Made by a program: the position numbers and the translations under genes. 44,722 nucleotides of DNA, from assembly GCA_025358085.1 (NCBI GenBank), contig JANYKT010000185.1, positions 1-44,722 of the forward strand, in the 5' to 3' direction. Shown here in pieces: positions 1-44,722 of the stretch. Under the pieces are notes generated by a model. It was not told where the DNA came from. It was given only the letters and a program-made list of their open reading frames with translations, and did no database searches. Every line of letters starts with the position of its first letter. The stretch's first letter is position 1. Source of the stretch: Deltaproteobacteria bacterium. Its GTDB lineage: Bacteria; Myxococcota; Myxococcia; Myxococcales; 40CM-4-68-19.

Positions 1-1422
1 GCGCTCCACGCGGTCGCGGAGCAGGCCGCGGCGCGCGTCGGCGACTACGTCGAAGCCCAGCGCGTGATGCTGCGCACCGTGGCCGCGGCCGCCGGCGACG
101 AGCCCGACGCCGCGCGCCGTTTGGAGGAGGTGACGCTCGACGCGCCCGCGCTGGGGAACGTCTCCATCGTCGAGGCCAGCACCCCGCCCGCCCGGCTCCC
201 AAAAGCCATCACCCGCGAGCAGCTCGGCGAGGTGCTGGCAGGCCACGAGGTGGCGTCGTCGACCTACCAGAACAACCTCTCGCTCGCGATGGACGTCTGC
301 GTCCCCGCTGTGCAGCGCCCCGGCCGCGCCATCTGCGCAACGCTGGACCTGCTGGAGCTGCAGCGCGAGGTGCAGCGCATTCGCGTCGGCGAGTCCGGGT
401 ACGCGCTGGCCTTCGACGCAAGCGGGAAGCTGCTCGCCGCAGGCTCCGGCGACCTGCGCGCCGCCGTGCTCGCCGGCGAGCGCGTGCCCGAGAGCAGCGC
501 GGCCGAGGACCTGGCGCAAGGCCGCCCCGCGCGCACCGAGGTCGAGGACCGCGTCTCAGGCTGGGCGTTCCTCAGGAAGCTCGGGTGGAGCATTTCGGTG
601 GAACAGTCCTCGCAGGAGGCGCTGCGCGCGGCTCGCGCCGCGGTGGTCGCGCTCGCGCTGGCGGCCGTGGTGGCGCTCCTTGTCTCCATCACACTGGGCG
701 CCGCGCAGGCGCGCCGCATGCTGACCACGCTTGAGGTCGATGAGCGCTGGCGCACCGCCGGGCAGATCGCGAGCGGCATCAGCCACGATCTCGGCCACCG
801 GCTCGTCATCCTCCAGCAGACGGCCGCGCTGGCCGAAGACGGCGACGCAAGCTACCTTCCGCTCATCCGCGACAACCTGCGCAGCGAGGTCTCGACCTTG
901 CGCAAGTTCGTCAGCGACTTCGCCGACCTGACCCGCGAAGTGAAGCCCAGCGAGCTGCTGCCGCTCGAGCTGGGCGGCTTCGCCGAGAGCGTCAGCCGCA
1001 CCGCTGAAGTCCACGCAAGGCGGGCTGGCGTCCGGCTCGAGGTGACGAAAGTAGCGGGAGACATCTGGGTGTTCGCCGATCGCTACCTGCTCGAGCGCGC
1101 CGCGCTGAACCTCGCCTACAACGCCATCGAGGCCTCGCCCGATGGTGCGGTGGTGCGGCTCTCGGTTCTCCGCACCGAGGGCCCCGAGTCGCAGGCGCTG
1201 TTGCGGGTCGCGGACGTTGGCGGTGGCATTGCTCCCGACCGGCTGGCGCGTCTGTTCGACGCCTTCGCCTCGACCAAGCATACCGGCGCGCACATCGGTA
1301 TGGGCCTGCCCAACGTGGCCCGCATCGTGCGCGCCCACGGCGGCGAAGTGTCAGTCGAGAGCGCGCTGGGACAGGGCAGCACTTTCACGCTGCAGATCCC
1401 GCTTGCGGCTCCCGGGTCATGA
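1..1422 (+). CDS. Sensor histidine kinase, 5' end cut by window
   Basis: The frame is open from base 1, so the true start lies outside the window; a GTG at 64 is probably internal. About 210 residues of extracytoplasmic sensor region (Cache-like in feel, not proven) precede one hydrophobic segment at about 637-705. Then comes a kinase core: an H-box ISHDLGHRL with the phospho-acceptor His codon at 784-786, an N-box NLAYNAIEAS, a G1 box DVGGGI and a G2 box GMGLPNV, ending GSTFTLQIPL. The protein is expected to sit in the inner membrane, autophosphorylate on His and pass phosphate to a response regulator. The H-box lacks the usual Asn-Pro after the HDL (here GHRL). It converges, with a 39-base gap, on an NtrC-type regulator that is a plausible but unproven partner. 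Confidence 0.88.
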   Translation, partial: ALHAVAEQAAARVGDYVEAQRVMLRTVAAAAGDEPDAARRLEEVTLDAPALGNVSIVEASTPPARLPKAITREQLGEVLAGHEVASSTYQNNLSLAMDVCVPAVQRPGRAICATLDLLELQREVQRIRVGESGYALAFDASGKLLAAGSGDLRAAVLAGERVPESSAAEDLAQGRPARTEVEDRVSGWAFLRKLGWSISVEQSSQEALRAARAAVVALALAAVVALLVSITLGAAQARRMLTTLEVDERWRTAGQIASGISHDLGHRLVILQQTAALAEDGDASYLPLIRDNLRSEVSTLRKFVSDFADLTREVKPSELLPLELGGFAESVSRTAEVHARRAGVRLEVTKVAGDIWVFADRYLLERAALNLAYNAIEASPDGAVVRLSVLRTEGPESQALLRVADVGGGIAPDRLARLFDAFASTKHTGAHIGMGLPNVARIVRAHGGEVSVESALGQGSTFTLQIPLAAPGS

Positions 1423-1461
1423 CCTCGAAGGGTACTGCAGCATCGGCCGGGCGCGCTCTCT

Positions 1462-2838
<1,377 letters not shown>

Positions 2839-2847
2839 CGGCCCACT

Positions 2848-3450
2848 CTACTTCCGATTTGGCTCCTTGCGGCGACGAAGCCAGAAGACGATGCGGACGG
2901 TGAGGAGAAGAACCAGGATCGAGGCGTAAATGCTGGTCTGGGTGTTGAGAGTCTTGAAGCGCCAGATGAAGTGGACCAGCGCGGTCACGCCGGCGACGTA
3001 GGTCAGGCGGTGCAGCCGCTTCCACTTGCGGAAGCCGAGGCGCTTCTGCCAGCCCTGCGTCGAGGTTACTGCGAGCGGAAGCAGCAGCACCCAGGTCGCC
3101 ATGCCGACGGTGATGAACTTGCGCTTGACGACGTCCTTGCCGATCTCGCGCCAGTCAAAGAACTGATCGATCCCGACATAAGTCGAGAGGTGCAGACACG
3201 CATAGAAGAACGCGTAGTCGCCGAACAGCTTGCGCAGGAGCAGCGGCCACTTCCACTTGAAGACCAGCTGCGCGGGCGTGCACGCGAGCGAGAGCAGCAG
3301 CATCGAGAGCGCGTAGAAGCCGAGCCGGTTCTCCAGCTCGGAGATCGGGTTGGCCCCGAGGTCATCGCGCAGATAGCGGCCGCCCAGCCACGCGAGCGGC
3401 AGCAGGCAGGCAACGAACGCCGCGGGGACGAGCGCCTTGCGTGAGACCAT
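2848..3450 (-). CDS. msrQ: MsrQ, haem-binding membrane subunit of methionine sulfoxide reductase MsrPQ
   Basis: 200 residues, the usual size for MsrQ/YedZ, with about six hydrophobic segments. Family landmarks include ISELENRLGFYAL, CTPAQL, a His-containing helix YACLHLSTYVGID and the haem-ligand region RLHRLTYVAGVTALVHFIW. In the family, this ferric-reductase-like haem protein passes electrons from quinol or flavin to the periplasmic molybdoenzyme MsrP, which repairs oxidised methionines. The start ATG overlaps the msrP stop by one base (TGATG), which gives an unambiguous start and suggests translational coupling. The frame extends upstream through msrP, but that extension is only a shadow of msrP. 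Confidence 0.93.
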   Translation of the reverse strand: MVSRKALVPAAFVACLLPLAWLGGRYLRDDLGANPISELENRLGFYALSMLLLSLACTPAQLVFKWKWPLLLRKLFGDYAFFYACLHLSTYVGIDQFFDWREIGKDVVKRKFITVGMATWVLLLPLAVTSTQGWQKRLGFRKWKRLHRLTYVAGVTALVHFIWRFKTLNTQTSIYASILVLLLTVRIVFWLRRRKEPNRK

Positions 3451-4373
3451 CAAAAGAACTTCTTCAAATCCATGCCGGCGTACATCGAGGCGACCTGATC
3501 TCCGTAGCCGTTGAACGGCAACGTCTTGCGCTTGAGGAACTCGCCAATGCGCCGCTCGCGGCCCTGGCTCCAGCGCGGGTGGTCCACGTCCGGGTTGACG
3601 TTGGCGTAGAAGCCGTACTCGGTGCCGCCGCCGTACTGCGACCAGGTGGTGGCCGGCTGCGTCTCCTGGAATTTGATCTTCACGATCGACTTGATTCCCT
3701 TGAAGCCATACTTCCACGGGGTCACCAGCCGGAGGGGGGCGCCATCCTGCTTGGGCAGCGCCTCTCCGTAGAGGCCGGTGGCCAGGAGCGTGAGCGGGTT
3801 CATCGCTTCATCGAGCCGCAGACCTTCCAGGTACGGAAAGCCGATGCCCGAGAAACCCTTCACCCCGGGCATGTTCTCGGGCTGCACCACGGTCTCGAAG
3901 GCGACGTACTTCGCGCGGCTGGTGGGCTCGAGCTTCCTGATCAAGTCGGCCAGCGGAAAGCCGTCCCAGGGGATGACCATCGACCAGGCTTCGACGCAGC
4001 GCATGCGGTAGACGCGCTCTTCGATGGGGAACATCTTCACCAGCTCGTCGAAGTCGTACTTGCGCGGCTTCTTGACCTCGCCCTCGACCGAGATCACCCA
4101 GGGCTTCGTTACCAGCTTGTGCGCGTTGGCCGCCGGGTCTTCCTTGTCGGTGCCGAACTCGTAAAAGTTGTTGTAGCTGGTGATGTCCTCGAACGGGGTC
4201 TTCTTCTCGGTGGTGTCGAACTTCGACATCGGCTTGACGCCCGCGAGCTTTTCACCATGCACAGCGCCCTTGGCCGCGGCTGCCCCGCGCGCCAACAGCC
4301 CGACAGCGCCGGCCGCTCCCAGCTGGAGGAAGCGTCGGCGCTGCAGGTATAAATCCTTCGGCGTGATCTTCAT
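3450..4373 (-). CDS. msrP: MsrP, periplasmic molybdopterin methionine sulfoxide reductase catalytic subunit
   Basis: 307 residues. The N-terminus has a twin-arginine signal (RRRFLQLG around residues 12-19, then an Ala/Gly-rich hydrophobic stretch), so the folded Mo-enzyme is expected to be exported by Tat. The molybdenum-ligating cysteine is Cys126 in [15 protein letters not shown], and the oxidoreductase molybdopterin fold is recognisable through [16 protein letters not shown] and the [11 protein letters not shown] motif. The enzyme reduces methionine sulfoxide in envelope proteins, with electrons from MsrQ, encoded next. A strong ribosome site (GGGGAGG) stands five bases before the ATG. Oxidants typically induce this system; here an NtrC-type regulator follows in the same direction. 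Confidence 0.95.
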
Positions 4374-4454
4374 GTTGCCTCCCCTGCCCGACTTGTACGC
4401 GGGGCCGCCAGGATCGGTTTCGTTCCGCCCTGCTACAAAAGCCGCGAAAAGCCG

Positions 4455-5105
4455 TCAGCCTTCAGCGGCCGTCTCTGCCTTGCGGACGATGGGCGGCACC
4501 GCGATGGTGGCTGCCTTGGGCGGCGCTTCGGTGACCTGCGCGAACGTCTGGCCCTTGTGCCGCGCGTTCCAGCGCTCGCGCGCCTGGACCTGCTCTTCGC
4601 GAGGAAGCTCGGCGCGGTGCTGGTCGCAGATGAAGCCCGCGCGAGGACCGCGCGACCGATTGGGGCAGCCTTCAACCCTGCAGCTCATGTCCAGGGTGCG
4701 GCGCGCGCGGGGCTGCTTGGTCGGCAAACGGACGATGCGTTGGGCCGGCACCTGCGTGGGCAGCTTGCCGTCGGCGGCGAGCCGGCGGTTGCGCTCGAGG
4801 ATGCCCTTCTGCTCGGTGGCCGACAGCTTCTTGACGTGGTCGCGGCAGAACCAGCGATTGCGCGGGCCCGCGCCGGGCTTGCCGCAGCCGGGGACCGGAC
4901 ACAGCCGTCCGGAGCGCCTGCCGTCTGCCCTACCCGAGTGGGCGCTGGAGTTGGCGCGCACGGTGGGGGCCCCGCCCAGGTGCTGGATGCGGGAGAGCAT
5001 CGCACTCACCTGCGTGTCGACCTGCTGCTGGATGGCTTCGCTGAGCTCGATGGTGAAGCGTTCGACGAGCGCGCGGAACGGCAATTCTTTAATTCTTTTT
5101 GCCAT
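4455..5105 (-). CDS. Unrecognised protein with two identical CX4CX12CX2H motifs
   Basis: 216 residues, function unknown. The N-terminal 45 residues are predicted to be helical and could oligomerise (Gln/Val-rich, QQQVDTQVSAMLSRIQHLGG). Two Cys/His clusters follow with exactly the same spacing: C69, C74, C87, H90 and C142, C147, C160, H163. Both contain Pro/Gly then GPR and an aromatic or hydrophobic residue before the third Cys. They look like duplicated small zinc-binding modules joined by a basic linker, so nucleic acid or protein binding is possible. There is no signal peptide. The first codons are unusually A-rich (ATGGCAAAAAGAATTAAAG), which may favour initiation. The gene lies upstream of msrP on the same strand with an 81-base gap, so it could be part of that transcript, but nothing links the functions. 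Confidence 0.75.
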   Translation of the reverse strand: MAKRIKELPFRALVERFTIELSEAIQQQVDTQVSAMLSRIQHLGGAPTVRANSSAHSGRADGRRSGRLCPVPGCGKPGAGPRNRWFCRDHVKKLSATEQKGILERNRRLAADGKLPTQVPAQRIVRLPTKQPRARRTLDMSCRVEGCPNRSRGPRAGFICDQHRAELPREEQVQARERWNARHKGQTFAQVTEAPPKAATIAVPPIVRKAETAAEG

Positions 5106-5151
5106 GTGTGTGGGAGTGACCTTTGCTGGAGTTGTTTGAGCCGGACTCGAT

Positions 5152-5164
5152 TAAGCGGCGCTTA
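5152..5164. promoter_or_regulatory. Short perfect dyad upstream of the duplicated Cys/His gene
   Basis: TAAGCG-G-CGCTTA is a perfect 6-bp inverted repeat around one central base. It lies 47-59 bases upstream of the ATG at 5105, in the 121-base gap between that gene and the 3' end of the AsmA gene. The rest of the gap shows no convincing promoter or terminator. It could be an operator; a dyad this short can also occur by chance. Confidence 0.25.
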
Positions 5165-5226
5165 CCGTCAATCGTGACTTACTTGTTGTCCGTCCGGAAT
5201 GCGAGCGAAAATGAAGCGACAGTTCT

Positions 5227-7773
5227 TTATCGACCGAATAAGCCTTTGAGCTTGTTCGCCGCCTCATCCTGAATCTTTTGCTGGGCCTTCTTCGCCTCGT
5301 CCTGAACGCGTTGCTGCGCCTGCTGCTCCACCTGCGCCTTCTTCTGATCGAGGTTGTCCACCCCGAGCGCTTTTCCCAGCAGGCTCGCACCCGCCTGTTT
5401 CACAATCATCGAGATGGCTGGCTTCAGGTCCAGCTCCTCGACCTGTGGGCTCCAGGCGGGGCCGGTGAGCCGCACGCTGAACGGGAGGTTTTGCTGCAGC
5501 TTCACGCGGCCGCCGGTAATTTGCGAGAGGGTCGCAGGCGTCAGCTCAATCTTCCCCGGCAGGTCCAGCATGCCGTCGAGGTGAATGCCGCCAGTGAAGC
5601 TCATCACCGCCTCGGGCCGTGTGATCACGATGGGCTTGGAAAGCTCCGCCACGCCGTTCGCGAACCGGATCCCCATCGGCAGGTCGTGACCCAGTGTGGT
5701 GGTGCCGCCTTGAGTCACCTTGCCGGTCAGCTGCGAGGGCAGCGCCTTCACCAGCGGACCTGTCACCGAGGCGATCAGATCCTTGCCGAAGAAGTTGCCG
5801 TCGAGGACGTGACCGTCGAGCTGGCCCGCCAGCGTTTTCATCAGTTCGGCCTTGAGCTGCCCGCCGCCCTTGAGATCGATGTTGCCGTTGAACTTGCCTG
5901 AAAGCAGCTTGTGCGGCGTGAAGAGTGCCACGGCGTTCTGGAGCTCAACATCCTTGAGATGGGTGACGACGTGAAACGGCTCCTGCGGATGCGCCAGCTT
6001 GAGTTCGGTCCCACTCGCATCGGCTACCCCACCGAACGCGGTCAGCTGGGCCTTGGTGACCTTGATTTCGTCGTCTTTCATCGCCACCTCCGCGACGATA
6101 TTGGTCACCACCTGCTTCGACATCGTCAGCTTGTCGATGCGCACCGAGGCATGGCCGTCGATACCCTCGAACAACTTCGGGTCGAGCGGCGGCTTCTCCG
6201 GCTTGGGCTTTGACGGCAACAACATCTTGTCCAGGTCCAGGTGCGAGCTCGCCAGGGCCAGCTCAAACTTCTTCTTGCCGCCGGATAGATCGGCATTGCC
6301 GTGACCCTCGAGTTCGTCGTCGAGGATGTGCAGCTTCAAATCGGCGACCTCGATTTTCTCTCCAGCGCGCGTGCCGCTCACCGACAGATCCAGGCGCTGC
6401 CCCGGAGCCTTGTCCACCGACTCGCCCGGCCGCAAATCGACCCCGGCGAGATCGGCTGCCACGTCGAACTTGACCGGTCCGTTGCTCGCGGCCGCGCCGC
6501 GCACGTGCGCGACCAGCGTCATCACGCCCGAAGCCGCCTTGGTCAGCACGGCGGGCAAGCTCAGCCGCACCGGCGTCAAATCAACGCGCAGTTCAAGCGC
6601 TTGCGCCTCCTTGCTGCCGGAGCCTTTCACCGACAGCCCGACTGGCCCTGCGATCTCGCCGCCGAGCATCTTCTTCAGCGGAGGGTAGTAAGCGGCGAGC
6701 TTCGCTGGGTCGAGGTCGTGGCTGGTGATGGAGAGCCCCTCGATCTGTGGAGTCGCCGTATTGATGCCGTGCGCGCGGCCGGTCCCGCTGATTCCCGCAG
6801 GGCCCAGGTCGAAACGAAGCTTGTCGATGGTGAGGTCGCCTTTCTCGGCGTCGCCCCTCACATCGGTGTCGAGCACGACGTCCAGCGCCTTGCCGCCCTC
6901 GGCGCCCGCGAAGCGCAATCCGAGCGCGTGAACCACGCCCTTGACCGTCGTCGCGCCACTGCCGCCCGGCACGGCCGCGCCCAGTTGCATGTCGAAGTCC
7001 GCATCCAGCTTGCCAGCCTCCAGTCCGGCCTGCTTGCCGAGAAACGGCCCCAGCGGCGCGAGATCCAGAGGCTGCACTTTCAGCGTCAGCGCGGTGGGCG
7101 TGGGCGTCAGGGACTTCGGCAGCGGCAGCGCCTGCAAATGCAGCTCGAAGTTCTGCTGCGCGGCCAGCACGGCGGCCTTGACCGTCAGCGACAGCGGGCT
7201 GCCCGCGCGCAGGTTGTCCGCGGTTATGTCGAGGTGATCGATGGCCAGGTCCTTCTCCGGCCCTCCGCTCTTGTCGAGCAGCGCCACCCGGCCCTCCTGC
7301 AGCGCGAAGTGGTCCACGCGGAGGAAGGACAAGTCGGACGGCTCCTGCTTCGGCGCCTTGTCAACTGCGGGGTCAGGGGAAATCTTCTTTTGCAGCCGTT
7401 CCAGGTTCGTGGTGCCATCGGGCAGCTTGATCAAGTTCACGGTGAGCCCGTCGATGACCGCTGAATGAATCTCCACGTCCTTGCCGCGCGAGAAGGCGGC
7501 CTTGAGCAATGCCAGCTTGACCTCCAGCCGCTTGACCTTGGCGAGCGTCGCGCCTTCGCCCTCGCCCGCACCAACTTCGACGTCATCCACCCGCACGCCC
7601 AGGCCGGTGAGCAGCTTGATGGACACCGAGCCGATCGAAACCGGGCGCCCCCACGCCGCCGAGAGACGGTCTGCCTGCGCGCGCGCCTGGCTGGTCACAA
7701 ACTGGTCGAGCACCAGCAAAAGCGCGAAGAGCAGCACGGCGACGCCCGCGAGCACGATGCCCAGCTTTTTCAT
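5227..7773 (-). CDS. AsmA-family envelope protein
   Basis: 848 residues. A single N-terminal membrane anchor (about residues 4-24, hydrophobic Leu/Val run) is followed by a long beta-rich periplasmic region. The opening DRLSAAWGRPVSIGSVSIKL and repeated short strand motifs are typical of AsmA/DUF748-type proteins, which resemble bridge-like lipid-transfer proteins and affect outer-membrane assembly. The C-terminus has the family pattern of a scaffold that ends in an amphipathic helix, here a charged Gln/Lys/Ala coiled-coil segment repeating QAQQRVQDEAKKAQQKIQ. The length is in the usual range for the family. Start: ATG followed by a basic Lys-Lys and a hydrophobic helix. It is probably monocistronic, with tandem repeats just upstream. 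The substrate is unknown. Confidence 0.88.
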   Translation of the reverse strand: MKKLGIVLAGVAVLLFALLLVLDQFVTSQARAQADRLSAAWGRPVSIGSVSIKLLTGLGVRVDDVEVGAGEGEGATLAKVKRLEVKLALLKAAFSRGKDVEIHSAVIDGLTVNLIKLPDGTTNLERLQKKISPDPAVDKAPKQEPSDLSFLRVDHFALQEGRVALLDKSGGPEKDLAIDHLDITADNLRAGSPLSLTVKAAVLAAQQNFELHLQALPLPKSLTPTPTALTLKVQPLDLAPLGPFLGKQAGLEAGKLDADFDMQLGAAVPGGSGATTVKGVVHALGLRFAGAEGGKALDVVLDTDVRGDAEKGDLTIDKLRFDLGPAGISGTGRAHGINTATPQIEGLSITSHDLDPAKLAAYYPPLKKMLGGEIAGPVGLSVKGSGSKEAQALELRVDLTPVRLSLPAVLTKAASGVMTLVAHVRGAAASNGPVKFDVAADLAGVDLRPGESVDKAPGQRLDLSVSGTRAGEKIEVADLKLHILDDELEGHGNADLSGGKKKFELALASSHLDLDKMLLPSKPKPEKPPLDPKLFEGIDGHASVRIDKLTMSKQVVTNIVAEVAMKDDEIKVTKAQLTAFGGVADASGTELKLAHPQEPFHVVTHLKDVELQNAVALFTPHKLLSGKFNGNIDLKGGGQLKAELMKTLAGQLDGHVLDGNFFGKDLIASVTGPLVKALPSQLTGKVTQGGTTTLGHDLPMGIRFANGVAELSKPIVITRPEAVMSFTGGIHLDGMLDLPGKIELTPATLSQITGGRVKLQQNLPFSVRLTGPAWSPQVEELDLKPAISMIVKQAGASLLGKALGVDNLDQKKAQVEQQAQQRVQDEAKKAQQKIQDEAANKLKGLFGR

Positions 7774-7785
7774 GGGCGAAACCTA

Positions 7786-7859
7786 AGCCACCGGCGCAGC
7801 GCTGTCAGCAAGCCACCGGCGCGGCGGCTGTCAGGAAGTGACCGGCGTGGCTGTCAGCA
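7786..7859. repeat. Three imperfect 23-26-bp tandem repeats
   Basis: Three head-to-tail units start at 7786, 7811 and 7837. Each reads AGCCACCGGCG (or AGTGACCGGCG), then a short GC-rich variable part, then GCTGTCAGCA or GCTGTCAGGA. A partial fourth unit (AGGGACGG) runs on from 7860. They fill the 95-base gap between the AsmA start and the stop of the RlmN-like gene. Variation is concentrated in the unit centre. The function is unknown; a variable-number repeat or protein-binding array is possible. Confidence 0.8.
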
Positions 7860-7868
7860 AGGGACGGT

Positions 7869-8921
7869 TCAGCTCTGGCGGCGCGCGCCTGCGAGCTGTC
7901 CGCAGGCTCCGCCGATCGACTGGCCGTGCGGCATCCGCAGGAGCGCGCGCACGCCCCGGTCGGCGAGCCGCTTCTGGAACGCGCGGCAGCGCACGAGCGA
8001 GGGCGCGCGCTGGGTGAGGATCGGTCCCGGATTCAAAGGGATGAGGTTTACGCGCGCCCCCTCCAGGCCAACGACGAACTGCGCCAGCAAGTCGGCGTCG
8101 CGGTCTGAATCGTTCTTGCCCTCGATCAGTGTCCACTGCAGAAGCACTGGCCGCGGGGACCGCGCGATGGCCAGGCGCAATTCCTCGACGGGCCACTTGC
8201 GCGCCACCGGCAGGAGCGCGAGTCGCGTCGCGGGTTCGAGCGCGTGCAGGCTGACCGCGACGTTCGCGCGCGTCCGCGCATACAGCTCATCGAGCTTTGG
8301 GACGATGCCCACCGTGCTCACGGTGATGCGCCGCTCGGGCACCGCGAATCCCAGCGGATCGGTGAGCACCTCGATGGCTTGCAGCACCTCGTCGAGGTTG
8401 TCGAGCGGCTCGCCCATCCCCATGAAGACCACGTTGCCGGGCGCCGCCGTGGACTGCGACGCAGCGGCGCCCGCAGCTGCAAGGTGCCGCGCGGCGAGGG
8501 CGTACTGCACCACAATCTCCGCCGCGGTCAGGTTGCGCTGCAAGCCGAGGCGGCCCGTCTCGCAGAAGCTGCAGCCCCGCGCGCAGCCGACCTGCGACGA
8601 GACGCAGACGGTGACCCGCGCGCGCCTGCGGGTGTCGCTCTCCTTCTGATCGATGAGGACAGTCTCGATCACCGCGCCATCCGCGAGCGTGACAGCGAAG
8701 CGCACCGTGCCGTCCGGATCGGTTACCGCCTCGGCCGCCGGCAGCTGTTGCTCGAATTCCGCAGCCGCATCGAGCAGCGCCTGCGACGGCCGCGCATCGC
8801 TTTTGCGCCCGGCGAGGCGGCCGACCAGCGCGCGGGCCGCTGTCCGGGCCGCGCCGCTGCTGGCCCCGCGGTCGCGCGCCCACTGCTCCAGCAAAGCGCG
8901 GGTCTGTCCTGCGAGATGCAC
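7869..8921 (-). CDS. RlmN/Cfr-family radical SAM RNA methyltransferase
   Basis: 350 residues from the GTG chosen here. The radical SAM cluster motif is CARGCSFC (about residues 113, 117, 120), preceded by the CVSSQ cysteine (about 106). The methyl-carrying catalytic cysteine is in the C-terminal GGACGQLAG. The SAM-binding GMGEPLDN and the VNLIPLNPGP strand also fit the family, which methylates C2 of 23S rRNA A2503 and some tRNAs. Oddities: the N-terminal RNA-binding part is short and lacks a recognisable standard motif, and the usual FEYVM-like strand reads LQWTLIEGKND, so this may be a specialised paralogue rather than housekeeping RlmN. The open frame continues to 9158 but there crosses a repeat element, so the GTG after a GGAG box is preferred. 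Confidence 0.82.
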   Translation of the reverse strand: MHLAGQTRALLEQWARDRGASSGAARTAARALVGRLAGRKSDARPSQALLDAAAEFEQQLPAAEAVTDPDGTVRFAVTLADGAVIETVLIDQKESDTRRRARVTVCVSSQVGCARGCSFCETGRLGLQRNLTAAEIVVQYALAARHLAAAGAAASQSTAAPGNVVFMGMGEPLDNLDEVLQAIEVLTDPLGFAVPERRITVSTVGIVPKLDELYARTRANVAVSLHALEPATRLALLPVARKWPVEELRLAIARSPRPVLLQWTLIEGKNDSDRDADLLAQFVVGLEGARVNLIPLNPGPILTQRAPSLVRCRAFQKRLADRGVRALLRMPHGQSIGGACGQLAGARRQS

Positions 8922-8978
8922 CCCACCATCTACTCCGGCTTGCGCAGCTTGGTGCAGCGAATCACCGGCACGACCACG

Positions 8979-9090
8979 CGGAGGGAGGCGAGGGGGTCCG
9001 GCGGGCGGTCGTACGGTTCGTACGATCCGAGCGATTTGAGCGACCGCTTTCGGCAATTTCCCGCCCGCTTTCGTACGAACCGTACGACTG
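8979..9090 (+). repeat. Dispersed repeat element, copy A (CGTACGA-armed)
   Basis: The core is an 18-bp perfect inverted repeat, GTCGTACGGTTCGTACGA at 9008-9025 and its exact complement at 9071-9088, with a 45-base spacer containing ATTTGAGCG. A purine-rich run (8980-8995) lies just outside the left arm. A second copy in opposite orientation lies at 36282-36393; the two share arms, the ATTTGAGCG block at the same offset and the purine-rich flank. The element occupies the gap upstream of the RlmN-like gene. No open reading frame of its own is evident. Confidence 0.75.
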
Positions 9091-9113
9091 TTCGCCAGAC
9101 CCCCGCTCGCCCC

Positions 9114-9194
9114 CGCGAGCAGACACCGTGTCCATCCTCGCGAGCAGACCGTCCCCACCCCGCGAGCAGACCCGTGTCCATCCCCGCGAGCGGC
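9114..9194. repeat. Four imperfect 22-25-bp tandem repeats
   Basis: CGCGAGCAGAC occurs at 9114, 9139 and 9161, and a fourth variant CGCGAGCGGC at 9185. The intervals are 25, 22 and 24 bases, with partly shared inter-unit sequence (GTGTCCATCC in two of them). The array lies between dispersed repeat copy A and the stop codon of the 2OG oxygenase gene, and completes a 274-base stretch (8922-9195) made up largely of repeats. Confidence 0.65.
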
Positions 9195-9195
9195 G

Positions 9196-9906
9196 TCAGC
9201 GCCGGACCGGCTTCCTCAGCGCGGGATAACGACGGCTCTCATTCCAGCACGGGACGTCGCTTGGGCGCAGCCTCCAGAAGTTCACCACCAGCGTGATGCG
9301 CAAGCGGCCGCGCGGGCCGGCGAGCGCGCGCGGACCGGGCGTGCGGCCTGCGGCATCGAGGACGCCGTGCAGCAGATCTCCGTCGAAGATCGCGTAGCGG
9401 TTGCGGCGCGGCTTCACCGCTTGCAGGCGCGTGGCCTCGCGCAGGTGCGGCCGCTGATCGGTGATGGCCAGCTGCCCGCCGCGCACCGAGTTGAAAAAGA
9501 AGACGCTCGAGATCCGCGGGTGCCGCGCGCGCGCGCCCTTCACGTCTTCGTCGAAATGGAAACCGATCGGCAGCGCTGTCGTATACGAGCGGCCGATCCA
9601 CCACTCTGCCCCGGCGGAATCGCCCGCGGCCGGGTCGCCCCCGGCGGACTGGGCACCGGCAATCTCGCGCAGTGCCAGCACCGCTTCCTCGATGGCGTTC
9701 GCGGGCGCGCTGCCTTTCGCGAGCCAGAAAGTCGTGAAATAGCTCTCGCGCAGCCGCTGATTTCCGAGCCGTGCGATCTCCGCTCTCGCGCGCCGCACGA
9801 GCGCCTCGGGAAGTGCGGAGTCAATCACGCGCGCAAGCGCCGCTTGTGCCTTGGGACTGCACTGTGGCAGATCGGCGCGAATGTCCACGGCCCCTGATTG
9901 GTCCAT
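9196..9906 (-). CDS. 2-oxoglutarate/Fe(II)-dependent oxygenase, prolyl-hydroxylase-like
   Basis: 236 residues from the ATG. The iron triad is visible: H117 and D119 in GFHFDED and the distal H180 in FDGDLLHGV, with a 2OG-binding Arg around 201-203 in RGRLRITLVVNF. A double-stranded beta-helix is implied by SVFFFNS and QLAITDQRPH strands. Such enzymes hydroxylate proteins or small molecules using oxygen and 2-oxoglutarate; the substrate here is unknown. The annotated ATG overlaps the divergent speA start by 26 bases. In-frame GTG codons at 9888 and 9828 are alternatives, and 9828 would leave room for a divergent promoter, so the start is uncertain. No signal peptide is seen, so the protein is probably cytoplasmic. 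Confidence 0.8.
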   Translation of the reverse strand: MDQSGAVDIRADLPQCSPKAQAALARVIDSALPEALVRRARAEIARLGNQRLRESYFTTFWLAKGSAPANAIEEAVLALREIAGAQSAGGDPAAGDSAGAEWWIGRSYTTALPIGFHFDEDVKGARARHPRISSVFFFNSVRGGQLAITDQRPHLREATRLQAVKPRRNRYAIFDGDLLHGVLDAAGRTPGPRALAGPRGRLRITLVVNFWRLRPSDVPCWNESRRYPALRKPVRR

Positions 9907-11800
9907 CGAAAAGGCGCTCCAGCTTTACAACATCCCCGGCTGGGGGGCGGGCTACTTCTCAATCAACGGCAAGGGGAACGTCATCGTCCATCCGCACGGC
10001 CAGCCGGGACCGGTCATCGACCTGATGGACGTGGTGGACGACATCCGCGAGCGCAAGCTCGGCTTCCCCTGCGTGGTGCGCTTCCAGGACGTGCTGCGCT
10101 CGCGCGTGAAGCAGCTCAATGAAGCGTTCCGCGCCGCCATCACGCAGCACGGCTACAAGGGTCAATACTTCGGCGTCTACCCGGTCAAGGTGAACCAGAT
10201 GCGCGAGGTGGTCGAGGAGATCCTCGACGCCGGCGCGCCTTATCACTTCGGCCTCGAGGCAGGCAGCAAGGGCGAGCTGCTCATCGTGCTTGCGCTCAAC
10301 AACGACCCGGAAGCACTGACCATCTGCAATGGCTACAAGGACGAAGAATACCTGCGGCTGGCGCTGCTCGGCCGGAAGCTCGGCCGCAAGGTGATGGTGG
10401 TGATCGAGAAGCTCTCGGAGCTGCCGCAGCTGATCCGGCTGGCCGAGGAGATGGGCGTGACGCCGCTCATTGGCCTGCGCAGCAAGCTGTCCACCAAGGG
10501 CACCGGCAAGTGGGAGTCGTCGTCCGGCGACTTCGCCAAGTTCGGCCTCACCACGCCTGAGCTGATCAAGGCGGTGGCGATGCTCAAGGAGAAGGGACTC
10601 GAAGGGCAGGCCAAGCTGTTCCATTTCCATGTCGGCTCGCAGCTGACGGACATCCGCACCGTCAAGGACGTGGTCAATGAAGGCGCGCGCATCTACGCCA
10701 AGCTGAAGAAGCTGGGGCTCGGCCTCGAGTACTTCGACTGCGGCGGCGGGCTCGGCGTGGATTACGTCGGCGTGCGCTCCACCGAGTTCATTTCGTCCCT
10801 GAACTATTCGATCGACGAGTACTGCGCGGACATCGTCTATACGGTCCAGCAGATCTGCGCGAACGAAGGCGTTCCCGAGCCGCACCTGGTCAGCGAGTCA
10901 GGCCGCGCGCTGACCGCGCATCATTCGTGCCTGGTGATGAATGTCTTCGGTCATATCGAGTTCGGCGAGCAGAACGCTGACGGGCCGCCCGCCGAGAGCG
11001 ACTCGGCCATCGTCAAGGAAATGCGCGAGATCGTCGCGGGACTGACGCCGAAGAATTCCGGCGAGACCTACCACGACGCCGTGGCCAAGAAGGAGCAGGC
11101 GCTGACCATGTTCAAGCTCGGAATCCTCGGGCTGGAAGAGCGCGCCACCGTCGAGACCCTCTTCTGGAAGTTGTGCCGCCGGCTGGTCGAGATGAACAAA
11201 AAACGCAAGCGCGCGCCGGGACAGACTCGCGACCTCGGTGACAAGCTCGCTGATCAGTACATGGCGAACTTTTCGCTCTTCCAGAGCGCGCCTGACCACT
11301 GGGCCATCAAGCAGCTTTTTCCCATCGTGCCGTTGCACCGGCACGATGAGCAGCCCACGCGCGACTCCACCATCGTGGACATCACCTGCGACTCCGATGG
11401 CAAGATCGACAGCTTCATCGAGGGCGAGACGGTGGACGAGACGCTCGCGCTTCACCCATTGCGGCCCGGCGAGCCGTACTACCTGGGCTTGTTCTTGACC
11501 GGTGCGTACCAGGACATCATGGGCGACATGCACAACCTCTTCGGGCGGGTCCATGAGGTGCATGTCTTCGTCGATGACGACGACCCCGAGGACTACTACA
11601 TCGAGGAAGTGATCCCTGGCGACACGGTGGAACGCGTGCTGGGGCGGGTGCAATACGAGCCGAGCGACCTGGCCAAGCGGATCAAGCAGGCGCTCGACGT
11701 CAAGGTGCGGGAGGGCTTGGTCAAGCCCAAAGAGAGCGTTTTGCTCACCGATTTCTACGAGAAAGCGATGCGCGGCTACACCTATCTCGCGAGCGAATAG
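9881..11800 (+). CDS. speA: Biosynthetic arginine decarboxylase (PLP-dependent)
   Basis: 639 residues, the family size. It converts arginine to agmatine, the first step of a polyamine route. The alanine-racemase-like barrel is recognisable from VYPVKVNQ with the PLP-binding lysine at about K103, the HFHVGSQ motif, the glycine-rich FDCGGGLGVDY phosphate-binding loop and the C-terminal beta domain. The opening DWSIEKALQLYNIPGWGAGYFSIN matches the usual SpeA N-terminus, which fixes the ATG at 9881 rather than the upstream in-frame codon at 9851. There is no clear ribosome site. It diverges from the 2OG oxygenase and ends 21 bases before a convergent regulator gene. No agmatinase or other polyamine gene is in the window. 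Confidence 0.95.
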   Translation: MSTAPDWSIEKALQLYNIPGWGAGYFSINGKGNVIVHPHGQPGPVIDLMDVVDDIRERKLGFPCVVRFQDVLRSRVKQLNEAFRAAITQHGYKGQYFGVYPVKVNQMREVVEEILDAGAPYHFGLEAGSKGELLIVLALNNDPEALTICNGYKDEEYLRLALLGRKLGRKVMVVIEKLSELPQLIRLAEEMGVTPLIGLRSKLSTKGTGKWESSSGDFAKFGLTTPELIKAVAMLKEKGLEGQAKLFHFHVGSQLTDIRTVKDVVNEGARIYAKLKKLGLGLEYFDCGGGLGVDYVGVRSTEFISSLNYSIDEYCADIVYTVQQICANEGVPEPHLVSESGRALTAHHSCLVMNVFGHIEFGEQNADGPPAESDSAIVKEMREIVAGLTPKNSGETYHDAVAKKEQALTMFKLGILGLEERATVETLFWKLCRRLVEMNKKRKRAPGQTRDLGDKLADQYMANFSLFQSAPDHWAIKQLFPIVPLHRHDEQPTRDSTIVDITCDSDGKIDSFIEGETVDETLALHPLRPGEPYYLGLFLTGAYQDIMGDMHNLFGRVHEVHVFVDDDDPEDYYIEEVIPGDTVERVLGRVQYEPSDLAKRIKQALDVKVREGLVKPKESVLLTDFYEKAMRGYTYLASE

Positions 11801-11821
11801 CCAAGTCCCGCTATCTTTCAC

Positions 11822-13213
11822 TCACTTTTCGGCGCTGCGCAATCCGAGCTGATCGAGCTTGCGGATGAGGCTGGACCTGGCGATTCCGAGTTCTTCGATC
11901 ATGGCGCGGCGATTCCCCTTGTTCCGATCATGAGCGGAGCGAATGGCTGCCTCCTCCAGCGAAGCGAGGGACCTGCCTCTCAGGTCGATGACCTCGGTGA
12001 GCTCAGGGAGGGCCACGGCCGCTTGGTGGGACTGATCAACCAACACCGGGACCGGATACTCGAGAGTTTCCTCCGCGCAGCGTGGCTGCCAGGTCGGATC
12101 GCCGTCGAAGTGGATGCAGCTCCCGCGGATGAGCGGCGAGTCGCTGAGCAGCACCGCGAGGTGCACCGTGTGCCGCAGTTCGCGCGCGTTGCCGGGCCAC
12201 AGGTGCGAGAGCAGCGCCGCGCGCGCGTCGGGAGCGAAGCTGCGCTGGACGCCGTCGGCCAGGCCTGAGAGGAAATGCTCGGCGAGCGGCAGGATGTCGT
12301 GCGGCCGTTCGCGCAGGGGCGGCAGCGTCACGGTCACGCCGCGGAGGCGGTAGTAGAGGTCCTCGCGGAACGAGCCCTCGCGCACCCGCGCCCGCAGATC
12401 GCGGTGCGTGGCGCAGACGATGCGCACGTCAACGTTCCGCCCGCGCGGCGCGCCCACCGGCTTGATTTCTCCCGACTCCAGCGCGCGCAGCAGCTTGACC
12501 TGCAGCGAGAGCGGCAGGTCGCCGATTTCATCGAGGAAGAGCGTGCCTCCGTCGGCAGCGCCGAACGCGCCCGGCGCGCTCCCGATGGCGCCGGTGAAGG
12601 AGCCCTTCTCGTGGCCGAACAGCTCCGCCTCGGCGAGCTCGTGCGCGATGGCGCCGCAATTGACCGCCACGAAGGGCCCCTGCGCGCGCGGAGAGAGGTC
12701 GTGCACGGCGCGCGCAGCCACCTCCTTGCCGCTGCCGCTTTCACCCAGGATGGTGACCGGCAACTTCGAGGGGGCCGCGCGCCGCAGCAGCTCCAGCACC
12801 GGGGCAAGCGCCGGGTCGCGCGAAATGAGGCCGGGTAGAGAGACGGGCCTGCGCAGCTGCTCGAGATCGACGGCCAGCTGGTGGCTCCCGATCCTGAGCA
12901 CCGAGCCCACGCTCAACTCGGCCTCGGAGACGCGCATCCCGTCGACGCGGGTGCCGTTGGTGGACCCCAGGTCGCGAACGATCAAGCGGCCGTTGCGCGC
13001 CTGGACCCGGCAGTGGAAAGACGAGACGAACCGATCCTCGAGCACCAGGTCGTTGCCTGGATTGGCGCCGATGCTGACCGGCTCGCGGCCCAGCGCGCAG
13101 CTCTGTCGGGAACCCCAGCGCAGCACCAGTCCGGGCGGCGGCAGAGATTCGGGACGGCCGTCGGCGGTGACGCGCGAAGGCATCTCTTCCAGCACCAAGA
13201 TCGCTTCGGCCAT
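11822..13213 (-). CDS. FHA-domain sigma-54-dependent transcriptional activator
   Basis: 463 residues. An N-terminal FHA domain (about 40-115, with [10 protein letters not shown]) replaces the receiver domain. A sigma-54 AAA+ domain follows: Walker A GESGSGKE at 157-164, GSFTGA at 204-209, Walker [14 protein letters not shown]-terminal Fis helix-turn-helix ends the protein. This architecture is abundant in myxobacteria, where the FHA part reads phosphothreonine from Ser/Thr kinases. Here the conserved FHA arginine after the IG is replaced (SIGANPGND), and the usual S-R-x-H reads SSFH, so phosphopeptide binding may be weak or altered. The ATG at 13213 follows a GGGAG box eight bases upstream and is preferred over a longer frame start at 13273. 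A dyad lies 70-94 bases upstream. Confidence 0.92.
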
Positions 13214-13282
13214 GGCGGCATCTCCCAAGTGGTTCGCCTTGAGAAGACGCAGCCCGCGCGTTCGCGCCGCCACGCCTCCGAT

Positions 13283-13307
13283 GGTTGCCGATGTCGGATC
13301 GTCAACC
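13283..13307. promoter_or_regulatory. Imperfect 10-bp inverted repeat upstream of the FHA activator
   Basis: GGTTGCCGAT (13283-13292) and ATCGTCAACC (13298-13307) are complementary at nine of ten positions, around a five-base centre. The site is 70-94 bases upstream of the ATG at 13213, in the 161-base gap before the next gene. That distance suits an upstream activating site for an enhancer-binding protein, perhaps for autoregulation. This is inference from symmetry and position only. Confidence 0.35.
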
Positions 13308-13374
13308 GATGGCCGCGCCCCGCGGAGAGCGGGATCGCGTCAGGCCGCGCTGACTCCGACCGCCGCGGTACCTC

Positions 13375-14886
13375 TCATTGGCAGGCCTCGATCAAGTCGG
13401 CAATCAGCGGGTCAACTGAGCACAGAGAACCCAATTCGGCGAAGAGGTCGGCGACCGAGGGCCGGCCGCCGCGGTTCCACATTCCCTGCAGCGGCGCGAG
13501 CGAGCGGGGGTTGCGCCAGAAGTCTTCGTCGAACTCCTCGCGCAGCCTTGCGCGGACCTGTGAGGCGAGCGCGAGCCCACGCAGCTCGGCCCAGCCGCAC
13601 AGCCACGGATCGATCTCGCGCAGAGAGAGACCCGCGGGCAAGTCGGCGCCGCTGGCGCGCAGGTAGAGGTCGCGTACGGTCTGGCCAGCGCGCGCGCCGA
13701 AGCCGGTCTCGTGGGCCTCGAGCGAGCCCAGCGTGCGCGCCGCGGCGAGGCGCGCGTCGAGCACGAAGGCGTAGGCGATGGCGCGCTCGTCGTCGCGGCG
13801 CAGGTCGGTACGGGCGCAGCGCCGCAGCCATTCGGGCTCGCGCACGAGCGACGCGAAGACCGCGCTGCAGGCGAACGGCAGTCCCGGATCGCAGAGCCAG
13901 AGATCTTCCGGCGGCGCGTCGCCCGGCGGACCTGTGCGCAGCTGGCCAACCCCGAGCGACCCCAAGAGCTGCGAAAGTCCGCGCGGGCCCTCTTCCGGGA
14001 CCAGCACGATCCGCACCTCGTCGGGCGGATCGACCGCGACCGCATGCGCACCGGCCGGGCGCAGCGGCGCGTCTTCATCGTCCAGGCGGATGGCGCGCCC
14101 GGCGTCGAGGTCGAGCCGCAGCATCTCGGACCAGCGCCGGCAGGTGCGCAGCAGCTCGCCGCGCGGAAAGGCGCTTGCGAAGAGCGGCGCGTGAACCAGG
14201 TGCAGCACATCGTGGCGCTCGGCCCCGCGCTCGACCCCCGCGTGCCGCTCCAGGAGCCACTGTCCAAGATCGCCCGCGATTCCGTCGGTCGCGCGCAGCA
14301 GCTTCTCCGCAGCGGCACGCGGCGCGCCGGTCGGAGCCAGGCTCCAGCCGCGCTCCTGCAATGCCACCGCGGCGACGGCCGGGTCACCCAGCTTGAGTTC
14401 GCCGAGCGCCGCTTGCGCCGCATCGAACACCCCGCTCAGCGGACCATCCGACTCGACCTCCGCCAGCGCGCGCTCAAGCTCGCCTCGCCGCTGCCGCTCG
14501 CGCAACAGCGGCAACATCCGCTCCACCTGCACCGGCGGCAGCGCGCCATGCAGTCCCGCGTCGCCCGGCGGCCGCACCGAAGGCCGCCGCTCCGCGTCGA
14601 GCAGTTCCTGCGCCGCGCCTGGCTCGAGCCCGAGCGCCCGCGCGCGGACGAGAAAATCGCGCAGACCCGCCAGCCGCGCGGTCCGGCCGGGCTTGCCGTC
14701 GGAGTTCGCCAGCTCTTCGCACGCCTGCGCGAGGCCGTCGCCCGAAGTCGCCAGCCGGTGCTCCCGAACGATCGCAGTCAGGGTCTGGGGAGAGGGACCA
14801 CCCGTCGCGCGCGCAAGCTCAACGCGCGCGAGCGCCGCCGCGAGCGCAACCGCGGCAGCCCGTAGCTGTTCCATCTCCTGGAGCAC
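13375..14886 (-). CDS. Unrecognised 503-residue protein
   Basis: No family is recognised with confidence. The protein is Ala/Leu/Arg-rich and mostly helical, with no signal peptide or membrane segment. The C-terminal stretch (WAELRGLALASQV, then FDEDFWRNPRSLAPLQGMW, then ADLFAELG) resembles the helical tail of large metallopeptidase-like proteins, but no HExxH is present; the nearest His-rich segment is ERHDVLHLVHAP. It may therefore be a degenerate, non-enzymatic relative, or something unrelated. The gene follows sod on the same strand. Either the GTG at 14886 or the ATG at 14874 could start it, and neither has a well-spaced ribosome site. Codon use is like the neighbours, so the gene looks resident. 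Confidence 0.72.
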   Translation of the reverse strand: MLQEMEQLRAAAVALAAALARVELARATGGPSPQTLTAIVREHRLATSGDGLAQACEELANSDGKPGRTARLAGLRDFLVRARALGLEPGAAQELLDAERRPSVRPPGDAGLHGALPPVQVERMLPLLRERQRRGELERALAEVESDGPLSGVFDAAQAALGELKLGDPAVAAVALQERGWSLAPTGAPRAAAEKLLRATDGIAGDLGQWLLERHAGVERGAERHDVLHLVHAPLFASAFPRGELLRTCRRWSEMLRLDLDAGRAIRLDDEDAPLRPAGAHAVAVDPPDEVRIVLVPEEGPRGLSQLLGSLGVGQLRTGPPGDAPPEDLWLCDPGLPFACSAVFASLVREPEWLRRCARTDLRRDDERAIAYAFVLDARLAAARTLGSLEAHETGFGARAGQTVRDLYLRASGADLPAGLSLREIDPWLCGWAELRGLALASQVRARLREEFDEDFWRNPRSLAPLQGMWNRGGRPSVADLFAELGSLCSVDPLIADLIEACQ

Positions 14887-14895
14887 CGCCGGTAC

Positions 14896-15492
14896 TTACT
14901 TGATCAGGCGCGCCCCGCAAGCCTTGTAATCGAGGTTGCGGAAATAGGCATCGATGTACTTCGCGCGCTCGGTCGGCTTGTAATCGGGGACGAAGGCATG
15001 CTCCCAGCAATCCATGACCACGATCGGCCGATAGCCCGCCGGGTGTCCGCCCTGGTGCAGCTCAATCCAGCGATTGGTGATGTTGCCGTTCAACGGGTCG
15101 CGGAACGCGATGGCCCAGCCTACTCCGCGCATGGCCGCGACGGCCTTGAAGTCGGCCAGCCAGGCGTCCACCGAGCCGAACGACTCCGCGACGGCCTTGC
15201 CGAGCAGGGAGTCCTTCTCCAGCGGCTCCGGCTCAGGCGAAAGGTTATCGAAATAGAATTCGTGCAGAATCGCGCCGTTGGTTTCGAATCCCAGCCGGCG
15301 CGTCAGCTCGGCATACGCGGGGTTGGTGCCGGCCGCTTTTCCGGTCTTCGCCAACCCCTCGAGTTCGTCAATGATCAGGTTCGAATTCTTGACGTAGCCC
15401 TCATACAACTTGATGTGGTCCTGCAGCAGCGCATCCGAGATCCCCGAAAGGCCCTTCAGCTTCGGGAACTGCCTGGCTTCGTATCGTTTCAT
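14896..15492 (-). CDS. sodB: Fe/Mn superoxide dismutase
   Basis: 198 residues, the standard length. It converts superoxide to peroxide and oxygen. The metal ligands are H26 in QDHIKLYEGYV, H77 in AILHEFYF, D161 and H165 in VMDCWEHAF. The sequence lacks an export signal, so the enzyme is cytoplasmic. Iron versus manganese cannot be told from the sequence, and the symbol is therefore tentative. The 5' leader contains a 6-bp stem (CCTGCG and CGCAGG, 15501-15518) just before the start, and the next gene, on the same strand, follows within 10 to 22 bases, so the two may be cotranscribed. Confidence 0.95.
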   Translation of the reverse strand: MKRYEARQFPKLKGLSGISDALLQDHIKLYEGYVKNSNLIIDELEGLAKTGKAAGTNPAYAELTRRLGFETNGAILHEFYFDNLSPEPEPLEKDSLLGKAVAESFGSVDAWLADFKAVAAMRGVGWAIAFRDPLNGNITNRWIELHQGGHPAGYRPIVVMDCWEHAFVPDYKPTERAKYIDAYFRNLDYKACGARLIK

Positions 15493-15500
15493 CTAGCGAA

Positions 15501-15518
15501 CCTGCGCACTTTCGCAGG
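15501..15518. promoter_or_regulatory. Small inverted repeat in the sod leader
   Basis: CCTGCG at 15501-15506 and CGCAGG at 15513-15518 form a perfect 6-bp inverted repeat with a six-base spacer, 9-26 bases upstream of the sod ATG. It could be an operator or a leader hairpin near the ribosome site, which otherwise lacks a Shine-Dalgarno sequence. Confidence 0.3.
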
Positions 15519-15537
15519 GGGCGCAACCGGCTTTCAA

Positions 15538-15566
15538 TTGCGCTCATAGCCAAACGAAACTAAGCT
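15538..15566 (+). promoter_or_regulatory. Candidate sigma-70-type promoter for the urate-oxidase-N gene
   Basis: TTGCGC (15538-15543) and TAAGCT (15561-15566) are separated by exactly 17 bases, 33 bases ahead of the ATG at 15600. The ribosome site GAGGGAG precedes that ATG at suitable spacing. The boxes match consensus only partly. Confidence 0.35.
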
Positions 15567-15599
15567 GCCCGCCTTCCGAGCTGCCGAGGGAGCGCACGA

Positions 15600-16382
15600 A
15601 TGGATCCGAACCTCACCGAGTACCTGAATCTTGTCTTCCGCTGGGTCCACGTCGCCGCCAGCATCATGTGGATCGGCCATCTCTGGTTCTTCAACTTCGT
15701 GAACGCGCAGGTCGCCAAGACCTATACGCCCGAGAGCAAGAAGCAGGTCGTGCCCGAGCTCATGCCGCGCGCGCTTTACTGGTTCCGCTGGGGCGCCGCG
15801 TACACCTGGGTCACGGGATTCCTGCTCCTCTTCCTCGTGTACTGGATGGGGGGCGTCATGATCAACGACTCGGCCCACATGGGCCCGCACGCCATCGGCG
15901 GCATTGGCCTCCTCGCCATCATCATCGGCTTCGTCGTCTATGACTTGATGTGGAAGTCGATGAAGAACGAGAAGGCCGGAGTGGTCATCTCCTTCCTTCT
16001 CACCGCCGCGTTCGCCTTCGGCCTGTCCAGGCTGGGCATGTCCGGCCGCGCGGTCTTCATCCACGTCGGCGTTCTCTTCGGGACCATCATGGCGGCGAAT
16101 GTCTGGATGCGGATCTGGCCGGCGCAGCGCAAGATCATCGCTGGCATCAAAGGCACCTCGCCCGCGCCCGATGCCTCCGTTGCGGCCATGGCTGGCCTGC
16201 GCTCCAAGCACAACACCTATATGAGCGTGCCGCTGATTCTCACCATGCTCTCGAGCCACTTCCCCACCGTCTACGGCAACGACAACGGCTGGGCGACCCT
16301 GATGGTGCTCATCGCCGTCGGCTGGGCGGCCACCAAACTCCTTTACATCAAGGCGGCGTCGGCGGCGCCGGGGCAGTATTAG
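15600..16382 (+). CDS. Urate-oxidase N-terminal (PuuD-type) membrane protein without cytochrome domain
   Basis: 260 residues with about seven to eight hydrophobic helices. Family marks include YLNLVFRWVHVAASIMWIG, MPRALYWFRWGAAYTWVTG and SKHNTYMSVPLILTMLSSHF. PuuD proteins of this family oxidise urate at the membrane and usually carry a C-terminal cytochrome c domain; here the protein stops after the membrane part and there is no CXXCH. It may donate electrons to another carrier, or do something other than urate oxidation. A cupin gene follows after six bases and is probably cotranscribed. No other purine catabolism gene is in the window. Confidence 0.85.
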   Translation: MDPNLTEYLNLVFRWVHVAASIMWIGHLWFFNFVNAQVAKTYTPESKKQVVPELMPRALYWFRWGAAYTWVTGFLLLFLVYWMGGVMINDSAHMGPHAIGGIGLLAIIIGFVVYDLMWKSMKNEKAGVVISFLLTAAFAFGLSRLGMSGRAVFIHVGVLFGTIMAANVWMRIWPAQRKIIAGIKGTSPAPDASVAAMAGLRSKHNTYMSVPLILTMLSSHFPTVYGNDNGWATLMVLIAVGWAATKLLYIKAASAAPGQY

Positions 16383-16388
16383 GTCCTC

Positions 16389-16739
16389 ATGCAGAGCCTG
16401 AACCTGATCACCGACGCCCGCTTTACCGACGACAAGCCCAATACGCTGCACGCCGTGAAGACCGATCAGCTGCTGATTGACGGCCTCTACCTCAAGCCGG
16501 GACAGCGCACGGGCTGGCACAAGCAGCCCGACGCCGACCGCGCCTTCATCTGCGTGCAGGGCACCGGCGAGCTGGTGCTGGAGACCATTGCGGTCGGCAA
16601 TGAGCTGCGCATCGCGCTCTCGGCGGGCGCGGTGGCCCTCGCTCCTCGCGGCGTGTTTCACGAGGTGGTGGCGGGCGCGCAGGGCATGGTTTGCTCCGCG
16701 CTGTCGAAGTTCCCGGTCCGTGTCATCGAAAAGGGTTGA
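16389..16739 (+). CDS. Small cupin-domain protein
   Basis: 116 residues forming a single cupin barrel. Motif 1 is seen as GWHKQPDADRAFICVQGTGEL and motif 2 as LAPRGVFHEVVAG. His in GWHK, Asp/Glu residues and the His in VFHE could bind one metal ion. Its function is not predictable from sequence; such proteins act as isomerases, dioxygenases or sensors. The gene begins six bases after the urate-oxidase-N-type gene and ends 17 bases before rluA, so it lies in an operon-like run. Confidence 0.8.
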   Translation: MQSLNLITDARFTDDKPNTLHAVKTDQLLIDGLYLKPGQRTGWHKQPDADRAFICVQGTGELVLETIAVGNELRIALSAGAVALAPRGVFHEVVAGAQGMVCSALSKFPVRVIEKG

Positions 16740-16756
16740 AGTCGAAATTTGAAGTC

Positions 16757-17656
16757 GTGACCAGGCCCGCTCCATCGAGGCTGAAGCTATCGGCGACGGC
16801 GGGGGACGCGGGCCTGACGCTGGTCGCGTTTCTGATCGCGCGCGGCGGGATCTCCGCAGCGGATGCGAGCGCGGCCATCGTGCGCGGCGGCGCCTTCCTG
16901 CGCGGGAAGCGCGAGAAAGATCCGCAGGCTCCCGTGCAGAAGGGGGACCGGGTCGAGGTGCAGCTGCGCGCTCCCGGGCCGCCGTCGCCGTTGGGACGCG
17001 AGCGGATTTTGCACCTTGATGAGCAGGTGGTCGCCATCGACAAACCGGCAGGTGTGAGCGCGCAGGAGGACCGCGCTGGCGGCGACGCGTTGCCTGAACT
17101 GTGCACGGCGCTGCTCGGGGCGCCCGCCTACCTTGTGCACCGGCTCGACCGTGGGACGACCGGCGTGACGCTGCTCGCGCGGACCCGGAGCGCTCATGCG
17201 TTTCTGCTAGAGGAATTCCGCGAACGGCGGGTGCGCAAGGAGTACCGCGCGCTGGTCCTGCAAGCGCCCCGTGAAGGTGTCGTCGATTTAGCTCTCGGCC
17301 CGGACCCGCGCGGACAGGGGCTGCGTCGAGTGGATCCGCTCGGCGATCCCTCGCGCACGCGGTTCGCGGTCCTGGAGAAGCTGCGGCGCGGGGCGCTGGT
17401 CGCCTGCTTCCCCGAGACTGGCCGCACGCACCAGATCCGCGTGCACCTCCGCGAGCTGGGGGCGCCGCTCCTGGGCGACACGCGCTATGGCGGCGCGGCG
17501 CAGGTCTCGCGCGAAGACGGGGCGCGCCTTCAAGTCTCGCGGCCCTTGTTGCATGCTCTCTCGGTGGAGCTCAGGCATCCGAGCGGGGGCAAGCTCGGCG
17601 TCCGGGCGCCCGAGCCAGCGGATTTCGCCGAAGCCACGCAGTGGCTGCGCTCCTGA
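16757..17656 (+). CDS. RluA-family pseudouridine synthase
   Basis: 299 residues from the GTG. An N-terminal S4-like RNA-binding part (VAFLIARGGISAADASAAI, KGDRVEV) precedes the catalytic domain with the signature HRLDRGTTGV, whose Asp (about residue 131) attacks the uridine. The later GRTHQIRVHLRELGAPLLGD motif is also typical. The target RNA (rRNA or tRNA) cannot be told. The start is uncertain: the frame stays open upstream into the cupin gene, but the GTG at 16757 lies just after the cupin stop. The codon before the protein core has no strong ribosome site, so coupling to the cupin gene is possible. Confidence 0.9.
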   Translation: MTRPAPSRLKLSATAGDAGLTLVAFLIARGGISAADASAAIVRGGAFLRGKREKDPQAPVQKGDRVEVQLRAPGPPSPLGRERILHLDEQVVAIDKPAGVSAQEDRAGGDALPELCTALLGAPAYLVHRLDRGTTGVTLLARTRSAHAFLLEEFRERRVRKEYRALVLQAPREGVVDLALGPDPRGQGLRRVDPLGDPSRTRFAVLEKLRRGALVACFPETGRTHQIRVHLRELGAPLLGDTRYGGAAQVSREDGARLQVSRPLLHALSVELRHPSGGKLGVRAPEPADFAEATQWLRS

Positions 17657-17659
17657 GCG

Positions 17660-17688
17660 TTGAAAGAGCCTGGAGCCTCTGTTAGACC
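17660..17688 (+). promoter_or_regulatory. Candidate sigma-70-type promoter for the histone-fold gene
   Basis: TTGAAA (17660-17665) and TAGACC (17683-17688) stand 17 bases apart, starting four bases after the rluA stop. Transcription would begin about 25 bases before the ATG at 17720. The minus-35 box is good and the minus-10 box weak. Confidence 0.35.
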
Positions 17689-17719
17689 CGCCACGCTGTC
17701 GAACCTGTACGGAGGCGCA

Positions 17720-17938
17720 ATGAGCGAAGCGAACGAAGGCGGAGAGAAGAAAGAGCCGCAGCCGCAGGGGCTGCTCATCGTGCAGAGCAAGGTACGCGAC
17801 CAGATCCGCGCCAAGGAGAAGCGCGTCTCCGACGAGTTCATCACCGCGCTCTCGGAGCACGTCGGCAAGACCATTGAAAAGGCCATCGCGCGCGCAACCG
17901 CCAATGGCCGCAGCACGCTTCGCCCCGAGGACATCTAG
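17720..17938 (+). CDS. Short bacterial histone-fold protein
   Basis: 72 residues. A charged N-terminal tail of about 16 residues (MSEANEGGEKKEPQPQ) precedes a histone-fold pattern: helix 1 LIVQSKVRDQIRA, a long helix 2 from VSDEFITALSEHVGKT to AIARATANG, then GRSTLRPEDI, which matches the archaeal-histone loop GRKTxKxEDI with its Arg-Thr pair. The chain ends straight after EDI, so helix 3 is almost absent. Short proteins of this kind occur in Bdellovibrio and other bacteria, where histone-fold proteins bind DNA. A strong GGAGG box precedes the ATG. The alpha/beta hydrolase gene follows after only three bases. DNA binding is inferred, not shown. Confidence 0.78.
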   Translation: MSEANEGGEKKEPQPQGLLIVQSKVRDQIRAKEKRVSDEFITALSEHVGKTIEKAIARATANGRSTLRPEDI

Positions 17939-17941
17939 CGC

Positions 17942-18784
17942 TTGCTGCAGGACCTCGCCCTCGCGGCGATGCGCAAGCTGGTCGAACACGGCGGACAATC
18001 CGGTTGGGCCGCAACGCCCGCCGGACCTCTGCGCTATGTGGTCCGTGGTCCCGTCGGTGCGCCGGAACTCCTACTGCTGCACGGGCTGGGCGATTCGCTG
18101 GCGGGCTGGGCGCAAGTGGTCGGGCCGCTCGCGCGCGAGCGCCGCGTGCACTTGATCGATCTGCCCGGCCACGGCCTCTCCTCACGTCCACCTGACTTTT
18201 GCCTCGAGACGCTGGTGAACTCAGTGCGTCACTACGCCGAGACACTGCGCGCGCCGACAGTGGTCGGGCACTCGCTGGGCGGCTGGATCGCGCTGCGCTT
18301 GGCGTGCGCGAGCAGTCCACCAGCCGGCGGTTCGCGCAGGCTCTCTGGCCTGCAGCTGATCAATCCGGGCGGGGCCAGGCTTGACCGCGCGGCATGGGCG
18401 CCCTTCCGCGAGCTCGTCTCGGCGCGCGACCGCCGCGGGGTCGGGCGCTACCTGGAGGTTGCCTTTCACCGCCCGCCGCTTTTGCTGCGGCTGCTGCCCG
18501 GCGAAGTGATTCGCGCCATGTGGACCGGGACCGCGCAGGGAATCCTCGACGCGATCGCCGAGCAGGACTTTGTCAACGAAGCAGACCTCGCGGCGCTGCA
18601 CCTCCCGGTGCGCATCATCTGGGGCGCGCGCGACCGGCTGTTGCCGGCGGGCACGCTCGACTTCTTTCGCCGCGGCCTGCCCGACGCCGACTTCGTCGAA
18701 CTCCCCGACAGCGGCCACCTCCCTCATCTGGAATCGCCCCGCGCGTTGGCGCGCGCCCTGCTGCTGCCTTGGCGCCCGGGCTAG
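17942..18784 (+). CDS. Alpha/beta-hydrolase fold enzyme
   Basis: 280 residues. The nucleophile elbow GHSLGG places Ser at about 111, Asp231 lies in WGARDRLLPAG and His259 in DSGHLPHLE, completing the triad. The oxyanion HGLGDS is near residue 47. The substrate is not predictable; the sequence resembles general lipolytic or C-C hydrolases. The TTG at 17942 is three bases after the histone-fold stop; an ATG at 17969 is an alternative start. There is no signal peptide, so the protein is cytoplasmic. The tight spacing suggests shared translation with the histone gene. Confidence 0.88.
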   Translation: MLQDLALAAMRKLVEHGGQSGWAATPAGPLRYVVRGPVGAPELLLLHGLGDSLAGWAQVVGPLARERRVHLIDLPGHGLSSRPPDFCLETLVNSVRHYAETLRAPTVVGHSLGGWIALRLACASSPPAGGSRRLSGLQLINPGGARLDRAAWAPFRELVSARDRRGVGRYLEVAFHRPPLLLRLLPGEVIRAMWTGTAQGILDAIAEQDFVNEADLAALHLPVRIIWGARDRLLPAGTLDFFRRGLPDADFVELPDSGHLPHLESPRALARALLLPWRPG

Positions 18785-18824
18785 GCGTTCCAAGAGCCGT
18801 CGCGTTCGCCGCAGCAAACGGCGT

Positions 18825-18862
18825 CTGGTGTCGCCGCCAACAGTTCCTGCGGTGGCGACCAG
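18825..18862 (+). terminator. Possible hairpin after the hydrolase gene
   Basis: CTGG-TCGCC pairs with GGCGA-CCAG with a two-base bulge and an 18-base loop, 41 bases after the stop at 18784. No T-run follows, so a Rho-independent role is doubtful. The rest of the 250-base gap (18785-19034) shows no gene or convincing promoter. Confidence 0.22.
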
Positions 18863-19034
18863 GTTGCCCACGATCCTGCGGCGACTGGTTCATTCCAAAC
18901 ACAGCATGTCGCGCCTCTTCCACTGAGCGGCTCTGAAGCACGGAGCGGCCTGGCGATTGCAGTCCTGCTCGGCGAGTCACTGTTGGCTTTATCCAGGCGC
19001 CAATTGCGGCGTGTCTAAACTCTCGAGGCCACAA

Positions 19035-20219
19035 ATGGTTCCATCGATTCGTCGATTGCAGTCTCTCCGTACGTCTTATCTTGCTGCTCTTTCAGGCTTG
19101 CTGCTCGCTGCCGCGGCCTGTGGAACGGGAGCGCGGCCCACCGCCAATGCCAAAGGGAAAATGGCCTCGGTCCAGACCACTTCGATCCTCGGGACCGCGC
19201 AAGCCTTCGCGGTCCTTGCCGGCTCGACAGTGACCAATACGGGTCTTTCGATTATCAATGACAATGTCGGAGTCAATCCCGGCAGCGCGGTCACCGGATT
19301 CCCGCCCGGCCTCCTGACGGGCGGCACCATCCACATCACAGACAGCGTGACGCTGCAGGCGCAAGGTGACACCACCGCCGCCTACCTGGATCTCGCCGGT
19401 CGACCGTGCGAGTCCGGTCTCACCGGCCAGGACCTCGGCGGCAAGACGCTCAAGGGGGGAGTCTACTGCTTCACCTCGGAGGCCCAGCTGACCGGAACGC
19501 TAGTGCTCGACGCCGAGAACCGCGCCGACGCGCTCTTCATCTTCCAGGTCGCCAGCAAGCTCACGACTGCTTCCGGCGCGTCGGTCCGCCTGATCAACGG
19601 CGCCAGCCCCTGCAACGTGTTCTGGCAGATCGGCAGCTCGGCGACGATCGGGAGCGGCACCGACTTCGTCGGAAACATCCTCGCGCTGACCAGCATCAGC
19701 CTCGGCACCAACGCCTCGCTTGAAGGCCGCGCGCTGGCTCGCAATGCCGCCGTGACGCTGGACTCCAACAAGGTCACCAGCAACATCTGCCAGGACACCA
19801 CCGTCGCCGCCTGCTGCGACGACAGCTCGGTCTGCGGCGGAGCCTGCGTCAACCTTCATAAGGACGCGAACCACTGCGGCACCTGTGGCAAGTCCTGCTC
19901 GGCCAGCGAGATCTGCGCCGGCGGCGCCTGCGAGGCCTGCCCCGCCAGCCGCACCCAGTGCAAGGCTCAGTGCGCCGACCTGACCTCGGATCCCTTCAAC
20001 TGCGGCGCCTGCGGCAACACCTGCGCGGGCAGCCAGACCTGCGTCGCCGGCGTCTGCTCGGATTGCCAGGGGCAGCTTTGCTCCAATCGCTGCGTCGAGA
20101 CGCGGACCGACCGCAACAACTGCGGCGCCTGCGGCAACGCCTGCGCCACCGGACAGTGCTGCCACCAAGGTTCCTGCACCGTGGGAACCGTAGCCTCGGC
20201 GGTCTGCCAGCACCCCTAG
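19035..20219 (+). CDS. DUF3494 (ice-binding-like) exported protein with three Cys-rich C-terminal repeats
   Basis: 394 residues. A basic N-terminus and hydrophobic stretch end at LLAAAAC, so it is exported, possibly as a lipoprotein, although the lipobox is weak. Residues about 45-260 form a DUF3494 beta-solenoid (starting ILGTAQAFAVLAGSTVTNTG and with KGGVYCFTS), the fold of ice-binding proteins and many adhesins. Three repeats follow, each about 35 residues with the core NHCGTCGK, FNCGACGN or NNCGACGN and further Cys pairs, a cysteine-rich type frequent on secreted myxobacterial proteins. Ice binding is not implied; surface binding is more likely. GAGG stands a few bases before the ATG. Confidence 0.85.
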   Translation: MVPSIRRLQSLRTSYLAALSGLLLAAAACGTGARPTANAKGKMASVQTTSILGTAQAFAVLAGSTVTNTGLSIINDNVGVNPGSAVTGFPPGLLTGGTIHITDSVTLQAQGDTTAAYLDLAGRPCESGLTGQDLGGKTLKGGVYCFTSEAQLTGTLVLDAENRADALFIFQVASKLTTASGASVRLINGASPCNVFWQIGSSATIGSGTDFVGNILALTSISLGTNASLEGRALARNAAVTLDSNKVTSNICQDTTVAACCDDSSVCGGACVNLHKDANHCGTCGKSCSASEICAGGACEACPASRTQCKAQCADLTSDPFNCGACGNTCAGSQTCVAGVCSDCQGQLCSNRCVETRTDRNNCGACGNACATGQCCHQGSCTVGTVASAVCQHP

Positions 20220-20296
20220 AAGAGGTCTCGCTCCAAGCGGACAAAGCGGGCGGCGGTAATACGGACGCCGCACGGAGGAGTTGTTAGGCTCGGGAA

Positions 20297-22939
20297 GTGA
20301 GAACCCAACTTCCCAGCGGCCTGACAGTCCTCGTCGAGGAAAACCACGCGGCTCCCGTCGCCGCCATCCAGGTCTGGGTGCGCGTCGGGAGCGCCGATGA
20401 ACGCGACGACGAAGCCGGCCTCGCGCACCTTCACGAGCACATGCTTTTCAAGGGCACCGCGCGCCGGCCGCCGGGCGAGATTGCTCGCGCCATCGAAGCG
20501 GCAGGAGGCGAAATCAACGCCTGGACCAGCTTCGATCAGACCGTCTATCACGTGGTCGTTGCCAGCCAGTTCTTCGCCGAGGGAATGGACGTCCTCGCCG
20601 ACGCAGTCACGAGCGCAGCCTTCGATCCCGACGAGCTCAAGCGGGAAATCGAAGTGGTCTGCGAGGAGATCAAGCGCAGCGAAGATTCGCCCACCCGCAA
20701 GCTCTCCAAAGAACTCTTCGCCAGCTCCTTTTTCAAGCACCCCTACGGCAAGCCGGTCATCGGCAGCGAACAGAGCGTGCGCAGCTTCACGCGCGAGGGG
20801 ATCCTGAAGTTTTATCGCCGCTGGTACCAGCCGCAGAACTGCGTCGTCGCGGTGGTCGGCGACGTCAGCGAGAAGGAAGTCCTCCGGCTCGCCGAGAAGC
20901 TGTTCGTCTGGCCGCAAGGCACCTTCGTGCCGGCGCCAAAGCGTCCCACCGAGCCGCGGCGCGAAAAGCCGGTCTCGCGCCTTAAGCAAGAGCAATTGAA
21001 AGAGGGATATCTGAGCATCGCCTGGCCCGCGCCGCCGCTCGCGCACGACGACGTCGCCGCGCTCGATGCGCTGTCCATCGTGCTGGGCCACGGCGAGGCG
21101 TCCCGCCTGCACCGTGCCATGAAGCGCGACCGGCTCTTGTGCACGGAGGTGCAGGCCAGCTGCTACACGCCGGTCGATCCCGGCCTCACCATCGTCGGCC
21201 TGACGCTGCAGCCCGGGCAGGTGCGCGACGCCGTTCGCGAAGCGCTGGCACAGGTCTATAAAGTCCGCCGCGAAGAGGTGACGCGCGAGGAGCTGGGCCT
21301 CGCCTGCCGCCTGCTGGAAAGCGACGCGGTCTACCAGCGCGAGACGGTGCAGGGCCAGGCGCGCAAGGTCGGCTTCTATGAGTCCAGCGCGGGCGGACTC
21401 GATTTCGAGAAGCGCTACTTCGACAACGTCGCCGCGCTGACTCCTGCTCGCGTTCGCGAGGCGGCTGAGCGGCACATTGATCCCTCGGCGGCGGTGATCT
21501 CCGCGCTGCTCCCGCTCGAGGGCACGGACATCACCGAGCCCGAGCTGACTGGACTACTCGAGGAAGCGGCTCGCGAAGAGCGCGCCCGGCCGCGCACGCC
21601 ACGCAACGAGTCGAAGGCCGCGCAGGCGCCGGAAGTCCGCGAGAAGGTCCGCATCTTCGGGAGCGCCAAGGTGGGGCCGCTCTTGCGCGAGCCGCTCCCC
21701 GGTGGCGGCACGCTCCTGATCAAGGAAGAGCGCGCGGTGCCGCTGGTCGCGCTCCGCGCCGCTTGGATGGGCGGCATGCGCGCCGAGACCGAGAGCAATT
21801 CCGGAATCAACATGATGCTGGCGCGGCTCGCCTCGAAGGGCACCCGGACTCGCGGGCCCGAGCAGATCGTGCGCGAGATGGAGTCGATGGGCGGCTCCAT
21901 GGGTGGCAACTCGGGCCGCAACAGTTTCGGCCTGCGTGCCGAATTCCTTTCGCGCCACCTGACCGCGGGCTTCAACCTCTTCGCCGAGGCATTGACCGAT
22001 CCGGTCTTCGCCGCCGAGGAAGTGCAGCGCGAGCGCACCCTGCAGATCGACGAGCTGCGATCGCGCGACGACAATCCCGCCGGTATTGCATTTTTGCTCT
22101 TCGGCCAGGCGTTGTATCGCACGCACCCGTACCGCTTCGATTCGCTCGGGAACGAGCCCGCGGTGCAGCAGCTCGATCCGGATCGGCTCGCCGCCTATCG
22201 CGCGCAGCAATACGACCCGGGCGCCGTCACGCTCGCGGTGATGGGCGACGTGGACCCGAGCGAAGTGCGCGACCTGGTTCTCAGGCAGCTCGGGCAATCC
22301 GGCAAGCGGCCGAGGTCCGAGCGCCCGCTGATTGCGCCGCCGCAGGAAGCAGCCATCGCCGCGCCGCGCAAGGTGGTGCGCACGATGGACAAGGCGCAGG
22401 CGCACCTGGTGCTGGGCTTCCCCGGCGTCTCGCTCGCGGACGAAGATCGCTTCACGCTCGACGTGCTGAGCGCGGTGCTCTCGGGCCAGGGAGGGCGGCT
22501 CTTCGTCGAGCTGCGGGACAAGCGCAGCCTCGCGTACAGCGTGACCAGCTTCTCCATGGAAGGCGTCGACCCGGGCTACTTCGCGATCTACATCGGCTGC
22601 GGTCCGGGCAAGACGCAAGAGGCGCTGGACGGCATCCGCGCCGAGCTGTACAAAGTCCGCGCGTCCGCGCCCAGCAACGCCGAGCTCGATCGTGCGCGCA
22701 CGCACTTGATCGGCACCCATGCCATCGGGATGCAGCGCAACTCGGCGCGCGCCGCGATGGTGACCTTCGATGAATGCTACGGGCTCGGCGCCGACGCGAG
22801 CTCGAAGTATGCCGAGCACATCGGCGCGGTCACTGCCGACAGCGTGCTTGCCGTGGCGCAGCGGATTCTCAACCAGGACCGCGAGGTGATCGCGCTGGTG
22901 GCGCCCGCGGGCGCGGTCCCCAAAGAGCTGCAGGAGTGA
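20297..22939 (+). CDS. M16-family zinc metallopeptidase, two tandem domains
   Basis: 880 residues, a single chain containing both halves found as separate proteins in mitochondrial processing peptidase. The N-terminal half has the inverted zinc motif HLHEH (His44, Glu47, His48) with the third ligand Glu near 124 in EVVCEEIKRS. The C-terminal half (from about 450) keeps the fold but lacks HXXEH and is probably structural. No signal peptide is evident, so the site of action is unclear. It starts with GTG after a distant GGAGG. Its stop overlaps the prmA start (GTGA), so it belongs to a three-gene operon with prmA and rsmE. Confidence 0.92.
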   Translation: MRTQLPSGLTVLVEENHAAPVAAIQVWVRVGSADERDDEAGLAHLHEHMLFKGTARRPPGEIARAIEAAGGEINAWTSFDQTVYHVVVASQFFAEGMDVLADAVTSAAFDPDELKREIEVVCEEIKRSEDSPTRKLSKELFASSFFKHPYGKPVIGSEQSVRSFTREGILKFYRRWYQPQNCVVAVVGDVSEKEVLRLAEKLFVWPQGTFVPAPKRPTEPRREKPVSRLKQEQLKEGYLSIAWPAPPLAHDDVAALDALSIVLGHGEASRLHRAMKRDRLLCTEVQASCYTPVDPGLTIVGLTLQPGQVRDAVREALAQVYKVRREEVTREELGLACRLLESDAVYQRETVQGQARKVGFYESSAGGLDFEKRYFDNVAALTPARVREAAERHIDPSAAVISALLPLEGTDITEPELTGLLEEAAREERARPRTPRNESKAAQAPEVREKVRIFGSAKVGPLLREPLPGGGTLLIKEERAVPLVALRAAWMGGMRAETESNSGINMMLARLASKGTRTRGPEQIVREMESMGGSMGGNSGRNSFGLRAEFLSRHLTAGFNLFAEALTDPVFAAEEVQRERTLQIDELRSRDDNPAGIAFLLFGQALYRTHPYRFDSLGNEPAVQQLDPDRLAAYRAQQYDPGAVTLAVMGDVDPSEVRDLVLRQLGQSGKRPRSERPLIAPPQEAAIAAPRKVVRTMDKAQAHLVLGFPGVSLADEDRFTLDVLSAVLSGQGGRLFVELRDKRSLAYSVTSFSMEGVDPGYFAIYIGCGPGKTQEALDGIRAELYKVRASAPSNAELDRARTHLIGTHAIGMQRNSARAAMVTFDECYGLGADASSKYAEHIGAVTADSVLAVAQRILNQDREVIALVAPAGAVPKELQE

Positions 22940-23787
22940 GCTGGGCACTGGTCGTCAGTGCGCCCGAGGAGGAGGCCGAGCTGGTCGCCTCCGAGCTGTT
23001 CGACTCGGGCGCGCTGGGCGTCGAAGTGCAGGACCACTCGCTGCCGCTGATGCCCGGCACGCCCGCGCTGCCCGACGGACGAGCGCGGCTCATTGCGCAC
23101 TTCGCCTCGCGCGAGGAAGTTTTCGAGCTGGCCCAGCTGACCTCCGGCGAGCCGCTCGAGATCGAGGAGCAGGACTGGAGCGTCTCCTGGCGCGCGCATC
23201 ACAAGACCATGCGGATGGGCCCGCGCTCATGGGTGCGGCCTCCGTGGGAAGAGCTCAAGCTTTCACCTGGCGAGGTCGCGGTGGCGATCGATCCGGGCAT
23301 GGCCTTCGGCACCGGCAGCCACCCGACGACCTCGCTGTGCTGCGAGCGCGTGGACGAATTGCTGCAGACGTTTCCAGGCGCGGACGTGCTCGACATCGGC
23401 ACCGGCACAGGCGTCATCGCTCTGATCGCGGCCAGGCTGGGCGCGGCCCGCGTGGTGGGCACCGAGAACGATCCGGTCGCGCTCGCGGCGGCCCGCAAAG
23501 GCGCGGCTTTGAATGGCATTGATTCCGTTGATTGGCTGCTGGCGGAGAATCCCGATGACGTGCCGGGTGAGTTCGGGATCGTGATCGCGAATATCCTGCT
23601 GAATCCATTGGAAGAGCTGGCGGTGCAGATTGCGCAGCGTGTTGCGCCCCGGGGCCGGCTGGTCTTGTCCGGCCTGCTTTCGGCGCAAGGGGACGCGGCG
23701 GTGCACGCGTATGTCCAGCAAGGCTTGCGCTATGTCGAGCGCAAGGAGCGGGACGGCTGGTGCCGCGTCGAGCTCGCGCGCGATTGA
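22936..23787 (+). CDS. prmA: Ribosomal protein L11 methyltransferase
   Basis: 283 residues. The SAM-binding motif is VLDIGTGTGVIALIAA, with FGTGSHPTT before it and the acceptor motif VIANILLNPL after it, all characteristic of PrmA, which trimethylates ribosomal protein L11. The GTG at 22936 overlaps the M16 stop by four bases, and its frame runs upstream through that gene without being real. The stop overlaps the rsmE start, so all three are translationally coupled. The N-terminal L11-docking part is present (WALVVSAPEEEAELV). Confidence 0.95.
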   Translation: MSWALVVSAPEEEAELVASELFDSGALGVEVQDHSLPLMPGTPALPDGRARLIAHFASREEVFELAQLTSGEPLEIEEQDWSVSWRAHHKTMRMGPRSWVRPPWEELKLSPGEVAVAIDPGMAFGTGSHPTTSLCCERVDELLQTFPGADVLDIGTGTGVIALIAARLGAARVVGTENDPVALAAARKGAALNGIDSVDWLLAENPDDVPGEFGIVIANILLNPLEELAVQIAQRVAPRGRLVLSGLLSAQGDAAVHAYVQQGLRYVERKERDGWCRVELARD

Positions 23788-24503
23788 TGCGCCGTCTCTT
23801 CATTCCACCTGCGCAACTGAATAGCTCCGGCTCCGGCTCCGGCGTACGGCTGACTCCCGAGCAGTCGCGCTATCTCAACACGGTGCTGCGGCTGCGCGAA
23901 GGAGATGCACTGGAGATCTTCGACGGCCTCGGAGCCCGCTATCCGGCGCAACTCGAATCGGCGGAGATGGTCCGCGTCGGTGACCGGCTCGTCGATGAGG
24001 TCCGCGCGCTCGATGTGGTGCTCGCGCAGGCTCTGGCCAAGGGCGAGAAGATGGACTTGATCGTGCAGAAAGCCACGGAGCTGGGCGTCTCGCGCATCGC
24101 GCCCTTCATCGCGGAGCGCTCGGTGGTCAAGCTTTCGGCCGAGCGCGGCGCGTCGCGCATCGAGCGTTTCCGCCGCATCGCGCAGGAGGCGGCGCGCCAG
24201 TGCGGCCGGGCCGACGTGCCTTTCATTGATGAGCCGCAGCCGCTGTCAGCGCTGCTCGAGGAGAGCCGGCTGTGTCTGGTGCTTCACCCGCTCACGCCGC
24301 TGCGGCTGTCGGCAGCCGCGCGCGGCGTCTCGCGTCTTCTTCTCGCCGTCGGCCCCGAGGGCGGCTTCTCTCCGGCCGAACTCGAGCTTGCGCAACGAGC
24401 GGGCGCGCTGACCGTGGGGCTGGGGCCCCTGGTGCTCCGGACCGAGACGGCTGGCCTGGTCGCTCTTGCCGTGCTGCAGCACCTGCACGGCGCGATTGGA
24501 TAG
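23787..24503 (+). CDS. rsmE: 16S rRNA (uracil-1498-N3) methyltransferase
   Basis: 238 residues. The SPOUT-fold signature is seen as AVGPEGGFSPAELE, with LGPLVLRTETA forming the trefoil knot. The N-terminal PUA-like domain starts with MRRLFIPPAQL and contains LRLREGDALEIFDG. It methylates U1498 of 16S rRNA in the ribosomal decoding region. The ATG at 23787 overlaps the prmA stop as TGATG, which fixes the start; a frame start at 23760 lies inside prmA and is rejected. Confidence 0.95.
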   Translation: MRRLFIPPAQLNSSGSGSGVRLTPEQSRYLNTVLRLREGDALEIFDGLGARYPAQLESAEMVRVGDRLVDEVRALDVVLAQALAKGEKMDLIVQKATELGVSRIAPFIAERSVVKLSAERGASRIERFRRIAQEAARQCGRADVPFIDEPQPLSALLEESRLCLVLHPLTPLRLSAAARGVSRLLLAVGPEGGFSPAELELAQRAGALTVGLGPLVLRTETAGLVALAVLQHLHGAIG

Positions 24504-24610
24504 CGGGCACCGCAACCGCACCGCAGAAGCTCATCGCGCATCGTATCGGTTAAAGCTTAACGGCGAGATTCCCTCCGGGTTCTGCTCGGTGCAGCGGACG
24601 AAAGGACGTC

Positions 24611-24988
24611 ATGAGAAAGCTCGAGCTGTTCGCGGCTGCTTTACTCTTCGTTACTTCAGCCAGCGCGGCCAAAGCCGGTCCGCCAGGAGTGTCTCTCCGG
24701 CTGAGAGGTGCGCCCGCCCGGTCACTCGCCGCAGCTCCAACCGAGCAGACCTGCGCTGTGCCTCTGCTCGCTCCAGTCGGCTTTATCGATGGATCCGACG
24801 GCCTTGCCATCGCCACCCACCCGACGGCGCGACTCGACCAGCAAGAACTGCACAGCCTTTCGCTCGCGTCGCTGGTTCAGCTGCGGCTCGACTTCCGCGG
24901 CCCCTCTCTGTTCGTCATCGGCACGCCCATGCGCGCAGGCGAGCAGCTGACGCCGACCGGCTGGCGGCCGCGCTGGCCGTTCTGCTGA
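24611..24988 (+). CDS. Small exported protein of unknown function
   Basis: 125 residues. A typical signal peptide (MRKLELFAAALLFVTSASA, cleavage near AKA) is followed by a short, Leu/Pro-rich mature part with two cysteines, one near residue 48 and one as the last residue (WRPRWPFC), which could form a disulfide. No family is recognised. A ribosome site AAAGGA stands nine bases before the ATG. The gene lies 107 bases after rsmE on the same strand; the gap holds only a weak 5-bp dyad (GTTAA and TTAAC, near 24548-24560). Confidence 0.6.
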   Translation: MRKLELFAAALLFVTSASAAKAGPPGVSLRLRGAPARSLAAAPTEQTCAVPLLAPVGFIDGSDGLAIATHPTARLDQQELHSLSLASLVQLRLDFRGPSLFVIGTPMRAGEQLTPTGWRPRWPFC

Positions 24989-25035
24989 ACTAAGCTTGCG
25001 AGCCCGCGAACTGGCGGTCCGGTCAGGTAAGCTTC

Positions 25036-25371
25036 CTAGTCCAGCTTGAGCCGCGCGATGCGCGCGCAGGCCTTGCCGAGGCGGTCCACAGCCTCGGCCA
25101 CGTTTCCGCCCGGCTCAACCTGGACCGCGATTGTGTCGCGCTTGAAATTCAGATCGTTCATCCGGCAGATGCCTTCGATGGTGAGTCGCACCCGCTGCGG
25201 CAGACGCTGAAGCTTCTGGCGGATGCGCTCGACAGTGACTCCGGCGTCGCTGATGACCGCGCCCCCGGGACCGATCCGCACCTGTGCCTGAACAGCGCTG
25301 CCGTCGGCCTGCCGGTGCCCGGTGGGAAAGACTCCATCGAGCGGCCCTGCATCTTCTGCTGGTTCTGCCAT
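25036..25371 (-). CDS. Unknown small protein
   Basis: 111 residues from the ATG at 25371. No family is recognised. The central QVRIGPGGAVISDAGVTVERI and C-terminal RLKLD give an alpha/beta look; it has no signal peptide or membrane helix. The frame stays open to a TTG at 25407, next to the stop of the rhomboid-like gene, and a GTG at 25389 is a third possible start, so the N-terminus is uncertain. It is downstream of the rhomboid-like gene on the same strand and is probably cotranscribed with it. Confidence 0.55.
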   Translation of the reverse strand: MAEPAEDAGPLDGVFPTGHRQADGSAVQAQVRIGPGGAVISDAGVTVERIRQKLQRLPQRVRLTIEGICRMNDLNFKRDTIAVQVEPGGNVAEAVDRLGKACARIARLKLD

Positions 25372-25410
25372 GCGAGAGACGATGATCACCGTGCAGCGGG
25401 CAGGCAAGCC

Positions 25411-26208
25411 TCAATGCGCCCGGGCGTGCTCCAGGCAGAACTCGGTCAGCTTGCCTTTGCATTTCTCGGCGCAGTCGCAGACGCGGAACTCGAGCGACCG
25501 GTCATCGGCGTCACTCTTGCCGCAGAGCGCGCAGACGCGGGCCTTGCGCGCCGCCTGCGGCTCGGGCTGCCAGCGCGCGGTCGCCTGCCGCTGGCGCGCG
25601 CGGCCGCGCAGCTTGTCCAAAAGCGGACCGGCGAAGAAAAGAAAATAGTTCAGCATGGCCACGGCGATGCCGGCACGGATGGCTGGCGTGCCGAAAATAA
25701 AGCTCCACACCAGGAGCCCGCCGCTGAAGAACCCGAGCCACTTCACCCGTATCGGAAACACCAGGAGCAGGATCTCGTTCTCGGGGAACTCGGTGGCAAA
25801 GGCGAGCAGAACAGAGAGATTCAGATACTGATTGGTGACACTACCAACAAAGAGCGCTGCGCCAATCGTGCCGATGACGCCAAGCAGATAGTAGAAGTCG
25901 AAGCGCAGCGCGCCCCAGTGGGCCTCCAGCGAGTTGCCGATGCTGAAAAGGAACATCAGGGCGAAGAGCGTGAAGAGCGGTCCCAATGCCCCGCTCCCGC
26001 CGCCCCAGGGCAGGAAAAGGAAGGTGACGAGTCGCCAGACCTCGCCCGCGCGCACGGCGCCGAGGTCGAGCGTGAGCAACCCCAGCGCTTCAGGTTTCAG
26101 GAACGTCATCAGGTAAACGAGCGCCGAGCCACCGACGATGAACCAGATCAGGTGCGTCGGCGCATACCGGCCGAAGCGGCGTTCGAGGCTCGCGAGAAAG
26201 CGGTCCAT
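25411..26208 (-). CDS. Rhomboid-like membrane protein lacking catalytic residues, with C-terminal Cys cluster
   Basis: 265 residues with six or so hydrophobic segments in a rhomboid-like arrangement (GEVWRLVTFLFLPWG, FPIRVKWLGFF). The rhomboid protease motif GxSG is replaced by NLSV, and the last membrane helix (IAVAMLNYFLFF) lacks the catalytic histidine, so it should be an inactive relative of the derlin/iRhom kind. The cytoplasmic tail has CALCGK, then CDCAEKCKG and CLEH, a set able to bind zinc. The role is unknown. It diverges from pdxH across a perfect dyad. Confidence 0.78.
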   Translation of the reverse strand: MDRFLASLERRFGRYAPTHLIWFIVGGSALVYLMTFLKPEALGLLTLDLGAVRAGEVWRLVTFLFLPWGGGSGALGPLFTLFALMFLFSIGNSLEAHWGALRFDFYYLLGVIGTIGAALFVGSVTNQYLNLSVLLAFATEFPENEILLLVFPIRVKWLGFFSGGLLVWSFIFGTPAIRAGIAVAMLNYFLFFAGPLLDKLRGRARQRQATARWQPEPQAARKARVCALCGKSDADDRSLEFRVCDCAEKCKGKLTEFCLEHARAH

Positions 26209-26216
26209 GGCGGGCT

Positions 26217-26234
26217 CTTAACACGAGTGTTAAG
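26217..26234. promoter_or_regulatory. Perfect 18-bp dyad between divergent genes
   Basis: CTTAACAC-GA-GTGTTAAG is a perfect inverted repeat with 8-bp arms around a two-base centre. It sits in the 37-base gap between the starts of the rhomboid-like gene (26208, leftward) and pdxH (26246, rightward). The AT-rich TTAACA-like arms stand out in this GC-rich region and resemble operators of TetR-type repressors. It could control both genes. Confidence 0.6.
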
Positions 26235-26245
26235 TTCCCGCGCCC

Positions 26246-26827
26246 ATGGATCCACTGCTGCGCTTCAAGGAATTGCTTGCAACCGCCCGGCTGAATCCGC
26301 TCATTGCCGAACCAACCGCCATGACGCTCGCGACGGTCGGCGACGACGGCCGGCCGTCCGCCCGCATCGTGCTGTTGAAAGACGTCGATGCAGCCGGATT
26401 CGTCTTCTATACAAACTATCATTCGCGGAAGGGCCGCGAGGTCCTCGCGCATCCGGACGTCGCGCTGGTCTTCCAATGGTTCCCGCTGGAGACGCAGGTG
26501 CGCGTGGAGGGCCGCGCGACGCCGGTGATCGCCGCCGAGGCCGACGCCTACTTCGCCGGCCGCCCTCGCGGCAGCCAGCTGGGAGCCTGGGCTTCGGACC
26601 AGAGCGGCACGCTCGACTCGCGGGCGACGCTGGAGGCGCGCCTCGTTGAAGTGACCGCCCGCTATGAAGGGCTGCCAGTGCCACGGCCGCCGCACTGGTC
26701 GGGCTTTCGCGTCGCCCCTGTGGCTATCGAGTTTTGGAAGAACCGCGTTAGCCGGCTGCACGAGCGCGAGTTGTATTCTCGCACGACTCCTGATCAGCCG
26801 TGGAAGGTCCAGCTGCTCAATCCATGA
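26246..26827 (+). CDS. pdxH: Pyridoxamine 5'-phosphate oxidase
   Basis: 193 residues, slightly short of the usual 200-220 because of a brief N-terminus. It oxidises pyridoxine or pyridoxamine phosphate to PLP with FMN. Family marks are [42 protein letters not shown], the [12 protein letters not shown] motif and the C-terminal [13 protein letters not shown] with WKVQLLNP. The ATG is 12 bases past the dyad and has no clear ribosome site, so the mRNA may be nearly leaderless. Confidence 0.93.
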
Positions 26828-26981
26828 GTGCACTCGCGGCCGTTGCCAGAATGTGGACGTTAAGTATCTGCCGTCTGGAACTCGTCGCGATCCGCACCAT
26901 CAAATCGAGAGATATGCTCGCCGTAGCCGTCACGTGAGCAGCGTTCATGCGCTATCCCGCAAGTGTGCACCGGAGGCTTCC

Positions 26982-28048
26982 ATGAGCAATCCGCCCTCTA
27001 TCACCCCTGACTTGCCGACGTTGTTCGCGCTGTTGGAGCGCTTGCCTGTTGGCGTCGTCCTGCTGGACCACGACGGCCGGGTGCTGCTTTACAACGCCGC
27101 AGAGGAGAGCATTGCGCGGCGCCGCCGCGAGGACATCCTGGGCCGGCTTTTCTTCCAGGACGTTGCTCCCTGTATCCGTGACGCCGGAGTCGGCGACGAA
27201 TTCTTCGGCCGCGTCGGGCGCGAGCAATTCAATATCGAGCGCGAAGTCTCGTTCGCGTTTCCGTTCCGCGACTCGCCAAGACAAGTGAAGGTCAAGCTGG
27301 TGTCGCTCGATGTTGGAGGACGGCCTTACGGCTGCCTGTTCATCGAGGACATCACTGCGCAGCGCGCGTTGGATAGGTTGAAAGACAATCTGTCGGCGCT
27401 TCTGGTGCACGACCTGAAGAACCCGCTTGCGGCGGTGCTGGCCAATCTCGACATGCTGGACCTGCAGCCCAGCGCGCCTGCGGACCCGACAGCCACGACG
27501 CCGCGCGGGCCTCGGCGCGGCGCTTGCAGCGCATGGTGGGGAGCCTGCTCGAGATCGCGCGATTGGAAGACGGTGCGATCCCGCTTCGGCTTTTGCGCAT
27601 CGATCTCCGCCTGCTCGCGGACGCTGCGCTGAGCGGGATGGCGGGTCTGGCCCAGATCAGCTCGGTCAAGATTCGGCAGGCAACCGCCGAGGAGTTCATC
27701 TTTGCGCTCGCGGACGCGGACATCGTGCGGCGCGCGCTCGATAATCTGCTTGATAATGGGTTGCGCTATTCGCCGGCCGGTTCGAGCATCGAAGTCTGGG
27801 CCGAGCCCGGGCCCGCGGCCGGCAAAGTTTCGCTCTGCGTGCGCGACCACGGACCTGGAATCGCCGACTCGATGCGCGAGCGCATCTTCGAAAAATATGG
27901 GCAGGCCGAGCCGGGCGCGCGCAGCGGGAACCAGGGGCTCGGCCTCACCTTCGTGCGGCTCGCGGGAGAGGCCCACGGAGGCGCGGTGACCGTCGAGAGC
28001 CCGGCGACTGGCGGCTGCCTCTTCCGCATCCAACTCCCGGCGGCGTGA
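26982..28048 (+). CDS. PYP-like PAS sensor histidine kinase, interrupted by a one-base frameshift
   Basis: The first part (to about 27487) encodes an N-terminal PAS domain of photoactive-yellow-protein type: YNAAE (Tyr37, Glu41), Arg47 and the DVAPC cysteine Cys64 keep the spacing of PYP Tyr42, Glu46, Arg52 and Cys69, the residues that hold the p-coumaroyl chromophore. QVKVKLVSLDVGG matches the PYP C-terminal strands. The H-box LLVHDLKNPLA has His143. The second part, in a different frame from about 27485, resumes the dimerisation helix (PDSHDAARASARR), N-box DNLLDNGLRYSPAGS, G1 DHGPGIA and G2 GNQGLGLTF. One lost C in the ACCCG at about 27484-27488 explains the break. A CGGAGG box precedes the ATG. 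It is either a sequencing error or a recent mutation; otherwise it would be a soluble light or redox sensor. Confidence 0.82.
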
Positions 28049-28079
28049 ACGCCTCCCGTTCCGGCCCGGCATGCGGAGG

Positions 28080-29474
<1,395 letters not shown>

Positions 29475-29506
29475 TGGGATTCCTTTCGAAAAGACGGTAC
29501 GGGCGC

Positions 29507-29535
29507 TGCATAACGCTTCACGGTCCGAGCGACAA
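29507..29535 (-). promoter_or_regulatory. Candidate sigma-70-type promoter for fumC
   Basis: Read on the minus strand, TTGTCG (29535-29530) and TATGCA (29512-29507) are 17 bases apart; the start of transcription would be about 26 bases before the ATG at 29474. The match to consensus is moderate. Confidence 0.35.
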
Positions 29536-29585
29536 GGCGGGCGCGGTTTACTTGACCGCGCGGCGATCGGCCTTAGCCTGCGCGG

Positions 29586-30575
29586 ATGCTGTGCACCCGG
29601 TGCTCCCATCCGCTTTCGGCGCGCGCCGACCGCTGCCTGCGCTGCTTTGCGCTGAATCCGCAAAACCTGCCCCCGCCGGCGGCGCGCGTCGCTTTTGCCC
29701 TGCCGCGGGCAGCGAGCGCGCCCGGGATGCCGGCTGCTCCGGTCTCCATGTCGATCGCATCAGACCCGCCGCGGGCGTTTTCAAGCTCGATCGATTCCGG
29801 GCCGCCGGTCGCGGTGACGGCTTCGATCGATTCGGACCCGCCGGTGAGATTCTCGAAATCGACCGCGCCCGAGCCGCGCGCAGCGGTGAGGAAGTTCATT
29901 GCGCCCGACCGGCCCGCGGCGGTTTGGACTGCGCCAAGCCCTCGCGTGCACGGGCACTTTTCGGCGGCTTGGGAACCGGTAGCCGGGGTCACCCAGGCGG
30001 CGCCGCCTGGGCCTGCGCGGGAGGCGGATCCACAGGAGGCGGTGACCGACCCGCCCGACTCCACAATTGGTCAAGGGCTTAACTTTCAAGGCCTTAAGGA
30101 TTTCACGCCCCCGGCGACTTCCCCTCTCCGCGCTCCGCTCGCCGCGCGCCTTCTCGCCTGGTCCGTCGACCTCGCGCTCCTCGCGGCGGGCGCCGCCGCC
30201 CACGTCTGGCTCGCGGCTTCGATCATCGGCCCCGCCCGCCTCGCGCCGCACGGCAGCGGCTCCCCCGACTACTGGGTCGACCTCCTGCTCGCTCCGAAGC
30301 TGCTCTTCCCCTGGGCCGCCCTCGCGGCTTGCCTTGCCCTCTCATACTCCTGGCTTTTCGCGACGCTCGGCGGCCGCACTCCAGGCATGGCGCTCGCCCG
30401 CTTGAAGCTCGTCACCGAGAGCGGCGCCCGACCGACTCCACCCAAGGCGCTCACCCGCGCCGCCCTCTCGCTCGTCTCCGCGGCAGGCCTGCTCGGCTTC
30501 GCCCTCGCGCTCTTTGACGACCGCGGCCAGACCCTGCACGACAAGCTGACCCGCACCCGGGTCGTCCCGGAGTAG
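29586..30575 (+). CDS. RDD-domain membrane protein with N-terminal zinc ribbon
   Basis: 329 residues. A CTRC and CLRC pair (residues 3-6 and 17-20) forms a likely zinc ribbon. A Pro/Ser-rich linker of about 130 residues contains several near-copies of [19 protein letters not shown]-like units. The C-terminal RDD domain (about 185-325) has three to four membrane helices ([28 protein letters not shown]) and the conserved Arg-Asp-Asp-type pattern (RLLAW with [18 protein letters not shown]). The function is unknown; RDD proteins are often linked to transport or stress. No ribosome site is evident before the ATG. Confidence 0.82.
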
Positions 30576-30650
30576 CGGAGAAGCAGCCTTCAAAGCCCGC
30601 TTGCGCTCAGGCCCCAAGCGCCCGTAGAACACGCGCCGGAGGCATCCGCC

Positions 30651-30980
30651 GTGCCCGAAGAAAAGCAATACGTCCTCCCCATGCCGCAAAAGCGCGGGGT
30701 CTATTTTTTCCTCATCGCCAACGTCTTCGCCTTCGCGCTCTGCGGCGTGATCTGGGCGCTCATCTGGTACGGCGACTTTTTCACGCCCGCCGCCGCTGCC
30801 GTCTGGGGTTTCCTCGCCCGCAACTCGGGCTGGACGGTCGGCGCTGCGCTGTCGCCGCTCTTCGCCGCGCTGGTGCTCGGTTACGGTTACGCGCGGCGCG
30901 CCATGGCCCGCCGCGCCCGCGAGAAGGCCGAGGCGCTCACCATCGCCGCGCTCGCCCGCGGCACCCAACTCCCCGGGTGA
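30651..30980 (+). CDS. Small two-helix membrane protein of unknown function
   Basis: 109 residues. Two hydrophobic helices (about 20-42 and 65-85) flank a short loop, and the C-terminus is very basic (RRAMARRAREKAEAL). It starts with GTG after a GGAGG box nine bases upstream. Its stop overlaps the start of the next gene (GTGA at 30977-30980), indicating translational coupling. No family is recognised. Confidence 0.62.
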   Translation: MPEEKQYVLPMPQKRGVYFFLIANVFAFALCGVIWALIWYGDFFTPAAAAVWGFLARNSGWTVGAALSPLFAALVLGYGYARRAMARRAREKAEALTIAALARGTQLPG

Positions 30981-32296
30981 TCGCTCTCCTCCTGGCCGCT
31001 GCCAGCAGCGCCGCGGCGCTCGTTCCTGCCTCGTCGCGCGCTGCCCTTCTCCTTGACGGCGACACCGCCAGCACCGGCTTCCGCGCACTGCTGCAGACGG
31101 CCGGAGCGCACGCAGCCGGCGCGAGCCCAGACAGCATCGGCGAAAATCTCCGTCACGCCATCGGCGTCGATCTGCTGGCGGACGCCGCGTCCTGGGGACT
31201 CTCGCCGCTGGGTCCGCGCGCCATCGTCTTCAATGCCGGCTCGGTCGCGTTCTCCGCCCCGGTCAAGGATGGCAAAGCCGCACGCAAGCGACTTGGTGCC
31301 TGGCTCGCGGAGGCCGGCCCCTCGCGCCCCACCCGGCCCGCTCCACTGAAAGGCCCCGCCGCGTCGGGCAATCGTGCGGCGATGATCGATCATGGCCGGC
31401 TCTTCATCGGCTCCGGTCCGCACGCCACAGCACTGGTCAATACTCTTGCTCATCTGAATGCAAACACCTCGTTATCAAAAGACCGTGCCTTCAGAGCGGC
31501 TCTCGCGCGCGCGACAGGCCCCGCGGCCCTCTTCTTCCGGGTCGACACGCTACTGAAGGGCGGCGTCCTCGCGCTCGAGGCGAGCGCCGCGGGGCTCACC
31601 GCGCGCGGCCTCCTGCTCCCCGACGGTGACGCGCCGCTGCTGGTCGGCGAGGCGCCCCAGGACTGCGCCGCAGGTGCTCTCGCCTGTATCCGCGCCGACC
31701 TGGGCGGAGGCGGCCGCACGCTCCTCGCCGCAGCGGCGCGCGAATACCTGACCTATGCGCTGTCCGGGGAAACTCGCGATCTCCTCGATCGCCTCGCGCA
31801 GCACGCCAGCACCAACGCCGGTAAGTTCATCATCAATGTCGCCGGCCTCGACGCGGCCCTGCTCGCCGACGAGCGCGATTCCATCTGGGCACTGCGCTTC
31901 AACGCTGCCGCGGAGGCCACCGCGACGCTACCGGACCAGCTCCCCAGAGGCGTCGCCCGCACGGCGACCGGACTCTCCGTTCAAGCCCGGCGGCCGCTGT
32001 GTCTGGAAGTTGCCGCGCAGACGGTCGCGCTCTCTTCGCCTTGCGCCCCCGCGCTTGATTTGAAGTCAGGCTCGGGCTCGGGCGACGCATTCAATGCTTC
32101 GCTCGACATAGTCGCTATCGACCGCGCGCTCTCCAGACTCTCACCCTTCGATGTCTTCAAAGGTCCAGTCGCCGGAGGCGGCTATGCCGCGCACCTTCTC
32201 TTTGGCGCGCTGCTGCGCAATGCGGGGCCACTCACCATCACCGGCCATCCGGCAGGCGCCGCTGCCGTCGTCGAGCTGCGCCTGCCGCTGCGCTGA
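30977..32296 (+). CDS. Exported protein of unknown function, DUF3352-like in feel
   Basis: 439 residues. A signal peptide (MIALLLAAASSAAALVPASSRA) is followed by an alpha/beta protein with repeated modules. The phrases IGVDLLADAASWGL, PVKDGKAARKRLGAWL and AAMIDHGRLFIG resemble DUF3352-type proteins, but this is not certain. There is no obvious active site. The GTG start overlaps the preceding stop by four bases, so the two products are likely made together and may act together in the envelope. Confidence 0.68.
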   Translation: MIALLLAAASSAAALVPASSRAALLLDGDTASTGFRALLQTAGAHAAGASPDSIGENLRHAIGVDLLADAASWGLSPLGPRAIVFNAGSVAFSAPVKDGKAARKRLGAWLAEAGPSRPTRPAPLKGPAASGNRAAMIDHGRLFIGSGPHATALVNTLAHLNANTSLSKDRAFRAALARATGPAALFFRVDTLLKGGVLALEASAAGLTARGLLLPDGDAPLLVGEAPQDCAAGALACIRADLGGGGRTLLAAAAREYLTYALSGETRDLLDRLAQHASTNAGKFIINVAGLDAALLADERDSIWALRFNAAAEATATLPDQLPRGVARTATGLSVQARRPLCLEVAAQTVALSSPCAPALDLKSGSGSGDAFNASLDIVAIDRALSRLSPFDVFKGPVAGGGYAAHLLFGALLRNAGPLTITGHPAGAAAVVELRLPLR

Positions 32297-32305
32297 AGCC
32301 CGTCT

Positions 32306-32371
32306 TCAGGGCCCGGTGTAGATGCCGATCGCGCCAACCTGGAAAGCGACCAGCACTTCACGAACCCGTCA
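32306..32371 (-). pseudogene. Decayed duplicate of the neighbouring lipoprotein's C-terminus
   Basis: Directly after, and in frame with, the stop of the lipoprotein gene (32371-32369), the sequence still reads VLVAFQVGAIGIYTGP and then a stop. The real C-terminus reads MLVAFRRNGTTSGAVGIYSGK. The two share LVAF and the GIYxG ending, so this short stretch looks like the remnant of a local duplication. It fills the 72-base gap between convergent genes. Confidence 0.55.
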
Positions 32372-34264
32372 CTTCCCCGAATAGATGCCGACCGCGCCCG
32401 AGGTGGTCCCGTTCCGGCGGAAGGCCACCAGCATCAGGCGGCCCGTGGGACATGTCGGGCTCGCGCTCGAGCAGGAGGCTTTCTGGATATCGTTGATCTG
32501 CGCGTTGACCAGCGTCATCCCGAAGGTATCGGTGTAATAGCTTGTCAGCGCGCCGTTGCCATAACGATAGATCCCGTACCCATAAGTAGTGCCGGCCCAG
32601 ATGGAGCGATCGTTGTCCAGCGCCATCGACGAGATGTTCTTGATGGGGAGCTGCGCGTCGGCGGTGATGTCGCCATTGGCATTGATCTGCACCAAGCCGA
32701 ACGCGAAGGAGCTGACCCAGGCCTTGCCGTCGCCGGTGGCGGCCATTCCCGAGACGGCGTCGTCCTTGCGCTTCAAGGGTCCGGGATAGTTGGGAGTGCA
32801 GGATCCATCGGTCCTGTTCGGAACGGGCGTGCATTCCGGAAGCGGATCCTTCCAGACGTCCAGGCGATCGTCGGCGCCGCAGCTGATTCCAGCGCCGCGC
32901 GGATTGTGCGCTGTGCAATGGCCCGGCGCAGTCGGCACGCCGCTCTCTGCTTCCGTATCATCAGCGGCGTTCGAATATGCAGGGAGGCCTCCGCCGTTCG
33001 TATTGCCGCCATACGTGCCGTAATGGAAGACCGTGCTTCGATTGAGACCGCCGAACCATACGTCTCTGGTCATCGGATCGACCGAGATTCCGTAGTAGCT
33101 GTCCGTGAGGAAAACCGGATCGGAGCAGTTGTCCTGCTGCGCGCAGGCGTTGAAGGCCGGGTGGCTGTGCTCATATGTACCGGCGCAGTCCACGTTGGCT
33201 TTGTAGCCCGGGTATTCGCCGTTGCAGGTCGGATTTCCCGTGTAGCTGGCCTTCAGCATAGCGAAACCGTGATTGGCTCCAACCCATACCTTGTCCTGGG
33301 CCTTGTCCCATACCATCCGGTAAACCGAGCACAGCCGCTCCCGCCCGCCCTGCTCCGCTTGCACCACGTTTGGCCCGCTGAATATGTCGTAATGGACCAC
33401 CGCGATGCCGCTGCCGCTAAGCGTTACCTTGTCGGCGTCGCCGCTCTTGTAGATGGCGGGGTCGCCCCAGGTAGAGGGGTCGGTCGGCTGCGCGCAGGTG
33501 CCGTCCGGGTTCGTCACGTTGCACTGCCACTTCCACGCGTCCTCGCAGCCGGGGGTTACCACCGTGCCTCCAACGCGAATCTCCTGGCGGCCCTGGTATC
33601 CCACAAAGACGGTTCCCGCCGGCCCGCCAGCGACCGAGATGACCGGCGTCGCCGCCAGGTCCGGGTGCGTGTCGGCGGGGCTGCCGTCCGCCACGCCCTT
33701 GCTGCGCGCAACGTCGCCGTTCAGATAGCCATAAGGATGCAGCCCGTCGGCGAGGCCGAACTTGACGAACGTGCCGCTCTGCACCGGCGCTGCCGCAGTG
33801 CCGGTGTTCTTCATCAGGAAGAGACCCTCGCTGCCGCCCGCGACCCAGACGTTGCCGCCCTCGTCGGTGGTGACTCCATAGACGTCGTGCGGGCCGCCGT
33901 TCTGCGGGCCATAGAAGTTCCAGCCGGCCGAGTTGGGGAAGGTGATGGTGCCCGCGTCGGCGCTGCCGCCGTCGGTGCCGCCATCGGTGCCGGTGCCGCC
34001 ATCGATGCCGGTACCGCCGTCGATGCCGGTGCCGCCGTCGGTGCCAGTGCCGCCATCGGTGCCAGCGCCGCCGTCGGTGCCAGTGCCGCCATCCACGCCA
34101 GTACCGCCATCCACGCCGGTACCGCCATCGGTGCCAGTGCCGCCATCAGTCACAGCACCACCGTCCGTGCTGATGTCCGGCATCTGGATAACCCTGTCAG
34201 ACCTGCCGCAAGACCAGACCGACGCCGCCGCCACTGCTGCAAGCCACGAATAATGAAATCGCAT
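32369..34264 (-). CDS. Beta-propeller lipoprotein with low-complexity TDGGTG linker
   Basis: 631 residues from the ATG at 34264. A signal ends in SVWSCGRS, suggesting lipidation at Cys19 or so, but the lipobox is imperfect. About 70 residues of Thr/Asp/Gly repeats follow. The remainder has several propeller-type blades (DEGGNVWVAGGSEGLFLM, KVWVGANHGFAML, DVWFGGLNRST, KAWVSSFAFGLV, SIWAGTTYGYGIY), with many Cys likely paired. The fold resembles two-component-regulator propellers without a signalling domain. Function unknown; a surface-binding role is inferred. A sigma-54-like promoter lies about 60 bases upstream. Confidence 0.78.
   Translation of the reverse strand: MRFHYSWLAAVAAASVWSCGRSDRVIQMPDISTDGGAVTDGGTGTDGGTGVDGGTGVDGGTGTDGGAGTDGGTGTDGGTGIDGGTGIDGGTGTDGGTDGGSADAGTITFPNSAGWNFYGPQNGGPHDVYGVTTDEGGNVWVAGGSEGLFLMKNTGTAAAPVQSGTFVKFGLADGLHPYGYLNGDVARSKGVADGSPADTHPDLAATPVISVAGGPAGTVFVGYQGRQEIRVGGTVVTPGCEDAWKWQCNVTNPDGTCAQPTDPSTWGDPAIYKSGDADKVTLSGSGIAVVHYDIFSGPNVVQAEQGGRERLCSVYRMVWDKAQDKVWVGANHGFAMLKASYTGNPTCNGEYPGYKANVDCAGTYEHSHPAFNACAQQDNCSDPVFLTDSYYGISVDPMTRDVWFGGLNRSTVFHYGTYGGNTNGGGLPAYSNAADDTEAESGVPTAPGHCTAHNPRGAGISCGADDRLDVWKDPLPECTPVPNRTDGSCTPNYPGPLKRKDDAVSGMAATGDGKAWVSSFAFGLVQINANGDITADAQLPIKNISSMALDNDRSIWAGTTYGYGIYRYGNGALTSYYTDTFGMTLVNAQINDIQKASCSSASPTCPTGRLMLVAFRRNGTTSGAVGIYSGK
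33964..34166. repeat. 18-bp minisatellite coding TDGGTG/IDGGTG/VDGGTG units
   Basis: About eleven imperfect 18-bp units encode six-residue TDGGTG, VDGGTG, IDGGTG and TDGGAG blocks of the lipoprotein linker. Such linkers can separate a lipid anchor from a globular domain. Copy number may vary between strains by slippage. Unit identity is high at DNA level, which suggests recent expansion. Confidence 0.8.
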
Positions 34265-34320
34265 ACGAAACCCCGCCCCCCAGTCCCCGCCTTTGTTCGA
34301 CTCCCCCGGGCCCAAGGCGA

Positions 34321-34335
34321 GCACGGCGCGTGCCA
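34321..34335 (-). promoter_or_regulatory. Candidate sigma-54 promoter of the propeller lipoprotein
   Basis: On the minus strand the sequence TGGCACGCGCCGTGC matches the minus-24/minus-12 pattern TGGCACGN4TTGC at all but one of the fixed bases, with the GG and GC ten bases apart. Transcription would start about 45 bases before the ATG at 34264. Because GCACG and CGTGC are also inverted repeats in a GC-rich genome, a chance match is possible. Confidence 0.4.
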
Positions 34336-34429
34336 GACGCCATTCAAAGAGGCGGATGGTAAAGAGGGAAAGCGTTTTCCCGGTTGAGGCAATCCGGTCG
34401 CAGATCGAGGTCCGCGGACGGCCAGCGGC

Positions 34430-35803
34430 GTGCTCTTCGAGCGTGTTATCGATAGCGTCGTGGATACCGAGAGTTGCTATCGCGCAGTCGAGAGCCGGGA
34501 CGCCCGCTTTGCAGGCAGGTTTTACGTCGGCGTCATGACCACAGGTATTTATTGCCGTCCGGGTTGCCCGGCGCGGACTCCTCGGCGGATCAATGTCTCT
34601 TTTTACCCATCAGCGGCTGCCGCCGAAGGCGCTGGCTTCCGCGCCTGCCTGCGCTGCCGGCCGGACGCTGCCCCCGGAACTCCCGCCTGGGCCGGCACTG
34701 AAGCGACCATCTCGCGCGCCGTCCGCCTGCTCGAGGAAACAGGCGATGCGAGCGGGCTGGCCGATCGACTCGGCGTCGGCGACCGCCACCTGCGCAGGCT
34801 CTTCGCCCGGCATATGGGCGCCTCGCCCGCGGCGGTCCTGCGCACGCGGCGCCTGCACCTGGCGCGACAGCTCATTGAAAGTTCCGCGCTGGCGATGATC
34901 GACGTCGCGCACGCCGCCGGCTTCGCCAGCCTGCGGCGCTTCAATGAATCGGTAAAGACCGGCTTCGGTCGCACGCCGACCGAACTGCGCGCGAAAGTTC
35001 CGGCTGGCTCTTCTCTCGTACTGCGGCTCCCTTTGCGCCCTCCATTCGATTTTCCGCGGCTGCTCGCTTTCCTCGCGCCCCGCTGTATCGCCGGTATTGA
35101 GTCCATTCAAGATGGAGCTTATTTGCGCACGGTGCGAGAGGGCATTGTCGAGGTGAGGGCCGCCGGCGCCGGCCACCTCGCTCTGCGCCTTCCACTGGCA
35201 CTCTCAGCGCAAGCTTTCGAGATCGTCGCGCGGGTGCAGCGACTCTTCGACCTCCGCGCTGACCCGCTGCCGATCTTCCGCCACCTCGCGACCGACCCGC
35301 TGCTGGCGAAGCTCGTCACTCCGGGCCTGCGCGTGCCGGGCGCGTGGGAACCATTCGAGATGGCCGTCCGCGCCATCCTCGGGCAGCAGATCTCGGTGCA
35401 ACGAGCGCGCGATCTGGCGCGTGAAATCGCGTTCGAACATGGCGAGGTGTTGCCGCACGGGCTCTTGTTTCCTACCGCCCAGCGGCTTGCGCAGGTGGAC
35501 CTCAAAGGCATGCCCGACGCGCGCGCCCGCTCGATTCGCGCCCTCGCGCAGGCAGTCGATCAGAGCGGTTTGAAGCTCGACGCCGCGACGACGATCGAGC
35601 AGCTGCGCACGGTGCCCGGGATTGGTCCGTGGACCGCCGAGGTCATCGCCCTGCGCGCCCTCGGCAGCCCCGATGCCTTCCCTTCCGGCGACCTCGGCCT
35701 GTGCAAGACCATGCAATTGGACCCGCGCGCGCTCGAGGCGCACGCCGAACGATGGCGACCCTGGCGCAGCTATGCCGCCGCGGCCATCTGGAGCGCACCA
35801 TGA
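34430..35803 (+). CDS. alkA: Fused Ada-type regulator and 3-methyladenine DNA glycosylase
   Basis: 457 residues: an Ada zinc-binding domain with four Cys (C42, C46, C73, C76), an AraC helix-turn-helix (about 85-165), and an AlkA-type glycosylase (about 200-455). The helix-hairpin-helix has VPGIGPWTAEVIALRALG and the catalytic Asp is in FPSGDLGLCK. Cys42 would take a methyl group from phosphotriesters and turn the protein into an activator, as in Ada. The enzyme removes alkylated bases. The start is either the GTG at 34430 or the GTG at 34460. Its stop overlaps the ogt start by four bases (ATGA). Confidence 0.93.
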   Translation: MLFERVIDSVVDTESCYRAVESRDARFAGRFYVGVMTTGIYCRPGCPARTPRRINVSFYPSAAAAEGAGFRACLRCRPDAAPGTPAWAGTEATISRAVRLLEETGDASGLADRLGVGDRHLRRLFARHMGASPAAVLRTRRLHLARQLIESSALAMIDVAHAAGFASLRRFNESVKTGFGRTPTELRAKVPAGSSLVLRLPLRPPFDFPRLLAFLAPRCIAGIESIQDGAYLRTVREGIVEVRAAGAGHLALRLPLALSAQAFEIVARVQRLFDLRADPLPIFRHLATDPLLAKLVTPGLRVPGAWEPFEMAVRAILGQQISVQRARDLAREIAFEHGEVLPHGLLFPTAQRLAQVDLKGMPDARARSIRALAQAVDQSGLKLDAATTIEQLRTVPGIGPWTAEVIALRALGSPDAFPSGDLGLCKTMQLDPRALEAHAERWRPWRSYAAAAIWSAP

Positions 35804-36339
35804 GCACGGCACGCATCGAGACGCAGCTGGGGCCTGTCTTTCTGAGTGTCGGCGACAATGCGCTCAAGGAGCTGCGCTTCGAGGACGGCGCGTTGCACGA
35901 AGATCCGGGCGCAAGAGACTTTGCCGGCCGCATCCGGGCTTATTTCAACGGCGACCTGCACGCCTTCAATACCGCCCGCCTCGACCCCGCGGGGACGCCC
36001 TTCCAGAAATCCGTCTGGGACCTGGTTCGCAAGATCCCCGCCGGCATGACCCGGGCCTACGGCGAGCTTGCGCGCGAGCTGGGCCGGCCCTCCGCCTCGC
36101 GCGCCATCGGCGCCGCCAATGGCGCGAATCCCGTCTGCCTCGCCATTCCCTGCCACCGCGTGATCGGCGCGAGCGGTGCGCTCACCGGCTACGCCTGGGG
36201 CCTCGACCGCAAGCGGTGGCTGCTCGCGCACGAAATGGCCGCGGGCAAATCGGTGGGGGCGGCGGCACTACTCGGCGGGCGACCGTACAAATCGTACGAA
36301 AGCACCTACGCAGATGGCCAATCTGCCCCGCTCAAATAG
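35800..36339 (+). CDS. ogt: Methylated-DNA--protein-cysteine methyltransferase
   Basis: 179 residues. The methyl-accepting cysteine is C118 in AIPCHRVIG, and the FQKSVWDLVRKIPAG and RAIGAANGANP motifs are typical. It directly removes alkyl groups from O6-alkylguanine and is used up in the process. The ATG overlaps the ada-alkA stop by four bases, forming a two-gene alkylation-repair operon. The family usually ends shortly after the RK-WLL segment; here about 18 more residues (from about 162) are encoded by dispersed repeat copy B and are probably not functional. Confidence 0.94.
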   Translation: MSTARIETQLGPVFLSVGDNALKELRFEDGALHEDPGARDFAGRIRAYFNGDLHAFNTARLDPAGTPFQKSVWDLVRKIPAGMTRAYGELARELGRPSASRAIGAANGANPVCLAIPCHRVIGASGALTGYAWGLDRKRWLLAHEMAAGKSVGAAALLGGRPYKSYESTYADGQSAPLK

Positions 36340-36393
36340 CCTCTTTCGTACGAACTGTACGAACGCGCCGCGACCCCCCTCCTCCCCCTCCAG
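36282..36393 (-). repeat. Dispersed repeat element, copy B (CGTACGA-armed)
   Basis: The arms TCGTACGAAAG (36292-36302) and CTTTCGTACGA (36343-36353) are perfect 11-bp inverted repeats; both extend further with mismatches (CGTACAA and CTGTACGAAC). In reverse orientation the spacer has ATTTGAGCG eight bases inside the arm, exactly as in copy A at 8979-9090, and a purine-rich run follows outside the arm (36373-36392 on the complementary strand). It overlaps the ogt 3' end. The rest of the 135-base gap to the next gene shows nothing else. Confidence 0.72.
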
Positions 36394-36474
36394 CGCTCGC
36401 GTCCCGGGTGCGGGGCTACAGCCAATCCCGCGGAGCTTCCAGTAACGCGCGCGTCGCAGTAGGTTGCGCGCCCC

Positions 36475-38109
36475 ATGAGCGAAGAAGCCCGAACTGGTGA
36501 CGCGCAGCTCCCGCCCGAGCCCCCCGGCGGCATTTCTTCCGCGGCCCGCGCAGAGCGCCTCTCCGGCCTCGACGCCGTCCTGAAGCTCGCCGCTTTAAAT
36601 GCGCAGGCCGAGCTCGGCGGCGGCCAGGAGCGCATCGAAAGGCAGCACCAGGACGGCAAGCTGACGGCGCGCGAGCGCATCGATCTGCTGCTCGACCCAG
36701 GCTCTTTCGTCGAGATGGACAAGTTCAAGACCCACCGCAACGACGACTTCGGTATGGCGTCGAAGAAAATTCTCGGGGACGGGGTAGTCACCGGCTACGG
36801 TCTGGTCGAGCGCCGCCAGGTCTTCGTCTTCGCGCAGGACTTCACCGTTTTTGGCGGCAGCCTTTCAGGAGCTTATGCGGAGAAGATCTGCAAGGTGATG
36901 GATCTCGCTGTCAGCACCGGCTGCCCGGTGGTGGGCCTCAATGATTCCGGCGGCGCGCGTATCCAGGAGGGCGTCGTCTCGCTCGCAGGATATGCCGATA
37001 TTTTCTTCCGCAACGTCGCAAGCTCGGGCGTGGTGCCGCAGCTGTCGGCGATCCTCGGCCCCTGCGCTGGCGGCGCGGTGTATTCACCGGCCATCACCGA
37101 CTTCATCGTGATGGCAAAGCACACGTCTTATATGTTCATCACCGGTCCCGACGTAATCAAGACCGTGACGCACGAAGAGGTCACCAAGGAAGACCTGGGA
37201 GGCGCGCAGGCGCACAACTCGAAGAGCGGCGTGGCGCACTTCGCGGCCGAAGACGAGGCAGGAGCAATCAGAATCCTCCGCGAGCTCTTGAGTTACCTGC
37301 CCTCGAACAACCTTGAAGACCCGCCGGTGGTGCCGTCGGAGGACCCGCCCGACCGCCGCGACGAATCCTTGCGGACCGTCATCCCTTTGAATCCGAACAA
37401 GCCTTACGATATCAAGGACGTCATTCGCTCCGTCGTCGACGACAAGCACTTCTTCGAGGTGCAGGAGCACTTCGCGAAGAACATGGTGACGGGCTTCGCG
37501 CGCCTCGGCGGCCGTACGGTCGGTATCGTCGCGAACCAGCCCGCCTTCCTGGCCGGCGTACTTGATATCGACGGCTCGCGCAAAGGCGCGCGCTTTGTCC
37601 GCACCTGCGACGCCTTCAATATCCCCATCGTCACCTTCGTCGACGTTCCCGGCTTCCTGCCCGGCACCGCGCAGGAGTGGGGGGGCATCATTACCCACGG
37701 CGCCAAGCTGCTCTATGCCTTCGCCGAGGCGACCGTTCCCAAGCTGACCGTGATCACCCGCAAAGCCTATGGCGGCGCTTATGACGTCATGTCTTCAAAG
37801 CATATCAAGGCGGACGTGAACCTCGCCTGGCCCAGCGCCGAGATCGCCGTGATGGGCCCCGACGGCGCGGTCAGCATCATCTTCCGCAAGGAGCTCGACA
37901 AGGCGACGGACAAGGACGCCACCAAAAAGGAGCTGGTGCAGAAGTATCGCGATACCTTCGCGAACCCGTACAAGGCGGCCGAGCTTGGCTATGTCGATGA
38001 GGTGATCGCGCCGGAAGATACGCGCCCGCGTCTCTGCCGGGCGTTGCACATGCTGCGCAACAAGCGCGCGGAGGTCCCGCAGCGCAAGCACGGCAATATC
38101 CCTCTTTAG
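36475..38109 (+). CDS. Acyl-CoA carboxylase, carboxyltransferase (beta) subunit
   Basis: 544 residues, the size of propionyl-CoA carboxylase beta or methylmalonyl-CoA decarboxylase alpha. The N-terminal half has [13 protein letters not shown] and [12 protein letters not shown] (acyl-CoA and oxyanion loops); the C-terminal half has [17 protein letters not shown] and [14 protein letters not shown]. It transfers carboxyl from biotin to an acyl-CoA, probably propionyl-CoA. No biotin carboxylase or biotin carrier gene is nearby, so partner subunits lie elsewhere. The ATG follows the repeat region; no strong ribosome site is seen. Confidence 0.94.
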
Positions 38110-38205
38110 CCTCTGACGCAGCGGACAGCTCCTACTGTCGATGTGCGTCTGGTCCGGGCTATCTTTATCTTTCACCTCAATCGGAGTCCCCAAAGGAGCC
38201 AAACC

Positions 38206-40065
38206 ATGAAACGCATCGCCATCCTTTTCCCCGCAATCACCGTGATTGCCACGCTCGTCCTCCATGAACCAGCCCAGGCCCAGGAGCGCAATCCAATTCC
38301 GTTGGTCGAAGCGACCATCAGCGACTTGCAGAATGGATATCGCCGCGAGTCATTCACGCCTGAGCAGGTGATCAGCGACTACCTCGCACGGATCGCGGCC
38401 TACGACCGGGCAGGCCCGCATCTCAACAGCTTCCTCCACGTCAACGCCAATGCCGTCGCCGAGGCCAGCGCTTTGGACGAGGAACAAGGCGATGCCGCTT
38501 GCGCGCAATTCGATGGCGCCGGTGACTCAGATGACCACGCGAAAAAGCCCTTGTTTGGCGTGGCCGTCATCCTCAAGGACAACATCGCCACCGCGGACAT
38601 GCCAACCACGGCCGGCTCCATCGCGCTCGGCAAGTCGATACCGAAGCGGGACGCCTTCATCGCGGCGAAGCTGCGCTGCGCTGGCGCCGTCATCATCGGC
38701 AAAGGCTCTCTTTCCGAATTTGCCAACTTCATCGCCCTGGGATTGCCCACCGGCTACGACTCGCTGCTCCGGTACCAGCTATTCCAGGAAGGCGGCGACC
38801 TTTCGAAAGTCGGATTTGGCTTCAACCCGTTCGATCCCCGCACTGACCCAAGGACAACCTTCAAAGATGGAACACCGGCCCCATTCAATGACGGCCGTCC
38901 TGCGCTGGCGACGGGGGGCTCGAGCTCCGGCCCGGGCATCGCCGTGAACGCGAGCTTTGCGACCGTCGGGGTGGGCACCGAAACCTCCGGATCGATCCTC
39001 AGCCCTGCGAGCGCTAATTTATTGGTTGGCATCAAGCCGACTCTCGGTCTGGTCAGCCGGACAGGCATCATCCCGATCACCGCCGATCAGGATACGGCAG
39101 GCCCGATGGCTCGTACGGTCATCGATGCCGCGAAGCTCCTCGGAACCCTGGCTGGGTTCGATCCCGCGGATGCAGCCACTTCCGAGTGCCTGAAGCCCGG
39201 CAAGTGCTTCCGTGACTACACGCAATTCCTCGACGGTGACGCGCTGAAGGGAGCGCGAATCGCAGTTCCGAAGCGCGGCTATCAAACAGACACGGCGACT
39301 GGCCTCATCCCCCTCCTCAGCCCGGCGCAACAGGAAATCATCAGCAATGCAATTGCCGTCCTGCGCGCGAAAGGCGCCATCGTCGAGGACTTCGACATTC
39401 CCGACCAGCAGGAGTTTCCCAAGTTCGGGACCTGCGTCACCCTGGGAGACCTCGCGGCGCGGACCGACCCGACGAAGCCGGTCGCCTGCACCACTGACCT
39501 GCTGTATGGCTTCAAGCAGGGTCTGAACGCCTACTTGAATGATTTCGGCCCGGGCGTCTCTGTCAGCGGCACCACGGTCAACACGCTCGCCGACGTGATT
39601 CACTTCAATGATACTTTCACCATCGGGACCACGAAGCCCGGACTCAAGTATGGCCAGGCAATCGCCATCGCCGCTGATTCGCTCGATACCAGCCCCGGCA
39701 GCAAGGACACCGCGCAATACCTGAGCGATCGGCAGCGGGACATCGAGCTTTCAAGGACGAAGGGACTCGACCTAGTCTATCAAAAGTACGACGCCATTCT
39801 CTTCCCAGCCAACTTCGGCGCCAACATCGCCGCGCGCGCTGGCTTTCCCAGCATCGTCGTGCCGGGCGGATTCATTCCGAATGCGCCACCGACGCCATTC
39901 CCTGCCGGCTTTGCTGCCAGGCCTTCACCGTTTGGCGTGACGTTCTCGGGCCCTGCTTTCAGCGAGCCAAGGTTGATTGCCTATGCCTACGCATTCGAGC
40001 AGGCGACGCATCACCGCGTGGCGCCCGCGAGTACGCCGGAGCTGCCGGGCACGAAAGGCGAGTAG
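38206..40065 (+). CDS. Exported amidase-signature enzyme
   Basis: 619 residues. A signal peptide (MKRIAILFPAITVIATLVL, cleavage after AQA) is followed by the amidase-signature fold: Lys124 in VILKDNIATA, the Gly/Ser motif GGSSSGPG at 237-244, and the nucleophilic Ser in GTETSGSI (about 263). The chain is longer than GatA-type enzymes (about 480), with an inserted region after the FNPFDPRTDP. It probably cleaves amides in the periplasm or outside the cell; the substrate is unknown. A strong AAAGGAG site at 38192-38198 fixes the ATG at 38206. Confidence 0.92.
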   Translation: MKRIAILFPAITVIATLVLHEPAQAQERNPIPLVEATISDLQNGYRRESFTPEQVISDYLARIAAYDRAGPHLNSFLHVNANAVAEASALDEEQGDAACAQFDGAGDSDDHAKKPLFGVAVILKDNIATADMPTTAGSIALGKSIPKRDAFIAAKLRCAGAVIIGKGSLSEFANFIALGLPTGYDSLLRYQLFQEGGDLSKVGFGFNPFDPRTDPRTTFKDGTPAPFNDGRPALATGGSSSGPGIAVNASFATVGVGTETSGSILSPASANLLVGIKPTLGLVSRTGIIPITADQDTAGPMARTVIDAAKLLGTLAGFDPADAATSECLKPGKCFRDYTQFLDGDALKGARIAVPKRGYQTDTATGLIPLLSPAQQEIISNAIAVLRAKGAIVEDFDIPDQQEFPKFGTCVTLGDLAARTDPTKPVACTTDLLYGFKQGLNAYLNDFGPGVSVSGTTVNTLADVIHFNDTFTIGTTKPGLKYGQAIAIAADSLDTSPGSKDTAQYLSDRQRDIELSRTKGLDLVYQKYDAILFPANFGANIAARAGFPSIVVPGGFIPNAPPTPFPAGFAARPSPFGVTFSGPAFSEPRLIAYAYAFEQATHHRVAPASTPELPGTKGE

Positions 40066-40072
40066 CTTTCAG

Positions 40073-40107
40073 GCAGGGAGCGCGCAAGTCAGTCGCGCGC
40101 TCCCTGC
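40073..40107 (+). terminator. Strong 13-bp hairpin after the amidase gene
   Basis: GCAGGGAGCGCGC and GCGCGCTCCCTGC are perfect complements around a nine-base loop, eight bases after the amidase stop. There is no T-run, so it may be a Rho-assisted terminator or mRNA-stabilising stem. A second small inverted repeat (CTCAAT and ATTGAG, 40122-40136) lies just before the next gene. Confidence 0.6.
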
Positions 40108-40142
40108 TGCGTTCGATTGCGCTCAATGCTATTGAGTGCTCC

Positions 40143-41408
40143 ATGCAACAAGCCCGGAGCCTCTCCCTCGCCGACGCTATCGGTATCGGCGTCAATGGAA
40201 TCGTAGGCTCGGGCGTCTATCTGCTGGTCGCGCCGCTGGCCGCGGCGGGGGGCGGCGCCAGCGCGCTGGGCGTCATTGCCTGCGGGCTACTCTGCGTGTT
40301 GATTGCGCTCTGCTTCGCCGAGTTATCGAGCATGTTCGACCGCAGCGGCGGCCCTTATGTCTACGCCCGCCAGGCGTTCGGCAGCGCGGTCGGCTTCGGC
40401 GTCGGCTGGCTCGGCATGGCCACCGGCATTCTCGGCCTCGCCGCCGTCTCGGTAGGTTTCGCCGGCGCCCTCGCGCGGTTCGTTCCGTCCGCCGCGACCG
40501 CCAGGGTCCCCATTGCGGTCGGGCTCATCTGGGCGCTCGGTGCAATCAATTATATCGGCGTGAAGGCGGGTGGCCGCACCTCGACCATCCTCTCCGTCAT
40601 CAAGATAGCTCCCTTGATCATCCTCGCCCTCTTCGGCTTGCGATTCATCAGCTTCAGCGCCATTCATTTCGATACCGGCGGAATCGTCCGCTCCGCCTTC
40701 CTCGCCATCTTCATGATGTCGGGCTTCGAATATGCCGCCGTCCCAGCGGGGGAAGTCACCGACGCCAAGCGCAATGTGCCGCTCGCGATTGTCGGCAGCC
40801 TCGCCTTTGCGTGCCTGCTTTACGCCGCGCTTCAATTGGTATCGGTGGGTGCGCTCCCTGACCTGGCACAGCGCGAGCAGCCGCTCCCCGACGTCGCGGC
40901 TCTTCTCTTTCCGAATGGCGCGCGCTTGATTGGAATTACAGCCGTCCTATCGATGGCCGGCTTCTGTTCGAGCGTGGCGCTGGTGGCCCCGCGCTACTTC
41001 CTCGCGCTCGCCGAGGACGGCTATCTGCCTGCCTTTCTCACCCGAACCTCGCGCTACCAGACGCCAGGGGCGGCCATTCTCACCTCGACCGCGTTTGCCT
41101 CCGGACTCGCCATCCTGCTCGGGTATGCATCGCTCGTGGACGTGGCCAACGTGGTGATTCTTTCGGGGTATGGATTGACGTCGCTCGCCTGCCTGGTGCT
41201 GCGTTATAAAATGCCCGACGCACACCGCCGCTATCGGCTGCCATTCGGTCCGCTCATTCCGCTGCTCGCCACCTGCAGCGCCGCTGCGCTGCTCATCTCG
41301 GCCCGGCCGCGGGCGGCTGAATTCCGCTTCTCGGGAATGCTTCTTCTGATTGGCTTCGCCGCGTGGCTCGCGACCTGGCTGGCGAGGCGCGCGCCCACTC
41401 ACCCCTGA
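40143..41408 (+). CDS. APC-superfamily amino acid permease
   Basis: 421 residues with about twelve membrane helices. The first helix carries the APC substrate motif GIGVNGIVGSGVYLL, and FDRSGGPYVYARQAFG follows helix 2. The PAGEVTDAKRNVP loop is also typical. It imports or exchanges an amino acid or amine; the substrate cannot be assigned. Its stop overlaps the next start as TGATG, so it heads a three-gene unit with an unknown membrane protein and an M23 peptidase. Confidence 0.92.
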   Translation: MQQARSLSLADAIGIGVNGIVGSGVYLLVAPLAAAGGGASALGVIACGLLCVLIALCFAELSSMFDRSGGPYVYARQAFGSAVGFGVGWLGMATGILGLAAVSVGFAGALARFVPSAATARVPIAVGLIWALGAINYIGVKAGGRTSTILSVIKIAPLIILALFGLRFISFSAIHFDTGGIVRSAFLAIFMMSGFEYAAVPAGEVTDAKRNVPLAIVGSLAFACLLYAALQLVSVGALPDLAQREQPLPDVAALLFPNGARLIGITAVLSMAGFCSSVALVAPRYFLALAEDGYLPAFLTRTSRYQTPGAAILTSTAFASGLAILLGYASLVDVANVVILSGYGLTSLACLVLRYKMPDAHRRYRLPFGPLIPLLATCSAAALLISARPRAAEFRFSGMLLLIGFAAWLATWLARRAPTHP

Positions 41409-42010
41409 TGCAGCGTCTGCGCTTCATTCTCCTTCCGCTCGGCCTCTGCGCGCTGGTCGCAGTGGGCGCGCATGCCAGCGCCGATGTGCTGGGCGATCGC
41501 ATCCTCTGGGCCGTCGACAGACTCGATGCCTTCTTCGACGCAATCTTCTCCCGCTGGTCCGTCACCGCGCCCATGGTTGAGTGGGTCAGCCTGAGCGAGC
41601 GCGTCTTCTTCGCCCGCGGCGTGGCGCTTCTCTGGGAGCTTGCGGCCGATGCGCTGCTGTTATTGCCGCTCATTGGCTACGAGGAGCGCGGCGTAGACCC
41701 GGAGCTCCTGCTGGCCCGCAAGCTATTGCGCAAGTCCTGGCGCAAGGGCGCGCCGCTGCGCTTGCTATGGCCAATCTGCACCGCTGCCATCGCTATCGGC
41801 GGGGCGCGCGCGGTGGCGCATATGGTCCGCAGCTCGCTCTTCAAAGCTCCGCTGATTGCACACGCCCTAGGTTTTACCACGCTGTTCCTGCTCGTCCTGC
41901 TCTTTGCCTCGCGCGCGACCCTGCGCTGCCTGGAATTTGCCGATCGCCGCAAGCCGCTGGCGCTGCCTTTACTGCTCCTGCCGCTCGCACTCGCTGCTTT
42001 GCTGAAATGA
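41408..42010 (+). CDS. Unrecognised membrane protein
   Basis: 200 residues with about four to five hydrophobic segments (LILLPLG-like start, GVALLWELAADALLLLPLIG, LGFTTLFLLVLLFAS, LPLLLLPLALAALLK) and a basic central loop (LLARKLLRKSWRKG). No family is recognised. The ATG overlaps the permease stop, and the stop overlaps the M23 start (ATGA), so the three genes are translationally linked. A role in envelope assembly alongside the peptidase is inference. Confidence 0.75.
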   Translation: MQRLRFILLPLGLCALVAVGAHASADVLGDRILWAVDRLDAFFDAIFSRWSVTAPMVEWVSLSERVFFARGVALLWELAADALLLLPLIGYEERGVDPELLLARKLLRKSWRKGAPLRLLWPICTAAIAIGGARAVAHMVRSSLFKAPLIAHALGFTTLFLLVLLFASRATLRCLEFADRRKPLALPLLLLPLALAALLK

Positions 42011-42909
42011 AGCGCGCTCTGCTCCACATCGAGTCCGCGCTGGTGGCGCTGTGCCTCTGGGCCGCGTGGTACCGGACGCCCGCCGGCGCCATCGCGCGAA
42101 CGCTCGGGTCGCGCCTGCTCGGTATCCGCACCAGCGCCCGGCCTTTGCTCGCGTATTACTCGGCCGGTGTCTATTCCGAAAAGCCGCCGGCGCCGCTGCA
42201 GCTGCGGGGCCCCGTGCCGCCCGGCGAGGCGCTCGCCTATGGCGCAGCGCAGCTCCAGGGCCGGCAGCCGCGCGAGGTGGCGCGCGAGCTTGGCCGGCTC
42301 CGTGCCTCGCTGGGCTCGGATGAAGCGGCAGTGCTCGCACTCTTCTGCGGCGAGGAGCCCGCGCGCTGGGCTGCCGGGCGCGCCGGCGCAACCGACCTCG
42401 GCTCGCTCGCCGCCGAGCTTCCTCCGACCTACGCGGACCGGATCGCCCAGGCATCCCAGGCCATCATGCTTGGCGCGGCCTATTCGCTGGCGTGGCCATT
42501 GCCAGTCGCGACGCCAGTGACCTCACCCTTTGGCCCGCGCGAGCATCCCGTGCTTGGCGGGACTCGAATGCACAACGGCGTCGACCTCGGCGTGCCCGAG
42601 CAGACGCCGGTTCGCGCAGTCGCCGCAGGCGTGGTCCGGCGCGCCTCCACTGATGATTCCAATGGCGGCATTGTGATCATCGATCACGGCCGCGGTGTGA
42701 CCACTCTCTATTGTCACAATGACGCTTTATTGGTGAGCGTGGGAGACCGCGTCTTTCGGGGGCAAATCATCTCCCGCTCAGGCAACACCGGCCGCTCCAC
42801 GGGACCGCACCTGCATTATCAATTGGAGCTGGCGGGCCAGCCCGTCGATCCACTCCGCTACCGCGTCGCCCGCCCGCGCGCGCTGTCCGGCGGCGCCAGC
42901 GATTATTGA
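42007..42909 (+). CDS. M23 (LytM-type) zinc metallopeptidase
   Basis: 300 residues with an N-terminal hydrophobic helix (membrane anchor or uncleaved signal) and a C-terminal LytM domain. Zinc ligands are H189 and D193 in MHNGVDLG and H270 in GPHLHYQLE, with H237 and H268 nearby in active-site positions. SPFGPREHPVLGG precedes the first ligand, as is usual. All catalytic residues are present, so it should cut peptidoglycan cross-links in the periplasm, unlike degenerate LytM activators. The ATG overlaps the preceding stop by three bases. Confidence 0.92.
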   Translation: MKRALLHIESALVALCLWAAWYRTPAGAIARTLGSRLLGIRTSARPLLAYYSAGVYSEKPPAPLQLRGPVPPGEALAYGAAQLQGRQPREVARELGRLRASLGSDEAAVLALFCGEEPARWAAGRAGATDLGSLAAELPPTYADRIAQASQAIMLGAAYSLAWPLPVATPVTSPFGPREHPVLGGTRMHNGVDLGVPEQTPVRAVAAGVVRRASTDDSNGGIVIIDHGRGVTTLYCHNDALLVSVGDRVFRGQIISRSGNTGRSTGPHLHYQLELAGQPVDPLRYRVARPRALSGGASDY

Positions 42910-42967
42910 GCAGGCGAAAAGGTTCCCGAACAGCGCACGAGCAGAGGCCGTGGTAGGACGCTCCACC

Positions 42968-44536
42968 ATGCGAATCCCGCTCGCGATCGCGCTCGCCTTG
43001 GCTGGCTGCCAGACGGCTCATTCCAGCAAGCCGCCGCCCGAGGAAAAAGCGCCGGTGCCGGTGCACGAGCAGCGTTGGCTCCAGCCGCGCGCGGTGATTA
43101 TCCGCCACGCCACGGTGCTGCCGGCGAGCGGTCCGGCCATCGAGGACGGCGCCATTTCATTTCAAGATGGCAAGATCCTCGCGGTCGGCAAGGACCAGGA
43201 CGTGGCCACCCTGCCCGGTGCGGAGGAGATCGACGGCAAAGGCGCGTTCGTCACGCCGGGGCTCATCGACGCGCACAGCCACCTGGGCGTCTATGCGAGT
43301 CCGAGCACCTTCTCTACCAATGACGGCAACGAGGCTACCGGGCCGGTCACCGCTGAAGTCAACGCCAAGGACAGCTATTGGCCGCAGGACCCGGGCCTGA
43401 GGAGGGCGGCTGCGGGCGGTATCACTTCAATGCTCATCCTGCCGGGCAGTGCCAATCTGATTGGCGGTCGCGGCTTTCCGGTCAAGTTGCATTTCGGCCG
43501 CACCAGCGATGATGTCCGGTTCCCCGGCGCCAAAGACGCCTTGAAGATTGCTTGTGGCGAGAATCCCAAGCGGGTTTATGGCAAGGGCCGCAAGTCGGCG
43601 CCCTCAACGCGCATGGGCAATGTCGCAGGATACCGGCAGGCCTTCGCCGCCGCGCGCGATTACGCGAGCAAGTGGGACGAGTGGCGCAAGAAAGGCGGCA
43701 ATGGACCGTCGCCAGCGCGGGAACTGCGCATGGAGACGCTGGCGGCCGTGCTCAAGGGTGAGATCCTGGTGCAGAACCATTGCTATCGCGCCGATGAAAT
43801 GGAGACCATGCTCGATATCGCGCGCGAGTTTGGCTTTCATATCCGCGCTTTCCACCATGCAATCGAGAGCTACAAAGTCCGCGATATCCTCGCCAGGGAG
43901 GGCGTCGGCGTCGCTGTCTGGGCCGATTGGTGGGGCGCCAAGCTCGAGATGTGGGACACAGTGAAGGAGAACGCCGGGCTGAATGAAGAGGCGGGAGTTC
44001 GCGTCGCCATTCATTCCGACTCCGCTGAAGGTATCCAACGATTGAACCAGGAAGCGGGCAAGGCGCTCTTCGCGGCGCGCGCTTCCGGCGTGAAGATCGC
44101 GGACGAGGCAGCGCTGCGCTGGATCACGCTCAACCCCGCGTGGATCATGGGCGTGGACGATCGCACCGGCTCGCTCGAGGCCGGCAAGATGGCCGATGTG
44201 GTGCTCTGGGATCGCCAGCCCTTCTCGGTCTATGCGCGGGCCCAGCGGGTCTGGGCCGACGGCGTAATGACTTATGACGCGCGCACGGGTCCCGCCGACG
44301 TGAGCGACTTTGAGCTGTCCGGCCCCGAGCGGGAGGCCGCCTCACTGACGCCGCATCCCGCGACGCCTGACGTTCGAGAAACAAAGACTATTTCCCCAGG
44401 CAGAGGCGTTCTATCGCAACCTTCTATCACTACGGCCGAACGATCCAACTACCCACAACTCGCTCGGCACAGTCCTCTCCGATCAACGCAAGCACGCGGA
44501 GGCAATCGCGGAATTCGAGGCGGCCATCCGCGCTGA
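42968..44536 (+). CDS. Amidohydrolase-family lipoprotein, 3' end rearranged
   Basis: 522 residues as read. A clean lipoprotein signal (MRIPLAIALALAGC, lipobox LAGC, Cys14) is followed by an imidazolonepropionase-like amidohydrolase barrel with metal-binding His103 and His105 in LIDAHSHLG, later His in QNHCYRADE and AFHHAIES, and Asp in AIHSDSAEG. The barrel family ends near WADGVMTYDARTGPADVSDFEL. Beyond that, about 60 residues (from about 44340) read as unrelated basic sequence because they are the wrong frame of a TPR fragment. The natural stop is therefore lost, by rearrangement or by assembly error. AGGA stands nine bases before the ATG. Confidence 0.85.
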   Translation: MRIPLAIALALAGCQTAHSSKPPPEEKAPVPVHEQRWLQPRAVIIRHATVLPASGPAIEDGAISFQDGKILAVGKDQDVATLPGAEEIDGKGAFVTPGLIDAHSHLGVYASPSTFSTNDGNEATGPVTAEVNAKDSYWPQDPGLRRAAAGGITSMLILPGSANLIGGRGFPVKLHFGRTSDDVRFPGAKDALKIACGENPKRVYGKGRKSAPSTRMGNVAGYRQAFAAARDYASKWDEWRKKGGNGPSPARELRMETLAAVLKGEILVQNHCYRADEMETMLDIAREFGFHIRAFHHAIESYKVRDILAREGVGVAVWADWWGAKLEMWDTVKENAGLNEEAGVRVAIHSDSAEGIQRLNQEAGKALFAARASGVKIADEAALRWITLNPAWIMGVDDRTGSLEAGKMADVVLWDRQPFSVYARAQRVWADGVMTYDARTGPADVSDFELSGPEREAASLTPHPATPDVRETKTISPGRGVLSQPSITTAERSNYPQLARHSPLRSTQARGGNRGIRGGHPR

Positions 44537-44722
44537 TCCCGATTACCTCATGGCCTACGGCAACATGATGAAGGTGCAAGCCGACCTGAAGCAAATCGAC
44601 GCTGCCGAGACCACGTTTCGCAAGTTCATGAGTCGCAACCCCGATGCACGCGAGCAGGCCCGGGCGTGGGACTTCCTCGGAATTGCTCACGAACGCGCGG
44701 GACTGGATGTCAAAGCTCTGGA
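44349..44722 (+). pseudogene. 5'-less TPR-protein fragment at the window edge
   Basis: From about 44373 a different frame from the amidohydrolase tail encodes TPR units: AEAFYRNLLSLRPNDPTTHNS, then LSDQRKHAEAIAEFEAAIRADPDY and AETTFRKFMSRNPDAREQARA. The frame opens at 44349 but has no plausible start before an ATG at 44551, and it runs off the window end. It lacks the N-terminus, and its base composition is visibly less GC-rich than its neighbours. It overlaps the amidohydrolase frame end (44536), so it may be a fragment fused by rearrangement or by contig chimerism. Confidence 0.7.

Follow-up and report, generated by a model that had tools for sequence, protein, structure and literature searches.

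Members of the photoactive yellow protein (PYP) family are homologues with a conserved Cys69, which usually also carry Tyr42 and Glu46 (PMC9664959), and they are common in Myxococcota (PMC9664959; PMC12826048). PYP domains are also found as the input of histidine kinases. In Ppr of Rhodospirillum (Rhodocista) centenum, a bilin-binding phytochrome domain is located between PYP and kinase (PMC2993699; PDB 1MZU), and 15 cases of N-terminal PYP-kinases with HisKA plus HATPase or with HATPase alone have been described (PMC12826048). How PYP passes on its signal is an open question (PMC12826048).

In the 44,722-nucleotide stretch of a myxobacterial draft genome analyzed here (the window), a gene starting at ATG 26982 combines a PYP-like PAS domain with histidine kinase modules (Table 1). 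As in Ppr, the PYP domain is the input of a histidine kinase, but no phytochrome domain separates the two. By the published description, the gene resembles the N-terminal PYP-HisKA-HATPase proteins, in which PYP is likewise followed directly by the kinase without a phytochrome, except that the window copy is frameshifted. A first-pass annotation had considered the kinase to be unlike bacteriophytochromes; this held, as no phytochrome domain was found, but PYP-HisKA-HATPase proteins are already known. Judged by its sequence, the window domain is a new, divergent PYP-family-like input within this described fusion architecture (PMC12826048).

Table 1. Features of the PYP-like kinase gene and its neighbors (positions in the window)
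Feature	Coordinates	Strand	Remarks
Upstream neighbor, pyridoxamine 5'-phosphate oxidase	26246..26827	+	No evident signaling role
GGAGG ribosome-binding site	26972..26976	+	From sequence; precedes ATG 26982
PYP-like PAS domain, residues 1-130	26982..27371	+	8/9 PYP pocket residues, 15/17 family-conserved residues
Tyr37 codon	27090..27092	+	Equivalent of PYP Tyr42
Glu41 codon	27102..27104	+	Equivalent of PYP Glu46
Arg47 codon	27120..27122	+	Equivalent of PYP Arg52; not diagnostic within the family
Cys64 codon	27171..27173	+	Equivalent of chromophore-binding PYP Cys69, within FFQDVAPC
First half of HisKA (DHp)	27381..27461	+	H-box LVHDLKNP; HisKA match, residues 134-160
Predicted phospho-acceptor His143	27408-27410	+	
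Frameshift interval	27462..27511	+	Stop-free; phase change between 27465 and 27487; corresponds to 18 orthologue residues
Rest of DHp and HATPase_c	27488..28048	+	Other frame, open to its own stop; 39% identical to orthologue
Downstream neighbor, class II fumarase	28080..29663	-	Convergent

The window PAS domain possessed equivalents of Tyr42, Glu46, Phe62, Val66, Ala67, Pro68, Cys69 and Phe96 of the PYP family (Xing et al. 2022, PMC9664959; Dohmen et al. 2025, PMC12826048); those of Phe28, Phe92, Met100 and Trp119 were absent. In the frame of ATG 26982, Tyr37, Glu41, Arg47 and Cys64 reproduced the spacing of PYP Tyr42, Glu46, Arg52 and Cys69 at an offset of minus five, and the motif around Cys64 read exactly as first annotated. 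Two residues to which the annotation had drawn attention proved less telling. Ala45, seen there as a departure from Thr50 of PYP, is indeed present, but Ala is the family consensus at position 50; likewise, Arg47 is present but has little diagnostic weight, as Arg52 is not conserved within the family, in which Leu is the consensus at position 52 (PMC12826048). Up to Cys69, 23 of 47 residues were identical in a gapless alignment with the PYP of H. halophila, whose sequence as used here agrees with the PDB alignments. The best phmmer matches in the PDB were PYPs (E 2.7e-12), followed at E 0.006 by a sensor kinase as the first non-PYP.

Among NCBIfam families, the top match was TIGR02373 photo_yellow (63.8 bits, E 1.5e-17), compared to 22 bits for the generic PAS S-box. 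The cut-off of this equivalog family (143.05 bits) was missed by the window PAS domain and was reached in none of the 147 genomes of the class; the model is reported to recover about 20% of PYPs (PMC9664959). We counted the nine chromophore-pocket residues and the 17 conserved residues defined in PMC12826048. Compared to 8 and 15, respectively, in the window PAS domain, 40 other PYP domains from related genomes had 8 to 9 and 12 to 17, and 10 PAS-kinase domains of the class, retrieved by the same search, had 0 to 4 and 5 to 8. Equivalents of Tyr42 and Glu46 were lacking in all 28 further PAS_4 stretches from the same genome, one of which had a Cys at position 69. The interval between E46 and C69 measured 23 residues in all 45 non-generic alignment rows, window PAS included. 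These results indicated that the PYP-likeness of the predicted domain is far beyond chance.

Structure prediction, which the first-pass annotation had named as a check, yielded a PAS fold but did not separate PYP from DosP. From a single sequence of 168 residues, AlphaFold modeled the domain poorly (pLDDT 49.6). With a 3-row alignment, a PAS fold was obtained (pTM 0.66), which was weak around and after the Cys, i.e., at the pocket side (pLDDT below 50 across model residues 56-86). Since Foldseek matches of this model were a mixture of DosP heme PAS domains and PYPs, and since the pocket side was weak, the model was used for fold class only. Heme PAS domains of the DosP/FixL type are marked by a proximal histidine in the F helix, and LOV domains by the flavin-cysteine motif GxNCRFLQ. 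Both assignments were rejected: the PAS domain has a single histidine, at residue 30, leaving no helix histidine for heme, whereas GxNCRFLQ is absent from the translation and Cys64 lies ten residues after Gly54, not three.

As assembled, the kinase portion is interrupted. Frame 0 remains open from ATG 26982 to 27629 and encodes HisKA until about 27461, but by codon usage the coding path quits this frame at 27465 and resumes at 27487 in another one, which stays open as far as the stop at 28048 and contains HATPase_c (78.5 bits). Translation would end after 216 residues and yield a sensor with only half of the DHp domain. An intact orthologue of 358 residues, whose PAS, H-box, DHp and HATPase share an uninterrupted frame, was found in a second genome, G051 (contig G051:C108, locus L062:7679-8755, minus strand). 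The N-terminal part of the window gene aligned to residues 9-157 of this protein and the C-terminal part to residues 176-351, each with 39% identity. Because both parts align in order to a one-frame gene, the window gene evidently derives from one undivided ancestral gene that has undergone a net shift of frame somewhere from about 27462 to 27511. Programmed frameshifting was dropped as an explanation, since the orthologue is encoded in one frame and the interval contains no slippery run. With its kinase half out of frame, the copy in this assembly has either been inactivated recently or been misassembled. The assembly, in which HisKA and HATPase are split, lends no support to the earlier reading as a working kinase; the end coordinate of that reading, 27487, coincides with the loss of reading frame, although the frameshift itself had gone unmentioned.

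The orthologue keeps Tyr42, Glu46, Thr50, Arg52 and Cys69, has FFRVHGYC where the window PAS domain has FFQDVAPC, and lies among different gene neighbors. Among 195 genomes of the phylum, the kinase was found only in the window's own genome (G000) and in G051 (E limit 1e-15), and no plasmid record matched the PAS domain at E 1e-6. PYP homologues were more widespread: 35 of the 147 genomes in the class had matches to TIGR02373 at E up to 1e-13. None of these exceeded the NCBIfam cut-off, and most scored 75 to 115 bits, compared to 64 bits for the window PAS domain. Both kinase-bearing genomes contain further homologues, three in G000 and two in G051. In G000, those on contigs C84 (115 bits) and C114 (111 bits) are single-domain proteins, and the third, on C198, scored 64 bits. 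The C84 homologue (G000:C84:1401-1727; L001:1402-1857, minus strand reading) has Phe at position 42 and belongs to the Y42F class. On C114 (L012:1827-4160), the single-domain PYP lies on the same strand as an FHA-GAF-class III nucleotidyl cyclase gene and begins about 22 bases past its end; the two may possibly form a light-cyclic nucleotide pair, and no relative of this cyclase was found beside PYPs at the other PYP loci examined. In G051, one PYP (G051:C123; L063:4872-5924) forms a fusion with a V4R domain, a combination described in 2025.

For phylogenetic placement, a tree covering clades A and C of the PYP family was built from clade A references (H. halophila, Indioceanicola and Caballeronia), six plasmid-borne PYPs, the PYPs already described and 27 other PAS domains. 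The plasmid-borne PYPs were assigned to clade C because most of them adjoin diguanylate cyclases. In the final tree, which superseded an earlier one with long-branch intruders, the PYPs of clades A and C formed one group (support 100/99) with the two kinase PAS domains just outside, and PYPs plus kinase PAS domains were split from all other PAS domains (100/97). By AU tests, placement of the kinase pair inside clade A (p 0.22) was not rejected, nor was its nesting with clade C (p 0.08). It is conceivable, albeit unlikely, that the two kinase PAS domains form a stem lineage to the entire PYP family, in which case the p-coumarate pocket would have arisen within the sensory part of a histidine kinase in a myxobacterium, and free-standing PYP would have developed from that domain later. 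If the pair truly branches below clades A and C, this would bear on the origin of the p-coumarate pocket from a generic PAS domain. An interval between C69 and V105 that is longer by two residues was discarded as a mark uniting both kinases, as two other PYPs have it too. The divergent PYP on C198, with SVAQC, grouped with clade C and immediately precedes a GGDEF gene (L013:9602-11250), an arrangement reported from that clade.

With regard to the chromophore, the first-pass annotation had found neither a tyrosine ammonia-lyase (TAL) nor a coumarate ligase (pCL) in the window. No chromophore gene was present near the window kinase; the genome search, however, retrieved a candidate for each on another contig, both below the respective family cut-off. 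Besides HutH (C149), the genome encodes a separate second aromatic ammonia-lyase (C17:15945-17336), whose best family is the BagA/FevW tyrosine ammonia-lyase (440 bits versus a cut-off of 1000) and whose best PDB match is a tyrosine aminomutase. About 2 kb from it, an AMP-ligase (C17:19383-20300) matched best to TIGR02372, the PYP 4-coumarate-CoA ligase; its 138.6 bits were the highest score in the genome, in which no coumarate-CoA ligase exceeded the cut-off of 334.7 bits. Both genes are far from the window kinase and are surrounded by ketosynthase, acyltransferase and transporter-like ORFs (L015, G000:C17:8000-25000), a cluster that we take to be aryl-polyene-like. A literature search on TAL in aryl-polyene clusters returned nothing useful. 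Putatively, this lyase and ligase could supply the chromophore to the PYPs. Since TAL reportedly lies close to at least 10% of PYP genes and pCL to at least 30% (PMC9664959), the lack of such genes nearby is weak evidence. Across the class, aryl-polyene-type ligases (14 genomes) did not co-occur with PYP, only G000 having both. A second aromatic lyase was more common in genomes with PYP than in the others (30/35 versus 44/112 genomes of the class), and within family f6 the counts were 29/33 versus 34/63 (Fisher p 0.001); both comparisons ignore kinship, and these lyases are at most candidate TALs.

On balance, we consider it somewhat probable that the gene specifies, or did so until recently, a small soluble orphan histidine kinase with a p-coumarate-binding PYP-type PAS domain as its only input. 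By analogy with PYP, we infer the following chromophore, light response and signal path. After activation as a thioester, p-coumarate would become linked to Cys64, and Tyr37 and Glu41 would hold its phenolate. Isomerization of the p-coumarate in blue light would be followed by proton release from Glu41; the change would be relayed via a short helix (residues 127-142) into the HisKA/HATPase core and would alter the phosphorylation of an unlinked response regulator. No response regulator was found beside the kinase, the sole receiver-like ORF of the window (1465-2847) being located beside another kinase-like ORF.

It is very improbable that this is an ordinary PAS kinase which converged on a common PAS pattern and gained FFxDVAPC by chance. 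Although Asn43, Asp34, Gly37 and Gly59 are indeed widespread among PAS domains and the mixed Foldseek matches would suit such a domain, profile and phmmer scores ranked PYP far above all other PAS families, in line with the pocket tally and with the grouping in the tree. A chromophore-free PAS domain, in which the conserved Cys senses redox state or electrophiles or the pocket takes another small molecule, is somewhat unlikely, even though a redox-sensing role has been suggested for PYP relatives with altered pockets (PMC9664959). The orthologue, which retains the Cys without the DVAP motif, and the genome, which is without a canonical coumarate ligase, would be consistent with it; Tyr42 and Glu46, the known phenolate holders, are nevertheless kept in both proteins. 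A disulfide switch within the domain is unlikely because Cys64 is the only PAS cysteine common to the orthologue, in which Cys118 is Leu. Between the blue-light and the redox kinase envisaged in the first-pass annotation, residues, profiles and tree favor a PYP-like blue-light input, and a disulfide redox sensor is the less likely of the two.

Quite possibly, though with somewhat less than even probability, the copy in G000 is a decaying pseudogene that inherited the PYP-like sensor and whose kinase function was ended by the frameshift, a scenario compatible with the p-coumarate-binding kinase preferred above. The phase jump is stop-free in a gene whose orthologue is continuous, and such jumps are rare: a scan of about 227 kb of this genome's coding sequence (some of it overlapping) flagged two, i.e., one besides that of the window gene, which argues that the assembly is not generally frameshift-prone. 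However, no second lesion was found, as the frame of the HATPase runs uninterrupted up to its stop and nothing is missing from the PAS domain, and a single indel can be an error in a draft assembly of 217 contigs.

If the preferred reading of a p-coumarate-binding PYP-kinase applies, a short soluble PYP-HisKA-HATPase protein without phytochrome would be a simple system for the direct measurement of light-controlled kinase activity, for which the intact G051 protein is the one suited. Elsewhere in the window, a secreted-looking ORF with a cysteine-rich C-terminal tail was present at 18957-20219, and a similar N-terminal half was found in L013:16628-17506.
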